From assembly GCA_028713245.1 (NCBI GenBank), contig JAQTOQ010000002.1, forward strand, positions 1 to 52,064: a stretch of DNA of 52,064 nucleotides, in the 5' to 3' direction. The notes beneath the pieces are model-generated. The model was not told the origin of the DNA. It made no database searches and saw only the letters and a list, made by a program, of their open reading frames with translations. Of the stretch, positions 1 through 52,064 are shown in pieces; position 1 is the stretch's first letter; every line of letters starts with the position of its first letter. Origin of the DNA: Sulfuricurvum sp. Lineage in GTDB: Bacteria; Campylobacterota; Campylobacteria; Campylobacterales; Sulfurimonadaceae. A program made the translations under genes and the position numbers.

Positions 1-1554
1 CTGGATTTAGCAATCAAATCTGTTGAAGCGCAATGGTATGAAAACTGGGAATTGTGTATTGCGGATGATAAAAGTACTCAAAAAACGACCTTGGAGTACC
101 TAAAGACTATTAAGAACCCTAAAATAAAAATAAACTATCTTGAAACAAATCTCAATATATCGGGTTCATCAAATGAAGCATTGAGTTTAGCGAGTGGCGA
201 CTATGTTGCTCTTATGGATAACGACGATGAGATTACTCCTGATGCTCTTTATGAAGTTGTAAGAACCATCCATAAAACAGCTGCGGAGCTTATCTATAGC
301 GATGAGGATAAGCTGGAGCTGGATGGGACGTTAAGTGACCCACATTTTAAGTCTCACTTTGCTCCTGATATGTTTTTAAGTCAGAACTATATCAGTCATC
401 TTGGCGTTATCAAAAAAGAACTGATAGAAAAAGTCGGAGGATTCGCTATAGGACTCGAAGGTGCTCAAGATTATGATTTATACCTCAAAGTTTTAGAACA
501 TACCGACAAAGTACACCATATCTCTAAAGTCTTATATCACTGGAGAAAGATACCCGGTTCATCGGCAGCTGATTTTGACGACAAATCTTATGCTCAAGAA
601 GCTGGACTCAGAGCTTTGAAAAATGCTTTAAAGAGAAGAGCGATAGATGCAGATGTCTTAAATGGAAAACATGCAGGCACCTATAGAGTTCTCTACAAAA
701 TCCAAAAAGAACCTTTGGTGAGTATCATCATCCCATTTAAAGACAAGCCAGAGCTTTTGAGAATGTGTATAGAGTCAATTTTAGATAAATCTACTTATAA
801 AAACTTTGAAATTATTGGCATCAGCAATAATAGCAGCGAAGAAGCCACTTTTGAAGAGATGAAAAGAGTTGAGAATTTGGACGATCGTATTAAATTTTAC
901 GAATATAACGTAGCTTTTAACTATTCTGCTATAAATAATTACGCGGTTAAAACCTATGCCAAAGGTGAACAGATCATCCTTCTGAATAACGATATAGAGA
1001 TCATTACCCATGACTGGATAGAGGCGATGCTCGAATTTTCGCAAAGAGACGATGTTGGCGTCGTAGGTGCTAAACTCTATTATCCCAACAATACATTACA
1101 ACATGGCGGAGTTATTGTAGGTCTGGGCGGGGTTGCCGGTCATTCACATAAATATTTTAATAAGGATGATTCGGGTTATTTTCATAGACTCAACATCCTC
1201 CAAAATCTCAGTGCCGTAACAGCAGCATGTTTTATGGTTAAAAAATCCATTTATCAAGAGCTTAACGGGCTAAATGAACAAAACCTAGCCGTGGCTTTTA
1301 ATGATGTTGATTTTTGTCTAAGAGCAAGAGAAAAAGGGTATCTAAATATTTTTACCCCTTATTGTGAAGCCTATCACCATGAATCTATCTCTAGGGGTCA
1401 TGAAGATACCGCCCAAAAACAGGAAAGATTTAACAGTGAAGTCTTTTTTATGCAAGAGAGACATAAAACCATTTTAGAAAAGGGTGACCCCTACTACAAT
1501 GTAAATTTGACCCTTGATCGGGAAGATTTTAGTTTGAAAGCACTCAAAAAGTGA
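1..1554 (+). CDS. Glycosyltransferase with tandem GT2 domains (5'-truncated by window edge)
   Basis: Frame is open from base 1 (LDLAIKSVEAQWYENWELCIADD...). GT-A motifs include DNDDEITPDAL and a second domain VSIIIPFKDKPELLRMCIESIL...LLNNDIEI. Confidence 0.9.
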   Translation: MDLAIKSVEAQWYENWELCIADDKSTQKTTLEYLKTIKNPKIKINYLETNLNISGSSNEALSLASGDYVALMDNDDEITPDALYEVVRTIHKTAAELIYSDEDKLELDGTLSDPHFKSHFAPDMFLSQNYISHLGVIKKELIEKVGGFAIGLEGAQDYDLYLKVLEHTDKVHHISKVLYHWRKIPGSSAADFDDKSYAQEAGLRALKNALKRRAIDADVLNGKHAGTYRVLYKIQKEPLVSIIIPFKDKPELLRMCIESILDKSTYKNFEIIGISNNSSEEATFEEMKRVENLDDRIKFYEYNVAFNYSAINNYAVKTYAKGEQIILLNNDIEIITHDWIEAMLEFSQRDDVGVVGAKLYYPNNTLQHGGVIVGLGGVAGHSHKYFNKDDSGYFHRLNILQNLSAVTAACFMVKKSIYQELNGLNEQNLAVAFNDVDFCLRAREKGYLNIFTPYCEAYHHESISRGHEDTAQKQERFNSEVFFMQERHKTILEKGDPYYNVNLTLDREDFSLKALKK

Positions 1555-2486
1555 TGAACAAGAAGATACTAGTCTTATTATCGACGTACAATGGAGAAAA
1601 ATATCTGCAGGAGCAACTGGACTCACTGTTCGCACAAAGCTATAAGGAGTTTGAAATAATCGCTAGGGATGATGGCTCTTGCGATAACAGTTTGGCGATA
1701 TTGAAAGCTCACAATATAACTCTTTTAGAGACTAAACAAAATCTTGGCGCCAAAAAAAGCTTTGAGGCATTGCTAAAATTTGGATTAGAAAACAGAGAAA
1801 GTGACTATTTTATGTTTTGCGATCAAGATGATGTATGGGAAAGTGACAAAATCGAAAAAAGTTACCTAAAAATACAAGAAATTGAGCATAATCGTTTGGA
1901 TATGCCGGTACTCGTTCATAGCGATTTGAAGGTAGTGGATACCAAATTGGCTACCGTACATGGTTCATTTTGGGAATACGAGCATATTCTCCCACGGTAT
2001 AATTCTCTTAATCGGCTTTTGATGCAAAATACCATTACGGGCTGCACCATGATCATCAATAAAAAGTTAGCCGAAAAATGTTTACCCATACCCGAAGCGT
2101 CTATCATGCATGACTGGTGGATAGGTTTGGTCGCAAGTCAATTTGGGGCAATAGGGTACATCGAGGAGGCTACGATCAGCTATAGACAACATAGCAAGAA
2201 TACAATAGGTGCAAAAAAATTTACTCCTTTGAGTGTATTCAAAAAAGCTTGGGATCTCTTGTTTCATAAAAATCTCTATCTAAAACATTTACATAGTAAT
2301 CTAGCGCAAGCAAAAGCATTTTTAGAAACGTATCAGAGCCAACTGGATCAAGCGACAAAAGAGATGCTGCAGGATTTTATAAAAATAGAAGAAAAAACGT
2401 TCTGGCAGAAAAGAAGTATCCTTTTGAAGTATAAACTTTTAAAACAAGGTTTCATCCGAAATATCGGGTTGTTTGTAAAGATATGA
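1551..2486 (+). CDS. GT2 family glycosyltransferase (rhamnosyltransferase-like)
   Basis: ILVLLSTYNGEKYLQEQLDSLFAQSYKEFEIIARDDGS...FCDQDDVW are typical GT2 motifs; overlaps the upstream stop by 4 nt. Confidence 0.9.
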   Translation: MMNKKILVLLSTYNGEKYLQEQLDSLFAQSYKEFEIIARDDGSCDNSLAILKAHNITLLETKQNLGAKKSFEALLKFGLENRESDYFMFCDQDDVWESDKIEKSYLKIQEIEHNRLDMPVLVHSDLKVVDTKLATVHGSFWEYEHILPRYNSLNRLLMQNTITGCTMIINKKLAEKCLPIPEASIMHDWWIGLVASQFGAIGYIEEATISYRQHSKNTIGAKKFTPLSVFKKAWDLLFHKNLYLKHLHSNLAQAKAFLETYQSQLDQATKEMLQDFIKIEEKTFWQKRSILLKYKLLKQGFIRNIGLFVKI

Positions 2487-2553
2487 AAAGTTTTGAGCGT
2501 TAGAATATAATATTCGATATAATGCCGATTCTAAAAATTAAAAAAGGGAAAAT

Positions 2554-2763
2554 ATGACAACAATCACTATCGATAATATCGAATACGATCTTAGCATCCT
2601 ATCGGATGAAGCAAAAGCTCAAATCGGATCCATCCAAGTTGTCGATCAAAAAATAGCTGATTTGAATACGCAGCTCGCAATTATGAGCACAGCTCGTAAT
2701 GCATACGCACATACATTACAATCTCTTTTGCCTAAGAAAAAAGCACCAAAATCTAAAGCGTGA
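2554..2763 (+). CDS. Small conserved hypothetical protein (DUF6447-like)
   Basis: 69 aa, MTTITIDNIEYDLSILSDEAKAQIGSIQVVDQKIADLNTQLAI..., preceded by an aaaaaaggga RBS. The family assignment is from memory. Confidence 0.7.
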   Translation: MTTITIDNIEYDLSILSDEAKAQIGSIQVVDQKIADLNTQLAIMSTARNAYAHTLQSLLPKKKAPKSKA

Positions 2764-3206
2764 TTCTTGCAACCACGTTTACCCCCTATTACTGCGAAAC
2801 CGAAGATAGGGTTCGCTTGGTAATCAACTATACTGATTATAGCAATCGGGTTGATTTTTGGATCACCCGTGCATTTTTACTCAAACTGCTCCCCTCAATG
2901 GAAGAATATCTCTACTCCTACGCAACCTCAAACATCATGAATCCAGCACAAATGTCCAATAGCAAGGAGACTTCTGCAACGGATGGCGGAACCTTGGCAG
3001 TTACCCACAAAGAGGGTGTTTTACTCGAAGCGGTTGATATGACCTATGTTACGGTTACGGGGATGTTTGAAATACGGATGAGAGGAAAAGAGACCGAGGC
3101 GATAGCTGTTTTGAGCGAGCAGATGATGATGACCGTTGTCAAATCCATCTTTGGCGCGGCACCTCATGGTCATTGGGGAATATCGCCACGTCTGCTGGAG
3201 TGCTAA
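2760..3206 (+). CDS. Hypothetical protein, translationally coupled to the upstream small ORF
   Basis: 148-aa ORF with a GTG start overlapping the upstream TGA (GTGA). Confidence 0.65.
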   Translation: MILATTFTPYYCETEDRVRLVINYTDYSNRVDFWITRAFLLKLLPSMEEYLYSYATSNIMNPAQMSNSKETSATDGGTLAVTHKEGVLLEAVDMTYVTVTGMFEIRMRGKETEAIAVLSEQMMMTVVKSIFGAAPHGHWGISPRLLEC

Positions 3207-3301
3207 GCAGACGGTGTTTTCTGTTTAAATTCATCATTTTGTTCTGTTACCATTCTTCGCTATAATTACGCTTTCATAAAAAATTATAGATTAGGATTCT
3301 A

Positions 3302-5029
3302 ATGTCAAACAAATCATTATCTGCCTCCAAAAACGAGCTTATTGCCCTGCTCAAGACCCTCAAGGGGTCGTTTTATTTTGCCGCATTTATATCTCTTTTC
3401 ATCAATCTCTTAATGCTGGTACCGACGCTGTACATGTTGCAACTCTATGATCGGGTATTGGCGAGCCGCAGTATGGAAACACTGATTATGCTCACGATCA
3501 TCGTTGTCGTGATGTTTGTAGTGCTTGGATTGTTGGAGTTTATCCGTTCCCGTATCCTCATCCGTGTCGGTAATGCGATCGATGCTAAAATGAGCAACCG
3601 CTTGTTCGATGCGATGTTCGCACTGGCCAACCGCCATCCCGGAAAATCGACTGCTCAACCGCTGAGCGATCTGACCCAGATACGTCAGTTTCTGACAGGA
3701 ACGCCTCTGTTTGCTTTTTTCGATGCACCGTGGATACCGATCTATATCGGGATTATGTTTTTGTTTCATCCGATGTTTGGCTATTTTGCCATCTTTGCGG
3801 CAATCGTAGCAGTCAGTCTCACGTTCATCAATGAGAAACGGACCAAAGCGGGGCTGGAAGCCTCTAACAAACACTATCAATCCTCACAATCTTTTATCAA
3901 CTCCAGTCTGCGTAACAGCGAGATCATCGAAGCGATGGGGATGCACGGGAATGTACGTCGCCGATGGTATGGTCGATATATCTCCTTCCTCAACGAGCAA
4001 TCTGACGCCAGTGACGAAGCAGGGGTTTGGTCAAACACCTCTAAAATTGTACGGATGCTGATGCAATCTCTCGTATTGGGTCTAGGGGGGTATCTTGCGA
4101 TCACTGGGCAAGTGACTCCGGGTATGATGATCGCAGGTTCTATCATCATGGGGCGCGCACTGGCTCCGATCGATCTCATGACCGGTACGTGGAAACAGTT
4201 TAGTTCCGCACGTACCTCTTACGCTCGTCTAGGAGGATTACTTGCGGAGTTTACCGTACCGACCAAACCAACACCGCTTCCAGCGCCACAAGGGTTTATC
4301 GACGTTGAGGGTATCGTTGTTTTACCTCCTGATAGCAAAGTCCCTTCCGTTCGTGGCGTTAGTCTCTCGATCAAGGCCGGAGAAACGGTTGCCGTTATAG
4401 GACCTAGTGCTGCCGGAAAATCTTCACTCGCTCGTGCGATGCTGGGAGTATGGCCGTGTATCAATGGAAAAATCCGTATCGATGGTGCTGAAATCGGTCA
4501 CTATGACCGAGAAGTACTGGGAAAATACATCGGTTACTTACCGCAAGACATCGAACTCTTTGATGGTACCATCAGTGAAAATATCGCTCGCTACGAAGAC
4601 CCAAAACCTGAAATGGTCGTGGAAGCTGCCCAAACTGCCGGTGTACACGAGATGATCTTGCAACTGCCTCAAGGCTATGACACCCCAATCGGACCTGGCG
4701 GAATCGCTCTCTCAGGCGGTCAACGTCAGCGCGTTGGTCTAGCCAGAGCTATTTACTGCTATCCTAAAATCATCGTCCTCGATGAACCTAACTCTAATCT
4801 CGACGATGTTGGTGAACGAGCCCTTATGGAAGCAATACTCGAACTCAAAAAGAGGGGTTCTACGGTCATACTTATCACACACAGACCTGCTATTTTAGGG
4901 ATTGTAGACAAGATTGCGTTTATGCGTGATGGACTATTACAATTATTCGGGACACGGGATGAAGTGCTCGCTGCTCTTGCACCACAGCCACAAGCCCCAA
5001 TACAAAACGCCGCAGGAGCACAAGCATGA
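3302..5029 (+). CDS. Type I secretion system permease/ATPase (PrtD/LapB-like ABC exporter)
   Basis: N-terminal TM domain plus Walker A GPSAAGKSS, signature LSGGQRQR and Walker B IIVLDEPNSNLD. Confidence 0.95.
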   Translation: MSNKSLSASKNELIALLKTLKGSFYFAAFISLFINLLMLVPTLYMLQLYDRVLASRSMETLIMLTIIVVVMFVVLGLLEFIRSRILIRVGNAIDAKMSNRLFDAMFALANRHPGKSTAQPLSDLTQIRQFLTGTPLFAFFDAPWIPIYIGIMFLFHPMFGYFAIFAAIVAVSLTFINEKRTKAGLEASNKHYQSSQSFINSSLRNSEIIEAMGMHGNVRRRWYGRYISFLNEQSDASDEAGVWSNTSKIVRMLMQSLVLGLGGYLAITGQVTPGMMIAGSIIMGRALAPIDLMTGTWKQFSSARTSYARLGGLLAEFTVPTKPTPLPAPQGFIDVEGIVVLPPDSKVPSVRGVSLSIKAGETVAVIGPSAAGKSSLARAMLGVWPCINGKIRIDGAEIGHYDREVLGKYIGYLPQDIELFDGTISENIARYEDPKPEMVVEAAQTAGVHEMILQLPQGYDTPIGPGGIALSGGQRQRVGLARAIYCYPKIIVLDEPNSNLDDVGERALMEAILELKKRGSTVILITHRPAILGIVDKIAFMRDGLLQLFGTRDEVLAALAPQPQAPIQNAAGAQA

Positions 5030-6369
5030 AGGAAGACTACTTGGCAGAGGTAGTAAAAACAACACAATACCCTACCCCTCAGACCAACGATAAAGGGTAT
5101 CGTCGTCTTGGATGGATTGTGTTGGGCGGATTTGTGGGTGTATTTGGTGTTTGGGCAGCATTCGCCCCGCTTGAAAGCGCTATACCTGTGTCTGGTAAAA
5201 TGATTGTGGCATCCAGCAACCAAATCGTCCAGCATTTGGAGGGTGGGATTGTAAAGTCAATTTTAACCAGCGATGGAGCACAGGTCAAAAAAGGGGAAGA
5301 TTTGATCGTCCTAGATGATACGCAAGCTGCTACGCAACTCAATATCATCGAAGCGCAATACTATGAATTGCTCGCATTGGAAGGACGTCTCGCTGCCGAA
5401 CGTGATCATGCAAGCGATATAGTGTTTTCACCAGAATTATCGAAAATGGAGGCTGCTGCACGTGCGGTGGTTACGGAAAATCAACGCCGACAGTTCACTG
5501 CACGGGATAGAGCATTAAAAGATGAATCCGAAATATTAACGCAACGAATCGAACAAATGCACAACCAGATAGAGGGACTAGAAGCCATCGTAAAAAGTAA
5601 AACTTCCCTTGCTAATTCATATCGTGATGAAGTCAAAGAGTGGGAAGTACTCTATGCACAGCAGCTGATAGACAAAATACGTTTACGTGATGTAAAGCGC
5701 CAAATGGTGAATACAGAGGGTGAAATTGCTAATGCAAAGGCTGATATAGCACGAGCCAAAGCGCAAATCAGTGAAATGAACGCTCAAAAAATATCCATGA
5801 AGGCCAATTTTATCAAAGACGTACTGGCCCAAATCAGCGATACGCAGACAAAACTATCCGATATGCGTGCCCGTGCTAGCGGCTATAAAGATATGCTCCA
5901 ACGCGCTCATATCACTGCACCAATGGATGGAACCGTTACCAATCTCGCCATACGTACCGTTGGAGGGGTAATCCCTGCGGGCAGACCAATCCTCGAAATC
6001 GTACCTCAGGGTGAACCACTTATCATCGAAGCACAAGCTGTGGCAACAGAGAGCGCAAACATTCATGTCGGACTCAAAGCAGATATACAATTTCCAAGTT
6101 TTCAGCATGTAAAGACTCTCAAAGAAGTAAAAGGAGAGGTTATCCACATCGGGGCAGATACGATTCCTAATGAAGCTGATCATCAGTTGTATTATCCCGT
6201 TAAAATCCGTATTACACCAGAGGGAGAAGCAGAGCTTCTAAAAAATCACTTGGTTTTGCAATCAGGGATCCCTGCTACTGCCATGATCGTGGTTGCGTCA
6301 CGTACCTTTGCCGATTATCTTATCCATCCGTTTAAAACGATGTTTAAAAAGAGTTTTAATGAGCAGTAA
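5026..6369 (+). CDS. HlyD-family type I secretion periplasmic adaptor
   Basis: Single N-terminal TM, PVSGKMIVASSNQIVQHLEGGIVKSILTSDGAQVKKGE, coiled coil, APMDGTVTNLAIRTVGGVIPAGRPILEIVP; ATGA overlap with the ABC gene. Confidence 0.95.
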   Translation: MKEDYLAEVVKTTQYPTPQTNDKGYRRLGWIVLGGFVGVFGVWAAFAPLESAIPVSGKMIVASSNQIVQHLEGGIVKSILTSDGAQVKKGEDLIVLDDTQAATQLNIIEAQYYELLALEGRLAAERDHASDIVFSPELSKMEAAARAVVTENQRRQFTARDRALKDESEILTQRIEQMHNQIEGLEAIVKSKTSLANSYRDEVKEWEVLYAQQLIDKIRLRDVKRQMVNTEGEIANAKADIARAKAQISEMNAQKISMKANFIKDVLAQISDTQTKLSDMRARASGYKDMLQRAHITAPMDGTVTNLAIRTVGGVIPAGRPILEIVPQGEPLIIEAQAVATESANIHVGLKADIQFPSFQHVKTLKEVKGEVIHIGADTIPNEADHQLYYPVKIRITPEGEAELLKNHLVLQSGIPATAMIVVASRTFADYLIHPFKTMFKKSFNEQ

Positions 6370-7675
6370 ACTTAAGCTCTTGAGGAGCGTGGCTTTTTGT
6401 GCGATACTCGCTAGTGTGTCGTCTCATGCACAAAGCATTACGTTGAGCCAAGCATATTCTTTGGCTTTGCAACATGAACCAAAGCTTCGTTCAGCGGCAT
6501 TGAAAACTCAAGCAACCGAGGAACTTATTACACAAAGTCGTGCACGGTTGCTACCTCAAATACAAGGAAGCCTTTCTTATGGATATTATGGCTATGAAGC
6601 GCAGTACCTAAGAGAGCCTGTCAAGGAAGATTACAGCAGCTATTCGATTTCTGCATCACAGGCTATCTACCACCCCGAATATTGGCGCGGAGTTGAGGAG
6701 AGCCAAGCGCACGTCAAGGGGGCACAGTATAGCTATAATGCACAAGCTCAACAGCTAGGGCTAGATGTAGCAAAAGCCTATTTTGAATTTATACGTGCTC
6801 ATCAGAATGTTGATCTTTCAGATTCACAAAAAAAATATTATGAGACTAAATACATTCAGCAAGAAGAACTACTGAAAGTAGGACTTACCAACCGTATCGA
6901 TTTACTCGAAGCAAAAGTTCATCGAGATCGGGCCATTTTTGAATGGCTTACTGAACAAAAACGTTTGAATGTCAGCAAGCTCAAACTTGAACACTTAGTA
7001 GGAGAAAGCATAGAAGAAACCGTTACCTTCGATTTTGACACCATTCCCTTAGAAATTTTTTCTATGGAGAAAACAGTCTGGGAAGATAAGCTCGGCAACA
7101 ATCCCTCGCTCAAAGCTTCTGAATATGCCAGCGAGATGGCACGACACCAAGTTGCTATGCGACAATATGAACACTACCCCAAGGTCGATTTGAGTCTAAC
7201 CCGCAAAGAGACCTATACTAAAGACACCGTTTCTCATCAGTATGACAATCAAGCCATTGTTCAAATGAGCATCCCTATCTATCAAGGGGGATACGCGCAA
7301 TCCAAAGTACGCGAAGGGCTCAAACTTCTCGATTCAGCGACACAGGACTTAGACTATACACGCAAGCAAACACGATTACAATTAGAATCGTTCTGGGCAG
7401 AGCGATCGCTTATGATTGAAAAAATAAGAGTATTACGCGAATCGCAAAGATCCGCAGAATTGTTTGTGAGTTCAGTGGAGCAGGGACAAGTCGCAGGACT
7501 CAAAAGTTTCGTTGATGTTCTCGAAGCACGGGCAAAGTTGTATGCTGTCAAGCGTGATTTACTCGATGCCGGTTACGAACTTATCAATAATCAGCTATCA
7601 TTACTTGACGTAACCGGTGAGCTAAATTCCGAAACTCTTGAAAGATTTGAAACACTCATAATGCACCTAGGTTAA
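6359..7675 (+). CDS. TolC-family outer membrane protein
   Basis: Signal peptide followed by ITLSQAYSLALQHEPKLRSAALKTQATEE, a TolC-fold repeat. The ORF-track start at 6293 overlaps hlyD; ATG at 6359 is the more likely start. Confidence 0.92.
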   Translation: MSSKLKLLRSVAFCAILASVSSHAQSITLSQAYSLALQHEPKLRSAALKTQATEELITQSRARLLPQIQGSLSYGYYGYEAQYLREPVKEDYSSYSISASQAIYHPEYWRGVEESQAHVKGAQYSYNAQAQQLGLDVAKAYFEFIRAHQNVDLSDSQKKYYETKYIQQEELLKVGLTNRIDLLEAKVHRDRAIFEWLTEQKRLNVSKLKLEHLVGESIEETVTFDFDTIPLEIFSMEKTVWEDKLGNNPSLKASEYASEMARHQVAMRQYEHYPKVDLSLTRKETYTKDTVSHQYDNQAIVQMSIPIYQGGYAQSKVREGLKLLDSATQDLDYTRKQTRLQLESFWAERSLMIEKIRVLRESQRSAELFVSSVEQGQVAGLKSFVDVLEARAKLYAVKRDLLDAGYELINNQLSLLDVTGELNSETLERFETLIMHLG

Positions 7676-7714
7676 ACCATAACGATAAGGAGTTTAGATT
7701 AGAGGGCTACCACA

Positions 7715-8629
7715 ATGACATTTTCTCTAATCATTCCTACCCTTAACGCAGGAGATCCGTTCCTAAAGTTAATCAACACCATCAAGCAACAATCTCTTCA
7801 ACCGTATGAAATAATCATAATTGATTCCTCATCGACAGATAAAACAGCCTCTATTGCAAAAGATTACGGCTGCCGAGTCGAAACGATAGCTTGCAGGTCA
7901 TTTGACCACGGAGGGACTCGTACACTTGCTGCATTAATGGCCAAAGGCGACATCCTCTTATTTTTGACGCAAGATGCGCTTCCTGCGGATTCATCCACGT
8001 TTAAACGCATCATAGAGGGTTTCGTACACTCTCAGATTGGGGCCGTCTATGGGAGACAACTTCCTTATCCAGATGCCAGCTTATTTGGAGCGCACCTGCG
8101 ACTCTTTAACTATCCCGACCAATCCTATGAGCGTACGTATAGTGACAAACAGCAGTATGGAATAAAAACAGCTTTTCTTTCGAACTCATTTTGCGCTTAT
8201 AGAAAAAATGCTTTAGAAAAAATAGGCTTTTTTAAAAATAATCTCATTTTGGGTGAAGATATGATTGCAGGAGCCTTTTTATTAAAAGCAGGATATTCAC
8301 TAGCTTACAAATCAGATGCTAAAGTCTACCACTCTCACAACTATACCATCTGGCAAGAGTTTCAGCGCTATTTTGACATTGGTGTTCTACATCACAATGA
8401 ACCATGGCTTTTAAAAGAATTAGGAAGACCGGAGGGAGAAGGTCTAAAATATGTTTTAAGTGAATTTCGCTATCTAATTTCTAATAAAAAAAGTTATCTT
8501 ATCTTTTATTCCCTATTACGCAATGCCGTTAAATATATTGGCTATAAATTAGGTAAAATACATTCGCTACTGCCCATCCGTTTTATCAAATATATGAGTA
8601 TGCATCATGGATGGTGGGATAAATTGTGA
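7715..8629 (+). CDS. GT2 family glycosyltransferase
   Basis: SLIIPTLNAGDPFLKLINTIKQQSLQPYEIIIIDSSSTDKT; GT-A fold motifs. Confidence 0.9.
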   Translation: MTFSLIIPTLNAGDPFLKLINTIKQQSLQPYEIIIIDSSSTDKTASIAKDYGCRVETIACRSFDHGGTRTLAALMAKGDILLFLTQDALPADSSTFKRIIEGFVHSQIGAVYGRQLPYPDASLFGAHLRLFNYPDQSYERTYSDKQQYGIKTAFLSNSFCAYRKNALEKIGFFKNNLILGEDMIAGAFLLKAGYSLAYKSDAKVYHSHNYTIWQEFQRYFDIGVLHHNEPWLLKELGRPEGEGLKYVLSEFRYLISNKKSYLIFYSLLRNAVKYIGYKLGKIHSLLPIRFIKYMSMHHGWWDKL

Positions 8630-8641
8630 TAAAGAGGCTTA

Positions 8642-9961
8642 TTGAAAGAATTACTAGCTAGGATCATATTTATCCTCATTGACGCCACTATGATCTTCCT
8701 AGCCCTTATGATGGCTTATTATATGCGCTATCTTTTCAGCGCTAAGTTTACAATACCTCTCTTGCATGATCTGACACACTACGCCACTATGCCTTTGTTG
8801 TATATCATTATTCTCGCTGTTATGCTCTACGAGGGAATATACACCAAGCGGTTCGATTTTTGGCAGGAACACAAGCGTATCGCTGTTTCACTAATAATCT
8901 CCCTCGTTATTGTTTTTGCCATTTTAGCACTCCAGAAAGAGGCTGAAAGCTATTCTCGATTTATCATCATTACTTCATTTGTAATGATGATGATCTTTAT
9001 CCCAATAGAAAAGAGGTTGGTTAAGTATTGGCTATACCGCATGGGTCTATGGCGCAGAGCAGCTTTGGTTTTGGGTGAAGATCCGTTCTTCGAAGATCAT
9101 GTATTTGGCAACCCTTATTTAGGTTATATCCAAGGGGATGAACAGACATCCAAAACCCTCTTTATAGCATCAGATCATCAAGAGGCCGAAGAGATCGAAA
9201 CGATTCTAGACCGAAGCGTCAAACGCAATCAAGAAATCATCTTCATCCCTCTCATCAAAAGTTACGATTTTTCAGATTCATTTATCATCCATATTTTTAA
9301 TGCTCGTACCAACCTGATCGTTTTAGAAAACAAACTCCTAAGCCGTTTCAATCAACTGTTAAAGGGGATAAGTGATTATCTCCTCTCTCTCCTGCTTCTG
9401 CCGTTTATAATGGTCATCACGGCTGTTATCGCGGCTCTCATCAAGCGTGAAGAGCCAAGTGGGGAAATCTTTTTTCAACAAATGCGGATGGGACGTGACG
9501 CGCACCTGTTTACGTGCTACAAATTCCGGACAATGAGAGAAAACAGTGATGGATTGCTGCAAGAATATCTCAAAAATAATCCCGCCGAAAACCATAATTA
9601 TATGATTTATCATAAATACGAAAATGATCCGCGTATCACTCGAATCGGACATTTCTTGCGTAAAACATCGCTTGACGAACTGCCGCAGATTTTAAATATA
9701 TTAAAGGGGGAGATGAGTCTCATCGGGCCACGACCCTATATGCCCCAAGAACGCGAGAAAATCGGTGATAAGCTTTCAATGATTCTGGCAGTTAAACCTG
9801 GAATAACAGGTCTTTGGCAGGTTTCAGGACGAAGTGAGATTGATTTTATAAGCCGTGTAGCCTTGGATGCATGGTATGTACGCAACTGGAGTCTTTGGAC
9901 AGATTTTGTGATTTTGATTAAAACGGTTAAAGTAGTAATAAAGCGTGAAGGGGCTGTATAA
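8642..9961 (+). CDS. Undecaprenyl-phosphate sugar phosphotransferase (polyprenyl glycosylphosphotransferase, WbaP/WcaJ-like)
   Basis: N-terminal multi-TM region and C-terminal [26 protein letters not shown]...[32 protein letters not shown]...[17 protein letters not shown] start. Confidence 0.93.
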
Positions 9962-9963
9962 AA

Positions 9964-10040
9964 TGGTGCCGGCACGAGGACTTGAACCCCGGGCCTGCTG
10001 ATTACAAATCAGCTGCTCTAGCCAACTGAGCTATGCCGGC
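9964..10040 (-). tRNA. tRNA-Thr (anticodon TGT), CCA encoded
   Basis: Reverse complement GCCGGCATAGCTCAGTTGGCTAGAGCAGCTGATTTGTAATCAGCAGGCCCGGGGTTCAAGTCCTCGTGCCGGCACCA folds as a cloverleaf with anticodon loop TTTGTAA. Confidence 0.97.
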
Positions 10041-10093
10041 AGGTGGAGGGAATTATAATGAATAATTACTTAAAAAAAGCCTACCAGGAACTT

Positions 10094-10492
10094 TTACTTT
10101 CGCCCTGCCAACCCCAGCTTCAATCTTTTTTCAATCTGATCTTTAAAATCCTGATTTGCGGTGATAAGTGCTTTTTGAAACCGTAAAATTACTTTTGAAT
10201 CGGTTTGAGGATGAGTGCACAACATCTCTAGCAATGCCCCATACACTCTAAAATCATCTATGTGACTATAGCGTTCTATAATCGCATCCACAGCATGGTT
10301 TATCTGGGCATTACTCGAACTATTCTTGTTAATAACCTCGCACATCGTCTCGAACGTCATAACTGCTTCGGAGTTAATAGGAGCTGCTTTCTTACGTGCA
10401 CTCCATACATATATTGAGACCAAGGCTATGAAAAGCAGCAGCAAACCAGCCATTACAAAGACTAATGTTATTTTATCCATGATAAGAATCAC
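10094..10492 (-). CDS. Hypothetical membrane-anchored protein
   Basis: 132 aa with one N-terminal TM (ITLVFVMAGLLLLFIALVSIYVWS). Confidence 0.65.
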   Translation of the reverse strand: MILIMDKITLVFVMAGLLLLFIALVSIYVWSARKKAAPINSEAVMTFETMCEVINKNSSSNAQINHAVDAIIERYSHIDDFRVYGALLEMLCTHPQTDSKVILRFQKALITANQDFKDQIEKRLKLGLAGRK

Positions 10493-10548
10493 TTTGAGTT
10501 AATAAATTGAAAAGATTGTAGCGTATTTTTGAAAAGAGGGAAAATGTC

Positions 10549-10564
10549 TCCCGCGGATGCGGGA
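10549..10564 (-). terminator. Candidate terminator hairpin downstream of the porin gene
   Basis: TCCCGC-GGAT-GCGGGA, 26 bp past the porin stop, followed on the minus strand by a T-rich stretch. Confidence 0.5.
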
Positions 10565-10589
10565 AAGAAGCGTATGAGTTTTTAGAAGG

Positions 10590-11954
10590 TTACCAATTAA
10601 CTTCTGTAGTCAACATCCAGCTTTGTTTATCGTTTTGATTACCAGCCGTTGTTGCACCTTCAAATGAATTTGCCGGAACCACAGTAGTATCTTTTGAGTT
10701 TACTGTTTTACCTGATGCAATGAATTTAACATTTTTATTATAATCATATGCAACACCATAAATAAACTGATCTGCATCACCAACATTTTTAGCGTCACTT
10801 GTAGGATCATTTTTATATGTAATATCTGCGTGATCAAATCGGCCTAAAACAGTCCATTTTTCCATCGGACGGTACTCAGCATTCACAGACCAAGCCGTAA
10901 CATCATAGTTATGGCTGTTTGCCAAAGATGTATCAGCTGTTTTATCTGACATTCTATCAATTTGTGCAGCGATCAAGAACTCAGGCTGATTATACACTGC
11001 ATGTAACACATACAAATTTCTATTGTAACGAGTTGAAGCATTAATATCAGTAGTATCTGTCATACCACGATTAGAAGTTGCTAATCCAGCAAATGAGACA
11101 TTTGCATAAGTATCTTTTTCTACTTTGTATTTACCAACATGCTCACCATTACCCATTACGTGACCTGTCAAACGCCATTCAGCAGACAAACCATCATTTC
11201 TACCTTGGTTGGTTGTTGAGTGATACCCTTCTCCATTAAAAAGACCGATTTCACTTGAAAAATACGGCGTTTTAGTTTGAAAATTAACACCCAAGTCTGC
11301 TGAGTTCATAGCATCGAATACCTTGCTCTGACCAAATTTATCTTCCAAGACTACTTTGTTGATAGAACGATAGTACCATGAGTTATGCTCTTCGTAGTCA
11401 ATCCATGGACGGTGAGCAATACCGATCTCTACTCCTGTATATGGAAGAATTTTGTCCAAATACAAATATGCATATTTTACAATCACATTTGCAGGACCAT
11501 CGCTTACAGTTTGTTGTGCTGTTTCAAGCTCTTTTGTTGCATCCAATGTTACGCGGAAATAATCTTTGTCATTGAAAAATGCTTTAACTTGAACATAGTT
11601 ACGACGAAGTTCAAAACCTGTAGAGTTGTCATTTCCGTGAGCATCTTTAGCGCCGTAATTGTTGCTTGTCAAACCAAAATAATGCGTACCGCTGAAATCA
11701 AGCTTTTTTGCATGAGAACTAACATTTGTATACTTTTTCATATTGTCTTGATATTCTGACAATGCAGATGACTGCTCACGGTTAGCCATATCAACAGTTT
11801 TTGCGTCAACGAAATCGCCCATCTCAACGCGCCCTTCTCCGGCTGTTGTAAACACTTGCCCTGTTTTAGGATCACTGAAAAGGGTCATGCTTTCTGCATA
11901 AACGGCACTTGTTACGATTGTCGCTGCAAGTGCTGATAAAACTACTTTTTTCAT
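10590..11954 (-). CDS. Outer membrane porin, probably phosphate-starvation linked (OprO/OprP-like)
   Basis: Signal peptide MKKVVLSALAATIVTSAVYA, beta-rich sequence ending in aromatic-rich SWMLTTEVNW; adjacent to pstS and preceded by Pho-box-like repeats. Confidence 0.8.
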   Translation of the reverse strand: MKKVVLSALAATIVTSAVYAESMTLFSDPKTGQVFTTAGEGRVEMGDFVDAKTVDMANREQSSALSEYQDNMKKYTNVSSHAKKLDFSGTHYFGLTSNNYGAKDAHGNDNSTGFELRRNYVQVKAFFNDKDYFRVTLDATKELETAQQTVSDGPANVIVKYAYLYLDKILPYTGVEIGIAHRPWIDYEEHNSWYYRSINKVVLEDKFGQSKVFDAMNSADLGVNFQTKTPYFSSEIGLFNGEGYHSTTNQGRNDGLSAEWRLTGHVMGNGEHVGKYKVEKDTYANVSFAGLATSNRGMTDTTDINASTRYNRNLYVLHAVYNQPEFLIAAQIDRMSDKTADTSLANSHNYDVTAWSVNAEYRPMEKWTVLGRFDHADITYKNDPTSDAKNVGDADQFIYGVAYDYNKNVKFIASGKTVNSKDTTVVPANSFEGATTAGNQNDKQSWMLTTEVNW

Positions 11955-12000
11955 TTGGTATCACTCCTGATTTTTAATAGCAGTATTGTAAGAAAAGTTT

Positions 12001-12032
12001 GTTACGTGAATGTTACATTACGAAAAGGTTAC
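12001..12032. promoter_or_regulatory. Candidate Pho box upstream of the porin
   Basis: GTTACgtgaatGTTACATTACgaaaagGTTAC: (G/A)TTAC at 12001, 12012, 12017 and 12028, i.e. two pairs spaced 11 bp, 47-78 bp upstream of the porin start. Confidence 0.6.
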
Positions 12033-12078
12033 AATGCGAGAAATGAAAAGAAAATAGTTATGCGGAAGATGAAATACA

Positions 12079-12108
12079 AAACCCGAGTGCATACGCTAAA
12101 ACGGGTTT
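12079..12108 (-). terminator. Candidate Rho-independent terminator between pstS and porin
   Basis: Minus strand AAACCCG...CGGGTTTTGTATTTC: 7-bp stem followed by a T-rich tail. Confidence 0.5.
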
Positions 12109-12147
12109 CAAGCTTAAGTTTAGGAAGAGGAGAATTAAAGGTAACGG

Positions 12148-12163
12148 ACGCCCCGAAGGGCGT
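12148..12163 (-). other. UUCG-tetraloop hairpin just downstream of pstS
   Basis: ACGCCC-TTCG-GGGCGT on the minus strand, 28 bp past the pstS stop. Confidence 0.55.
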
Positions 12164-12190
12164 AAAGAATTTAGTATGTGAGCAAAAAAC

Positions 12191-13192
12191 TTATTTAGTT
12201 TCAGCCCAGTATTGACGAACCATATTCGTTGTTTCGACAGGAAGCGCGATGTAACCTAATTTTTCAGCTGCTGCATCACCGTTACGGAATGAGTAGTCGA
12301 AGAATTTGATTACTTGATCTCTTGTTTCTGCTTTATCCGCATCACGAGGCATCAAGATAAATGTTGCCGCAACGATTGGATATGCGTTGTCTTGCAATAC
12401 CAATGAGCTGTAGAAATGATCTTTCTTAGACCATTTTGCGCGGCTTACTGCTGCTTGGAACGTTGCTTTGTTCGCAACAACCCATTTACCCTCTGCTGTT
12501 TGCAAGGTAGCCGCAGCCAATTTGTTTTTATCTTTGTACGATGTTTCGATGTATCCGATAGAGTAAGGAGTTTGCTTGATAAGGTTAGTTACGCCCTCGT
12601 TTCCTTTTCCACCGACACCCGTTGCCCATCCAATCGCTTTACCCGTACCAAATTTGCCTTTCCACATCTTGGATGCTCCGCTCAAATAATCGGTAAATAC
12701 ATACGTAGTACCTGATCCATCTGAACGGTGAGCTACGATGATTTTTTCAGCAGGAAGTTTGATGCCTGCATTATCCGCAACGATCTCAGGATCATTCCAC
12801 ATTGTAACTTTACCAGCGAAGATATCCGCTACGACACTGTTTTTCAATTTTAGTTTTTCGTCTGCAACACCCGGGATGTTATGGGCAACAACAATTGATC
12901 CGATAACTGCAGGGAACTGTGTTAATTTTGCTTTATCAAGCTCTTTTGGAGTCATTGGAGCATCCGTAGCACCAAAATCAACAATACGCTCAGAGATCTG
13001 CTTGATACCGCCTCCTGAACCGATTGACTGGTAGTTAACACGTGTGTGCGTCGCTTTTTGGTAGTTATACGCCCAGTCATAATAACATGGTGCAGGAAAT
13101 GTAGCGCCCGCGCCGTTGATTTTATCCGCAGCGATCATCGATGTTGCCGCGATTGCAGCGATGAGAAGAACTTTCGTCATTTTAGGAAGCAT
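12191..13192 (-). CDS. pstS: Phosphate ABC transporter substrate-binding protein PstS
   Basis: INGAGATFPAPCYYDWAYNYQKATHTRVNYQSIGSGGGIKQI; VAHRSDGSGTTYVFTDYLS. Confidence 0.96.
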   Translation of the reverse strand: MLPKMTKVLLIAAIAATSMIAADKINGAGATFPAPCYYDWAYNYQKATHTRVNYQSIGSGGGIKQISERIVDFGATDAPMTPKELDKAKLTQFPAVIGSIVVAHNIPGVADEKLKLKNSVVADIFAGKVTMWNDPEIVADNAGIKLPAEKIIVAHRSDGSGTTYVFTDYLSGASKMWKGKFGTGKAIGWATGVGGKGNEGVTNLIKQTPYSIGYIETSYKDKNKLAAATLQTAEGKWVVANKATFQAAVSRAKWSKKDHFYSSLVLQDNAYPIVAATFILMPRDADKAETRDQVIKFFDYSFRNGDAAAEKLGYIALPVETTNMVRQYWAETK

Positions 13193-13242
13193 ATCGTGTC
13201 CTTGAGTGGTTTTTTTAATCTCGAAATTGTACTGCTTTCATG

Positions 13243-13258
13243 GTAACGAAAAGGTTAC
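13243..13258. promoter_or_regulatory. Candidate Pho box in the pstS/phoU divergent intergenic region
   Basis: GTAACGAAAAGGTTAC, 51-66 bp upstream of pstS; same GTWWC-N-AAAA-N-GTTWC layout as the porin site. Confidence 0.6.
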
Positions 13259-13340
13259 AGAGTATGGTAAACTATTGTAATCAAATGGTGATGATAAAGT
13301 ACTACAATCTCATAATTATGTTTTATTAAAAGGTTTAACC

Positions 13341-14012
13341 ATGCTTCCACGCTACGAAAACAAACTTAACGAAATCCGCACACAGCTCTCAGGGCTAGTC
13401 GCATCTATCATCAGAGCCAATGGAGAAACTCTCGCGGCATTCGAAAATAACGCGGACGAGCTCTACGACAACGCACGCTATCATCTCAAAAGTATTCAAT
13501 CTGATGCCAACAAAATCGACAGTGAAGTAATCAAAACCCTCGCGTTGTATGGACCAGAGGGAGAAGAGTTGCGTCTTCTTGTGGCGTTTTTGAAAATGAC
13601 CAACGAGCTCGACCGTGTCGGTGAGAACATGAAAAAGTACAACAACCGTATTCAAGAGTTAGGTCGTGGCGAGTGTGATATCACGATTATGGCCTCATCT
13701 ATCATCCAACTGCAAAAAACGACGCTCAATGCATTGCAGTATATCCACAATTATTTGGAGTCGATGTCCACTAGCGATGCCGAAGAGTTGTATCGTAAAG
13801 TATCGGTTGAAGAGTCTAAAAATGACGATCTATTTTCGATTATCGAAAAAGATCTCCTAAATCTCATCTCAGAGTCACATGAGCTCTCTGCGGATTACGT
13901 CAAAGTTCTCTCAACGTTGCGCAAGCTCGAGCGAACAGGAGATCGTACGGTTAACATTGCCGCACTTTTATTGTATGCACAGCAAGGCGGCGAGCTAAAC
14001 TTTCACGCGTAA
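13341..14012 (+). CDS. phoU: Phosphate signaling complex protein PhoU
   Basis: YENKLNEIRTQLSGLVASIIRANGETLAAFENND-type PhoU helices; neighbourhood of pst/pho genes. Confidence 0.9.
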   Translation: MLPRYENKLNEIRTQLSGLVASIIRANGETLAAFENNADELYDNARYHLKSIQSDANKIDSEVIKTLALYGPEGEELRLLVAFLKMTNELDRVGENMKKYNNRIQELGRGECDITIMASSIIQLQKTTLNALQYIHNYLESMSTSDAEELYRKVSVEESKNDDLFSIIEKDLLNLISESHELSADYVKVLSTLRKLERTGDRTVNIAALLLYAQQGGELNFHA

Positions 14013-14024
14013 AAGGTCGAATCC

Positions 14025-14699
14025 ATGAATGCACTCATTCTCATCGTCGAGGACGAAGAAGACATTTTAGAACTTATGGAGTTCAACCTGAACAAAGAAG
14101 GGTTTGAAACCATGGGATTTCTCAATACCAAGCGTGTTGCTGAAGTGCTCTGCGAAGAAAAAGTAGATCTTATTTTAATGGATCGCAATCTTCCCGGAAC
14201 CGAAGGGTCTGAATTCGTAGCCTCGCTGCGACGTCAAGGGATTGACATCCCCGTCATTTTCATCAGTGCCAAAGACAAAGACAGCGACATCGAGCAGGGC
14301 TTTGAGCGCGGGGGAGATGATTATCTCACTAAGCCTTTTAGTATGAAAGAACTTATCTTGCGGGTGAAAGCGATCTTGCGCCGTACTCAAAAAGTGCCTA
14401 ACGAGGGAACAATCGCCTATCGTGACATCATCATTAATCCCGCTTCCCGTACGGTTGTTATCGAAAACGCTAATATAGAGCTCACTAAGCTCGAGTTTGA
14501 TTTGCTCTACGAACTGATCAACAATCAAAACATCGTTTTAGACCGCAACTATCTCTTGGACAATGTATGGGGGAGCGATGATGTCTACCAAGACCGCACC
14601 GTCAACGTCGCCATCAATCGTCTCAAAGACAAAATCGACCCCGATAAAAGCAAAGATTACCTCAAAACCGTGAGAGGAGTTGGGTATACGCTGTGTTAA
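14025..14699 (+). CDS. phoB: Response regulator, OmpR/PhoB family
   Basis: VEDEEDILELMEFNL, DLILMDRNLPGTEG, C-terminal winged helix DRTVNVAINRLKDKIDPDKSKDYLKTVRGVGYTL. Confidence 0.92.
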   Translation: MNALILIVEDEEDILELMEFNLNKEGFETMGFLNTKRVAEVLCEEKVDLILMDRNLPGTEGSEFVASLRRQGIDIPVIFISAKDKDSDIEQGFERGGDDYLTKPFSMKELILRVKAILRRTQKVPNEGTIAYRDIIINPASRTVVIENANIELTKLEFDLLYELINNQNIVLDRNYLLDNVWGSDDVYQDRTVNVAINRLKDKIDPDKSKDYLKTVRGVGYTLC

Positions 14700-16105
14700 A
14701 AATTCATCAGCTTTTTTTCCTCAACACCCTCGCTCTTTTTACCGGAACCCTCGTCATCGCCTCTTTTGTTGGTTATTACACACTCAAAGATATGATTGTA
14801 AACGATCATATCGACAATCTTAAACGAACCATCGAACTCGTAGCGCTCAAATCCAATCACTCTCAAAACGCAGATCACTACATCAAAGTTATTCACAATC
14901 AAACTGACTATCGCGCAAGCATGTTTGATACCAATGGGAATGTTCTCGCCGAAAGCAACATCGATAAACGCTCAATTTCACCTCACAATAATCGCATCGA
15001 AATCATGCATGCTGCTATAGAACCGTATGGTGTAGCTATACGGTATTCGGCAACGTTTGATGAAGATTATGTTTTTGTAGCCAAGCAGATCAGTTTTCAA
15101 GGTGATATCGTTGTCCTACGATTAGGGGTGACTCTGAGCAGCATCATGCATCATTTTTATACGTTGTGGTTCAAGCTCGCGGCATCCTTTGTTCTCTTTA
15201 TTTTTATTGCGATTATCGTAGCGTATAAAATTTCCAAAAAAGCGCAATACGATATCGCTCAAATCACCCAATATCTCCACGAAATTTCCAACAAAAATTA
15301 TATGGCGGTTTTAAAACCGGAATATTTTAGAGAATTTTTACAAATTACATTACTTCTCAAAAATCTCGTCAAAAAACTCCGTAACCGCGACAAACAAAAG
15401 CGCAAATATACCGCCAGATTACGCCTCATCAACAAACAACAAAACGATATCCTCTCCGCCATCAGCCACGAGTTCAAAAATCCCGTCGCTGCGATCGTCG
15501 GCTATACTGAAACCCTGAGCGAAGATTCCAATCTCAATCTCGCAATACGGGAGAAATTTTTGGGAAAAATTCACTCCAATGCGATGAAAATCAGCACCAT
15601 GCTCGATCGACTCGCCCTCTCAGTCAAACTCGAAAACAATGACCTCTCCATCAAACCTACCACTTTTGATCTTGATGCTTTATGCCGTGATGTCACCTGT
15701 GCGCTTCAAGCAAAATACCCCAGTCGCACCATCCATTATGAAGGATTGACCAAAGAAGTGGTTGCCGATAAAACGATGCTTGATCTCGTCATCACCAATC
15801 TCATCGACAATGCGATCAAATACTCCGAAAAAGAGGTTACTCTTACGCTAACCGACCAAAATATTCAGGTAAGCGATCAGGGTATCGGTATAGCTCCACA
15901 TGAACTCGAGCTCATATCCTCTAAGTTCTACCGCGTACAAAAAAACAGTTGGGACAACTCCATGGGACTTGGGCTTGCGATCGTGAGCTACATTCTAAAA
16001 CTGCACGATTCAACACTTCATATCCAAAGCACTTTGGGTGTTGGTTCTACCTTTTCGTTTAGCCTAGGAACCTTTCACGCAAAAGCACAGCTTCGTCATC
16101 CATGA
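14693..16105 (+). CDS. Sensor histidine kinase (PhoR/PhosS-like)
   Basis: Two TM segments, H-box AISHEFKNPVAAIVGYTETL, N-box NLIDNAIKYS, G-box DQGIGIAP...SMGLGLAIV. Confidence 0.92.
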   Translation: MLKIHQLFFLNTLALFTGTLVIASFVGYYTLKDMIVNDHIDNLKRTIELVALKSNHSQNADHYIKVIHNQTDYRASMFDTNGNVLAESNIDKRSISPHNNRIEIMHAAIEPYGVAIRYSATFDEDYVFVAKQISFQGDIVVLRLGVTLSSIMHHFYTLWFKLAASFVLFIFIAIIVAYKISKKAQYDIAQITQYLHEISNKNYMAVLKPEYFREFLQITLLLKNLVKKLRNRDKQKRKYTARLRLINKQQNDILSAISHEFKNPVAAIVGYTETLSEDSNLNLAIREKFLGKIHSNAMKISTMLDRLALSVKLENNDLSIKPTTFDLDALCRDVTCALQAKYPSRTIHYEGLTKEVVADKTMLDLVITNLIDNAIKYSEKEVTLTLTDQNIQVSDQGIGIAPHELELISSKFYRVQKNSWDNSMGLGLAIVSYILKLHDSTLHIQSTLGVGSTFSFSLGTFHAKAQLRHP

Positions 16106-17175
16106 TAAATCGCTACAGGGCACTTGCCCCCCTCATAGACCATTTAACCTCCCACAACATAACCCCTATTTTCGTCGGCGGATGTGTTCGTGATCATCTG
16201 CTAGGAAATGGCAGTCTGGATATTGACATCGAGCTTTACGGGGTTGAGAGTACCGATAGCCTCCGGGAGTATTTAAAGCCATTTGGAAAAATTAATGAAG
16301 TGGGCAAGTCGTTCGGTGTCTTCAAGTTTCGTTATGAGGGCTACGCCATTGATCTCTCCCTTCCGCGCACAGAAAACAAATCGGCACAAGGACACAAGGG
16401 ATTCAAAGTCCAAACCTACAGCGAGATCGATTTTGCTACCGCATCGCGTCGTCGAGATTTTACGATCAATTCTATGGGCTACAATCCACAAACCTATACC
16501 CTCCTTGATCCATATAGCGGTGCCGATGATTTATCCGCAAAAATCCTGAGATGTGTTGACCCTCTCACTTTTGTCGAAGACCCTTTACGTGTATTGCGCG
16601 CGATGCAGTTTGTTGCACGCTTTGATCTTACATGCGATCCACAGCTACTAGCACTATGTTCCCAGATGGTCACCAAAGGCGCACTAAAAGAACTCCCAAA
16701 AGAACGAATATTTGAAGAATTCAGAAAACTGCTTTTGTTAAGCCAGAAACCTTCCCTGGGGCTATCGCTTCTCGCACTAATGGGAGCAAAACATCTCCTC
16801 GCCCCTCCAAGCGATGAAGCATGGAATAAAACGCTTTTGCTAGTAGATGAGACTCCAAAAGATCTTGCCTTACGGCTATGCGCCTTGCTTTTAGAGACCG
16901 AAAACCCCGAGAGTGTTCTACAACAACTCACAGCCCAGCGTTCATTGCTCTCCAGCACCCTAACGCTCATCAAATATGCCCGAAAATATGGTGTTATCTC
17001 CCATCTTCCCCAGCCTATTTTACAAGGACGTGATTTAATCGCGCTTGGACTCACTCCAGGTTTGGCATTTAAAGAAATACTAAACAGTGCTTACGATGCA
17101 CAGCTGAATCAGCAATTTTTTACTAAACCTGAAGCAGATGCATGGCTAAAAACCTATTTGGTAATAGCTTTGTAA
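16102..17175 (+). CDS. CCA tRNA nucleotidyltransferase / poly(A) polymerase family
   Basis: PIFVGGCVRDHLLGNGSLDIDIELYG, RRRDFTINSMGYN, DPLRVLRAMQFVARF. Confidence 0.92.
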   Translation: MINRYRALAPLIDHLTSHNITPIFVGGCVRDHLLGNGSLDIDIELYGVESTDSLREYLKPFGKINEVGKSFGVFKFRYEGYAIDLSLPRTENKSAQGHKGFKVQTYSEIDFATASRRRDFTINSMGYNPQTYTLLDPYSGADDLSAKILRCVDPLTFVEDPLRVLRAMQFVARFDLTCDPQLLALCSQMVTKGALKELPKERIFEEFRKLLLLSQKPSLGLSLLALMGAKHLLAPPSDEAWNKTLLLVDETPKDLALRLCALLLETENPESVLQQLTAQRSLLSSTLTLIKYARKYGVISHLPQPILQGRDLIALGLTPGLAFKEILNSAYDAQLNQQFFTKPEADAWLKTYLVIAL

Positions 17176-17221
17176 TGGAAACTGTACTACAATATCACCA
17201 CAAAATGACGCAAGGCTTTGT

Positions 17222-18070
17222 ATGATCGATAAATTATTTTTCAACTTTACACGTGCAAGTGCGCTGCTGATTCTCATTATTGTGGCATGGGTTTTTACCG
17301 TTTTATTTAATCATTCGCTAGAAGCCATGAACACCCTTGGCTTGGATTTTATCACCCACGACGAATGGGCACCTAACCTCGATAAATTTGGCGCCTACGC
17401 TGCTATTTTGGGGTCAATTATCTCCACAACCCTTGCTATGATGCTTGCCGTTCCTGTTGCTATCGGTGTTGCTATCTTCTTGAGCGAAATCGCTCACGAT
17501 AAAATCAAAGGTTTTTTTGGAATCAGCATCGAACTTCTCGCTGCCATCCCCTCGGTTATCTATGGGATGTGGGGGCTGTTTTTCTTCGTTCCGATCATTC
17601 GCGATATTTTTGGAGGATTGGGAATCGGGTTGCTCGCAGCGGGAATTGTTTTGGCAATAATGATTTTGCCGTTTATGGCTGCCGTTACCCGCGATGCGAT
17701 GAACACCACTCCTGATATCCTCAAAGAGTCCGCGTATGCATTGGGCGGTACGCAATGGGACGTTATAAAAGACATCATCATTCCCTATGCAAAAGCAGGG
17801 ATTATTGGTTCTCTTATACTTGCGCTAGGACGTGCTATCGGAGAGACGATGGCTGTTACGTTCGTGATGGGGAATGTACACAAAGTCCCAGGATCGATTC
17901 TCGACCCAACCACTTCTATTCCTGTTACTCTCGCCAATGAGTTTAGCGAAGCCGATTCCTCTTTGTACTTCTCAAGTCTTTTTGGTCTTGCATTAACGCT
18001 TCTGATTATGAGTTTCGTGGTTATCGCTGTTGCAAAATTTTACTTTTTACGTAAAGCTAGGAGAGCATAA
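17222..18070 (+). CDS. pstC: Phosphate ABC transporter permease PstC
   Basis: Six-TM permease with the EAA-loop-like LKESAYALGGTQWDVIKDIIIPYAKAGIIGS; order pstC-pstA-pstB. Confidence 0.95.
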   Translation: MIDKLFFNFTRASALLILIIVAWVFTVLFNHSLEAMNTLGLDFITHDEWAPNLDKFGAYAAILGSIISTTLAMMLAVPVAIGVAIFLSEIAHDKIKGFFGISIELLAAIPSVIYGMWGLFFFVPIIRDIFGGLGIGLLAAGIVLAIMILPFMAAVTRDAMNTTPDILKESAYALGGTQWDVIKDIIIPYAKAGIIGSLILALGRAIGETMAVTFVMGNVHKVPGSILDPTTSIPVTLANEFSEADSSLYFSSLFGLALTLLIMSFVVIAVAKFYFLRKARRA

Positions 18071-18915
18071 TGACCGCCGTACAAAAACGTGTCTTTATTA
18101 ACAAAATAGCCCTCGCTCTCTCAACACTCAGCGCCCTAATCGCTTTGGGATTTTTGTTTTGGATTTTGGGTGTTTTGGTGATGAAAGGGGTTGGCGCCCT
18201 TAACTGGAACATCTTTATCTTTGAGGGAGCCCCTCCGGGAAATCCTGAGAGCGGCCTCAAACACGCACTGGTAGGTCAGGCGATATTAATCGGTATGGCA
18301 ACAGCGATCGGTGTACCCTTAGGTATTTTAGCCGGAACCTACCTCAGTGAATATGGCAAAAATTCTAAACTCGCCCACACCATCCGTGATATCAGCGACA
18401 TAATGATGTCCGCGCCATCCATCGTTATCGGTGCATTTGTCTATGCGGTCGTGGTTATGCCTATGGGACATTTCAGCGCATGGGCGGGTGCGATAGCGCT
18501 GGGGATTATAATGATTCCCGTCATTTTACGTACCACTGACGATATGCTTCAGCTCGTGCCAGGAGAACTGCGCGAAGCGGCATTTGCACTGGGTGCACCT
18601 AAATACAAAGTAATTTTAAGTGTTGTTTATCGCGGCGCCAAAGCAGGGATTTTGACGGGCGTATTACTGGGTATCGCCCGTGTTGGAGGAGAGACGGCAC
18701 CGTTGCTCTTTACGTCGTTTAACGATAACTTTTTTACCACGGATCTCAATGAAGCGATGCCATCACTGACGGTGACGATTTTCAACTACGCTACTAGTCC
18801 GTATGAAGATTGGCAACAACTTGGATGGGCAGCCGCCTTTATTCTCTCGATGTTTATTCTAGGTCTCAACATATTAGGGCGGGTCATCTTATTCGCCGGA
18901 AAGAAAAGGAAATAA
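18070..18915 (+). CDS. pstA: Phosphate ABC transporter permease PstA
   Basis: GVPLGILAGTYLSEYGK; ELREAAFALGAPKYKVILSVVYRGAKAGILTGVLLGIARVGGETAPLLFT. Confidence 0.95.
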   Translation: MTAVQKRVFINKIALALSTLSALIALGFLFWILGVLVMKGVGALNWNIFIFEGAPPGNPESGLKHALVGQAILIGMATAIGVPLGILAGTYLSEYGKNSKLAHTIRDISDIMMSAPSIVIGAFVYAVVVMPMGHFSAWAGAIALGIIMIPVILRTTDDMLQLVPGELREAAFALGAPKYKVILSVVYRGAKAGILTGVLLGIARVGGETAPLLFTSFNDNFFTTDLNEAMPSLTVTIFNYATSPYEDWQQLGWAAAFILSMFILGLNILGRVILFAGKKRK

Positions 18916-18918
18916 ATT

Positions 18919-19704
18919 ATGGCAAGCATTATTGATATCAAAGAAGAGTGCGCGCTTCACGTACGCAATTTTGAGTTTACGTACAAAGGTGCCGCAGCTC
19001 CAAGTTTGAAAAAAGTAACCATGCCCATCGCAAAACACTCTATCACGGCACTCATTGGACCATCAGGATGTGGTAAAACTACTCTATTACGCTCTTTTAA
19101 CCGTATGCACGATTTGTATCCTGGCAACAGCTATGCGGGTGAAATCGAGTTTGAAGGACGCAATATTTTAGGTGCCAAAGAGGACCTGATCCACTTGCGT
19201 ACTAAAATTGGAATGATCTTTCAAAAACCAACGGCATTTCCTATGTCTATCTTTGACAACGTTGCTTATGGTATGCGCCTTGGCGGTATCAAGAACAAAA
19301 CAGAGCTAAACGACCGTGTCGAAAAAGCACTCAAAGACGCCGCAATCTGGAAAGAGGTCGGTGATCGTCTCAAGCATGATGCTAACGGTCTCTCAGGAGG
19401 ACAGCAACAACGTCTTTGTATTGCACGTGCTATCGCCGTAGAACCTGAAGTATTGCTTTTCGACGAACCAACCTCCGCTCTTGATCCGATCTCCACTCAA
19501 GGCATCGAGCGACTCGTCATCGAGCTCAAAGAACGCGTGAGCATCATCATCGTAACACACAATATGCAGCAAGCTGCACGTGTGAGTGATTACACCGGAT
19601 TTATGTATCTTGGCGAACTCATTGAGCTGGGTCAAACCGAAGAACTCTTCGTCACTCCAAAAGAAAAACTCACGCAAGAATATATCACCGGTAAATTTGG
19701 TTGA
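18919..19704 (+). CDS. pstB: Phosphate ABC transporter ATP-binding protein PstB
   Basis: [56 protein letters not shown]. Confidence 0.97.
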
Positions 19705-19722
19705 TACACCTCTGCGTTCATG

Positions 19723-19745
19723 GTTCGACAAGCTCACCACGAACG
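19723..19745. repeat. 23-bp dispersed repeat, copy A
   Basis: GTTCGACAAGCTCACCACGAACG; second copy at 44381-44403 with one mismatch. Confidence 0.75.
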
Positions 19746-19754
19746 GAATGAAAA

Positions 19755-20138
19755 TTACTTCCCCATCTTTTCACTATCAATTTCTATAACCGTATGAACA
19801 TTACCGCGCGGATAAAAATCCGCAATGACTTTTAAACGTTTAGGAGCGATTTTATCCTCAAAGAGGCTGTAGATCTCGTTTGCACTGTTTTCGTGCGATA
19901 TATGACGGTTTCTAAACGAATTAATGTACAATTTAATAGCTTTGAGCTCTGCAACAAACTTATTGGGCGTATACTCGATGGTTATAGTAGCAAAATCAGG
20001 ATACCCACTGCGAGGACATAGACATGTAAATTCCGGCAAGGTTACTTTCACCACATAATCACGCTCGTGCACATTAGGCCAAATTTCAAAATCTTTTTCG
20101 ATGTCAAAATCGGCGACGATTTGTTCTCCGTATTTCAT
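19755..20138 (-). CDS. queF: NADPH-dependent 7-cyano-7-deazaguanine reductase QueF
   Basis: PEFTCLCPRSGYPDFATITIEYTPNKFVAELKAIKLYINSFRNRHISHENSANEI. Confidence 0.95.
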   Translation of the reverse strand: MKYGEQIVADFDIEKDFEIWPNVHERDYVVKVTLPEFTCLCPRSGYPDFATITIEYTPNKFVAELKAIKLYINSFRNRHISHENSANEIYSLFEDKIAPKRLKVIADFYPRGNVHTVIEIDSEKMGK

Positions 20139-21529
20139 TTTTCTTCCTTTACTGTAATTTTTCCGTGAAAATTGCCCTGACGATAGTTGATCTTTAGCCC
20201 TTGAACAATTTTATCACTCTCTTCATCTTCGATCATACCCATCCACGTAGCCGCACCACACAGATGTGCAGAGATATTGAGTCCTTGAATAATATTTTGG
20301 TATTTTTCTTCTTTGATATGGCGCGTATAAAGGGGATCAAACCGGACAAAATCAACCTCTATCTCTTTGAGATACATCATAGTCGTGTGATTGACCCCAT
20401 ACTTGTCCAATGCAATCTTATACCCCACAGCACGATACTGAGCCACTTGTTCCTTGAAGCGTTTAATTTGAGGACAGTATTCTTTTTCATCCACCATAAT
20501 AATTACATTGTTTTTTGCATCAGGATAACGTTGTAACAATTCGAAAGCATGCTGAAAAAATAAACCGTTGCGCAGCGTTACAGGGGATATATTCACAACA
20601 TAGCGCATTTTATTTTCAGATGCCAAACGTACAACTTGTTCTAGGATATTACTCTCATACTCTCGTATTTTTCCGATACGATTTAAAAAAGGGATGAAAC
20701 GGCTTTGATGTATAAGAGCCCCCTTTTCATTCACCAACTTAAACGATACCTCGTTCATAGGTATTTTATCACAACATATATTTTGCAATGCAATCGAATA
20801 ACGCTGCGCTTCCAATGCTTCCAAAGTCGATTTTTCTAGTTCATGTGGGATAATTTCGTCACAATCCGTAAAAGTTTTTTTCTCTTTGTTGGCGTATTGC
20901 AATTCATATAAACGCGTAACAATCTCTTGAGGATGTTTTATATGTTTAGTGTCCAGCAAAACCGCCGAAAGTTTAACTTCGATCTCATTGACCAGACTTT
21001 CATCATGTTTGGCTAAAAAAAGTTCAATCAAAGCACTGTTTTTTTCTTTCGCCCCCGCTAGTAAAAGGATAAAATCACCCCCCTTATAGCGGCAAAGCGG
21101 TAATTTTTTAATCTCTTTTTTGCTAAAAAAATTGTTAATCTGTACGGTAGTTGCTCTGAGAACATCATCACCATTTTTTACCCCATAGCGTTCATTGATC
21201 CCTGAGAGATTATCGATACTGATCATTGTCAATGTTCCGATCTTCCCTCCGGTCCAATCATTAAAGCGGGTAAAGAAATACTCAGGAGTAAAAGTATGTG
21301 TAACGGATTCAGTAATGTGTTCGTGGCTGCTTTGGTTGATTAAAAAAAAAAGAAAATAGACGGCCATGGAAAACAGCAATAGTGCCAAAATGATAAGAGA
21401 GGAGAGGGTAGAATAAGGTTGCGAAAAAAGAGCATACAAAGCGATGATACTCATCAAAAAGATGGGTAAACCCATCCGTAATGCCAGTATAAAACGATAA
21501 GTACGCTCTTTTTTCTCGGTATAGGTCAT
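20135..21529 (-). CDS. Membrane protein with degenerate GGDEF and EAL domains
   Basis: Two N-terminal TMs; RYKGGDFILLLAG in place of GGDEF; EAL-like VNISPVTL and LDKYGVNHTTMMYLKEIEVDFVRFDP without an EAL triad. Confidence 0.8.
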   Translation of the reverse strand: MTYTEKKERTYRFILALRMGLPIFLMSIIALYALFSQPYSTLSSLIILALLLFSMAVYFLFFLINQSSHEHITESVTHTFTPEYFFTRFNDWTGGKIGTLTMISIDNLSGINERYGVKNGDDVLRATTVQINNFFSKKEIKKLPLCRYKGGDFILLLAGAKEKNSALIELFLAKHDESLVNEIEVKLSAVLLDTKHIKHPQEIVTRLYELQYANKEKKTFTDCDEIIPHELEKSTLEALEAQRYSIALQNICCDKIPMNEVSFKLVNEKGALIHQSRFIPFLNRIGKIREYESNILEQVVRLASENKMRYVVNISPVTLRNGLFFQHAFELLQRYPDAKNNVIIMVDEKEYCPQIKRFKEQVAQYRAVGYKIALDKYGVNHTTMMYLKEIEVDFVRFDPLYTRHIKEEKYQNIIQGLNISAHLCGAATWMGMIEDEESDKIVQGLKINYRQGNFHGKITVKEEK

Positions 21530-21533
21530 ATAA

Positions 21534-23900
<2,367 letters not shown>

Positions 23901-23923
23901 CTAAAAATGAAGTTTTATGAAGA

Positions 23924-23942
23924 AAACCCAGAAAAAGGGTTT
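23924..23942 (-). terminator. Candidate terminator after dnaN
   Basis: AAACCC-7 nt-GGGTTT hairpin with following T-rich minus-strand sequence, between the dnaN stop and gyrB. Confidence 0.5.
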
Positions 23943-23960
23943 AAATAGAGAGATTAAAAA

Positions 23961-25028
23961 TTAAATTACGATGGGCATAACAATGGTTTTGAAATTTCCT
24001 TCTTTGATTACAAAAGGTTGATTGGATTCATTGGCTTCTAGGGTAAATTCTGTACCATTAATTTGTCCTAGGAAATCAAGAATATATCGGCTGTTGATTG
24101 CCAAGATAAATGGAAAATCAAATCCGTTTTCGATTTCAACGGCTGTTTTTGCTTCGATGTTGTCATCACTTAAACTTTCAAACAAAATAGAATCATTTTG
24201 AAAGGTCAATTTTAGATCATTTGAAATAGTAGTAATTTGCTTGATGGCAGTGATAATCGCAGCTTTTGGCAATGTTATCGTACGTGAGGCTTCTTTTGGG
24301 ATGATACGGGTGTAATCGGGAAATTTACCATTGATGAGTTTGGTAAAAAATAGGGAATCTTCTGATTTAATAATCAAATGGGTATTGTCATAATAAATTT
24401 CTATATTGTTTGAAAATAGTTTTTGTATCTCTATTATTGCTTTTTTAGGAACGATAATAGAAAGTTCATGATCGTTTTGACTATCGATGTGTACTAATGC
24501 TAAACGTCGTGTATCGGTGGATACAAAATTAATTTGATTGTTTTTGATATCTATTAATGCACCGTTGAGTTCAAACTTGGGATTGTTGGTATCTGTAGCC
24601 GGAGTTATTTTTTTCAAGGATTCTATTAATATTTGGGAATTAATTTCAATTTTTGGTTTTTCATCGGTAATTGGAAAGGCTGGAAATTCAGAGCTTTTAA
24701 ACGTTGGTAATTTAAAATTAGAACGTTTTTGACGTATATGAAGATTTTCTTTTATAAGTTCAATTTCTATTTCTTCATCTTTTAAGATACGAATAATGTC
24801 CAATAACTTTTTACCGCTTGCTGTTACGGAACCTGGTTCTATTACGGTGAGTGAATTGGTTTGTATGGTTAAACCGATTTCATAATCAGTGGCTTTTGCA
24901 CTAAGTGTTCTACCATCGGTAGATAATAGAATATGAGAGGTTATTTGGGAAGTATCTTTTTTTTCTAAGAACGGTTGGAGATGGAGTAAAATGTTTTCTA
25001 AAATGGACTTATCAATGGTTATTTTCAT
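23961..25028 (-). CDS. dnaN: DNA polymerase III subunit beta
   Basis: Sliding-clamp family sequence (MKITIDKSILENILLHLQPFLEKKDTSQITSHILL...TIVMPIVI) located between gyrB and dnaA. Confidence 0.97.
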   Translation of the reverse strand: MKITIDKSILENILLHLQPFLEKKDTSQITSHILLSTDGRTLSAKATDYEIGLTIQTNSLTVIEPGSVTASGKKLLDIIRILKDEEIEIELIKENLHIRQKRSNFKLPTFKSSEFPAFPITDEKPKIEINSQILIESLKKITPATDTNNPKFELNGALIDIKNNQINFVSTDTRRLALVHIDSQNDHELSIIVPKKAIIEIQKLFSNNIEIYYDNTHLIIKSEDSLFFTKLINGKFPDYTRIIPKEASRTITLPKAAIITAIKQITTISNDLKLTFQNDSILFESLSDDNIEAKTAVEIENGFDFPFILAINSRYILDFLGQINGTEFTLEANESNQPFVIKEGNFKTIVMPIVI

Positions 25029-25040
25029 AACGTATTTCCT

Positions 25041-25174
25041 TTTTATATTTATATCTTAAATAGTTAGTAGTAGTAGTAAGGGGGTGTGAATGTGTGAACA
25101 AGCACATTTTCCCTCTAACAGCTGGGATGAACAGGCGTGACCAAAGAGATTAATTTCATTCACATCTATTCACT
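25041..25174. other. Candidate oriC2 with DUE, DnaA-trio array and DnaA boxes
   Basis: AT-rich ttttatatttatatcttaaa (25041-25060), TAGTTAGTAGTAGTAGTAA (25061-25079), GGGGG (25080-25084), TGTGAATGT (25085) and TGTGAACAA (25093); opposed TCATTCACA (25156) and CTATTCACT (25166). Confidence 0.8.
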
Positions 25175-25222
25175 TGTACTGGAGAATTATATCTTTTTTA
25201 AATGACCTTTACAATTAGAATT

Positions 25223-26554
25223 TTATTCAGAGGTCATTGTTGAAATTTTATTGGAGAGTTCATCTATTTTTACTTTGAAATCTTCGTCATTTTTTATGAG
25301 TTCATTTATTTTTTTCATGGTATGACTAACGGCGGTATGATCTTTCATTCCAAAATACTGTGCAAGTTGAGGCATGGAATTAGGAGTAAGATTTCGGGAG
25401 AGATAGATAGCAATACGACGTGCATAGACAATATTACTGTTACGGCTTTTTGAACGCATTTCACTCATTTTCACATTGAGTTCTTTGGAAACGATTTCCA
25501 TAATAAGATCGGTCGTAATATTGTTGCGTTTTTCAGCCATTTGCTCTTTTAAAACGTTACGGGCAAATTCTATGTTTACATCCACACCCATGAGCTGAGA
25601 ATATGCATTGAGTTTTGAGAGTATTCCCTCAATTTCTCTGGTGTTATTTTCAATAATGGTCGCGACATAGTTAATAACTTCTTTATCCAGTTTAACACGA
25701 TTGATTTCACATTTTTTCTTGATGATCTCAATTTTTGTTTCGAGTTCAGGAGGCTGAATGTCCGCTACTAAACCCCACTCAAAACGACTTTTCAATCGTT
25801 CTTCTAATCCGGCTATTTTTTTTGGGTGTTTGTCCGAAGTGATAATTATTTGTTTATTTTCATTACGTAGCGCTTCAAAAGTATGAAAAAATTCTTCTTG
25901 AATTTGATTTTTATTGCTTAAAAATTGTATATCATCGATTAGAAGCAAATCGCATTTACGATATTTGTCTTTAAACCTGTCCATCGTACGATTACTGAGG
26001 TGTCGGCTAAAATCGTTAAGAAACTGTTCAACAGAGGTATAGATAACGGTTTTGCCTTGTGCGAGCATCACATTCCCCACGGCTTGCATCAAATGTGTTT
26101 TACCTAATCCGACGCCACCATAGATAAAAAGAGGGTTATATACAATTCCCGGTTTTTCACTGACGCTCTTAGCCGCTACATAGGCAAAGTTATTAGAACC
26201 GCCAACGACAAAATTGTCAAAGGTATAAGAGGGATTTAATAGAGCAATAGGAGTTTTATCACTATGGGTTTGTATGGCAGGAGTTGATTGTTGAGCGGAT
26301 GTTGCACTTTGTGATTTTACTAAAATGGATACAGAAGGTTTTATCCCGGTTTTTATTTCAAAAAGATGTGAAATTTTATCGGCGTATTTGGTTCGTATCC
26401 AATTTGCAATTAAAAGATTCGGAGCATTGTAAACCGCAAGATTACTTTTTGATTCTTCTTCATTATAAGAAAGCTGTTTAATATAGCGTGTATAATCAAT
26501 TTCATTTATTTCATTTTTGAGCATTTGTATGACCATGCTGCCGATGTTATTCAT
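25223..26554 (-). CDS. dnaA: Chromosomal replication initiator DnaA
   Basis: NPLFIYGGVGLGKTHLMQAVGN, LLLIDDIQFLSNK, C-terminal DNA-binding FGMKDHTAVSHTMKKI. MNNIGSMV is the likely start, not the ORF-track start at 26596. Confidence 0.98.
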   Translation of the reverse strand: MNNIGSMVIQMLKNEINEIDYTRYIKQLSYNEEESKSNLAVYNAPNLLIANWIRTKYADKISHLFEIKTGIKPSVSILVKSQSATSAQQSTPAIQTHSDKTPIALLNPSYTFDNFVVGGSNNFAYVAAKSVSEKPGIVYNPLFIYGGVGLGKTHLMQAVGNVMLAQGKTVIYTSVEQFLNDFSRHLSNRTMDRFKDKYRKCDLLLIDDIQFLSNKNQIQEEFFHTFEALRNENKQIIITSDKHPKKIAGLEERLKSRFEWGLVADIQPPELETKIEIIKKKCEINRVKLDKEVINYVATIIENNTREIEGILSKLNAYSQLMGVDVNIEFARNVLKEQMAEKRNNITTDLIMEIVSKELNVKMSEMRSKSRNSNIVYARRIAIYLSRNLTPNSMPQLAQYFGMKDHTAVSHTMKKINELIKNDEDFKVKIDELSNKISTMTSE

Positions 26555-26570
26555 TTTTTCTCCAAAACCA

Positions 26571-26657
26571 TGTGAATAGTATTGGTAATAATACACTTTT
26601 TTCCCTATAATTGGGGATATATTTGATGTGAATAAGTATTTAGTACTATGTGAATGG
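26571..26657. other. Candidate oriC1 DnaA-box cluster (dnaA/ruvC intergenic)
   Basis: TGTGAATAG at 26571, TGTGAATAA at 26627, TGTGAATGG at 26649, all in the same orientation, the last two 22 bp apart. Confidence 0.65.
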
Positions 26658-26664
26658 AGTGATT

Positions 26665-27162
26665 ATGATAATTTTAGGTATTGACCCAGGTACACGTAAT
26701 TGCGGATATGCCCTTATTTTGCTAGAAGGGCAAAAAATAAAATTAGTTGAAGCAGGGCTTATTAAAATGAAAAGCGAAGGGCTACAATATCAAATTCCGC
26801 AAGTTGCAGAGGCGATTGAACAACTCTTTTCACTGCATAAAATAGAAGAAGTTGCGATGGAAGATATTTTTTATGCCCATAATCCGAAAACCGTTTTAAA
26901 ATTAGCACAATTTCGTGGTGCCATAATGTTGAAGCTTTTACAAGAGCATGGTGAATTTTCAGAGTATACTGCTTTGCAGGTCAAAAAAGCACTCACAGGA
27001 AAAGCCAAAGCCGCAAAGGAACAAGTAGCATTTATGGTAAAACAGATATTGGGAATTACTAAAGAGATCAAACCGTTGGACATAACCGATGCAATGGCGG
27101 TTGCAATAACACATGCACAAAGAGTAAAACTGGAGAGGAATAAGATAAAAAAAATAGTATAA
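26665..27162 (+). CDS. ruvC: Crossover junction endodeoxyribonuclease RuvC
   Basis: [54 protein letters not shown]. Confidence 0.96.
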
Positions 27163-27327
27163 GCAGCCAACACACCAGGAGGGCCGCTAGGTCGATAGTG
27201 TATCGATACTCTCCTTATACTTCATACATATTTACTTCATGCATAATTTTTTTAAGCCTTTTGAAAATCACACCTAAAAAAAAAATAAAAATAGAAAAAA
27301 AATAGTGCCTTTTTTTAAAAATGTATC

Positions 27328-27546
27328 ATATTCACACTGTGAGCGAAATGTGAATAAATGTTTCCAAAATCTCCTTATCATTTTTATGATTTTTACTTAT
27401 TTCAGAAATAATTTATATAAATTCCGACTAAAAGTATTTTATTTATTAGGATGACAAAGTGCCTAAAATAGGGAAAATTATGAAAATTAAAAGAATTAAT
27501 TGCACTTCAGTAATCTTTAAGCACATGTTATAAAAAGTTATTCACA
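27328..27546. other. Third AT-rich region with DnaA-box-like sites
   Basis: ATATTCACA (27328), TGTGAATAA (27349), TTATTCACA (27538) in an AT-rich intergenic region with an A10 tract (27276-27285). Confidence 0.45.
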
Positions 27547-27652
27547 TTATGAAAACTTTATCCATGTAATAAACAGGTAATATTCATGTAACAACACTGA
27601 AATAAACATAATTTACCATGTCATATCTTGATCCTATTAAAAGGTAAATGTT

Positions 27653-29374
27653 ATGGTAAGTGTTGAAATGCTTTTAAAAAAAGAACATCCAGGTTTATTT
27701 ACGTATCCTGATTTGGTTTCAAAAGTAGTAGTTGGGTTGACACGCTTTTTGGTACATGAGAATTCGATTAATCATTTTATGGACAACCATAAAAATAAAA
27801 GCGGTTGAGATTTTATCGATGCCGTTTTACACCATTTGAATGTCTCGTATAAAGTCGTTCATAGAGAGGTAGAAAATATACCGGCTATTGGCAAGGTGAT
27901 AGTTGTTGCCAATCATCCATTGGGAGCATTGGACGCGTTATCGTTGATCCAAATGATTTGCAGTGTCCGTCAAAATAAAAAAGTAAAAATTGTTGCCAAT
28001 AAAATGCTCAGTGCAATACCACAGCTTAAAGAGTTTATTATCGGAGTGGACAATTTCAATGATAAACTCTCCCGCGATTCTCTGCGCCAAATTGACAAAG
28101 CGCTCCAAAGTGAAGAAGTGGTGATCTTCTTCCCCAGCGGAGAAGTGTCACGCGTTGGATTATTGGGACAAAAAGAGGCGAATTGGAAGGGTGGTTTTGT
28201 AAAGTTTGCAAAACGTAACAGCGCTCCAATCGTTCCTGTTTTTATCAAAGCCAAAAACAGTTCTCTTTTTTATGCAGCATCGTGGGTTTATAAACCATTA
28301 GGAACTCTTTTGTTGGGGCATGAGATTTTTGCGGCACGCAATCAAATATTTGATTTTAAAGTAGGAGAGCTTATAAATTCAAAAGTTCTTAATGATACAT
28401 CTATGAGTGAGCGACATCATGCTAAGCTTTTTCGTAAACATCTTCTACGCCTCTCAAAAGGAAAGAACGGTATATTACCGACAGAATCCTCTATAGCGCA
28501 TCCTGTATCGCGTCAGGAGATACGTCAAGAACTTAAGCGCGGTGAACGTTTGGGTGAGACAAATGATAGTAAGCAAATTTACTTGATAGAGTATGACAAA
28601 GCCCCTAACCTTATTAATGAGATAGGACGCTTGCGGGAGTATTCATTTCGTAAGGTAGGCGAAGGGAGCGGTAAGACAAGAGATATCGATGAATACGATC
28701 GTTATTACCATCATCTCGTGCTGTGGGATGATGATGCGTTAGAGGTAGTGGGAGCATACCGTATTGGTGAATGTGGATGGATACTCTCATGGTTAGGCCG
28801 TGAGGGGCTGTATCTCAATGAGCTGTGCACTATGAGTAATACTTTCGATCCTATATTGGAAGACGCAATAGAACTTGGGCGTAGTTTTATTCAGCCAAAA
28901 TATTGGGGAAGCCGTGCACTGGATTATCTTTGGCAAGGTATTGGAACTTATTTGGCACATAACCCTCACATCAAATACATGATTGGACCTGTCAGTATAT
29001 CGGGAAGCTATCCAAAGCATGCACAAGAAGCGCTGGTTTATTTTTATACTCTTTATTTTGGTTGCGATCGTCAGTACCTTAGAGCAAGATCTCCTTTTCG
29101 TTTATCGGATCATGTTAATGCAGAGTTTTCGGAGATTTTATTGGGGGGTGATTACGAACAAGACTTGAGGATTTTGAAGGATTATCTCAAAACGTTTGAT
29201 GTGGCAGTACCTACATTGTTTAAACAATACAGCGAATTATGTGAGGCAGGAGGAGCGCAGTTTATTGATTTTGGTATTGATGTTGATTTTAACAACTGCA
29301 TCGATGGTTACATTATGGTGGAAATTAATCGTATCAAGGATGCGAAGCGTAAGCGTTATATCAAAGAGGTGTGA
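27653..29374 (+). pseudogene. Bifunctional acyltransferase (N-terminal PlsC-like, C-terminal OlsB/GNAT-like; OlsF-type architecture), interrupted by in-frame TGA at 27806-27808
   Basis: ATG 27653 with upstream AAAAGG gives MVSVEMLLKKEHPGLFTYPDLVSKVVVGLTRFLVHENSINHFMDNHKNKSG*DFIDAVLHHLNVSYKVVHREVENIPAIGKVIVVANHPLGALDAL..., in frame with ORF 27836-29374; acyltransferase motifs NHPLGALD and FPSGEVSR. Confidence 0.8.
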
Positions 29375-29394
29375 TATTTCCATTCGTGGAGATT

Positions 29395-30306
29395 TTATAT
29401 TTTCATCGCTTCATGACACGTAGTAATAAAGTCTTCTTTGGAGACAACATGGTAGTCTTCTCCTCGATAGCTAAACTCAAGAGAGTTTGCGTGTAGCAAC
29501 AATCGTGTTGCCCCTCCCATTTCCAGCCTCTCTTGCGGAGTTAAAACTTTGTCTAAAAATCTTCGAATATCGTTTTCTTCCTGTCCGTAAATAGGATCGC
29601 CAACAATGGGATGTTTCACGTGAAACAAATGAACACGGATTTGATGTGTTCGACCGGTGAAGGGGGATGCTTCAACAAGCGTCATATCAAATTCAGGAAA
29701 GTATTCGATTGGCTTGATAAAGGTACGAGATGCTTTACCATCAGGATGAACTTTTACTACCATACGTACAAGTGTATCGGTATCTTCACGGCGCAAAAGA
29801 GGTTCTTGTATGTCCATGTCATCTTTTAGGTGACCATGGACCATTGCTAAATAGCGTTTGGTTATTTGGCGATTTTCAAATAATAATTTTAAAACAGTTT
29901 CGCTCTCTTTGTTACGAGAAGCTAGCACAAGGCCGCTAGTTTCTTGGTCAATTCTATGGGCTATATTAGCATCTGAACCAAACTCGTGTTTTATTTCATC
30001 GCTGAGAGAATAAGGAGTTTTACGACTTTGTGGATGAACTAACACCCCACTTGGTTTGTCGTAAATTGCAAAGTCAGGTTCTACAAATATTGCAGTTAGT
30101 CCTTGGGAGCGTGGCTCGAAGATAAGAAAATCAAAGTCACCCTCAATGTATCCAGCTTGATTGCTCATAACAATTCCATTTTGTGTTAGCCTACCTTTGG
30201 CAAGCAGGCGCTGTGATTCAGCATGAGAAAGACCAAGCTCTCGGATTAAAAAAATAAAAGCTTTTTCACGGACAGGGGCGTGGAGTTTTTTTGTAACGAA
30301 GGGCAC
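29395..30306 (-). CDS. RluD-family 23S rRNA/tRNA pseudouridine synthase
   Basis: S4-like N-terminus; VHPQSRKTPYSLSDEI...IAHRIDQETSGLVLASRNKE; GRTHQIRVHLFHVKHPIVGDPIYG. Confidence 0.93.
   Translation of the reverse strand: MPFVTKKLHAPVREKAFIFLIRELGLSHAESQRLLAKGRLTQNGIVMSNQAGYIEGDFDFLIFEPRSQGLTAIFVEPDFAIYDKPSGVLVHPQSRKTPYSLSDEIKHEFGSDANIAHRIDQETSGLVLASRNKESETVLKLLFENRQITKRYLAMVHGHLKDDMDIQEPLLRREDTDTLVRMVVKVHPDGKASRTFIKPIEYFPEFDMTLVEASPFTGRTHQIRVHLFHVKHPIVGDPIYGQEENDIRRFLDKVLTPQERLEMGGATRLLLHANSLEFSYRGEDYHVVSKEDFITTCHEAMKI
29612..29627. promoter_or_regulatory. parS: parS centromere site (ParB/Spo0J binding)
   Basis: TGTTTCACGTGAAACA, an exact 16-bp match to the bacterial parS consensus, about 3 kb from the dnaA/ruvC junction. 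Confidence 0.92.
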
Positions 30307-30399
30307 AATATATTCCTTTATAAGGGAGGGTTGGATAAACTAAAACCATAATATCCAGCGAAAATAGTATACGCATTTTAGCACATTTAAGGAATAAAT

Positions 30400-31728
30400 A
30401 TGGTTGAACGTTACGCACGAGAAGAGATGAAATCAAAATGGACAATGCAGGCAAAATATCAAGCATGGTTGGATGTTGAGATAGCAGCAGTAAAAGCATG
30501 GAGTCGTTTGGGGCTCATTCCAACTGAAGATGCCGATAAAATTGTGAAAAATGCAAGTTTTAACATTGATCGTATTGATGAGATTGAGGCGGTAACGAGA
30601 CATGACCTCATTGCTTTTACGACATCGGTATCAGAATCGTTAGGTGAAGAGAGCCGATGGTTCCATTATGGTATGACTTCATCCGATACGGTTGATACCG
30701 CGGTTGCGCTACAGATGCGCGATTCGCTGAGCCTAATCATTGAAGATGTTAAGATGGTTATGGAGTCTATCAAGGTCAGAGCGATAGAGCACAAGATGAC
30801 GTTAATGGTTGGGCGCTCGCATGGTATTCATGGTGAACCTATTACGTTTGGATTGGTGTTAGCAGTATGGTATGACGAAATGGCACGTCATCTTACAAAC
30901 CTAGAGCAAACGATGGACGTTATTGCTGTGGGTCAAGTATCAGGAGCGATGGGAAATTTTGCTCACGCACCCTTAGAGCTTGAAGAATACGCGTGTGAAG
31001 CGTTAGGACTAAAAGCGGCTCCTGCATCCAATCAAGTCATACAGCGTGATCGTTATGCACAGCTTGCAAGTGCGTTAGCGCTTATGGCAAGCTCAATCGA
31101 AAAGTTTGCGGTACAAATCCGTCACTGGCAGCGCACCGAAGTGTATGAATGTGAAGAATATTTTTCTGTAGGACAAAAGGGTTCATCAGCCATGCCACAT
31201 AAGCGTAATCCAATCCTAACAGAAAATATCACAGGGTTAGCACGTATGGTACGATCGTATGTTATACCTGCAATGGAAAACGTCGCGTTATGGCATGAGC
31301 GTGATATCTCTCACAGCTCAACTGAACGCTTTTGGCTTCCAGACTCTTTTATCACTTCGGATTTTATGCTAAACCGTTTTAATGATGTTATTGCCAAGCT
31401 CGTTGTCTATCCCCAGAATATGATGCGCAATCTCAATCTAACAGGTGGTTTGGTTTTCTCTCAACGCGTATTGCTAGAGCTTCCACTCAAAGGAGTGAGT
31501 CGTGAAGACGCGTATCGTATCGTACAGCGCAATGCGATGAAAGTGTGGGAAGGATTGCAGCAGGGTAAAAGTGCTACCAACGAAAAAGGAGAAAGCCTTT
31601 ATTTGCAATATCTATTGGATGATGAAGAGTTGAGAAAAAGCTTGAGCGAAGAAGCAATACGCGAATGTTTCAATTTTGACTACTACACCAAAAATGTGGA
31701 TAATATTTTCAACCGAGTGTTTAAATAA
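30400..31728 (+). CDS. purB: Adenylosuccinate lyase
   Basis: MVERYAREEMKSKWTMQAKYQAWLDVE; signature GSSAMPHKRNP. Confidence 0.97.
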   Translation: MVERYAREEMKSKWTMQAKYQAWLDVEIAAVKAWSRLGLIPTEDADKIVKNASFNIDRIDEIEAVTRHDLIAFTTSVSESLGEESRWFHYGMTSSDTVDTAVALQMRDSLSLIIEDVKMVMESIKVRAIEHKMTLMVGRSHGIHGEPITFGLVLAVWYDEMARHLTNLEQTMDVIAVGQVSGAMGNFAHAPLELEEYACEALGLKAAPASNQVIQRDRYAQLASALALMASSIEKFAVQIRHWQRTEVYECEEYFSVGQKGSSAMPHKRNPILTENITGLARMVRSYVIPAMENVALWHERDISHSSTERFWLPDSFITSDFMLNRFNDVIAKLVVYPQNMMRNLNLTGGLVFSQRVLLELPLKGVSREDAYRIVQRNAMKVWEGLQQGKSATNEKGESLYLQYLLDDEELRKSLSEEAIRECFNFDYYTKNVDNIFNRVFK

Positions 31729-31816
31729 TAGACAGAAAAAAACAAGTAATTGCACTAAGAAATAATAAAATAAAAATGAATATAATATGCCTTATAAGAG
31801 CCAAGGATAGATATAC

Positions 31817-34183
31817 ATGTTGACAATACTAAAACGAAATGGCCGACGAGAGCCGTTAGATATTACTAAAATACAAAAATATACTTCTGCAGCGGTAAAA
31901 GATCTGATCAATGTATCTCAGAGTGAACTTGAGGTTGATGCACAGATTCAATTTCGTGATGGTATTACAAGCAATGAAATTCAGCACACGCTAATCAAAA
32001 CAGCCGTAGATAAGATTGATATTGATAGTCCGAATTGGACCTTTGTGGCGTCACGCCTTTTTCTCTATGATTTGTATCACCGCGTTAACGGATTCACGGG
32101 TTATGGGACATTGCAACAGTATTTTGAACGATGCGAGGGTGAGGGGCGTATTCTTTTAGGATTGCGCGAGAAATACAACCTAGCAGAGCTAGATGCTTAC
32201 ATCGTTGCGGATCGTGATCTGCAGTTCAATTACTTGGGCGTTAAAACACTTTATGATCGTTATTTAATCAAAGATCGCAATGGTGACCCGATAGAACTTC
32301 CACAGCACATGTTTATGGCCATCGCCATGTTCTTGGCGCAAAATGAATCTGATGCGATGGGATGGACCAAAAAGTTTTACGACATGCTCTCAAAATTTGA
32401 AGTGATGTTAGCAACGCCAACACTCTCAAATGCACGCACAACGCGTCATCAGCTTAGCTCTTGTTACATCGGCTCTAGCCCTGATAACATCGAAGGGATT
32501 TTTGATGGTTATAAAGAGATGGCATTGCTCTCTAAGTTTGGCGGCGGAATCGGTTGGGATTGGACGAGAGTACGCGCTATGGGATCGTTTATCGATGGTC
32601 ACAAAAATGCAGCGGGTGGAACTGTTCCTTTTTTGAAAATTACCAATGACATTGCAATTGCGGTAGATCAGCTAGGGACACGCAAGGGTGCTATTGCTGT
32701 TTATTTGGAGCCATGGCACATGGATATCAAGGATTTCTTGGACATCAAGAAGAACTCTGGGGAAGAGCGTCGCCGTGCGCACGATTTGTTTCCGGCACTT
32801 TGGATAAACGACATGTTTATGAAGCGTGTTGTGGATGATGGTATCTGGACGATGTTTGATCCATTTGACGTCCAAGAATTGACAGAGCTGTATGGTGATG
32901 CGTTTGAAAAGCGTTACCTAGAGCTAGAGCAAGACACTAGTATTGTCAAAGAGCACACTAAGGCAAAAGATCTTTGGAAAAAGATATTGACGAGTTATTT
33001 TGAATCAGGAAGCCCGTTCTTATGCTTCAAAGACAGCGCCAATCGCGCTAATCCAAATGATCATTACGGCATCATCCGTAGCTCGAACTTGTGCACAGAG
33101 ATTTTCCAAAACACTCAGCCAAATCATTATCTCATCAAGATCAAATACGAAGACGGAACATTTGTCACTTATGAAGAAGACGAAATCGTCAAAGTTGACA
33201 GCGGAATAGAAAAGCCGGCGAACAAAGTGACCGCATTAGATTCTCTTGGCGGACGTCCTGTTTACATTGTTGAAAAAGAAAAAGTAGACGGAGCAACAGC
33301 CGTTTGTAATTTGGGTTCGGTTAACTTGTCTCGCATTCATACCAAAGAAGACATTGATCGTATCGTTCCCGTTGCTATTCGTGCGCTGGATAATGTTATC
33401 GATTTGAACTTTTATCCACTGGAAAAAGTAAAGCGCACTAACATGCGTAGCCGTGCGATTGGCTTGGGTGTTATGGGTGAAGCAGAGATGCTTGCGGGTC
33501 TGAAAATCGTTTGGGGAAGTCAAGCGCATTTTGACAAAATCGATGAGATAATGGAAGCCGTTAGCTATAACGCCATCAAAGCATCCTCGGATTTGGCGGT
33601 TGAAAAAGGATCGTATGCCGAGTATGTTGGCTCAAAATGGAATCGCGGAATCCTCCCTATGGATCACGCGACGGCGGAAGTGCAGAATCTTATTGATCGT
33701 GGTGGATTGTTTGCCCCTAAATACGAATGGGACGTTCTACGTGAAACAATTAAGACACAGGGGATGCGTAACGGCTATTTGATGGCAATCGCCCCTACGA
33801 GCTCTATATCGATCCTCACAGGCACTACGCAGACGATTGAGCCTATCTATAAGCGCAAATGGTTTGAGGAGAATCTCTCTGGCCTTATTCCGGTGGTTGC
33901 ACCGAATCTCAATCCAGATACCTGGGGATATTATACTCCTGCGTACGATTTGGATCAAACAATTTTGGTCAAAGCTGCCGCCATACGTCAAAAATGGATC
34001 GATCAGGGACAAAGCCTTAATATCTTTATCACCCTGGATAAAGCGAGCGGTAAGTATCTCAATGACATCTACATGCTCGCATGGAAGTTAGGCCTCAAAT
34101 CCACGTATTACCTACGATCACAATCGCCTGAAGCTGTTGCTCAGACACAAGACCGATCGATGGAGTGTGATGGGTGTCAGTAA
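31817..34183 (+). CDS. nrdA: Ribonucleoside-diphosphate reductase alpha subunit (class I)
   Basis: N-terminal ATP-cone; LATPTLSNARTTRHQLSSCYIG; SNLCTEI; MAIAPTSSISILTGTTQTIEPIYKR; C-terminal CDGC. Confidence 0.97.
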   Translation: MLTILKRNGRREPLDITKIQKYTSAAVKDLINVSQSELEVDAQIQFRDGITSNEIQHTLIKTAVDKIDIDSPNWTFVASRLFLYDLYHRVNGFTGYGTLQQYFERCEGEGRILLGLREKYNLAELDAYIVADRDLQFNYLGVKTLYDRYLIKDRNGDPIELPQHMFMAIAMFLAQNESDAMGWTKKFYDMLSKFEVMLATPTLSNARTTRHQLSSCYIGSSPDNIEGIFDGYKEMALLSKFGGGIGWDWTRVRAMGSFIDGHKNAAGGTVPFLKITNDIAIAVDQLGTRKGAIAVYLEPWHMDIKDFLDIKKNSGEERRRAHDLFPALWINDMFMKRVVDDGIWTMFDPFDVQELTELYGDAFEKRYLELEQDTSIVKEHTKAKDLWKKILTSYFESGSPFLCFKDSANRANPNDHYGIIRSSNLCTEIFQNTQPNHYLIKIKYEDGTFVTYEEDEIVKVDSGIEKPANKVTALDSLGGRPVYIVEKEKVDGATAVCNLGSVNLSRIHTKEDIDRIVPVAIRALDNVIDLNFYPLEKVKRTNMRSRAIGLGVMGEAEMLAGLKIVWGSQAHFDKIDEIMEAVSYNAIKASSDLAVEKGSYAEYVGSKWNRGILPMDHATAEVQNLIDRGGLFAPKYEWDVLRETIKTQGMRNGYLMAIAPTSSISILTGTTQTIEPIYKRKWFEENLSGLIPVVAPNLNPDTWGYYTPAYDLDQTILVKAAAIRQKWIDQGQSLNIFITLDKASGKYLNDIYMLAWKLGLKSTYYLRSQSPEAVAQTQDRSMECDGCQ

Positions 34184-34545
34184 AGCCTTTAAGCGCCCAA
34201 TCACTTTATGCCCTGTGTGAGCGTATAGATTACGCTCGCCATGGCGGAATACACTCCCTAATACCTCTCTCCTCAACTTCAATTGAAATACGTTTTAGTG
34301 TCCAAGATAAAGCACGTGGATTTGACTGGATAGATGTTGCGTTTGTGATTGACGGCGTTAATGATGCGCGATTGGTTAGTGATAATGTGCTTAAGATGCT
34401 TTCTCTTGATGAGGGGATAACGGTTGAGATGGATAACACAAAGGCTGGATTAGCAATTGGTGATTATAAGGGGCGCATAGAAGATGCACCGCTTTATATT
34501 ATTGGCGCAACAATAGGTTATGAAGAATGTGTGTTTGGGGAATAG
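34174..34545 (+). CDS. Hypothetical protein overlapping the nrdA 3' end
   Basis: 123-aa ORF, GTG start, 10-nt overlap with nrdA; no family recognised. Confidence 0.65.
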   Translation: MSVKPLSAQSLYALCERIDYARHGGIHSLIPLSSTSIEIRFSVQDKARGFDWIDVAFVIDGVNDARLVSDNVLKMLSLDEGITVEMDNTKAGLAIGDYKGRIEDAPLYIIGATIGYEECVFGE

Positions 34546-34788
34546 CTTCAAAAACTAAATAGGTTAAACTCAGGCAGTTCCATTCCAAACTTTTGTTAAA
34601 TTAGTATCACTTTGAAAGCATAAGGTACCCGTGATAGGGGAAGTCGATGTATTTGTATCAGCATAAAGCACATTTACGATATTGGGGCGAATCTAAAGCA
34701 AAATATGTACCAATTTAATTTTAAGGTATGGACTGTAATTTGCTTTCATGTTTGTGAACCAACAAAATTTAGTGAGCGTAATGGATTT

Positions 34789-35331
34789 ATGAAAAACAAT
34801 AATCAGCCAGCTTTTTTTAATGCGCGAAGATCATTTATGAAGAAGAGCATGCTTCTGGCGGCTGCACTTCCCCTTGGCGCGAGCGACTTTTCAAACGACG
34901 AAACATTGCTGTATATAATACGCAATGGGAGCACGTATAAAATCCCTTTTATGCGCGAGGGTAAAATGGAACCAAACGGCTATTATGATTTGTGTAAAAT
35001 TTTTGCGGATACCCATGATCAAGTTGCGGTACAGATGGACTCCAATTTGTTTTCGGTTTTGGCAAAAGCACCGCGGTGGTTGTCGAGTGATCAAATCGAT
35101 AAGCCGATTATTCTCACCTCGGGGTACCGTACTGAACACACTAACAACATGACAGAGGGTGCGGCAGTTAATTCAATGCATTTGTATGGGAAAGCGGCAG
35201 ACATTCATATGGAAGGGATCCCAATCGATTATTTGGCCCGATTACTCCGTCTGAGTGGAGGCGCAGGTATTGGGATTTATTCGGGATTTGTTCATGTGGA
35301 TACGTGGAAAGAGAGAAGCTGGAACGGTTAA
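34789..35331 (+). CDS. DUF882/YcbK-type M15-like peptidase with Tat-like signal
   Basis: NARRSFMKKSMLLAAALPLGAS; ILTSGYRTEHTNN...NSMHLYGKAADIHMEGI...GFVHVDTW. The ORF track extends upstream to 34705; MKNNNQ is the preferred start. Confidence 0.88.
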   Translation: MKNNNQPAFFNARRSFMKKSMLLAAALPLGASDFSNDETLLYIIRNGSTYKIPFMREGKMEPNGYYDLCKIFADTHDQVAVQMDSNLFSVLAKAPRWLSSDQIDKPIILTSGYRTEHTNNMTEGAAVNSMHLYGKAADIHMEGIPIDYLARLLRLSGGAGIGIYSGFVHVDTWKERSWNG

Positions 35332-35336
35332 AGATG

Positions 35337-35903
35337 CTAGTGTTTTTTACTTTTCTTTTTTTTGCTACTTTTGTGGGGTAAGATTTGCTTATTTTCTAAA
35401 ATATTCCAAAGGGCGGTTAGATTTAGGGAGATATCCTGCACTTTGTACAGCTCCTCTTCGGTCATCTCTTGTAGCATGTAGTTACGATTTATCCTGGCCC
35501 ACTCATTCCCTTTTGCAGCGACAGAATTCCATAGCGCATAGGCGATGATCTTGTTTTCAGGAACTCCTACGCCGTATTTATAGACCCATCCTAAAATAGC
35601 TTGGGCATCTTGGTTGTTTTGTTTGGCTGCGAGGGTTAATAGCATGGCGGCACGTTTGAAGTTTTGAGGAACACCGTAGCCGTTGAGATACATGATGCCA
35701 AGATAGTATTGTGCAGATGGATCACCTGCTTCAGCAGCTTTGGAAAGCAACTTTTGGGCTTCTAAATAATTTTCATGATAAAAGGAGATGCTACCCTCTT
35801 GGGCATTCTGGGTACAGTTAGTATCCGCATGAAGCATGTTAAAAGTAAAGGCAATTGACATCAACGCTATCATGAGCTTTTTATTTAACATCATATCACT
35901 CAA
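35337..35903 (-). CDS. Sel1-repeat (TPR-like) secreted protein
   Basis: Signal peptide; AAEAGDPSAQYYLGIMYLNGYGVPQNFKRAAMLLTLAAKQNNQDAQAILGWVYKYGVGVPEN; lysine-rich C-terminus. Confidence 0.85.
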   Translation of the reverse strand: MSDMMLNKKLMIALMSIAFTFNMLHADTNCTQNAQEGSISFYHENYLEAQKLLSKAAEAGDPSAQYYLGIMYLNGYGVPQNFKRAAMLLTLAAKQNNQDAQAILGWVYKYGVGVPENKIIAYALWNSVAAKGNEWARINRNYMLQEMTEEELYKVQDISLNLTALWNILENKQILPHKSSKKKKSKKH

Positions 35904-35929
35904 TCAGTTATAGAAATGATGGGGGTATT

Positions 35930-36871
35930 TTAGCACAGTTTTTTTTCTAATAAGCACAAAAAGAAGCCATCGATGGTGTCGGTCGGGAGAATTCTTATTG
36001 CATTCTGGATACGTTCATCAAAAATTTCTTTACCCCAGCGTTCCAGAGGCTTTTGAATATTATCAAAAGGCAAAGTGAGGGGCAATGTAGTTAAATGCTC
36101 GCCGTGCCGCTCCAGTAGATGCTGCAGAGGGCTTTCGTTTTCTTCGGGAGAAAAGGAGCAGGTACAATAGAGGAGTTTCCCCCCAGGCTTAAGCGCATCA
36201 TAGGCAGATAGGAGCAATCGGCGTTGGAGCTTGGAAGTCTCTTTGGCTTTGTGAATACTCCAAAATGACATTGATTTTGGCTCATGGGTTTTGAACCGCG
36301 CCTCAGAGGAGCATGGGGCATCAAGCATGATGCGATCAAACATTTGGGGGCATTTTTTTCCAACACTGCGCCCATCGGTCATATAGGTATGGGCGTTAGT
36401 CACCCCTTGCATCTCGAGATTGGCTCTTAAGCGAAAAAAACGCTCACGGGTTGGCTCTACCGCAGAGAGCCAGCCCGTGTTTTCCATCATTCCCGCTAAC
36501 ATCAGCGTTTTGCCTCCAGGTGCGGCAGCGAGATCGAGTACGGTTTCTTCGGGTAGAGGGGCTAGAATCATGGGCGCTACCATTGAAGCCAAATTTTGGA
36601 TGTAAAGTCTACCTTGATAAAAAGCATCGGTTTGTGTCAGACGCAGTTTGTCTTGTGGCAAAATACGATAAATCCCTTCCATCCATCCGATACATTCGTA
36701 GGGTATATTGGCAGCTTCCAACTCTAATTCGAGTTGGGCTGGAGAGGATTTGAGGGTGTTGACGCGAAAGGTTACTTGCTTGGGAGCATCAAAGGTTTTT
36801 AGAACTGCTTCGATGTGTTCAGGTGGAACAATTTGGCGTAGGCGTTCGACAAAAGCTTCGGGAAGGCTCAT
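35930..36871 (-). CDS. RsmB/NOP-family RNA (cytosine-C5) methyltransferase
   Basis: VLDLAAAPGGKTLMLAGMM; DRIMLDAPCSSEARF; LLYCTCSFSPEENE. Confidence 0.93.
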   Translation of the reverse strand: MSLPEAFVERLRQIVPPEHIEAVLKTFDAPKQVTFRVNTLKSSPAQLELELEAANIPYECIGWMEGIYRILPQDKLRLTQTDAFYQGRLYIQNLASMVAPMILAPLPEETVLDLAAAPGGKTLMLAGMMENTGWLSAVEPTRERFFRLRANLEMQGVTNAHTYMTDGRSVGKKCPQMFDRIMLDAPCSSEARFKTHEPKSMSFWSIHKAKETSKLQRRLLLSAYDALKPGGKLLYCTCSFSPEENESPLQHLLERHGEHLTTLPLTLPFDNIQKPLERWGKEIFDERIQNAIRILPTDTIDGFFLCLLEKKLC

Positions 36872-37479
36872 CGTTTTTGCACTTTTAGACGCACTACGGA
36901 GGCTAGTCCGTTGTGTCCTGTCCCCTCGTGCAGCTCAGTATCGATTTCATACAGCTCGAGTATTTCACACGGCAAGTCTTTAAAAATAGAGGAGAGATTA
37001 TCGGCGGTATAAAGGAGATCGAGGTCTTTGGGTCCGCCGGTTGTTTTTGATAGCTGATGGATCGAAAAATATTCTCCTACAAACAGCCCTCCATCGTTGA
37101 GATGTTCAAGTGCTTTGGCAAACACTTCGCTGCGCAAAGGTTCGGTTAGGTGTAGAAAGGAGCACATAATAGCATCGTATTGCTGTGTCGGATTCCACTG
37201 CACAAGATCGGTATGGATGAGTGACAGTTCAAATCCTTTGCTTTGAGCCAGCATGGCGCTTTTGGCAAGTCCAATTTCCGCTGCATCGAGTGCGGTGACG
37301 GTATGTCCACGCTCGAGCGCATAGACAGCATTTCGCCCCTCGCCCTCACCTAGAAATAGGATCGTTTGTTGCGGGGAAAGTGTGTCTATGTGGGAGGCTA
37401 AATAGTAATTAGCCGTGGTGCCGTAAAAATATCCCTCACGCCCAAAGCGTTCGTTCCAAAACTCTTGCTGATCGGTCAT
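36868..37479 (-). CDS. Class I SAM-dependent methyltransferase (TehB/tellurite-resistance-like)
   Basis: [23 protein letters not shown]...[26 protein letters not shown]. Confidence 0.85.
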
Positions 37480-38117
37480 CGTACGACTCCATCGCAAATA
37501 GGGACAAAATCGCATACCTCGAGTGAGTCCTCCATAATTTTGCCTGCTTGTTTGGTAAATCGGGTGATTATCTGCTCACGCCCTTTCTCCATGGGTGCGA
37601 TCAAGATGCCCCCTTCTTTGAGCTGATCAAAGAGTTTTTGAGGGATGACTCGCGCGGAGGCGGAGAACAGTATGCGATCAAACGGGGCATATTGCTCCCA
37701 TCCATTTTGCCCATCGTCGGTACGGGTATGAATATTGCCATGCTTGAGGGAACGAAAGCGCTCTTTGGCTTCCAGCAAAAGGGATTCGATCCGCTCGATC
37801 GTGAACACGCGGCGAAAAACACGGGAGAGGACGGCTGCCTGATAGCCGCTGCCACAGCCGATTTCCAAAACGTTGTCACATCCTTCCGGGCTTAGGTATT
37901 GTGTCATTTTTGCAACGGTAAGCGGTGAAGAGATGTATTGCTGTGCACCAATAGGCAGAGCATCCAGACGATAGGCATTGTGACGCATGGACAGAGGAAC
38001 GAAAGCTTCACGATTGGTTTGGATGATGGCATTTCTGATGGTATCACGTAGTGGGAATCTTTTGGTGATTTCTTCGGCCATACGGGTCGTTTTGATAATG
38101 GTTACTTTATCGATCAA
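37476..38117 (-). CDS. pcm: Protein-L-isoaspartate O-methyltransferase
   Basis: [49 protein letters not shown]. Confidence 0.92.
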
Positions 38118-38850
38118 GGGAGATTCCTACGTTTAAATAGCGGCGCATAGAGGTGACGGTACGCTCTTCATAGTTGGAGATGAGAATCTCTTCACCGTTG
38201 TTGCGGATTTCTGCGCCGAAGGGAGTGATGATGCCGCTCATACCGCTGGTATCTTCGTTTAGCCCATCAGATGCCGCAACATAGCATTGGTTTACCACGG
38301 CAATAGCATTTGTGAGAGTGATGAAGTGATCGCTTCGCAGTTTTCCCCATTGTGCAGGAACAGCAATAATATCGCATCCCTCAAGAGCTTGCCAGAGCAT
38401 TTTAAATCGCAGTTCAAAACAAATCAAAATACCGATTTTTATCCCCTGAAAATCGAACGGTTTGATGTCATTTTCATTTCCTGCGGCAAAATGATCCGTT
38501 TCGCCTCCAAGGGCAAAGAGTTTTGCTTTGGCTTGTGTATGGAGAATGGCGCCGTTATGCAGTGCATGCGCCGTGTTATAAAATTGGTTATTGTCTTGGG
38601 TGATGGCGGTGAAGATAAGCAATCTTTCAGCCACCGAAGCTAAGAGCTGTTCGAGCGCGATAGTAGTAAATTCGGCAGCTTCGCTAAAGCGATCATACGC
38701 AAAACCGCTTAGACATACTTCGGGTGCAACTACGATGGCATCATGCGGTGTTTGAGAAAGGAGCCCTAGAAGATGGTCAAGATTTTTTTCAAATTGCGGA
38801 TCAGTCGGGAAACAAAGCGTCGCGAGGGGACGCGTTTTAGAAGTCGTCAA
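38107..38850 (-). CDS. Carbon-nitrogen hydrolase (nitrilase superfamily)
   Basis: [45 protein letters not shown]; probable TTG start overlapping nrdB's end. Confidence 0.87.
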
Positions 38851-39856
38851 AGCTGAGGCTTCCTTTGGAATAGTTCGTAACCGTACCCTCAAAAAAGTTT
38901 GTTTTTTGATCATTAAACTTACTAAAGTCATCGACCCATTTGATTGGATTAGAGACATTATAGAGCGGCTTTAACCCTACTGCGCTGAGTCTGACATCGG
39001 CAAGATGTTGGATATATTGTTCCACAATCTCATTCGTAAGACCCAATATTTGACCTTGGGTAATGTATTTTCCCCAAGCGCTCTCAAGCTCTACTGCTTT
39101 GCGGAACATGTCATAAACTTCCTCGATAAGGGCTTCGGTAAAGAGATCAGGACGCTCACGGCGTAGTGCATTGATGATGTTTTGAAACAAGACGAGGTGC
39201 GTCACTTCGTCACGCTGGATAAAGCGAATCATCTGCGCAGAGCCTAGCATTTTTCCCGAACGTGCCAAGGTATAGAGATAGGTAAATCCGCTGTAGAAAT
39301 AAATCCCCTCTAAAATCTGATTTGCAAAACACGCTTTGAGAAATGCGCTTTCACTTGGGTCATGCGCTAGCTCATCATAACGTGCAGCGATGGAATCATT
39401 TTTGGTTTTGAGCATCATATCCGTGCGCCACAAGTCATAAATCTCTTCGCTGTTTTGACTGATTGAATCCACCATGACGGCATAGCTCTGAGAGTGCAGC
39501 GCCTCTTCAAAACTCTGCCTAACTAACACTAAATTAATTTCAGGGGCAGTAACATAGGGGTTGATATTGTCCATGAGATTATTAGTTTGGAGGCTGTCCA
39601 TGAAAATAAGCTGGGAGAGAGCCTTGTCATACGCTGTTTTTTCCATCTCCGTGAGGTATTTATAGTCCACGGCATCACGGGTCATATCGACCTCTTTGGG
39701 AAACCATGTGTTGTTGAGCATGACTTCCCAGAGGTTGTATGCCCATTGGTATTTGATGTTGTTGAGCTCGAAAATACCGGTAGGATTACCGCCGAAAATA
39801 CGTCGATCATTGACATGTTCAGTTGATGACGGATTATAAATTTTCTTGCGTTGCAT
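38837..39856 (-). CDS. nrdB: Ribonucleoside-diphosphate reductase beta subunit
   Basis: [59 protein letters not shown]-terminal SLSFDDF. Confidence 0.96.
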
Positions 39857-39933
39857 AGGTGCTCCAAAAGCTCATTAATGTTATATTATTCTACACTAGA
39901 TATCATTAAGCTACGATCATGGGAGAATAGATT

Positions 39934-42900
39934 ATGAAAAAATTATGGATACTCAAAGCAGTTGCAGGAATATTTGTAACATATGGTTTTTTCGGCTTTT
40001 TTTGTGTTCCCTATGTGCTCAAAAATATTGTTCCACAAAAAGTCTATGAAGCAACAAGGGGGGGAACTCTCTCTATTAAATCAGCGTCTTTTAACCCTTT
40101 TACTTTTTATCTTCAACTTCATGATACGGCGTTTAAAACGCCTCAAAAAAGCGATTTAATTCGGATTGATTATTTGGCAATCAATCTTAACCCTCTGGAT
40201 TATCTTTGGAAGTTCGCCTTGGTGATCAAGGATATACGTATTGAAAAACCTCAGATTATATTGCATAAAGGCTCTGATGGCGAGATGAACTTCGGATGGT
40301 TGAGTGCTCTTGGTGCAGATGAGAATAAAACAACCGAAGAATCCAAGCCTTTGGCTCTCTTGCTGAATAACCTTACGCTCAAAGGGGGCGGGATAGATTT
40401 CACTGATGAGAGTGAGGGGAAGCACTATCATCAGGCGATTGATTCGATCGGATTTCATCTGGAAAATATTGATTTGAGGGATGCTTCCAAGAAGCGTGGG
40501 ATGATGCGCTTGTACGCAACAATCAATGAGGGAGGATTTATCGATCTGCGTGGAAAGATTGAACGTCTAAAGCCGTTAGAGATTAGAGGAAGTGTGGCGT
40601 TTAATTCAGGAAAACTTTATACTCCATGGCGGTATTTCAAGGATAAATTACCGATAGAAGTCGCGGACGGTACAGCGAATTTTGGTTTGAATTATACTTT
40701 GAATACGGATGATATAAATGCAACAAAATTCTCACAGGCGCATATGGAGATAAATCACCTTAGAGTGATTCCAAAAGGTCAAAAGGAAAAATTGTTGGAT
40801 GTTGGGAGCATTAAACTCTCTGATGCCACCGTATGGCCGATGCGCAAAATGTTAGAGGCAGATGCAGTGAAGCTTGGTGGTCTAGAGCTTCATGCTTCAC
40901 GCAGTAAATTTGGGGTGATTGATTGGGCCGATTATATGGATCAAATCAATAAAGCCTTTCCACCAGATGAGAATGAAACCAAGATTCCGTGGAGTTTTAA
41001 GATCAAGGATGTTGCATTTCAAGAGATAGCTTTGGTTTGGAATGATTATGCACCAAAAGAAGCATACCGCGCGAAGGTGAGTGGAATAAACTTGTACTCT
41101 CAGAATCTAAGCAGTGATCCAAAAGATCTATTGAATGTTGCCGTACACTTGGGAGCCTTCGAGCTGAACAGATTGTACGACAGTAGAATAGTCACGGGCT
41201 TTGAGAGCATTGATATAAATGGTATTGTTTTGGACCGTGATACAAAACGTGCCACGGTTCAAGGTCTTTCAGTTAGTGGAATGAACGCTTCTCTTAAACG
41301 GCTTAAAAATAGGACAATCGATCTGCAGCAACTGATTTATACTTCCAAAAAAACCGCCAAAGAGGAGCAGTCAACAGCTCCATGGGCATATGCAATCGAT
41401 CAGATTGAGCTGAATCAAAGCAAAGTAAATTTTACCGATGAGGTCCCAGAACATTTTGTTGAAGCAGATATCGATGACCTTTGGCTAAAAGTGAATGGAT
41501 TTTCGAGCGATAAAAAAGCGATGATGGTGATTGAAAGTACTGCACGGATTAATCAAAAAGCGATGCTGAAAGTTCATTCACAACTGACGCGTGAAGCACT
41601 TCGAAGTAAAGGTGAATTTGAGTTAACCCATTTTCCCTTACCGTTGATTGACCCGTATATTGAATCATCGTCGTATGCAGCATTACGCCGCGGTGATTTG
41701 AGCATTAAAGGAGGGTACACCTATGCACCTTCAGCGACAACTGTACAGGGGAAAATCGGGTTGAACGACTGGATTGTGAATGACCGCAGGGACAATTCTG
41801 TGCTTTTGGGATGGAATCGTATCGGCGCGACCCCTTTCTCCTACGCGTATCCGGATAATCGGTTAAAAATCAATCAGCTTTCAGTGGATGGACTTTATAC
41901 AAATACGCAAATTGACCAGAATAAAACCTTTAATTATTCAACTTTGAGTAAGACAAAAAAATCTGAATCCAATAAGAGAGAAAAAACGTCAAATCCTTTT
42001 GGTATTGATATTGTGAAATTGGCTATCATAAACAGTAGTGGAACGTTTAGCGACCTCTCATTACCTCTGCCATTTAAAACCTACATTCACGATTTAAAAG
42101 GTGAAGTTTTAGGGATCTCTACCACGAAAGATGTCACAACATTTGTCCGTTTAAAGGGGGGAGTGGATCAGTACGGATTGGCCAAAATTGATGGCTCGCT
42201 TAACACCAATGCGCCCAAATCATTTACGGATATGAAGGTGGTCTTTGAGAATTTGGAATTGAAACAATACACGCCCTATTCACTCCAGTTTTTAGGGTAC
42301 AAAATAGCCAATGGAAAGCTCTTTTTGAATTTGGGCTACAAGATCAATGATGGAAAATTGGATGGAAAAAACCAAGTAGTAATCAAGCAAATCGAACTGG
42401 GTGAAGAGAAAGCGGGAGGATCACCATGGCCGATGCGACTCGTGGTTGCTTTACTCGAAGACGGTGAGGGAATTATTGATATCGATTTGCCGATACAAGG
42501 GGATGTAAATAAGCCTGATTTTAAATATGGAAAAGTAGTATGGCAGGTGATCGGAAACATCCTGACCAAAGCTGTGACTTCACCATTTAAGCTTTTGGGT
42601 TCATTGATGGGGTTATCATCGGATGACGATTTTCTTTCCAGTGTTTTATTTGAACCTGGTGAAGACGAGTTGTCTCCTCCGATGCGAGAGCAACTGGATA
42701 AATTGGCGGTTATGATGACGAAACGTCCAAAGCTTACATTGAAGGTGCATGGAACATGGGCAGTAAAAGAGGACGATAGAGCGTTAAGAATTAAAAAGCT
42801 TATACGTACAGTTATTGAGCAGGATACAAAGGGTAAAACGGATTCATCAAATGCAATGAGTTTGGAAATGCTTGAAAAAACAGCAAAAAAATCTATGGGT

Positions 42901-43185
42901 TCATCCGAAGTCAAAAGTATACGCTCTGCAATGGAAGTGAAATATACTCAAGAAGCAGAATTTGTTCAGAATTACACAAAGGCACTTGTGGAAAAGCTAA
43001 TAGCATTTCAAGTAATAGCTCCTCATGAACTCGATGCATTGGCTAGTGCACGTGCCAATACTGTAGTTAAGTACATGGAAAAGAACACTACCTTAATCAG
43101 TCGTATCGGTGTATCAGAAAACGAAAAAGCAAGTAGGGATTCAAAGGAAAATGTCCCATCACGCTTAGAAATAGCAGTGAAATAG
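39934..43185 (+). CDS. DUF748 (AsmA-like) envelope protein
   Basis: 1083 aa, N-terminal TM, repetitive beta architecture; C-terminal FEPGEDELSPPMREQLDKLAVMMTKRPKLTLKVHGTW. Confidence 0.85.
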   Translation: MKKLWILKAVAGIFVTYGFFGFFCVPYVLKNIVPQKVYEATRGGTLSIKSASFNPFTFYLQLHDTAFKTPQKSDLIRIDYLAINLNPLDYLWKFALVIKDIRIEKPQIILHKGSDGEMNFGWLSALGADENKTTEESKPLALLLNNLTLKGGGIDFTDESEGKHYHQAIDSIGFHLENIDLRDASKKRGMMRLYATINEGGFIDLRGKIERLKPLEIRGSVAFNSGKLYTPWRYFKDKLPIEVADGTANFGLNYTLNTDDINATKFSQAHMEINHLRVIPKGQKEKLLDVGSIKLSDATVWPMRKMLEADAVKLGGLELHASRSKFGVIDWADYMDQINKAFPPDENETKIPWSFKIKDVAFQEIALVWNDYAPKEAYRAKVSGINLYSQNLSSDPKDLLNVAVHLGAFELNRLYDSRIVTGFESIDINGIVLDRDTKRATVQGLSVSGMNASLKRLKNRTIDLQQLIYTSKKTAKEEQSTAPWAYAIDQIELNQSKVNFTDEVPEHFVEADIDDLWLKVNGFSSDKKAMMVIESTARINQKAMLKVHSQLTREALRSKGEFELTHFPLPLIDPYIESSSYAALRRGDLSIKGGYTYAPSATTVQGKIGLNDWIVNDRRDNSVLLGWNRIGATPFSYAYPDNRLKINQLSVDGLYTNTQIDQNKTFNYSTLSKTKKSESNKREKTSNPFGIDIVKLAIINSSGTFSDLSLPLPFKTYIHDLKGEVLGISTTKDVTTFVRLKGGVDQYGLAKIDGSLNTNAPKSFTDMKVVFENLELKQYTPYSLQFLGYKIANGKLFLNLGYKINDGKLDGKNQVVIKQIELGEEKAGGSPWPMRLVVALLEDGEGIIDIDLPIQGDVNKPDFKYGKVVWQVIGNILTKAVTSPFKLLGSLMGLSSDDDFLSSVLFEPGEDELSPPMREQLDKLAVMMTKRPKLTLKVHGTWAVKEDDRALRIKKLIRTVIEQDTKGKTDSSNAMSLEMLEKTAKKSMGSSEVKSIRSAMEVKYTQEAEFVQNYTKALVEKLIAFQVIAPHELDALASARANTVVKYMEKNTTLISRIGVSENEKASRDSKENVPSRLEIAVK

Positions 43186-43244
43186 TGTGTTAACCAATAT
43201 TCACTATAATGCAATTTTAATTTAGTAACCAAAGAAGGATCGCT

Positions 43245-44345
43245 ATGCCATTTTCACCTCAAAAGCGCGCAGGAACCATGCGCGGAATCTTATTTGTCGC
43301 TATATTCGCCGCAGCGGCAACAATGATTTCCGATTTACCATTCATAAAACATCTTGGAATTTCTCCTCTTGTTGTAGGGATTGTACTGGGTATTTTTTAT
43401 GCTAATACACTGCATAATAAATTTCCAACAGCTTGGGAAAGCGGTATCACCTTTTCAGGAAAAAAGATATTACGTTTTGCCATCGTTTTTTACGGATTTC
43501 GTATTACATTTCAGCAAATCGCTGAGGTAGGTATTCAGGGCTTTATGGTTTCATTATTGGTTCTTTCATCAACAATGATAATAGGTATTTGGTTAGGTAC
43601 CAAAGCATTTAAAATGGACCGTGATACGTCTATTTTGACGGCTTCTGGGGCGTCAGTATGTGGTGCAGCAGCTGTTTTGGCAACTGAGCCTGTATTAAAG
43701 TCGGAAGAACATAAAGCAGCCGTGGCCGTATCCATGGTGGTACTGTTTGGGACGATTTCGATGTTTTTGTATCCGGTACTCTACGCGACTATTATAGAGC
43801 CTGCAACCGGCTTTTTGCACATGAGTCCCTCAACATTTGGGATGTACGTCGGTGGTACGATACATGAAGTAGCACAGGTTGTTGCCGTTCCTGCATCCGT
43901 ACCGGGTGCGGAAGAGATTATGGCCAATACGGCGGTTATCGTTAAAATGACACGCGTTATCATGATTGCACCGATGCTCATCGTTTTAGGTCTAGTATTG
44001 AGCAGTATGGCGAAAAAATCAGGTGGTGAGGGATCGAAAGTAAAACTCGTTATTCCATGGTTCGCAGTTTATTTTATCGGTATGGCAGGGATTAATTCAC
44101 TGATTCATGGTTACACATTAACGGCTGCAGCAGATGTGGCAACGATTATCCAAGGGGTGATCGGCAACATCAATCTTATTGATACCTTCTTGTTAACCAT
44201 GGCAATGACAGCATTGGGTATGGGGACACGTTTTGCCAAATTCAAAGGGCTAGGCCTTGCCCCGCTGTATACAGCAGGATCGATGTTTATATGGCTCGTT
44301 GTGGGTGGTTTTGTTATCACGCAATTTGTTGTGGCGACGTTTTAA
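43245..44345 (+). CDS. YeiH-family putative sulfate exporter (UPF0324)
   Basis: Multi-TM; SGITFSGKKILRFAIVFYGFRITFQQIAEVG; ASGASVCGAAAVLATEPVLKSEEHKAAVAVSMVVLFGTISMFLYP. Confidence 0.92.
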   Translation: MPFSPQKRAGTMRGILFVAIFAAAATMISDLPFIKHLGISPLVVGIVLGIFYANTLHNKFPTAWESGITFSGKKILRFAIVFYGFRITFQQIAEVGIQGFMVSLLVLSSTMIIGIWLGTKAFKMDRDTSILTASGASVCGAAAVLATEPVLKSEEHKAAVAVSMVVLFGTISMFLYPVLYATIIEPATGFLHMSPSTFGMYVGGTIHEVAQVVAVPASVPGAEEIMANTAVIVKMTRVIMIAPMLIVLGLVLSSMAKKSGGEGSKVKLVIPWFAVYFIGMAGINSLIHGYTLTAAADVATIIQGVIGNINLIDTFLLTMAMTALGMGTRFAKFKGLGLAPLYTAGSMFIWLVVGGFVITQFVVATF

Positions 44346-44380
44346 ATGTAGCCGTTCGCTCGCAAGGGTGTCGAAGGGTA

Positions 44381-44403
44381 GTTCGACAGGCTCACCACGA
44401 ACG
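44381..44403. repeat. 23-bp dispersed repeat, copy B
   Basis: GTTCGACAGGCTCACCACGAACG, one mismatch to copy A. Confidence 0.75.
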
Positions 44404-44421
44404 AGACTGCAAAAATCTCTT

Positions 44422-44449
44422 CGTCATCCCGTACTTGATACGGGATCCA
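44422..44449 (+). repeat. 28-bp repeat with internal palindrome, copy 1
   Basis: CGTCATCCCGTACTTGATACGGGATCCA; perfect inverted copy at 45772-45799. Confidence 0.9.
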
Positions 44450-44454
44450 GTATT

Positions 44455-44977
44455 TCAATACCCAAAAATCATCATAAAAACAGTTGAATCATTTTTAAAC
44501 GTCGTCCCGAGTAAATCAGCCTCAGCATATTTGTATTTGATACCTATGCCCAATAATTTGTAGAGGAGATATTCTCCTCCTGCTTCGTACTGAATTCCCC
44601 ATCCGCTATCATCAACACTTTTGATAACACCGTATCCGATACCAGTTTTGAGCTTTAGGGGGATGTTGTAGCGAGATTGAAACGTATAGCCTACTTTTAC
44701 CGTCGTTCCCATCGAGAACATCGTTGCATCTCTGCCGTAGCTTGAGGGCGCATCCCAAACATTTAGATCAAAATCCCGCACCGACTCCAAACCCTGAGGA
44801 TGAAGTGCTAAAAAAATCGACGCCATTGTAAAAACCTCCACGACTGGAAGGCTTATGAGCTGTGGTGGCGTTGGAGGAGTAGCCGAATTGATAGCTAAAG
44901 AGACTTCTCTCTCCATAAAGAAAAACGGGAACGATGAAGAGAAAAGGAAAATAAATAGTTTTGATTTTAGAGAACAT
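44455..44977 (-). pseudogene. Outer-membrane beta-barrel protein with a +1 frameshift near an AAAA/TTTT run (44770-44773)
   Basis: ORF 44768-44977 (signal peptide, ...SSGFGVGAGF) and ORF 44455-44916 (...DLNVWDAPSSYGRDATMF...TFKNDSTVFMMIFGY) rejoin as one barrel if one T is removed. Confidence 0.75.
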
Positions 44978-45281
44978 TCATTTGCTTAGTACATGTTCCT
45001 TTATAAACTTCATTATATCCTCTGCCTCCGCTACTGACTTCTATTGCTCCCGTTTGGCGTTTGATAGTTATATTACACGACTCCCCATGCAAGATAATAG
45101 AGTTCTCTCCTATATATGGAGCGACACCATGAGTGCCAACGTGGCATCCTGAACCTTGATAATAAAATTCATTAGTATTTAATGTTATTGTTGCCTTTCC
45201 ACCTTCCTGAAATTTACATTGTAAAGTATCTGCAAAGGCAATCGTCGATAAAGCAAGCAAGGTTAGTGTTATTTTTTTCAT
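44967..45281 (-). CDS. Small secreted hypothetical protein
   Basis: 104 aa, signal peptide MKKITLTLLALSTIAFA, four cysteines in the mature part. Confidence 0.7.
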   Translation of the reverse strand: MKKITLTLLALSTIAFADTLQCKFQEGGKATITLNTNEFYYQGSGCHVGTHGVAPYIGENSIILHGESCNITIKRQTGAIEVSSGGRGYNEVYKGTCTKQMNVL

Positions 45282-45292
45282 CTTTCAGCTCC

Positions 45293-45658
45293 TTAAGGTT
45301 TTTGTTTATACGTTTGAATAGACTCAGAAATTTGTTTGATTTGATCGTCAATAGTCTTGGGATCAAGTACTTGTTTAATCGCACCTATAAATGCATATAT
45401 TAGTGATACTCCAAGAACAAAAAACGTAACGAAAGTAACAAGGGTTGACTGATTGTTGTTATCACCTAAAACCGAACCCAAAGAAACTATCATTGAACTA
45501 AGTGCTACAATAATTGCAAGAAGAGTTAGAAGGTCCATAACACCGTATTTCAAATCAATTTTTTTAGCAATTAATGCTTGAAGTTTATAATGAGCAAATG
45601 TCAATTCGCATTCATCAGTAATAAGTGGTTTTGTACAAGGAGAGTCTTGCAGGGACAT
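45293..45658 (-). CDS. Hypothetical two-TM membrane protein
   Basis: 121 aa; LLTLLAIIVALSSMIVSLGSV and STLVTFVTFFVLGVSLIYAFIGAI. Confidence 0.65.
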   Translation of the reverse strand: MSLQDSPCTKPLITDECELTFAHYKLQALIAKKIDLKYGVMDLLTLLAIIVALSSMIVSLGSVLGDNNNQSTLVTFVTFFVLGVSLIYAFIGAIKQVLDPKTIDDQIKQISESIQTYKQKP

Positions 45659-45771
45659 ATTGTATCCTTTTTAATTTTTAAGATTTTTATAAGATTATTT
45701 TAGCAGAGAGAGAGATGTCAAGAGCTCAAAAATTGGCTTTTTGGGATTATGGATGAAGGAGAAAATGGGGA

Positions 45772-45799
45772 TGGATCCCGTATCAAGTACGGGATGACG
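45772..45799 (-). repeat. 28-bp repeat with internal palindrome, copy 2 (inverted)
   Basis: TGGATCCCGTATCAAGTACGGGATGACG is the exact reverse complement of 44422-44449. Confidence 0.9.
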
Positions 45800-45806
45800 G
45801 AGACAG

Positions 45807-46097
45807 CTAAACTCGTTTATTCCAATAAAATGGCTTTTGATGCTGGTGCATTACGGCTATGATGATAACAGTGTCATGCAGTTTCTGATAGACGATGGCA
45901 AAGGGAAATCGGTTGGTGAGGCATCTGCGTGTTTGAGGTGTCATCCGTTGCCATGCATCAGGAAAATCGAGAATTCGGCGAATTGTTGCATACACTTCTT
46001 GTGCAAATTCAAGACCTAAGCTCTTTTGCAGTTCTTGGTAATGGTCGATTGCAATATTCAGTTCTTTTTCTGCATCAGGGTGAAAATCAAAGGTCAT
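45807..46097 (-). CDS. RelE/ParE-family toxin
   Basis: FHPDAEKELNIAIDHYQELQKSLGLEFAQEVYATIRRILDFPDAWQRM...RRCLTNRFPFAIVYQ...IIAVMHQHQKPFYW. Confidence 0.9.
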   Translation of the reverse strand: MTFDFHPDAEKELNIAIDHYQELQKSLGLEFAQEVYATIRRILDFPDAWQRMTPQTRRCLTNRFPFAIVYQKLHDTVIIIAVMHQHQKPFYWNKRV

Positions 46098-46327
46098 GCT
46101 TCAAGACGGTTTTTGATTTTACGAAACACTTCTTCTCCGCTAACGAGCGTAGTTGCACCCTCAGCTATTGATGTGACTCGTTTATCAACTTCATTCTTCC
46201 ATAAAGTCTCTACATCATTTTGTATAGGATTCAAGCTTAATAAAAGTTTATCAATGAGTTTGGTTTTAAGATCGATTGGCATCCACTCGACTTGATTCAA
46301 GAGTTCATTGGCGTTTAGGGCTGTCAT
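46094..46327 (-). CDS. Addiction-module antitoxin (putative addiction module component family)
   Basis: 77 aa; LPxxLK-type MPIDLKTKLIDKLLLSL...W...EVDKRV; ATGA overlap with the toxin. Confidence 0.85.
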   Translation of the reverse strand: MTALNANELLNQVEWMPIDLKTKLIDKLLLSLNPIQNDVETLWKNEVDKRVTSIAEGATTLVSGEEVFRKIKNRLEA

Positions 46328-46375
46328 GAAAACTCCTTTATGATAGCGATAATAATATTATACTCTATCTTAAAC

Positions 46376-46400
46376 TTAAGGTCGAAAATTTCGACCTTAA
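46376..46400. repeat. Perfect 12-bp inverted repeat upstream of the TA pair
   Basis: TTAAGGTCGAAA-A-TTTCGACCTTAA. Confidence 0.85.
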
Positions 46401-46419
46401 AGATCTTTTATTTTACTCC

Positions 46420-47925
46420 TCATCGCTTTCGATAACTAAGTGCCTCCATGAGGTGCTCTTTTTGTATATTTTCGACTCCCTCGATATCCGCAACCGTACG
46501 GGCGACTTTTAGAACTCTTGAAACGGCACGAAAGGATAGACTAAATCGTCCGATTGCTTGATCGATTATTTTCTGCCCCTCTTCATTTAAAACACAATAT
46601 TTTTCTAAGTCACAATCGTTCAAAGAGCCATTAAGTGTTTTTTGCCCCCGCTTTTTTTGATGTTCAAATGCTGTGCGTACTTTGGTGTGAAATTGTCGTG
46701 AGGTATAGGAGCTTTTGTCTTCGGCCGCTGTTGTGTGCATTTGGACGTATAGATCGATCCGATCGAGAAATGGATCGGAGAGACGTGATCGATATCGACT
46801 CATCTCTAAATCGGTACAACGGCACGCAATGGTCTTACTAAACAGATTACCGCATGGGCAAGGATTCATCGCGGCAACAAAGAGGAAGTTGGCATCGTAG
46901 GTGACTTTTGCATTAACGCGAGAGATGCGAATATGTCTGTCTTCCATAGGTTCTCGCAGTGCTTCGAGGACGTTTTTGGAGAAATGGGGTAGTTCATCAA
47001 AAAACAAGATACCGTTATGTGCCAAGCCTACTTCTCCTATCTGCGCTTTATGACTACCACCTCCAAATATGCTTGCCCCTGTGCTGGTATGGTGTGGGGA
47101 GCGAAAAGGGCGCAGAGGGGCAAAAGAGGGCTCCTTGCCTTCTAATATTTCCAGCTTTGCACAGTCGAGCATCTCACTGTTGTTTAGTGGCGGCAGAATA
47201 TGTTGCAGGCGCTTTGCAATCATAGACTTCCCTGAACCGGGAGAGCCTTCTAAAAGAAGATTGTGCATTCCGGCAGCGGCTATAAGTGCAGCGCGTTTGG
47301 CGTGTTCCTGTCCTTTGATATCTTTAAAATCTAATGGGTAATGCTCATGATGGTAATAGGGCTGCTCATTGTGTAGGGTTGTTGGAAAATCAAAGGTGGT
47401 AGATTGAGCATGTGCAATGGTTTCTTTTGCGGTTAAAAGATCCAGAGCTTCCCTGAGTGTTGAAACACCATAAAAAGAGATATTGGGTATCTTTGAAAGT
47501 TTATGAAGGCTTTTGTTGGGGACTATTGCTTTGGTAATGGCTCCTTTGTTTGCAAGAGAGAGGATGATGGGGTATAAAAGAGTATTTTCTGCTACGGTTC
47601 CATCGAGTCCAAGCTCCCCAAAAACATGCCACACTTCCATATTGATGTCATTATTTCCAAGTGCTATAAGCACTGCTATGGCGAGATCGAAATGAGATCC
47701 TTCTTTGCGCAGGTCGCTGGGAGCCAAATTTACTGTCAGCCGTTTGGGAGGGAAGGTAAACTCATTGCTTAATAGGGCTGATTTTACCCGCTCTTTGGAC
47801 TCCGTAATGGCCGTATTGACCATACCGACGATGGTAAACGCAGGAAGTCCTTTGGTTGCCGTGAATTGTACTTCAACGGTTTTGGCTTCAATACCCTCGA
47901 GCGTTGCGCAAAGTAATTGTTTCAT
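46420..47925 (-). CDS. YifB/ComM-family Mg-chelatase-like AAA+ ATPase
   Basis: N-terminal VEVQFTATKGLPAFTIVGM; LEGSPGSGKSMIAKRL; ILFFDELPHFSKNVLEALREPMED; MNPCPCGN. Confidence 0.95.
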   Translation of the reverse strand: MKQLLCATLEGIEAKTVEVQFTATKGLPAFTIVGMVNTAITESKERVKSALLSNEFTFPPKRLTVNLAPSDLRKEGSHFDLAIAVLIALGNNDINMEVWHVFGELGLDGTVAENTLLYPIILSLANKGAITKAIVPNKSLHKLSKIPNISFYGVSTLREALDLLTAKETIAHAQSTTFDFPTTLHNEQPYYHHEHYPLDFKDIKGQEHAKRAALIAAAGMHNLLLEGSPGSGKSMIAKRLQHILPPLNNSEMLDCAKLEILEGKEPSFAPLRPFRSPHHTSTGASIFGGGSHKAQIGEVGLAHNGILFFDELPHFSKNVLEALREPMEDRHIRISRVNAKVTYDANFLFVAAMNPCPCGNLFSKTIACRCTDLEMSRYRSRLSDPFLDRIDLYVQMHTTAAEDKSSYTSRQFHTKVRTAFEHQKKRGQKTLNGSLNDCDLEKYCVLNEEGQKIIDQAIGRFSLSFRAVSRVLKVARTVADIEGVENIQKEHLMEALSYRKR

Positions 47926-48009
47926 TTTGTGCCACCCTGTTTTTTAGACATTGTAACGAGAGGAAGACTTTAGGAAGAAAATATTGCATATTGCAATATT
48001 ATAGGGGAG

Positions 48010-48525
48010 TTATTTTTTTTCTTTTAGGGCTTTTTTATGCTCTTTTTCAAATTTCTTGCGACGACTGTAGGAGAGTTTATCAATAAAAAGCTTGCCGTCT
48101 AAATGGTCCATTTCGTGTTGGATGGCAATTGAAAGCAACTCATCAGCTTCGATCGTACACTCAACGCCATGACGGTTATGGTAATGCAACGTTAGTGATT
48201 CGTAGCGTTCTATATCTTCATAATAACCTGGGACGCTCAAGCACCCTTCTTGATAGATTATTGTGCCGTTTGTATTCGCTATACGCGGATTAATAACCTC
48301 TAGTATATTGCTTGCATCTTGATTTCCCTCTTCATCGGGAATACACAAGATAAGTGCACGGATTGGCATAGAAACCTGAATCGCAGCAAGCCCTATACCA
48401 TTACTGTTTAGCATTGTTTCATACATATTATCGAGAAAGGTGTGCAGTTGCGCATCAAATTGTGCAACATCTGCAGAAATACTTTTAAGAAGTTTATTGG
48501 GGTAGGTAATAATCGGAAGAAGCAT
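48010..48525 (-). CDS. def: Peptide deformylase
   Basis: GIGLAAIQV, EGCLSVPG, QHEMDHLDG. Confidence 0.97.
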   Translation of the reverse strand: MLLPIITYPNKLLKSISADVAQFDAQLHTFLDNMYETMLNSNGIGLAAIQVSMPIRALILCIPDEEGNQDASNILEVINPRIANTNGTIIYQEGCLSVPGYYEDIERYESLTLHYHNRHGVECTIEADELLSIAIQHEMDHLDGKLFIDKLSYSRRKKFEKEHKKALKEKK

Positions 48526-48536
48526 GGAATCTCTTA

Positions 48537-49595
48537 TTAATCGTTATAAACAACATAGTGATATTTTTTCTCGTCGTTGGAAGCATACATTGCATCCAGT
48601 GTTCCTACGAGGGTCTCTTCAATTGAACGTGATGGAGTAAGCTCTGAAATACCAATGGCGATTTGCAACTGTATCTCTTGCTCCCCCATAAAAAAGTTGC
48701 TTGAAGAAACCAGTTCGTAAAGACGATCGGCGGCCCTTTTTGCATTCTCGGCGTCAGTATGTTTGAGCATCATGGAAAAAATTCCCTCACCATAGTGGGC
48801 AACGATGTCGCTTCTTCGTGATGTTTTTAGCAAGAGGCGCGCAACCGTACGAACCATCAAGCCCTTGGCCTTTTCGCTATTGATAAGGGCAAGGGTTGCG
48901 TTGGATAGCTGCACCATCATAAGAGAACTTTTATGATGAAATTCTTCAATCATATTCGTTTCTTGTGAGAGTTTATTGAGGAGGTAGCGCTTGTTATACA
49001 CACCGTATTGATCATCAAAGATGGTTTCATTCTCAACTTGTTTAACGATCGTAGCGGTATCACCGTAGAGATCTTTCATGTGAGAAATTTGTTTGTTTAA
49101 AATTCCGCTTAGCTTTGTCACATCGTTTGAGAGGGCACTTAAAACATGGTTGGCTTCGCCAATAGAGGGGATATTTTTGATCTCTTCTCTCCGTTTATTG
49201 AGGATTTTTTCCATTAGTACCATGTTTTTATAAAGTGTGGCACTGAGCTGTAAGATACTTTTAACGGAGGAAAAACCCTGCTTGAGAGTCTTTTCCAGGC
49301 CAATGTTTTTTTCATCTTCATTGTCATTCTCTAGCTCTAAAATAGCGCCGATTTGGCGACGAAGACTTTCGCTTTTTTCTTCTAAAATACGGTCAAAATA
49401 AAGTGAAAAGTTATTGGGAGTAGGTGGAAGGTTATCAGAGATAAGAGAATTAAGGACTTCTTTGGAAAAGATCTCCAAATCGCTCGTTGGATCACTTAGA
49501 GAACCTACATGAAGCGCAGCCTCTTGGATCGATTGACCACTTGCGAGCCGTGAAGCTGCATTACGAGGAGAGAATTCTTCTGCGCTATCTTCCAT
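48537..49595 (-). CDS. GGDEF-like domain protein with degenerate active site
   Basis: FDDQYGVYNKRYLLNKL and SRRSDIVAHYGEGIFSMMLKHT (GEGIF at the GGDEF position). Confidence 0.83.
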   Translation of the reverse strand: MEDSAEEFSPRNAASRLASGQSIQEAALHVGSLSDPTSDLEIFSKEVLNSLISDNLPPTPNNFSLYFDRILEEKSESLRRQIGAILELENDNEDEKNIGLEKTLKQGFSSVKSILQLSATLYKNMVLMEKILNKRREEIKNIPSIGEANHVLSALSNDVTKLSGILNKQISHMKDLYGDTATIVKQVENETIFDDQYGVYNKRYLLNKLSQETNMIEEFHHKSSLMMVQLSNATLALINSEKAKGLMVRTVARLLLKTSRRSDIVAHYGEGIFSMMLKHTDAENAKRAADRLYELVSSSNFFMGEQEIQLQIAIGISELTPSRSIEETLVGTLDAMYASNDEKKYHYVVYND

Positions 49596-49611
49596 GTGTC
49601 TCTACCTTGGG

Positions 49612-50208
49612 TTATTTTTCTTCTTTTTCTTTTTGAATAAGCACTTCATCAATGATACCATATTCTACACCTTCTGCGGCTGACATGAAGTTATCGCGAT
49701 CGGTGTCTTTTTCAAGCTTTTTAATGCTTTGTCCACAGTTTTTAGCCAAAATCTCATTGAGCTCAGCTTTCATGCGCAAAATTTCTTTGGCTTGAATTTC
49801 GATGTCGGTTGCTTGACCTTGCGCACCACCTAGTGGCTGATGTATCATGATACGCGCATGAGGAAGCGCATAACGCTTCCCCTTAGTTCCAGAACTTAAT
49901 AAAAAAGCTCCCATAGACGCCGCTTGACCGATACAGATCGTACAAATATCAGGACGTATGTAGTTCATCGTATCGTATATTGCCATTCCAGAGGTGATAA
50001 CACCACCCGGAGAGTTGATGTAAAAATAGATATCTTTTTGAGGATCTTCTGCTTCCAAAAAGAGCATCTGGGCTACGATGGAAGAGGCCACTTGGTCATT
50101 TACCTCGCCGCTGAGCATGATGATGCGATCTTTGAGAAGACGTGAATAAATGTCATACGAGCGCTCACCGCGTCCCGTTTTTTCAATGACGTAAGGAATA
50201 TAGCTCAT
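49612..50208 (-). CDS. clpP: ATP-dependent Clp protease proteolytic subunit
   Basis: [55 protein letters not shown]. Confidence 0.98.
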
Positions 50209-50213
50209 AGTAC

Positions 50214-51509
50214 TTACTTGATTTTATCGTTAAGCAGTTTGCTCAATACACGATCTTCGATCATCGCCATTTGGATAGCAGGAAGATAGCCTGATTCCTG
50301 ATAGTTTTTGTAAACTGCCGCAGGATCTTGCCCCATTTGCATTGCTTCGTAATAGATGGTTTGCATAAGCTCTTGATCGTTTACCGAAATGCTCTCAGCT
50401 CTTGCCAACGCGTCTACGATGAAGGTTGCTTTTACCGCACGACACGCGTTTTCACGGAATGTTTCACGCATCTCTTTTACTTTTTCGTCATTTTCGCGTA
50501 GCTCATTGATTTGCTCTTCCGTCATTTCACGTACTTTTTTATTGAGTGCCATATCGATCTCTTGCTCTACGATGAACTCTGGAAGATCAATAGTGAATGT
50601 TGCTACAAAGTGCTCCATAAGATTTGGCTTGAGTTCATCATTGTATAGCTTGCTCATCTCTTCACTCTCAAGCTGCTCTTTTACTTTTCCTTTGAGCATG
50701 TCAATATTTGCGTCCTCAAATCCTGGCAACATTTTTTTCGCTAATTCATCATCGAGAACAATCGTTTCTTTTGCTTGGATCGCATGAACTTTGACATTGA
50801 AACTCGCAGGCTTGCCCGCTAATTTTTCTCCGCCGTAGTTTTCAGGAAAGGTTACATTGATGGTTTTTTCATCGCCTTTGCTCATGCCGATAACTTGCTC
50901 TTCAAAACCTGGGATAAATTGTCCACCGCCAAGACGTAGTGAGAAATTCTCAGCTTTACCGCCTTCAAATGCTACGCCATCCACAAAACCTTCAAAATCA
51001 ATCAATGCAGTATCGCCATCAATTAGCGCGCGGCTTTCTTCGATGTTAATAAGCGGTGCTTGTGCGCTTGCAAGCTCTTCGATACGTGCCATAATCGCTT
51101 CATCTGTAACTACAGGCTTAACAACGTTAGGAATCATAGCCGTATAGTCGCCCAATTCGATTACTGGACGTGTAGCAATGGTGACTTCTACTTCGATACC
51201 GCTATCTGTTTTTTCAAATTTAGTAATTTGTGGTTCACCGATAAGGGTGTCTGGAGCGATATCCATCTCTTTTAGCCCAACGTTTAGCAAATCACGGAGT
51301 GCTTGTGCTTCAGCGTCTTGTACTAAACGATCGCCATGCTGTTTTTTAACAGCATCCATAGGTACTTTTCCCTTACGGAAGCCTGGCACTTTTGCCTCTT
51401 TGCTGAGTTGTTTAGCGATTTTTTCGATGTTATTATCGAGTGTATTGCGTGTAATAGCCGCGTTTATTTTTGCATTAGCAGAATTGATTTTATTGGTTGT
51501 GATTTGCAT
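50214..51509 (-). CDS. tig: Trigger factor
   Basis: [68 protein letters not shown]. Start MQITTNKIN at 51509; the ORF track runs further upstream. Confidence 0.97.
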
Positions 51510-51642
51510 TGAATCCCTTTGTTGCTTTATCATTTGGTTGAGTAAATGGCGGTAATAATAGCGTAGTATGGTTAATAAATGGCTGAATAAAAGCCATAAC
51601 ATGTTAAAGTAATACTAACGTAAAATATACAAGTGAGAGACT

Positions 51643-52064
51643 GTGGAAAACGAACATTTTATAAATGCAGTAAAAGCGATGATAGGACATGTAGGAGAGG
51701 ACCCTCAGCGTGAAGGACTTTTAAAAACCCCAGAACGAGTTCTCAAAGCCTATGAATTCATGTTTGGCGGCTACAGGCAAGATCCCCAAGCTATTTTGAA
51801 TTCAGCAATGTTTACGACAAGCAATGACGAAATGGTTTTGATCAAAGACATCGAGTTTTATTCTACGTGCGAGCACCATCTTCTCCCGATTATTGGTCGA
51901 GCCCATATCGCCTACATACCAGATGGCAAAGTCGTCGATCTCTCTAAGATCCCAAGAGTAGTGGATGTTTTTGCGCGACGTATGCAAATCCAAGAGCAGT
52001 TGACGGAGCAAATTGCCGATGCGCTCATGCGCTCTATCAATCCAAAAGGGGTCGCTGTGGTCAT
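51643..52064 (+). CDS. folE: GTP cyclohydrolase I (3'-truncated by window edge)
   Basis: GTG start; [81 protein letters not shown]. Confidence 0.95.

Follow-up and report, generated by a model that had tools for sequence, protein, structure and literature searches.

A parS-type palindrome held in the codons of an RluA-family pseudouridine synthase gene near dnaA in Sulfuricurvum

A parS palindrome inside an origin-proximal gene

The window analysed here, a stretch of 52,064 nucleotides at the start of a contig from Sulfuricurvum sp., carries a perfect 16-bp palindrome, TGTTTCACGTGAAACA, within the coding sequence of an RluA-family pseudouridine synthase. The locus contains the following features, among which the identities of dnaA, dnaN and the purB-like and nrdA-like neighbours are ones that we assume from family knowledge:

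23961..25028, minus strand: dnaN (ORF list)
25223..26596, minus strand: dnaA (ORF list; GC-skew switch near 24 kb)
29395..30306, minus strand: RluA-family pseudouridine synthase gene, host of parS (PF00849; catalytic motif HRIDQETSG intact)
29612..29627, no strand assigned: parS, perfect 16-bp palindrome (exact match; position kept in relatives)
30400..31728, plus strand: purB-like gene, neighbour of the host gene (ORF list; conserved in relatives whose ORF lists were inspected)
31817..34183, plus strand: nrdA-like gene, ribonucleotide reductase large subunit, next neighbour (ORF list; conserved likewise)

An earlier note, made from the sequence alone, had described this palindrome as the only full parS site of the window, about 3 kb from dnaA. 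Its coordinates are exact, the 16-mer is perfect, the window holds no second full copy, and the measured distance from the dnaA start (26596) is 3.0 kb. Because dnaA lies this close and the GC skew switches sign at about 24 kb, the site is origin-proximal, as chromosomal parS sites are, and it fits that class exactly as a 16-bp palindrome of the TGTTNCACGTGNAACA type. The sole other match in the window at three or fewer mismatches, at 33733 (three mismatches), is no more than chance would give, a mean of 0.38 such matches being expected.

A genome-wide scan found TGTTTCACGTGAAACA as a single exact copy in the assembly (1.83 Mb in 206 contigs, 89% complete, so that a second parS may be absent from it and have been missed). 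One site with a single mismatch, TGTTTCACGGGAAACA at C177:2402, lies within an 84-amino-acid reading frame unlike a gene, and we judged it to be a chance match. That the palindrome is a minor or vestigial site, the strain's main centromere lying in the unassembled 11%, is a reading to which the two or three sites found within a few kilobases in many relatives lend some colour. We consider it very unlikely, given that no second site occurs in the window, which extends about 26 kb and 25 kb to either side of the dnaA start, and that three genomes of the same genus (G021, G028 and G003; 99–100% complete) have a single parS, the one in this gene.

The host protein has 303 amino acids. Read on the minus strand, the site and its flanks are CAT TTG TTT CAC GTG AAA CAT CC, or H-LFHVKH-P, in which the six parS codons TTG TTT CAC GTG AAA CAT encode Leu-Phe-His-Val-Lys-His. 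The earlier note had called the enzyme RluD-type, of which the family assignment stands and the specific name does not. The protein scores 101.6 bits against PF00849 (gathering score 26.8) and carries the HRxD motif in HRIDQETSG, but falls under each of the curated cut-offs of RluD, RluC, RluA and TruC, reaching 92.8 bits against 351 for the RluD equivalog NF008385 (23S rRNA 1911/1915/1917) and 165.8 against 192.7 for TIGR00005. RluA-family pseudouridine synthase is therefore the safe name for the product. The Escherichia coli enzymes RluD, RluC and RluA (1v9f, 1xpi and 2i82) share the PF00849 fold, the HRxD motif and the aligned motif MAHITHPLVGDP / LFHVKHPIVGDP with it and, unlike it, are without parS at the corresponding position.

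The cognate ParB and the spread of the site through the order

The earlier note held that a genome without parB would refute a centromere. Both parB and parA are present, adjacent to each other on contig C196, away from the contig that bears parS. The ParB has the domains PF02195 and HTH PF17762, and its nearest solved homologue is the Helicobacter pylori Spo0J/ParB–parS complex (4umk). The residues with which H. pylori ParB contacts parS, Arg159, Asn164, Lys190, Arg215 and Glu218 (PMC11229316), are all identical in the alignment to 4umk (R158, N163, K189, R214 and E217), and the equivalents of R173 and G201 (Caulobacter numbering), which are absolutely conserved in parS-binding ParB (PMC7383237), are retained. 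The same genome thus encodes a cognate ParB with parS-specific contact residues. Where Noc has the specificity residues Q/K/K/R, this protein has R, T, Q and G instead (alignment to 6t1f), so that the palindrome does not qualify as a Noc-binding site. The site used in a study of H. pylori ParB, TGTTCCACGTGAAACA (PMC11229316), is one of the variants seen at the same codon position in relatives.

To describe the distribution of the site we defined an exact parS class, TGTTYCAYRTGRAACA, with the reversed pattern as control. The exact class occurs in 0–5 copies per genome across 399 genomes of the order and the control in none of the 399, so the occurrence of the class is not due to chance. Among 60 relatives the coincidence of parS and synthase gene recurs repeatedly. 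The site occupies the same six codons in every one of the 37 same-genus genomes whose gene is full-length (G033, whose gene is cut by a contig end, is outside this count). In the family, 46 genomes were sampled and 43 have it, of which 39 match the strict pattern and four have Ser or Thr for the following Pro. The palindrome is thus retained in close relatives, where its absence from an unchanged protein sequence, according to the earlier note, would have been a refutation. The host-gene pattern is matched by about 144 of the 399 genomes of the order, an approximate figure in that several genomes show the pattern again in an adjacent gene and the matches in G132 and G136, which we excluded as host-gene sites, lie in other genes. 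Reading of individual loci confirmed host-gene sites in nine families (f1, f4, f6, f7, f10, f11, f18, f20 and f22). At least 30 genomes have no exact-class parS other than the host-gene site. Its distance from dnaA, worked out for 22 relatives whose contigs are complete or long, is 4–99 kb. At three loci (L175:8554, L176:8261 and L141:5868) a one-mismatch parS stands near the start of the synthase gene, reading K-F-H-V-K-H-K in L175; it is possibly a second site, nascent or decaying.

ParB was found in 71 of 72 tested genomes that have the host-gene site, the exception, G167, being a 360-contig assembly. Both ParB and exact-class parS were absent from all five sampled f23 genomes (G075, G089, G102, G115 and G128) and from G056 and G059, and the whole family f23 may segregate its chromosomes without ParABS. 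This co-absence is illustrative only, since the zero-site genomes were chosen for lacking sites and fifteen ParB-bearing genomes are also without exact-class parS; other variants of the site must therefore exist.

Genomes of the same genus include 17 in which the synthase gene is tandemly duplicated, the copies about 920 bp apart, with parS in both:

L030–L032, L036, L041, L058–L063, L065–L070, L166–L173 and L185: tandem-duplicate loci (same genus)

The copies of the 13 measured pairs share 56–65% amino-acid identity, and each retains the catalytic motif and parS. The duplication therefore doubles the proposed centromere, and both sites have been held by selection. G014, G017, G030 and G385 have two exact-class sites, one per tandem gene copy. 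The first copy in G004 (L169) looks frame-broken and bears parS; we rejected it as a case of the site outliving the protein, since the apparent break is a stretch of N in the assembled sequence and no mutation.

Because the third frame contains TGA, parS is readable in only two of three frames, as [LMV]FHVK[HQ] or as xVSRET, and both are used in this order. A second host of parS is a nucleosidase-like gene (PF01048) that in most loci lies about 2 kb from the synthase gene. The site is read there as V-S-[RHCY]-E-T, in which the third letter goes with the middle of the palindrome: R with CACGTG, H with CACATG, C with CATGTG and Y with CATATG. In many genomes this site accompanies the one in the synthase gene. 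The sites in the alternative frame are:

L175:5731, L181:5570, L182:5855, L137:8650, L144:3345, L148:3638 and L151:3076: parS in the nucleosidase-like gene
L182:4548 and L183:10142: VSRET-frame parS in an nth-like gene
L012 and L096: VSRET-frame parS in a gene that we take, from family knowledge, to be kpsF-like
L014: VSRET-frame parS in a presumably panB-like gene, named on the same basis

Like the synthase site, those in the nucleosidase (MqnB/MTA-nucleosidase-like), nth, kpsF-like and panB-like genes are intragenic and, in the families examined, origin-linked; they differ from it in gene and in reading frame. Together with the synthase gene, these hosts suggest that parS shifts between a small number of origin-region genes.

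Constraint on codons and on residues

The fetched loci yielded 144 distinct orthologues or tandem copies, of which 122 have [LM]FH[VM][KE]H. As the 122 were chosen on residues, their first and second codon positions are conserved partly by construction and their third positions are free. Measured against the rest of the same genes, codon choice in the site is extreme: GTG for Val in 119 of 120 (17.6% in the background), AAA for Lys in 109 of 109 (75.6%), TTG or CTG for Leu in 115 of 115 (31%), GAA for Glu in 13 of 13 (54%) and CAC for the central His in 103 of 122 (28%). Change counts on a gene tree built leaving out the parS codons agree. The Val column has undergone one synonymous change, as against 44 and 47 in other Val columns and 33–60 in fourfold columns overall; the Lys column has undergone none (13–34 in comparable columns), the Leu column six (43–62) and the last His column one (5–27). 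The 16-nt segment as a whole shows 29 changes against a median of 327, and the next-lowest non-overlapping segment shows 154. The changes fall at base 5 (10), base 12 (8), base 8 (8) and base 9 (2), and, bar one change at base 11, the variable bases are the symmetric degenerate positions. Such a pattern points to purifying selection on the DNA sequence, as in a chromosomal parS. The alignment of homologues that the earlier note had proposed hence finds both codons and residues constrained, with the codons of the 122 orthologues frozen far beyond the protein.

The codons flanking the site (29610–29630) are also unusually frozen: the preceding His codon, CAT, has undergone five third-base changes, and the last His is CAT in 121 of 122. 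This suggests that a few bases beyond the 16-mer may also matter.

TTC at the Phe codon is associated with GAA at the Lys/Glu codon (Fisher's test, p = 6.7e-7), and on the tree GAA was gained four times on 56 TTC branches against once on 164 TTT branches. With just four gains against one, the joint change of the two codons is suggestive only.

Could the enzyme itself require F-H-V-K-H, the palindrome being a by-product of protein conservation? The residues are indeed conserved over many genera, beside the conserved GRTHQIRVH...HPIVGDP, but this proposal is already contradicted by the synonymous sites, which are frozen at parS alone. Moreover, K and E interchange at the supposedly protein-constrained position, and outgroup as well as several ingroup enzymes without FHVKH keep an intact catalytic motif. 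We give the proposal almost no credence.

Synonymous conservation by itself names no binder, and the palindrome might instead be bound by another factor, such as a Noc-type nucleoid occlusion protein or a transcription factor, or, since it could fold as a hairpin, act as an RNA element of the enzyme's mRNA. Both versions strike us as extremely unlikely. The sequence is identical to parS, the genome's ParB, with R and G as specificity residues, is of the parS type, and the same motif recurs near the origin in other frames, other genes and intergenic DNA; as for a hairpin, the degenerate C/T–A/G changes disrupt it no less often than they preserve it (23 TTC-AAA rows).

The earlier note had also held that FHVKH is unlike the usual sequence of RluD homologues. 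It is unusual beside outgroups and normal within this order. In a set of 60 RluA-family proteins drawn from other phyla, 39 have Gly and 8 have Lys at the Lys position, and Ala or Ser predominates at the Phe position, where the listed counts include no Phe; the scan that gave this set was dominated by the general TGR[QT]HQIR motif and holds few close relatives. Orthologues of the order that lack parS mostly read LAHIGH, LSHIGH, LNHIGH, LHSIGH, LYSIGH and similar.

Lineages in which the site has moved are instructive. In two close relatives, at L129 (LLHVNH) and L131 (LLHVNY), parS lies in intergenic DNA just 3′ of the gene, with Phe replaced by Leu and Lys by Asn, and L128 and L184 are in an intermediate state, having both intragenic and 3′ sites. 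The proposal that the centromere constrains codons and residues of a conserved enzyme is borne out in that both are constrained, and a comparison of these sequences suggests that the residues drift where the palindrome leaves. G381 (L275:1626), a single-genome case, is the sole orthologue that keeps FHVKH with a broken palindrome, through the synonymous change GTG to GTA; ParB was not detected in its assembly (99% complete). G322 and G399, two members of the same genus, encode ParB and show no break in the palindrome.

A proposed centromere in two codes, and its relation to known systems

We propose that the palindrome, which lies in two overlapping codes within the synthase gene, serves this chromosome as the centromere at which ParB loads, and put the probability of this reading at about 0.93. 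ParB, whose gene adjoins parA on a different contig, would load at parS as a CTP clamp and spread across origin-proximal DNA, and ParA, probably together with SMC, would then move the origin region. The site would have been kept at the same six codons through most of the family's diversification and through parts of eight other families. As for the direction of causation, we infer that it runs from DNA to protein: selection for ParB recognition would fix the synonymous choices xTG-TTY-CAY-GTG-RAA-CAT and would likewise impose [LM]-F-H-V-[KE]-H where xHIGH/xSIGH is otherwise usual. Where parS is relocated or ParB lost, first the codons and then the residues would be expected to drift freely.

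A broader version, which we neither favour nor discount, is that the centromere has resided in these six codons since an early ancestor of much of the order, overriding the protein's preference ([LM]FHV[KE]H over xHIGH/xSIGH, with K-to-E reversals tracking the palindrome's partner arm), and that one branch's tandem duplication was kept at least partly for doubling the centromere.

On the proposed reading, the locus offers a clean natural example of a single DNA segment that carries two codes, in which an essential-type cis element sets codons and amino acids of an unrelated enzyme. The FHVKH/FHVEH and VSRET peptides would serve as readable protein signatures of intragenic centromeres, and lineages with a moved site, a lost ParB or a duplicated gene are ready-made tests. 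Relatives whose sole exact-class parS is the one in this gene would have a very simple chromosome-segregation system, in which changing a handful of bases at silent positions should inactivate the centromere and leave the protein unchanged.

In a literature search of incomplete coverage we found no description of a centromere that keeps to fixed codons of a single enzyme throughout a clade and leaves an imprint on its residues. The site resembles the parS of chromosomal ParABS systems (Bacillus subtilis Spo0J, H. pylori Spo0J, Caulobacter and Pseudomonas) in being the same 16-bp palindrome, in its proximity to the origin and in the DNA-contact residues of its ParB. ParABS chromosomes are usually multi-site, whereas here one site, or two in tandem gene copies, keeps to a single codon position in one enzyme clade-wide. 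Pseudomonas aeruginosa has ten parS per chromosome, nine of them in coding sequences, where they were mutated without change to the protein (PMC4368675). In the text searched, those intragenic sites come with no residue imprint or order-wide fixed residence (PMC4368675), whereas here codons and residues are both set. A parS within a gene is nothing new in itself; its depth, its near-exclusivity and the mark that it leaves on the enzyme appear to be.
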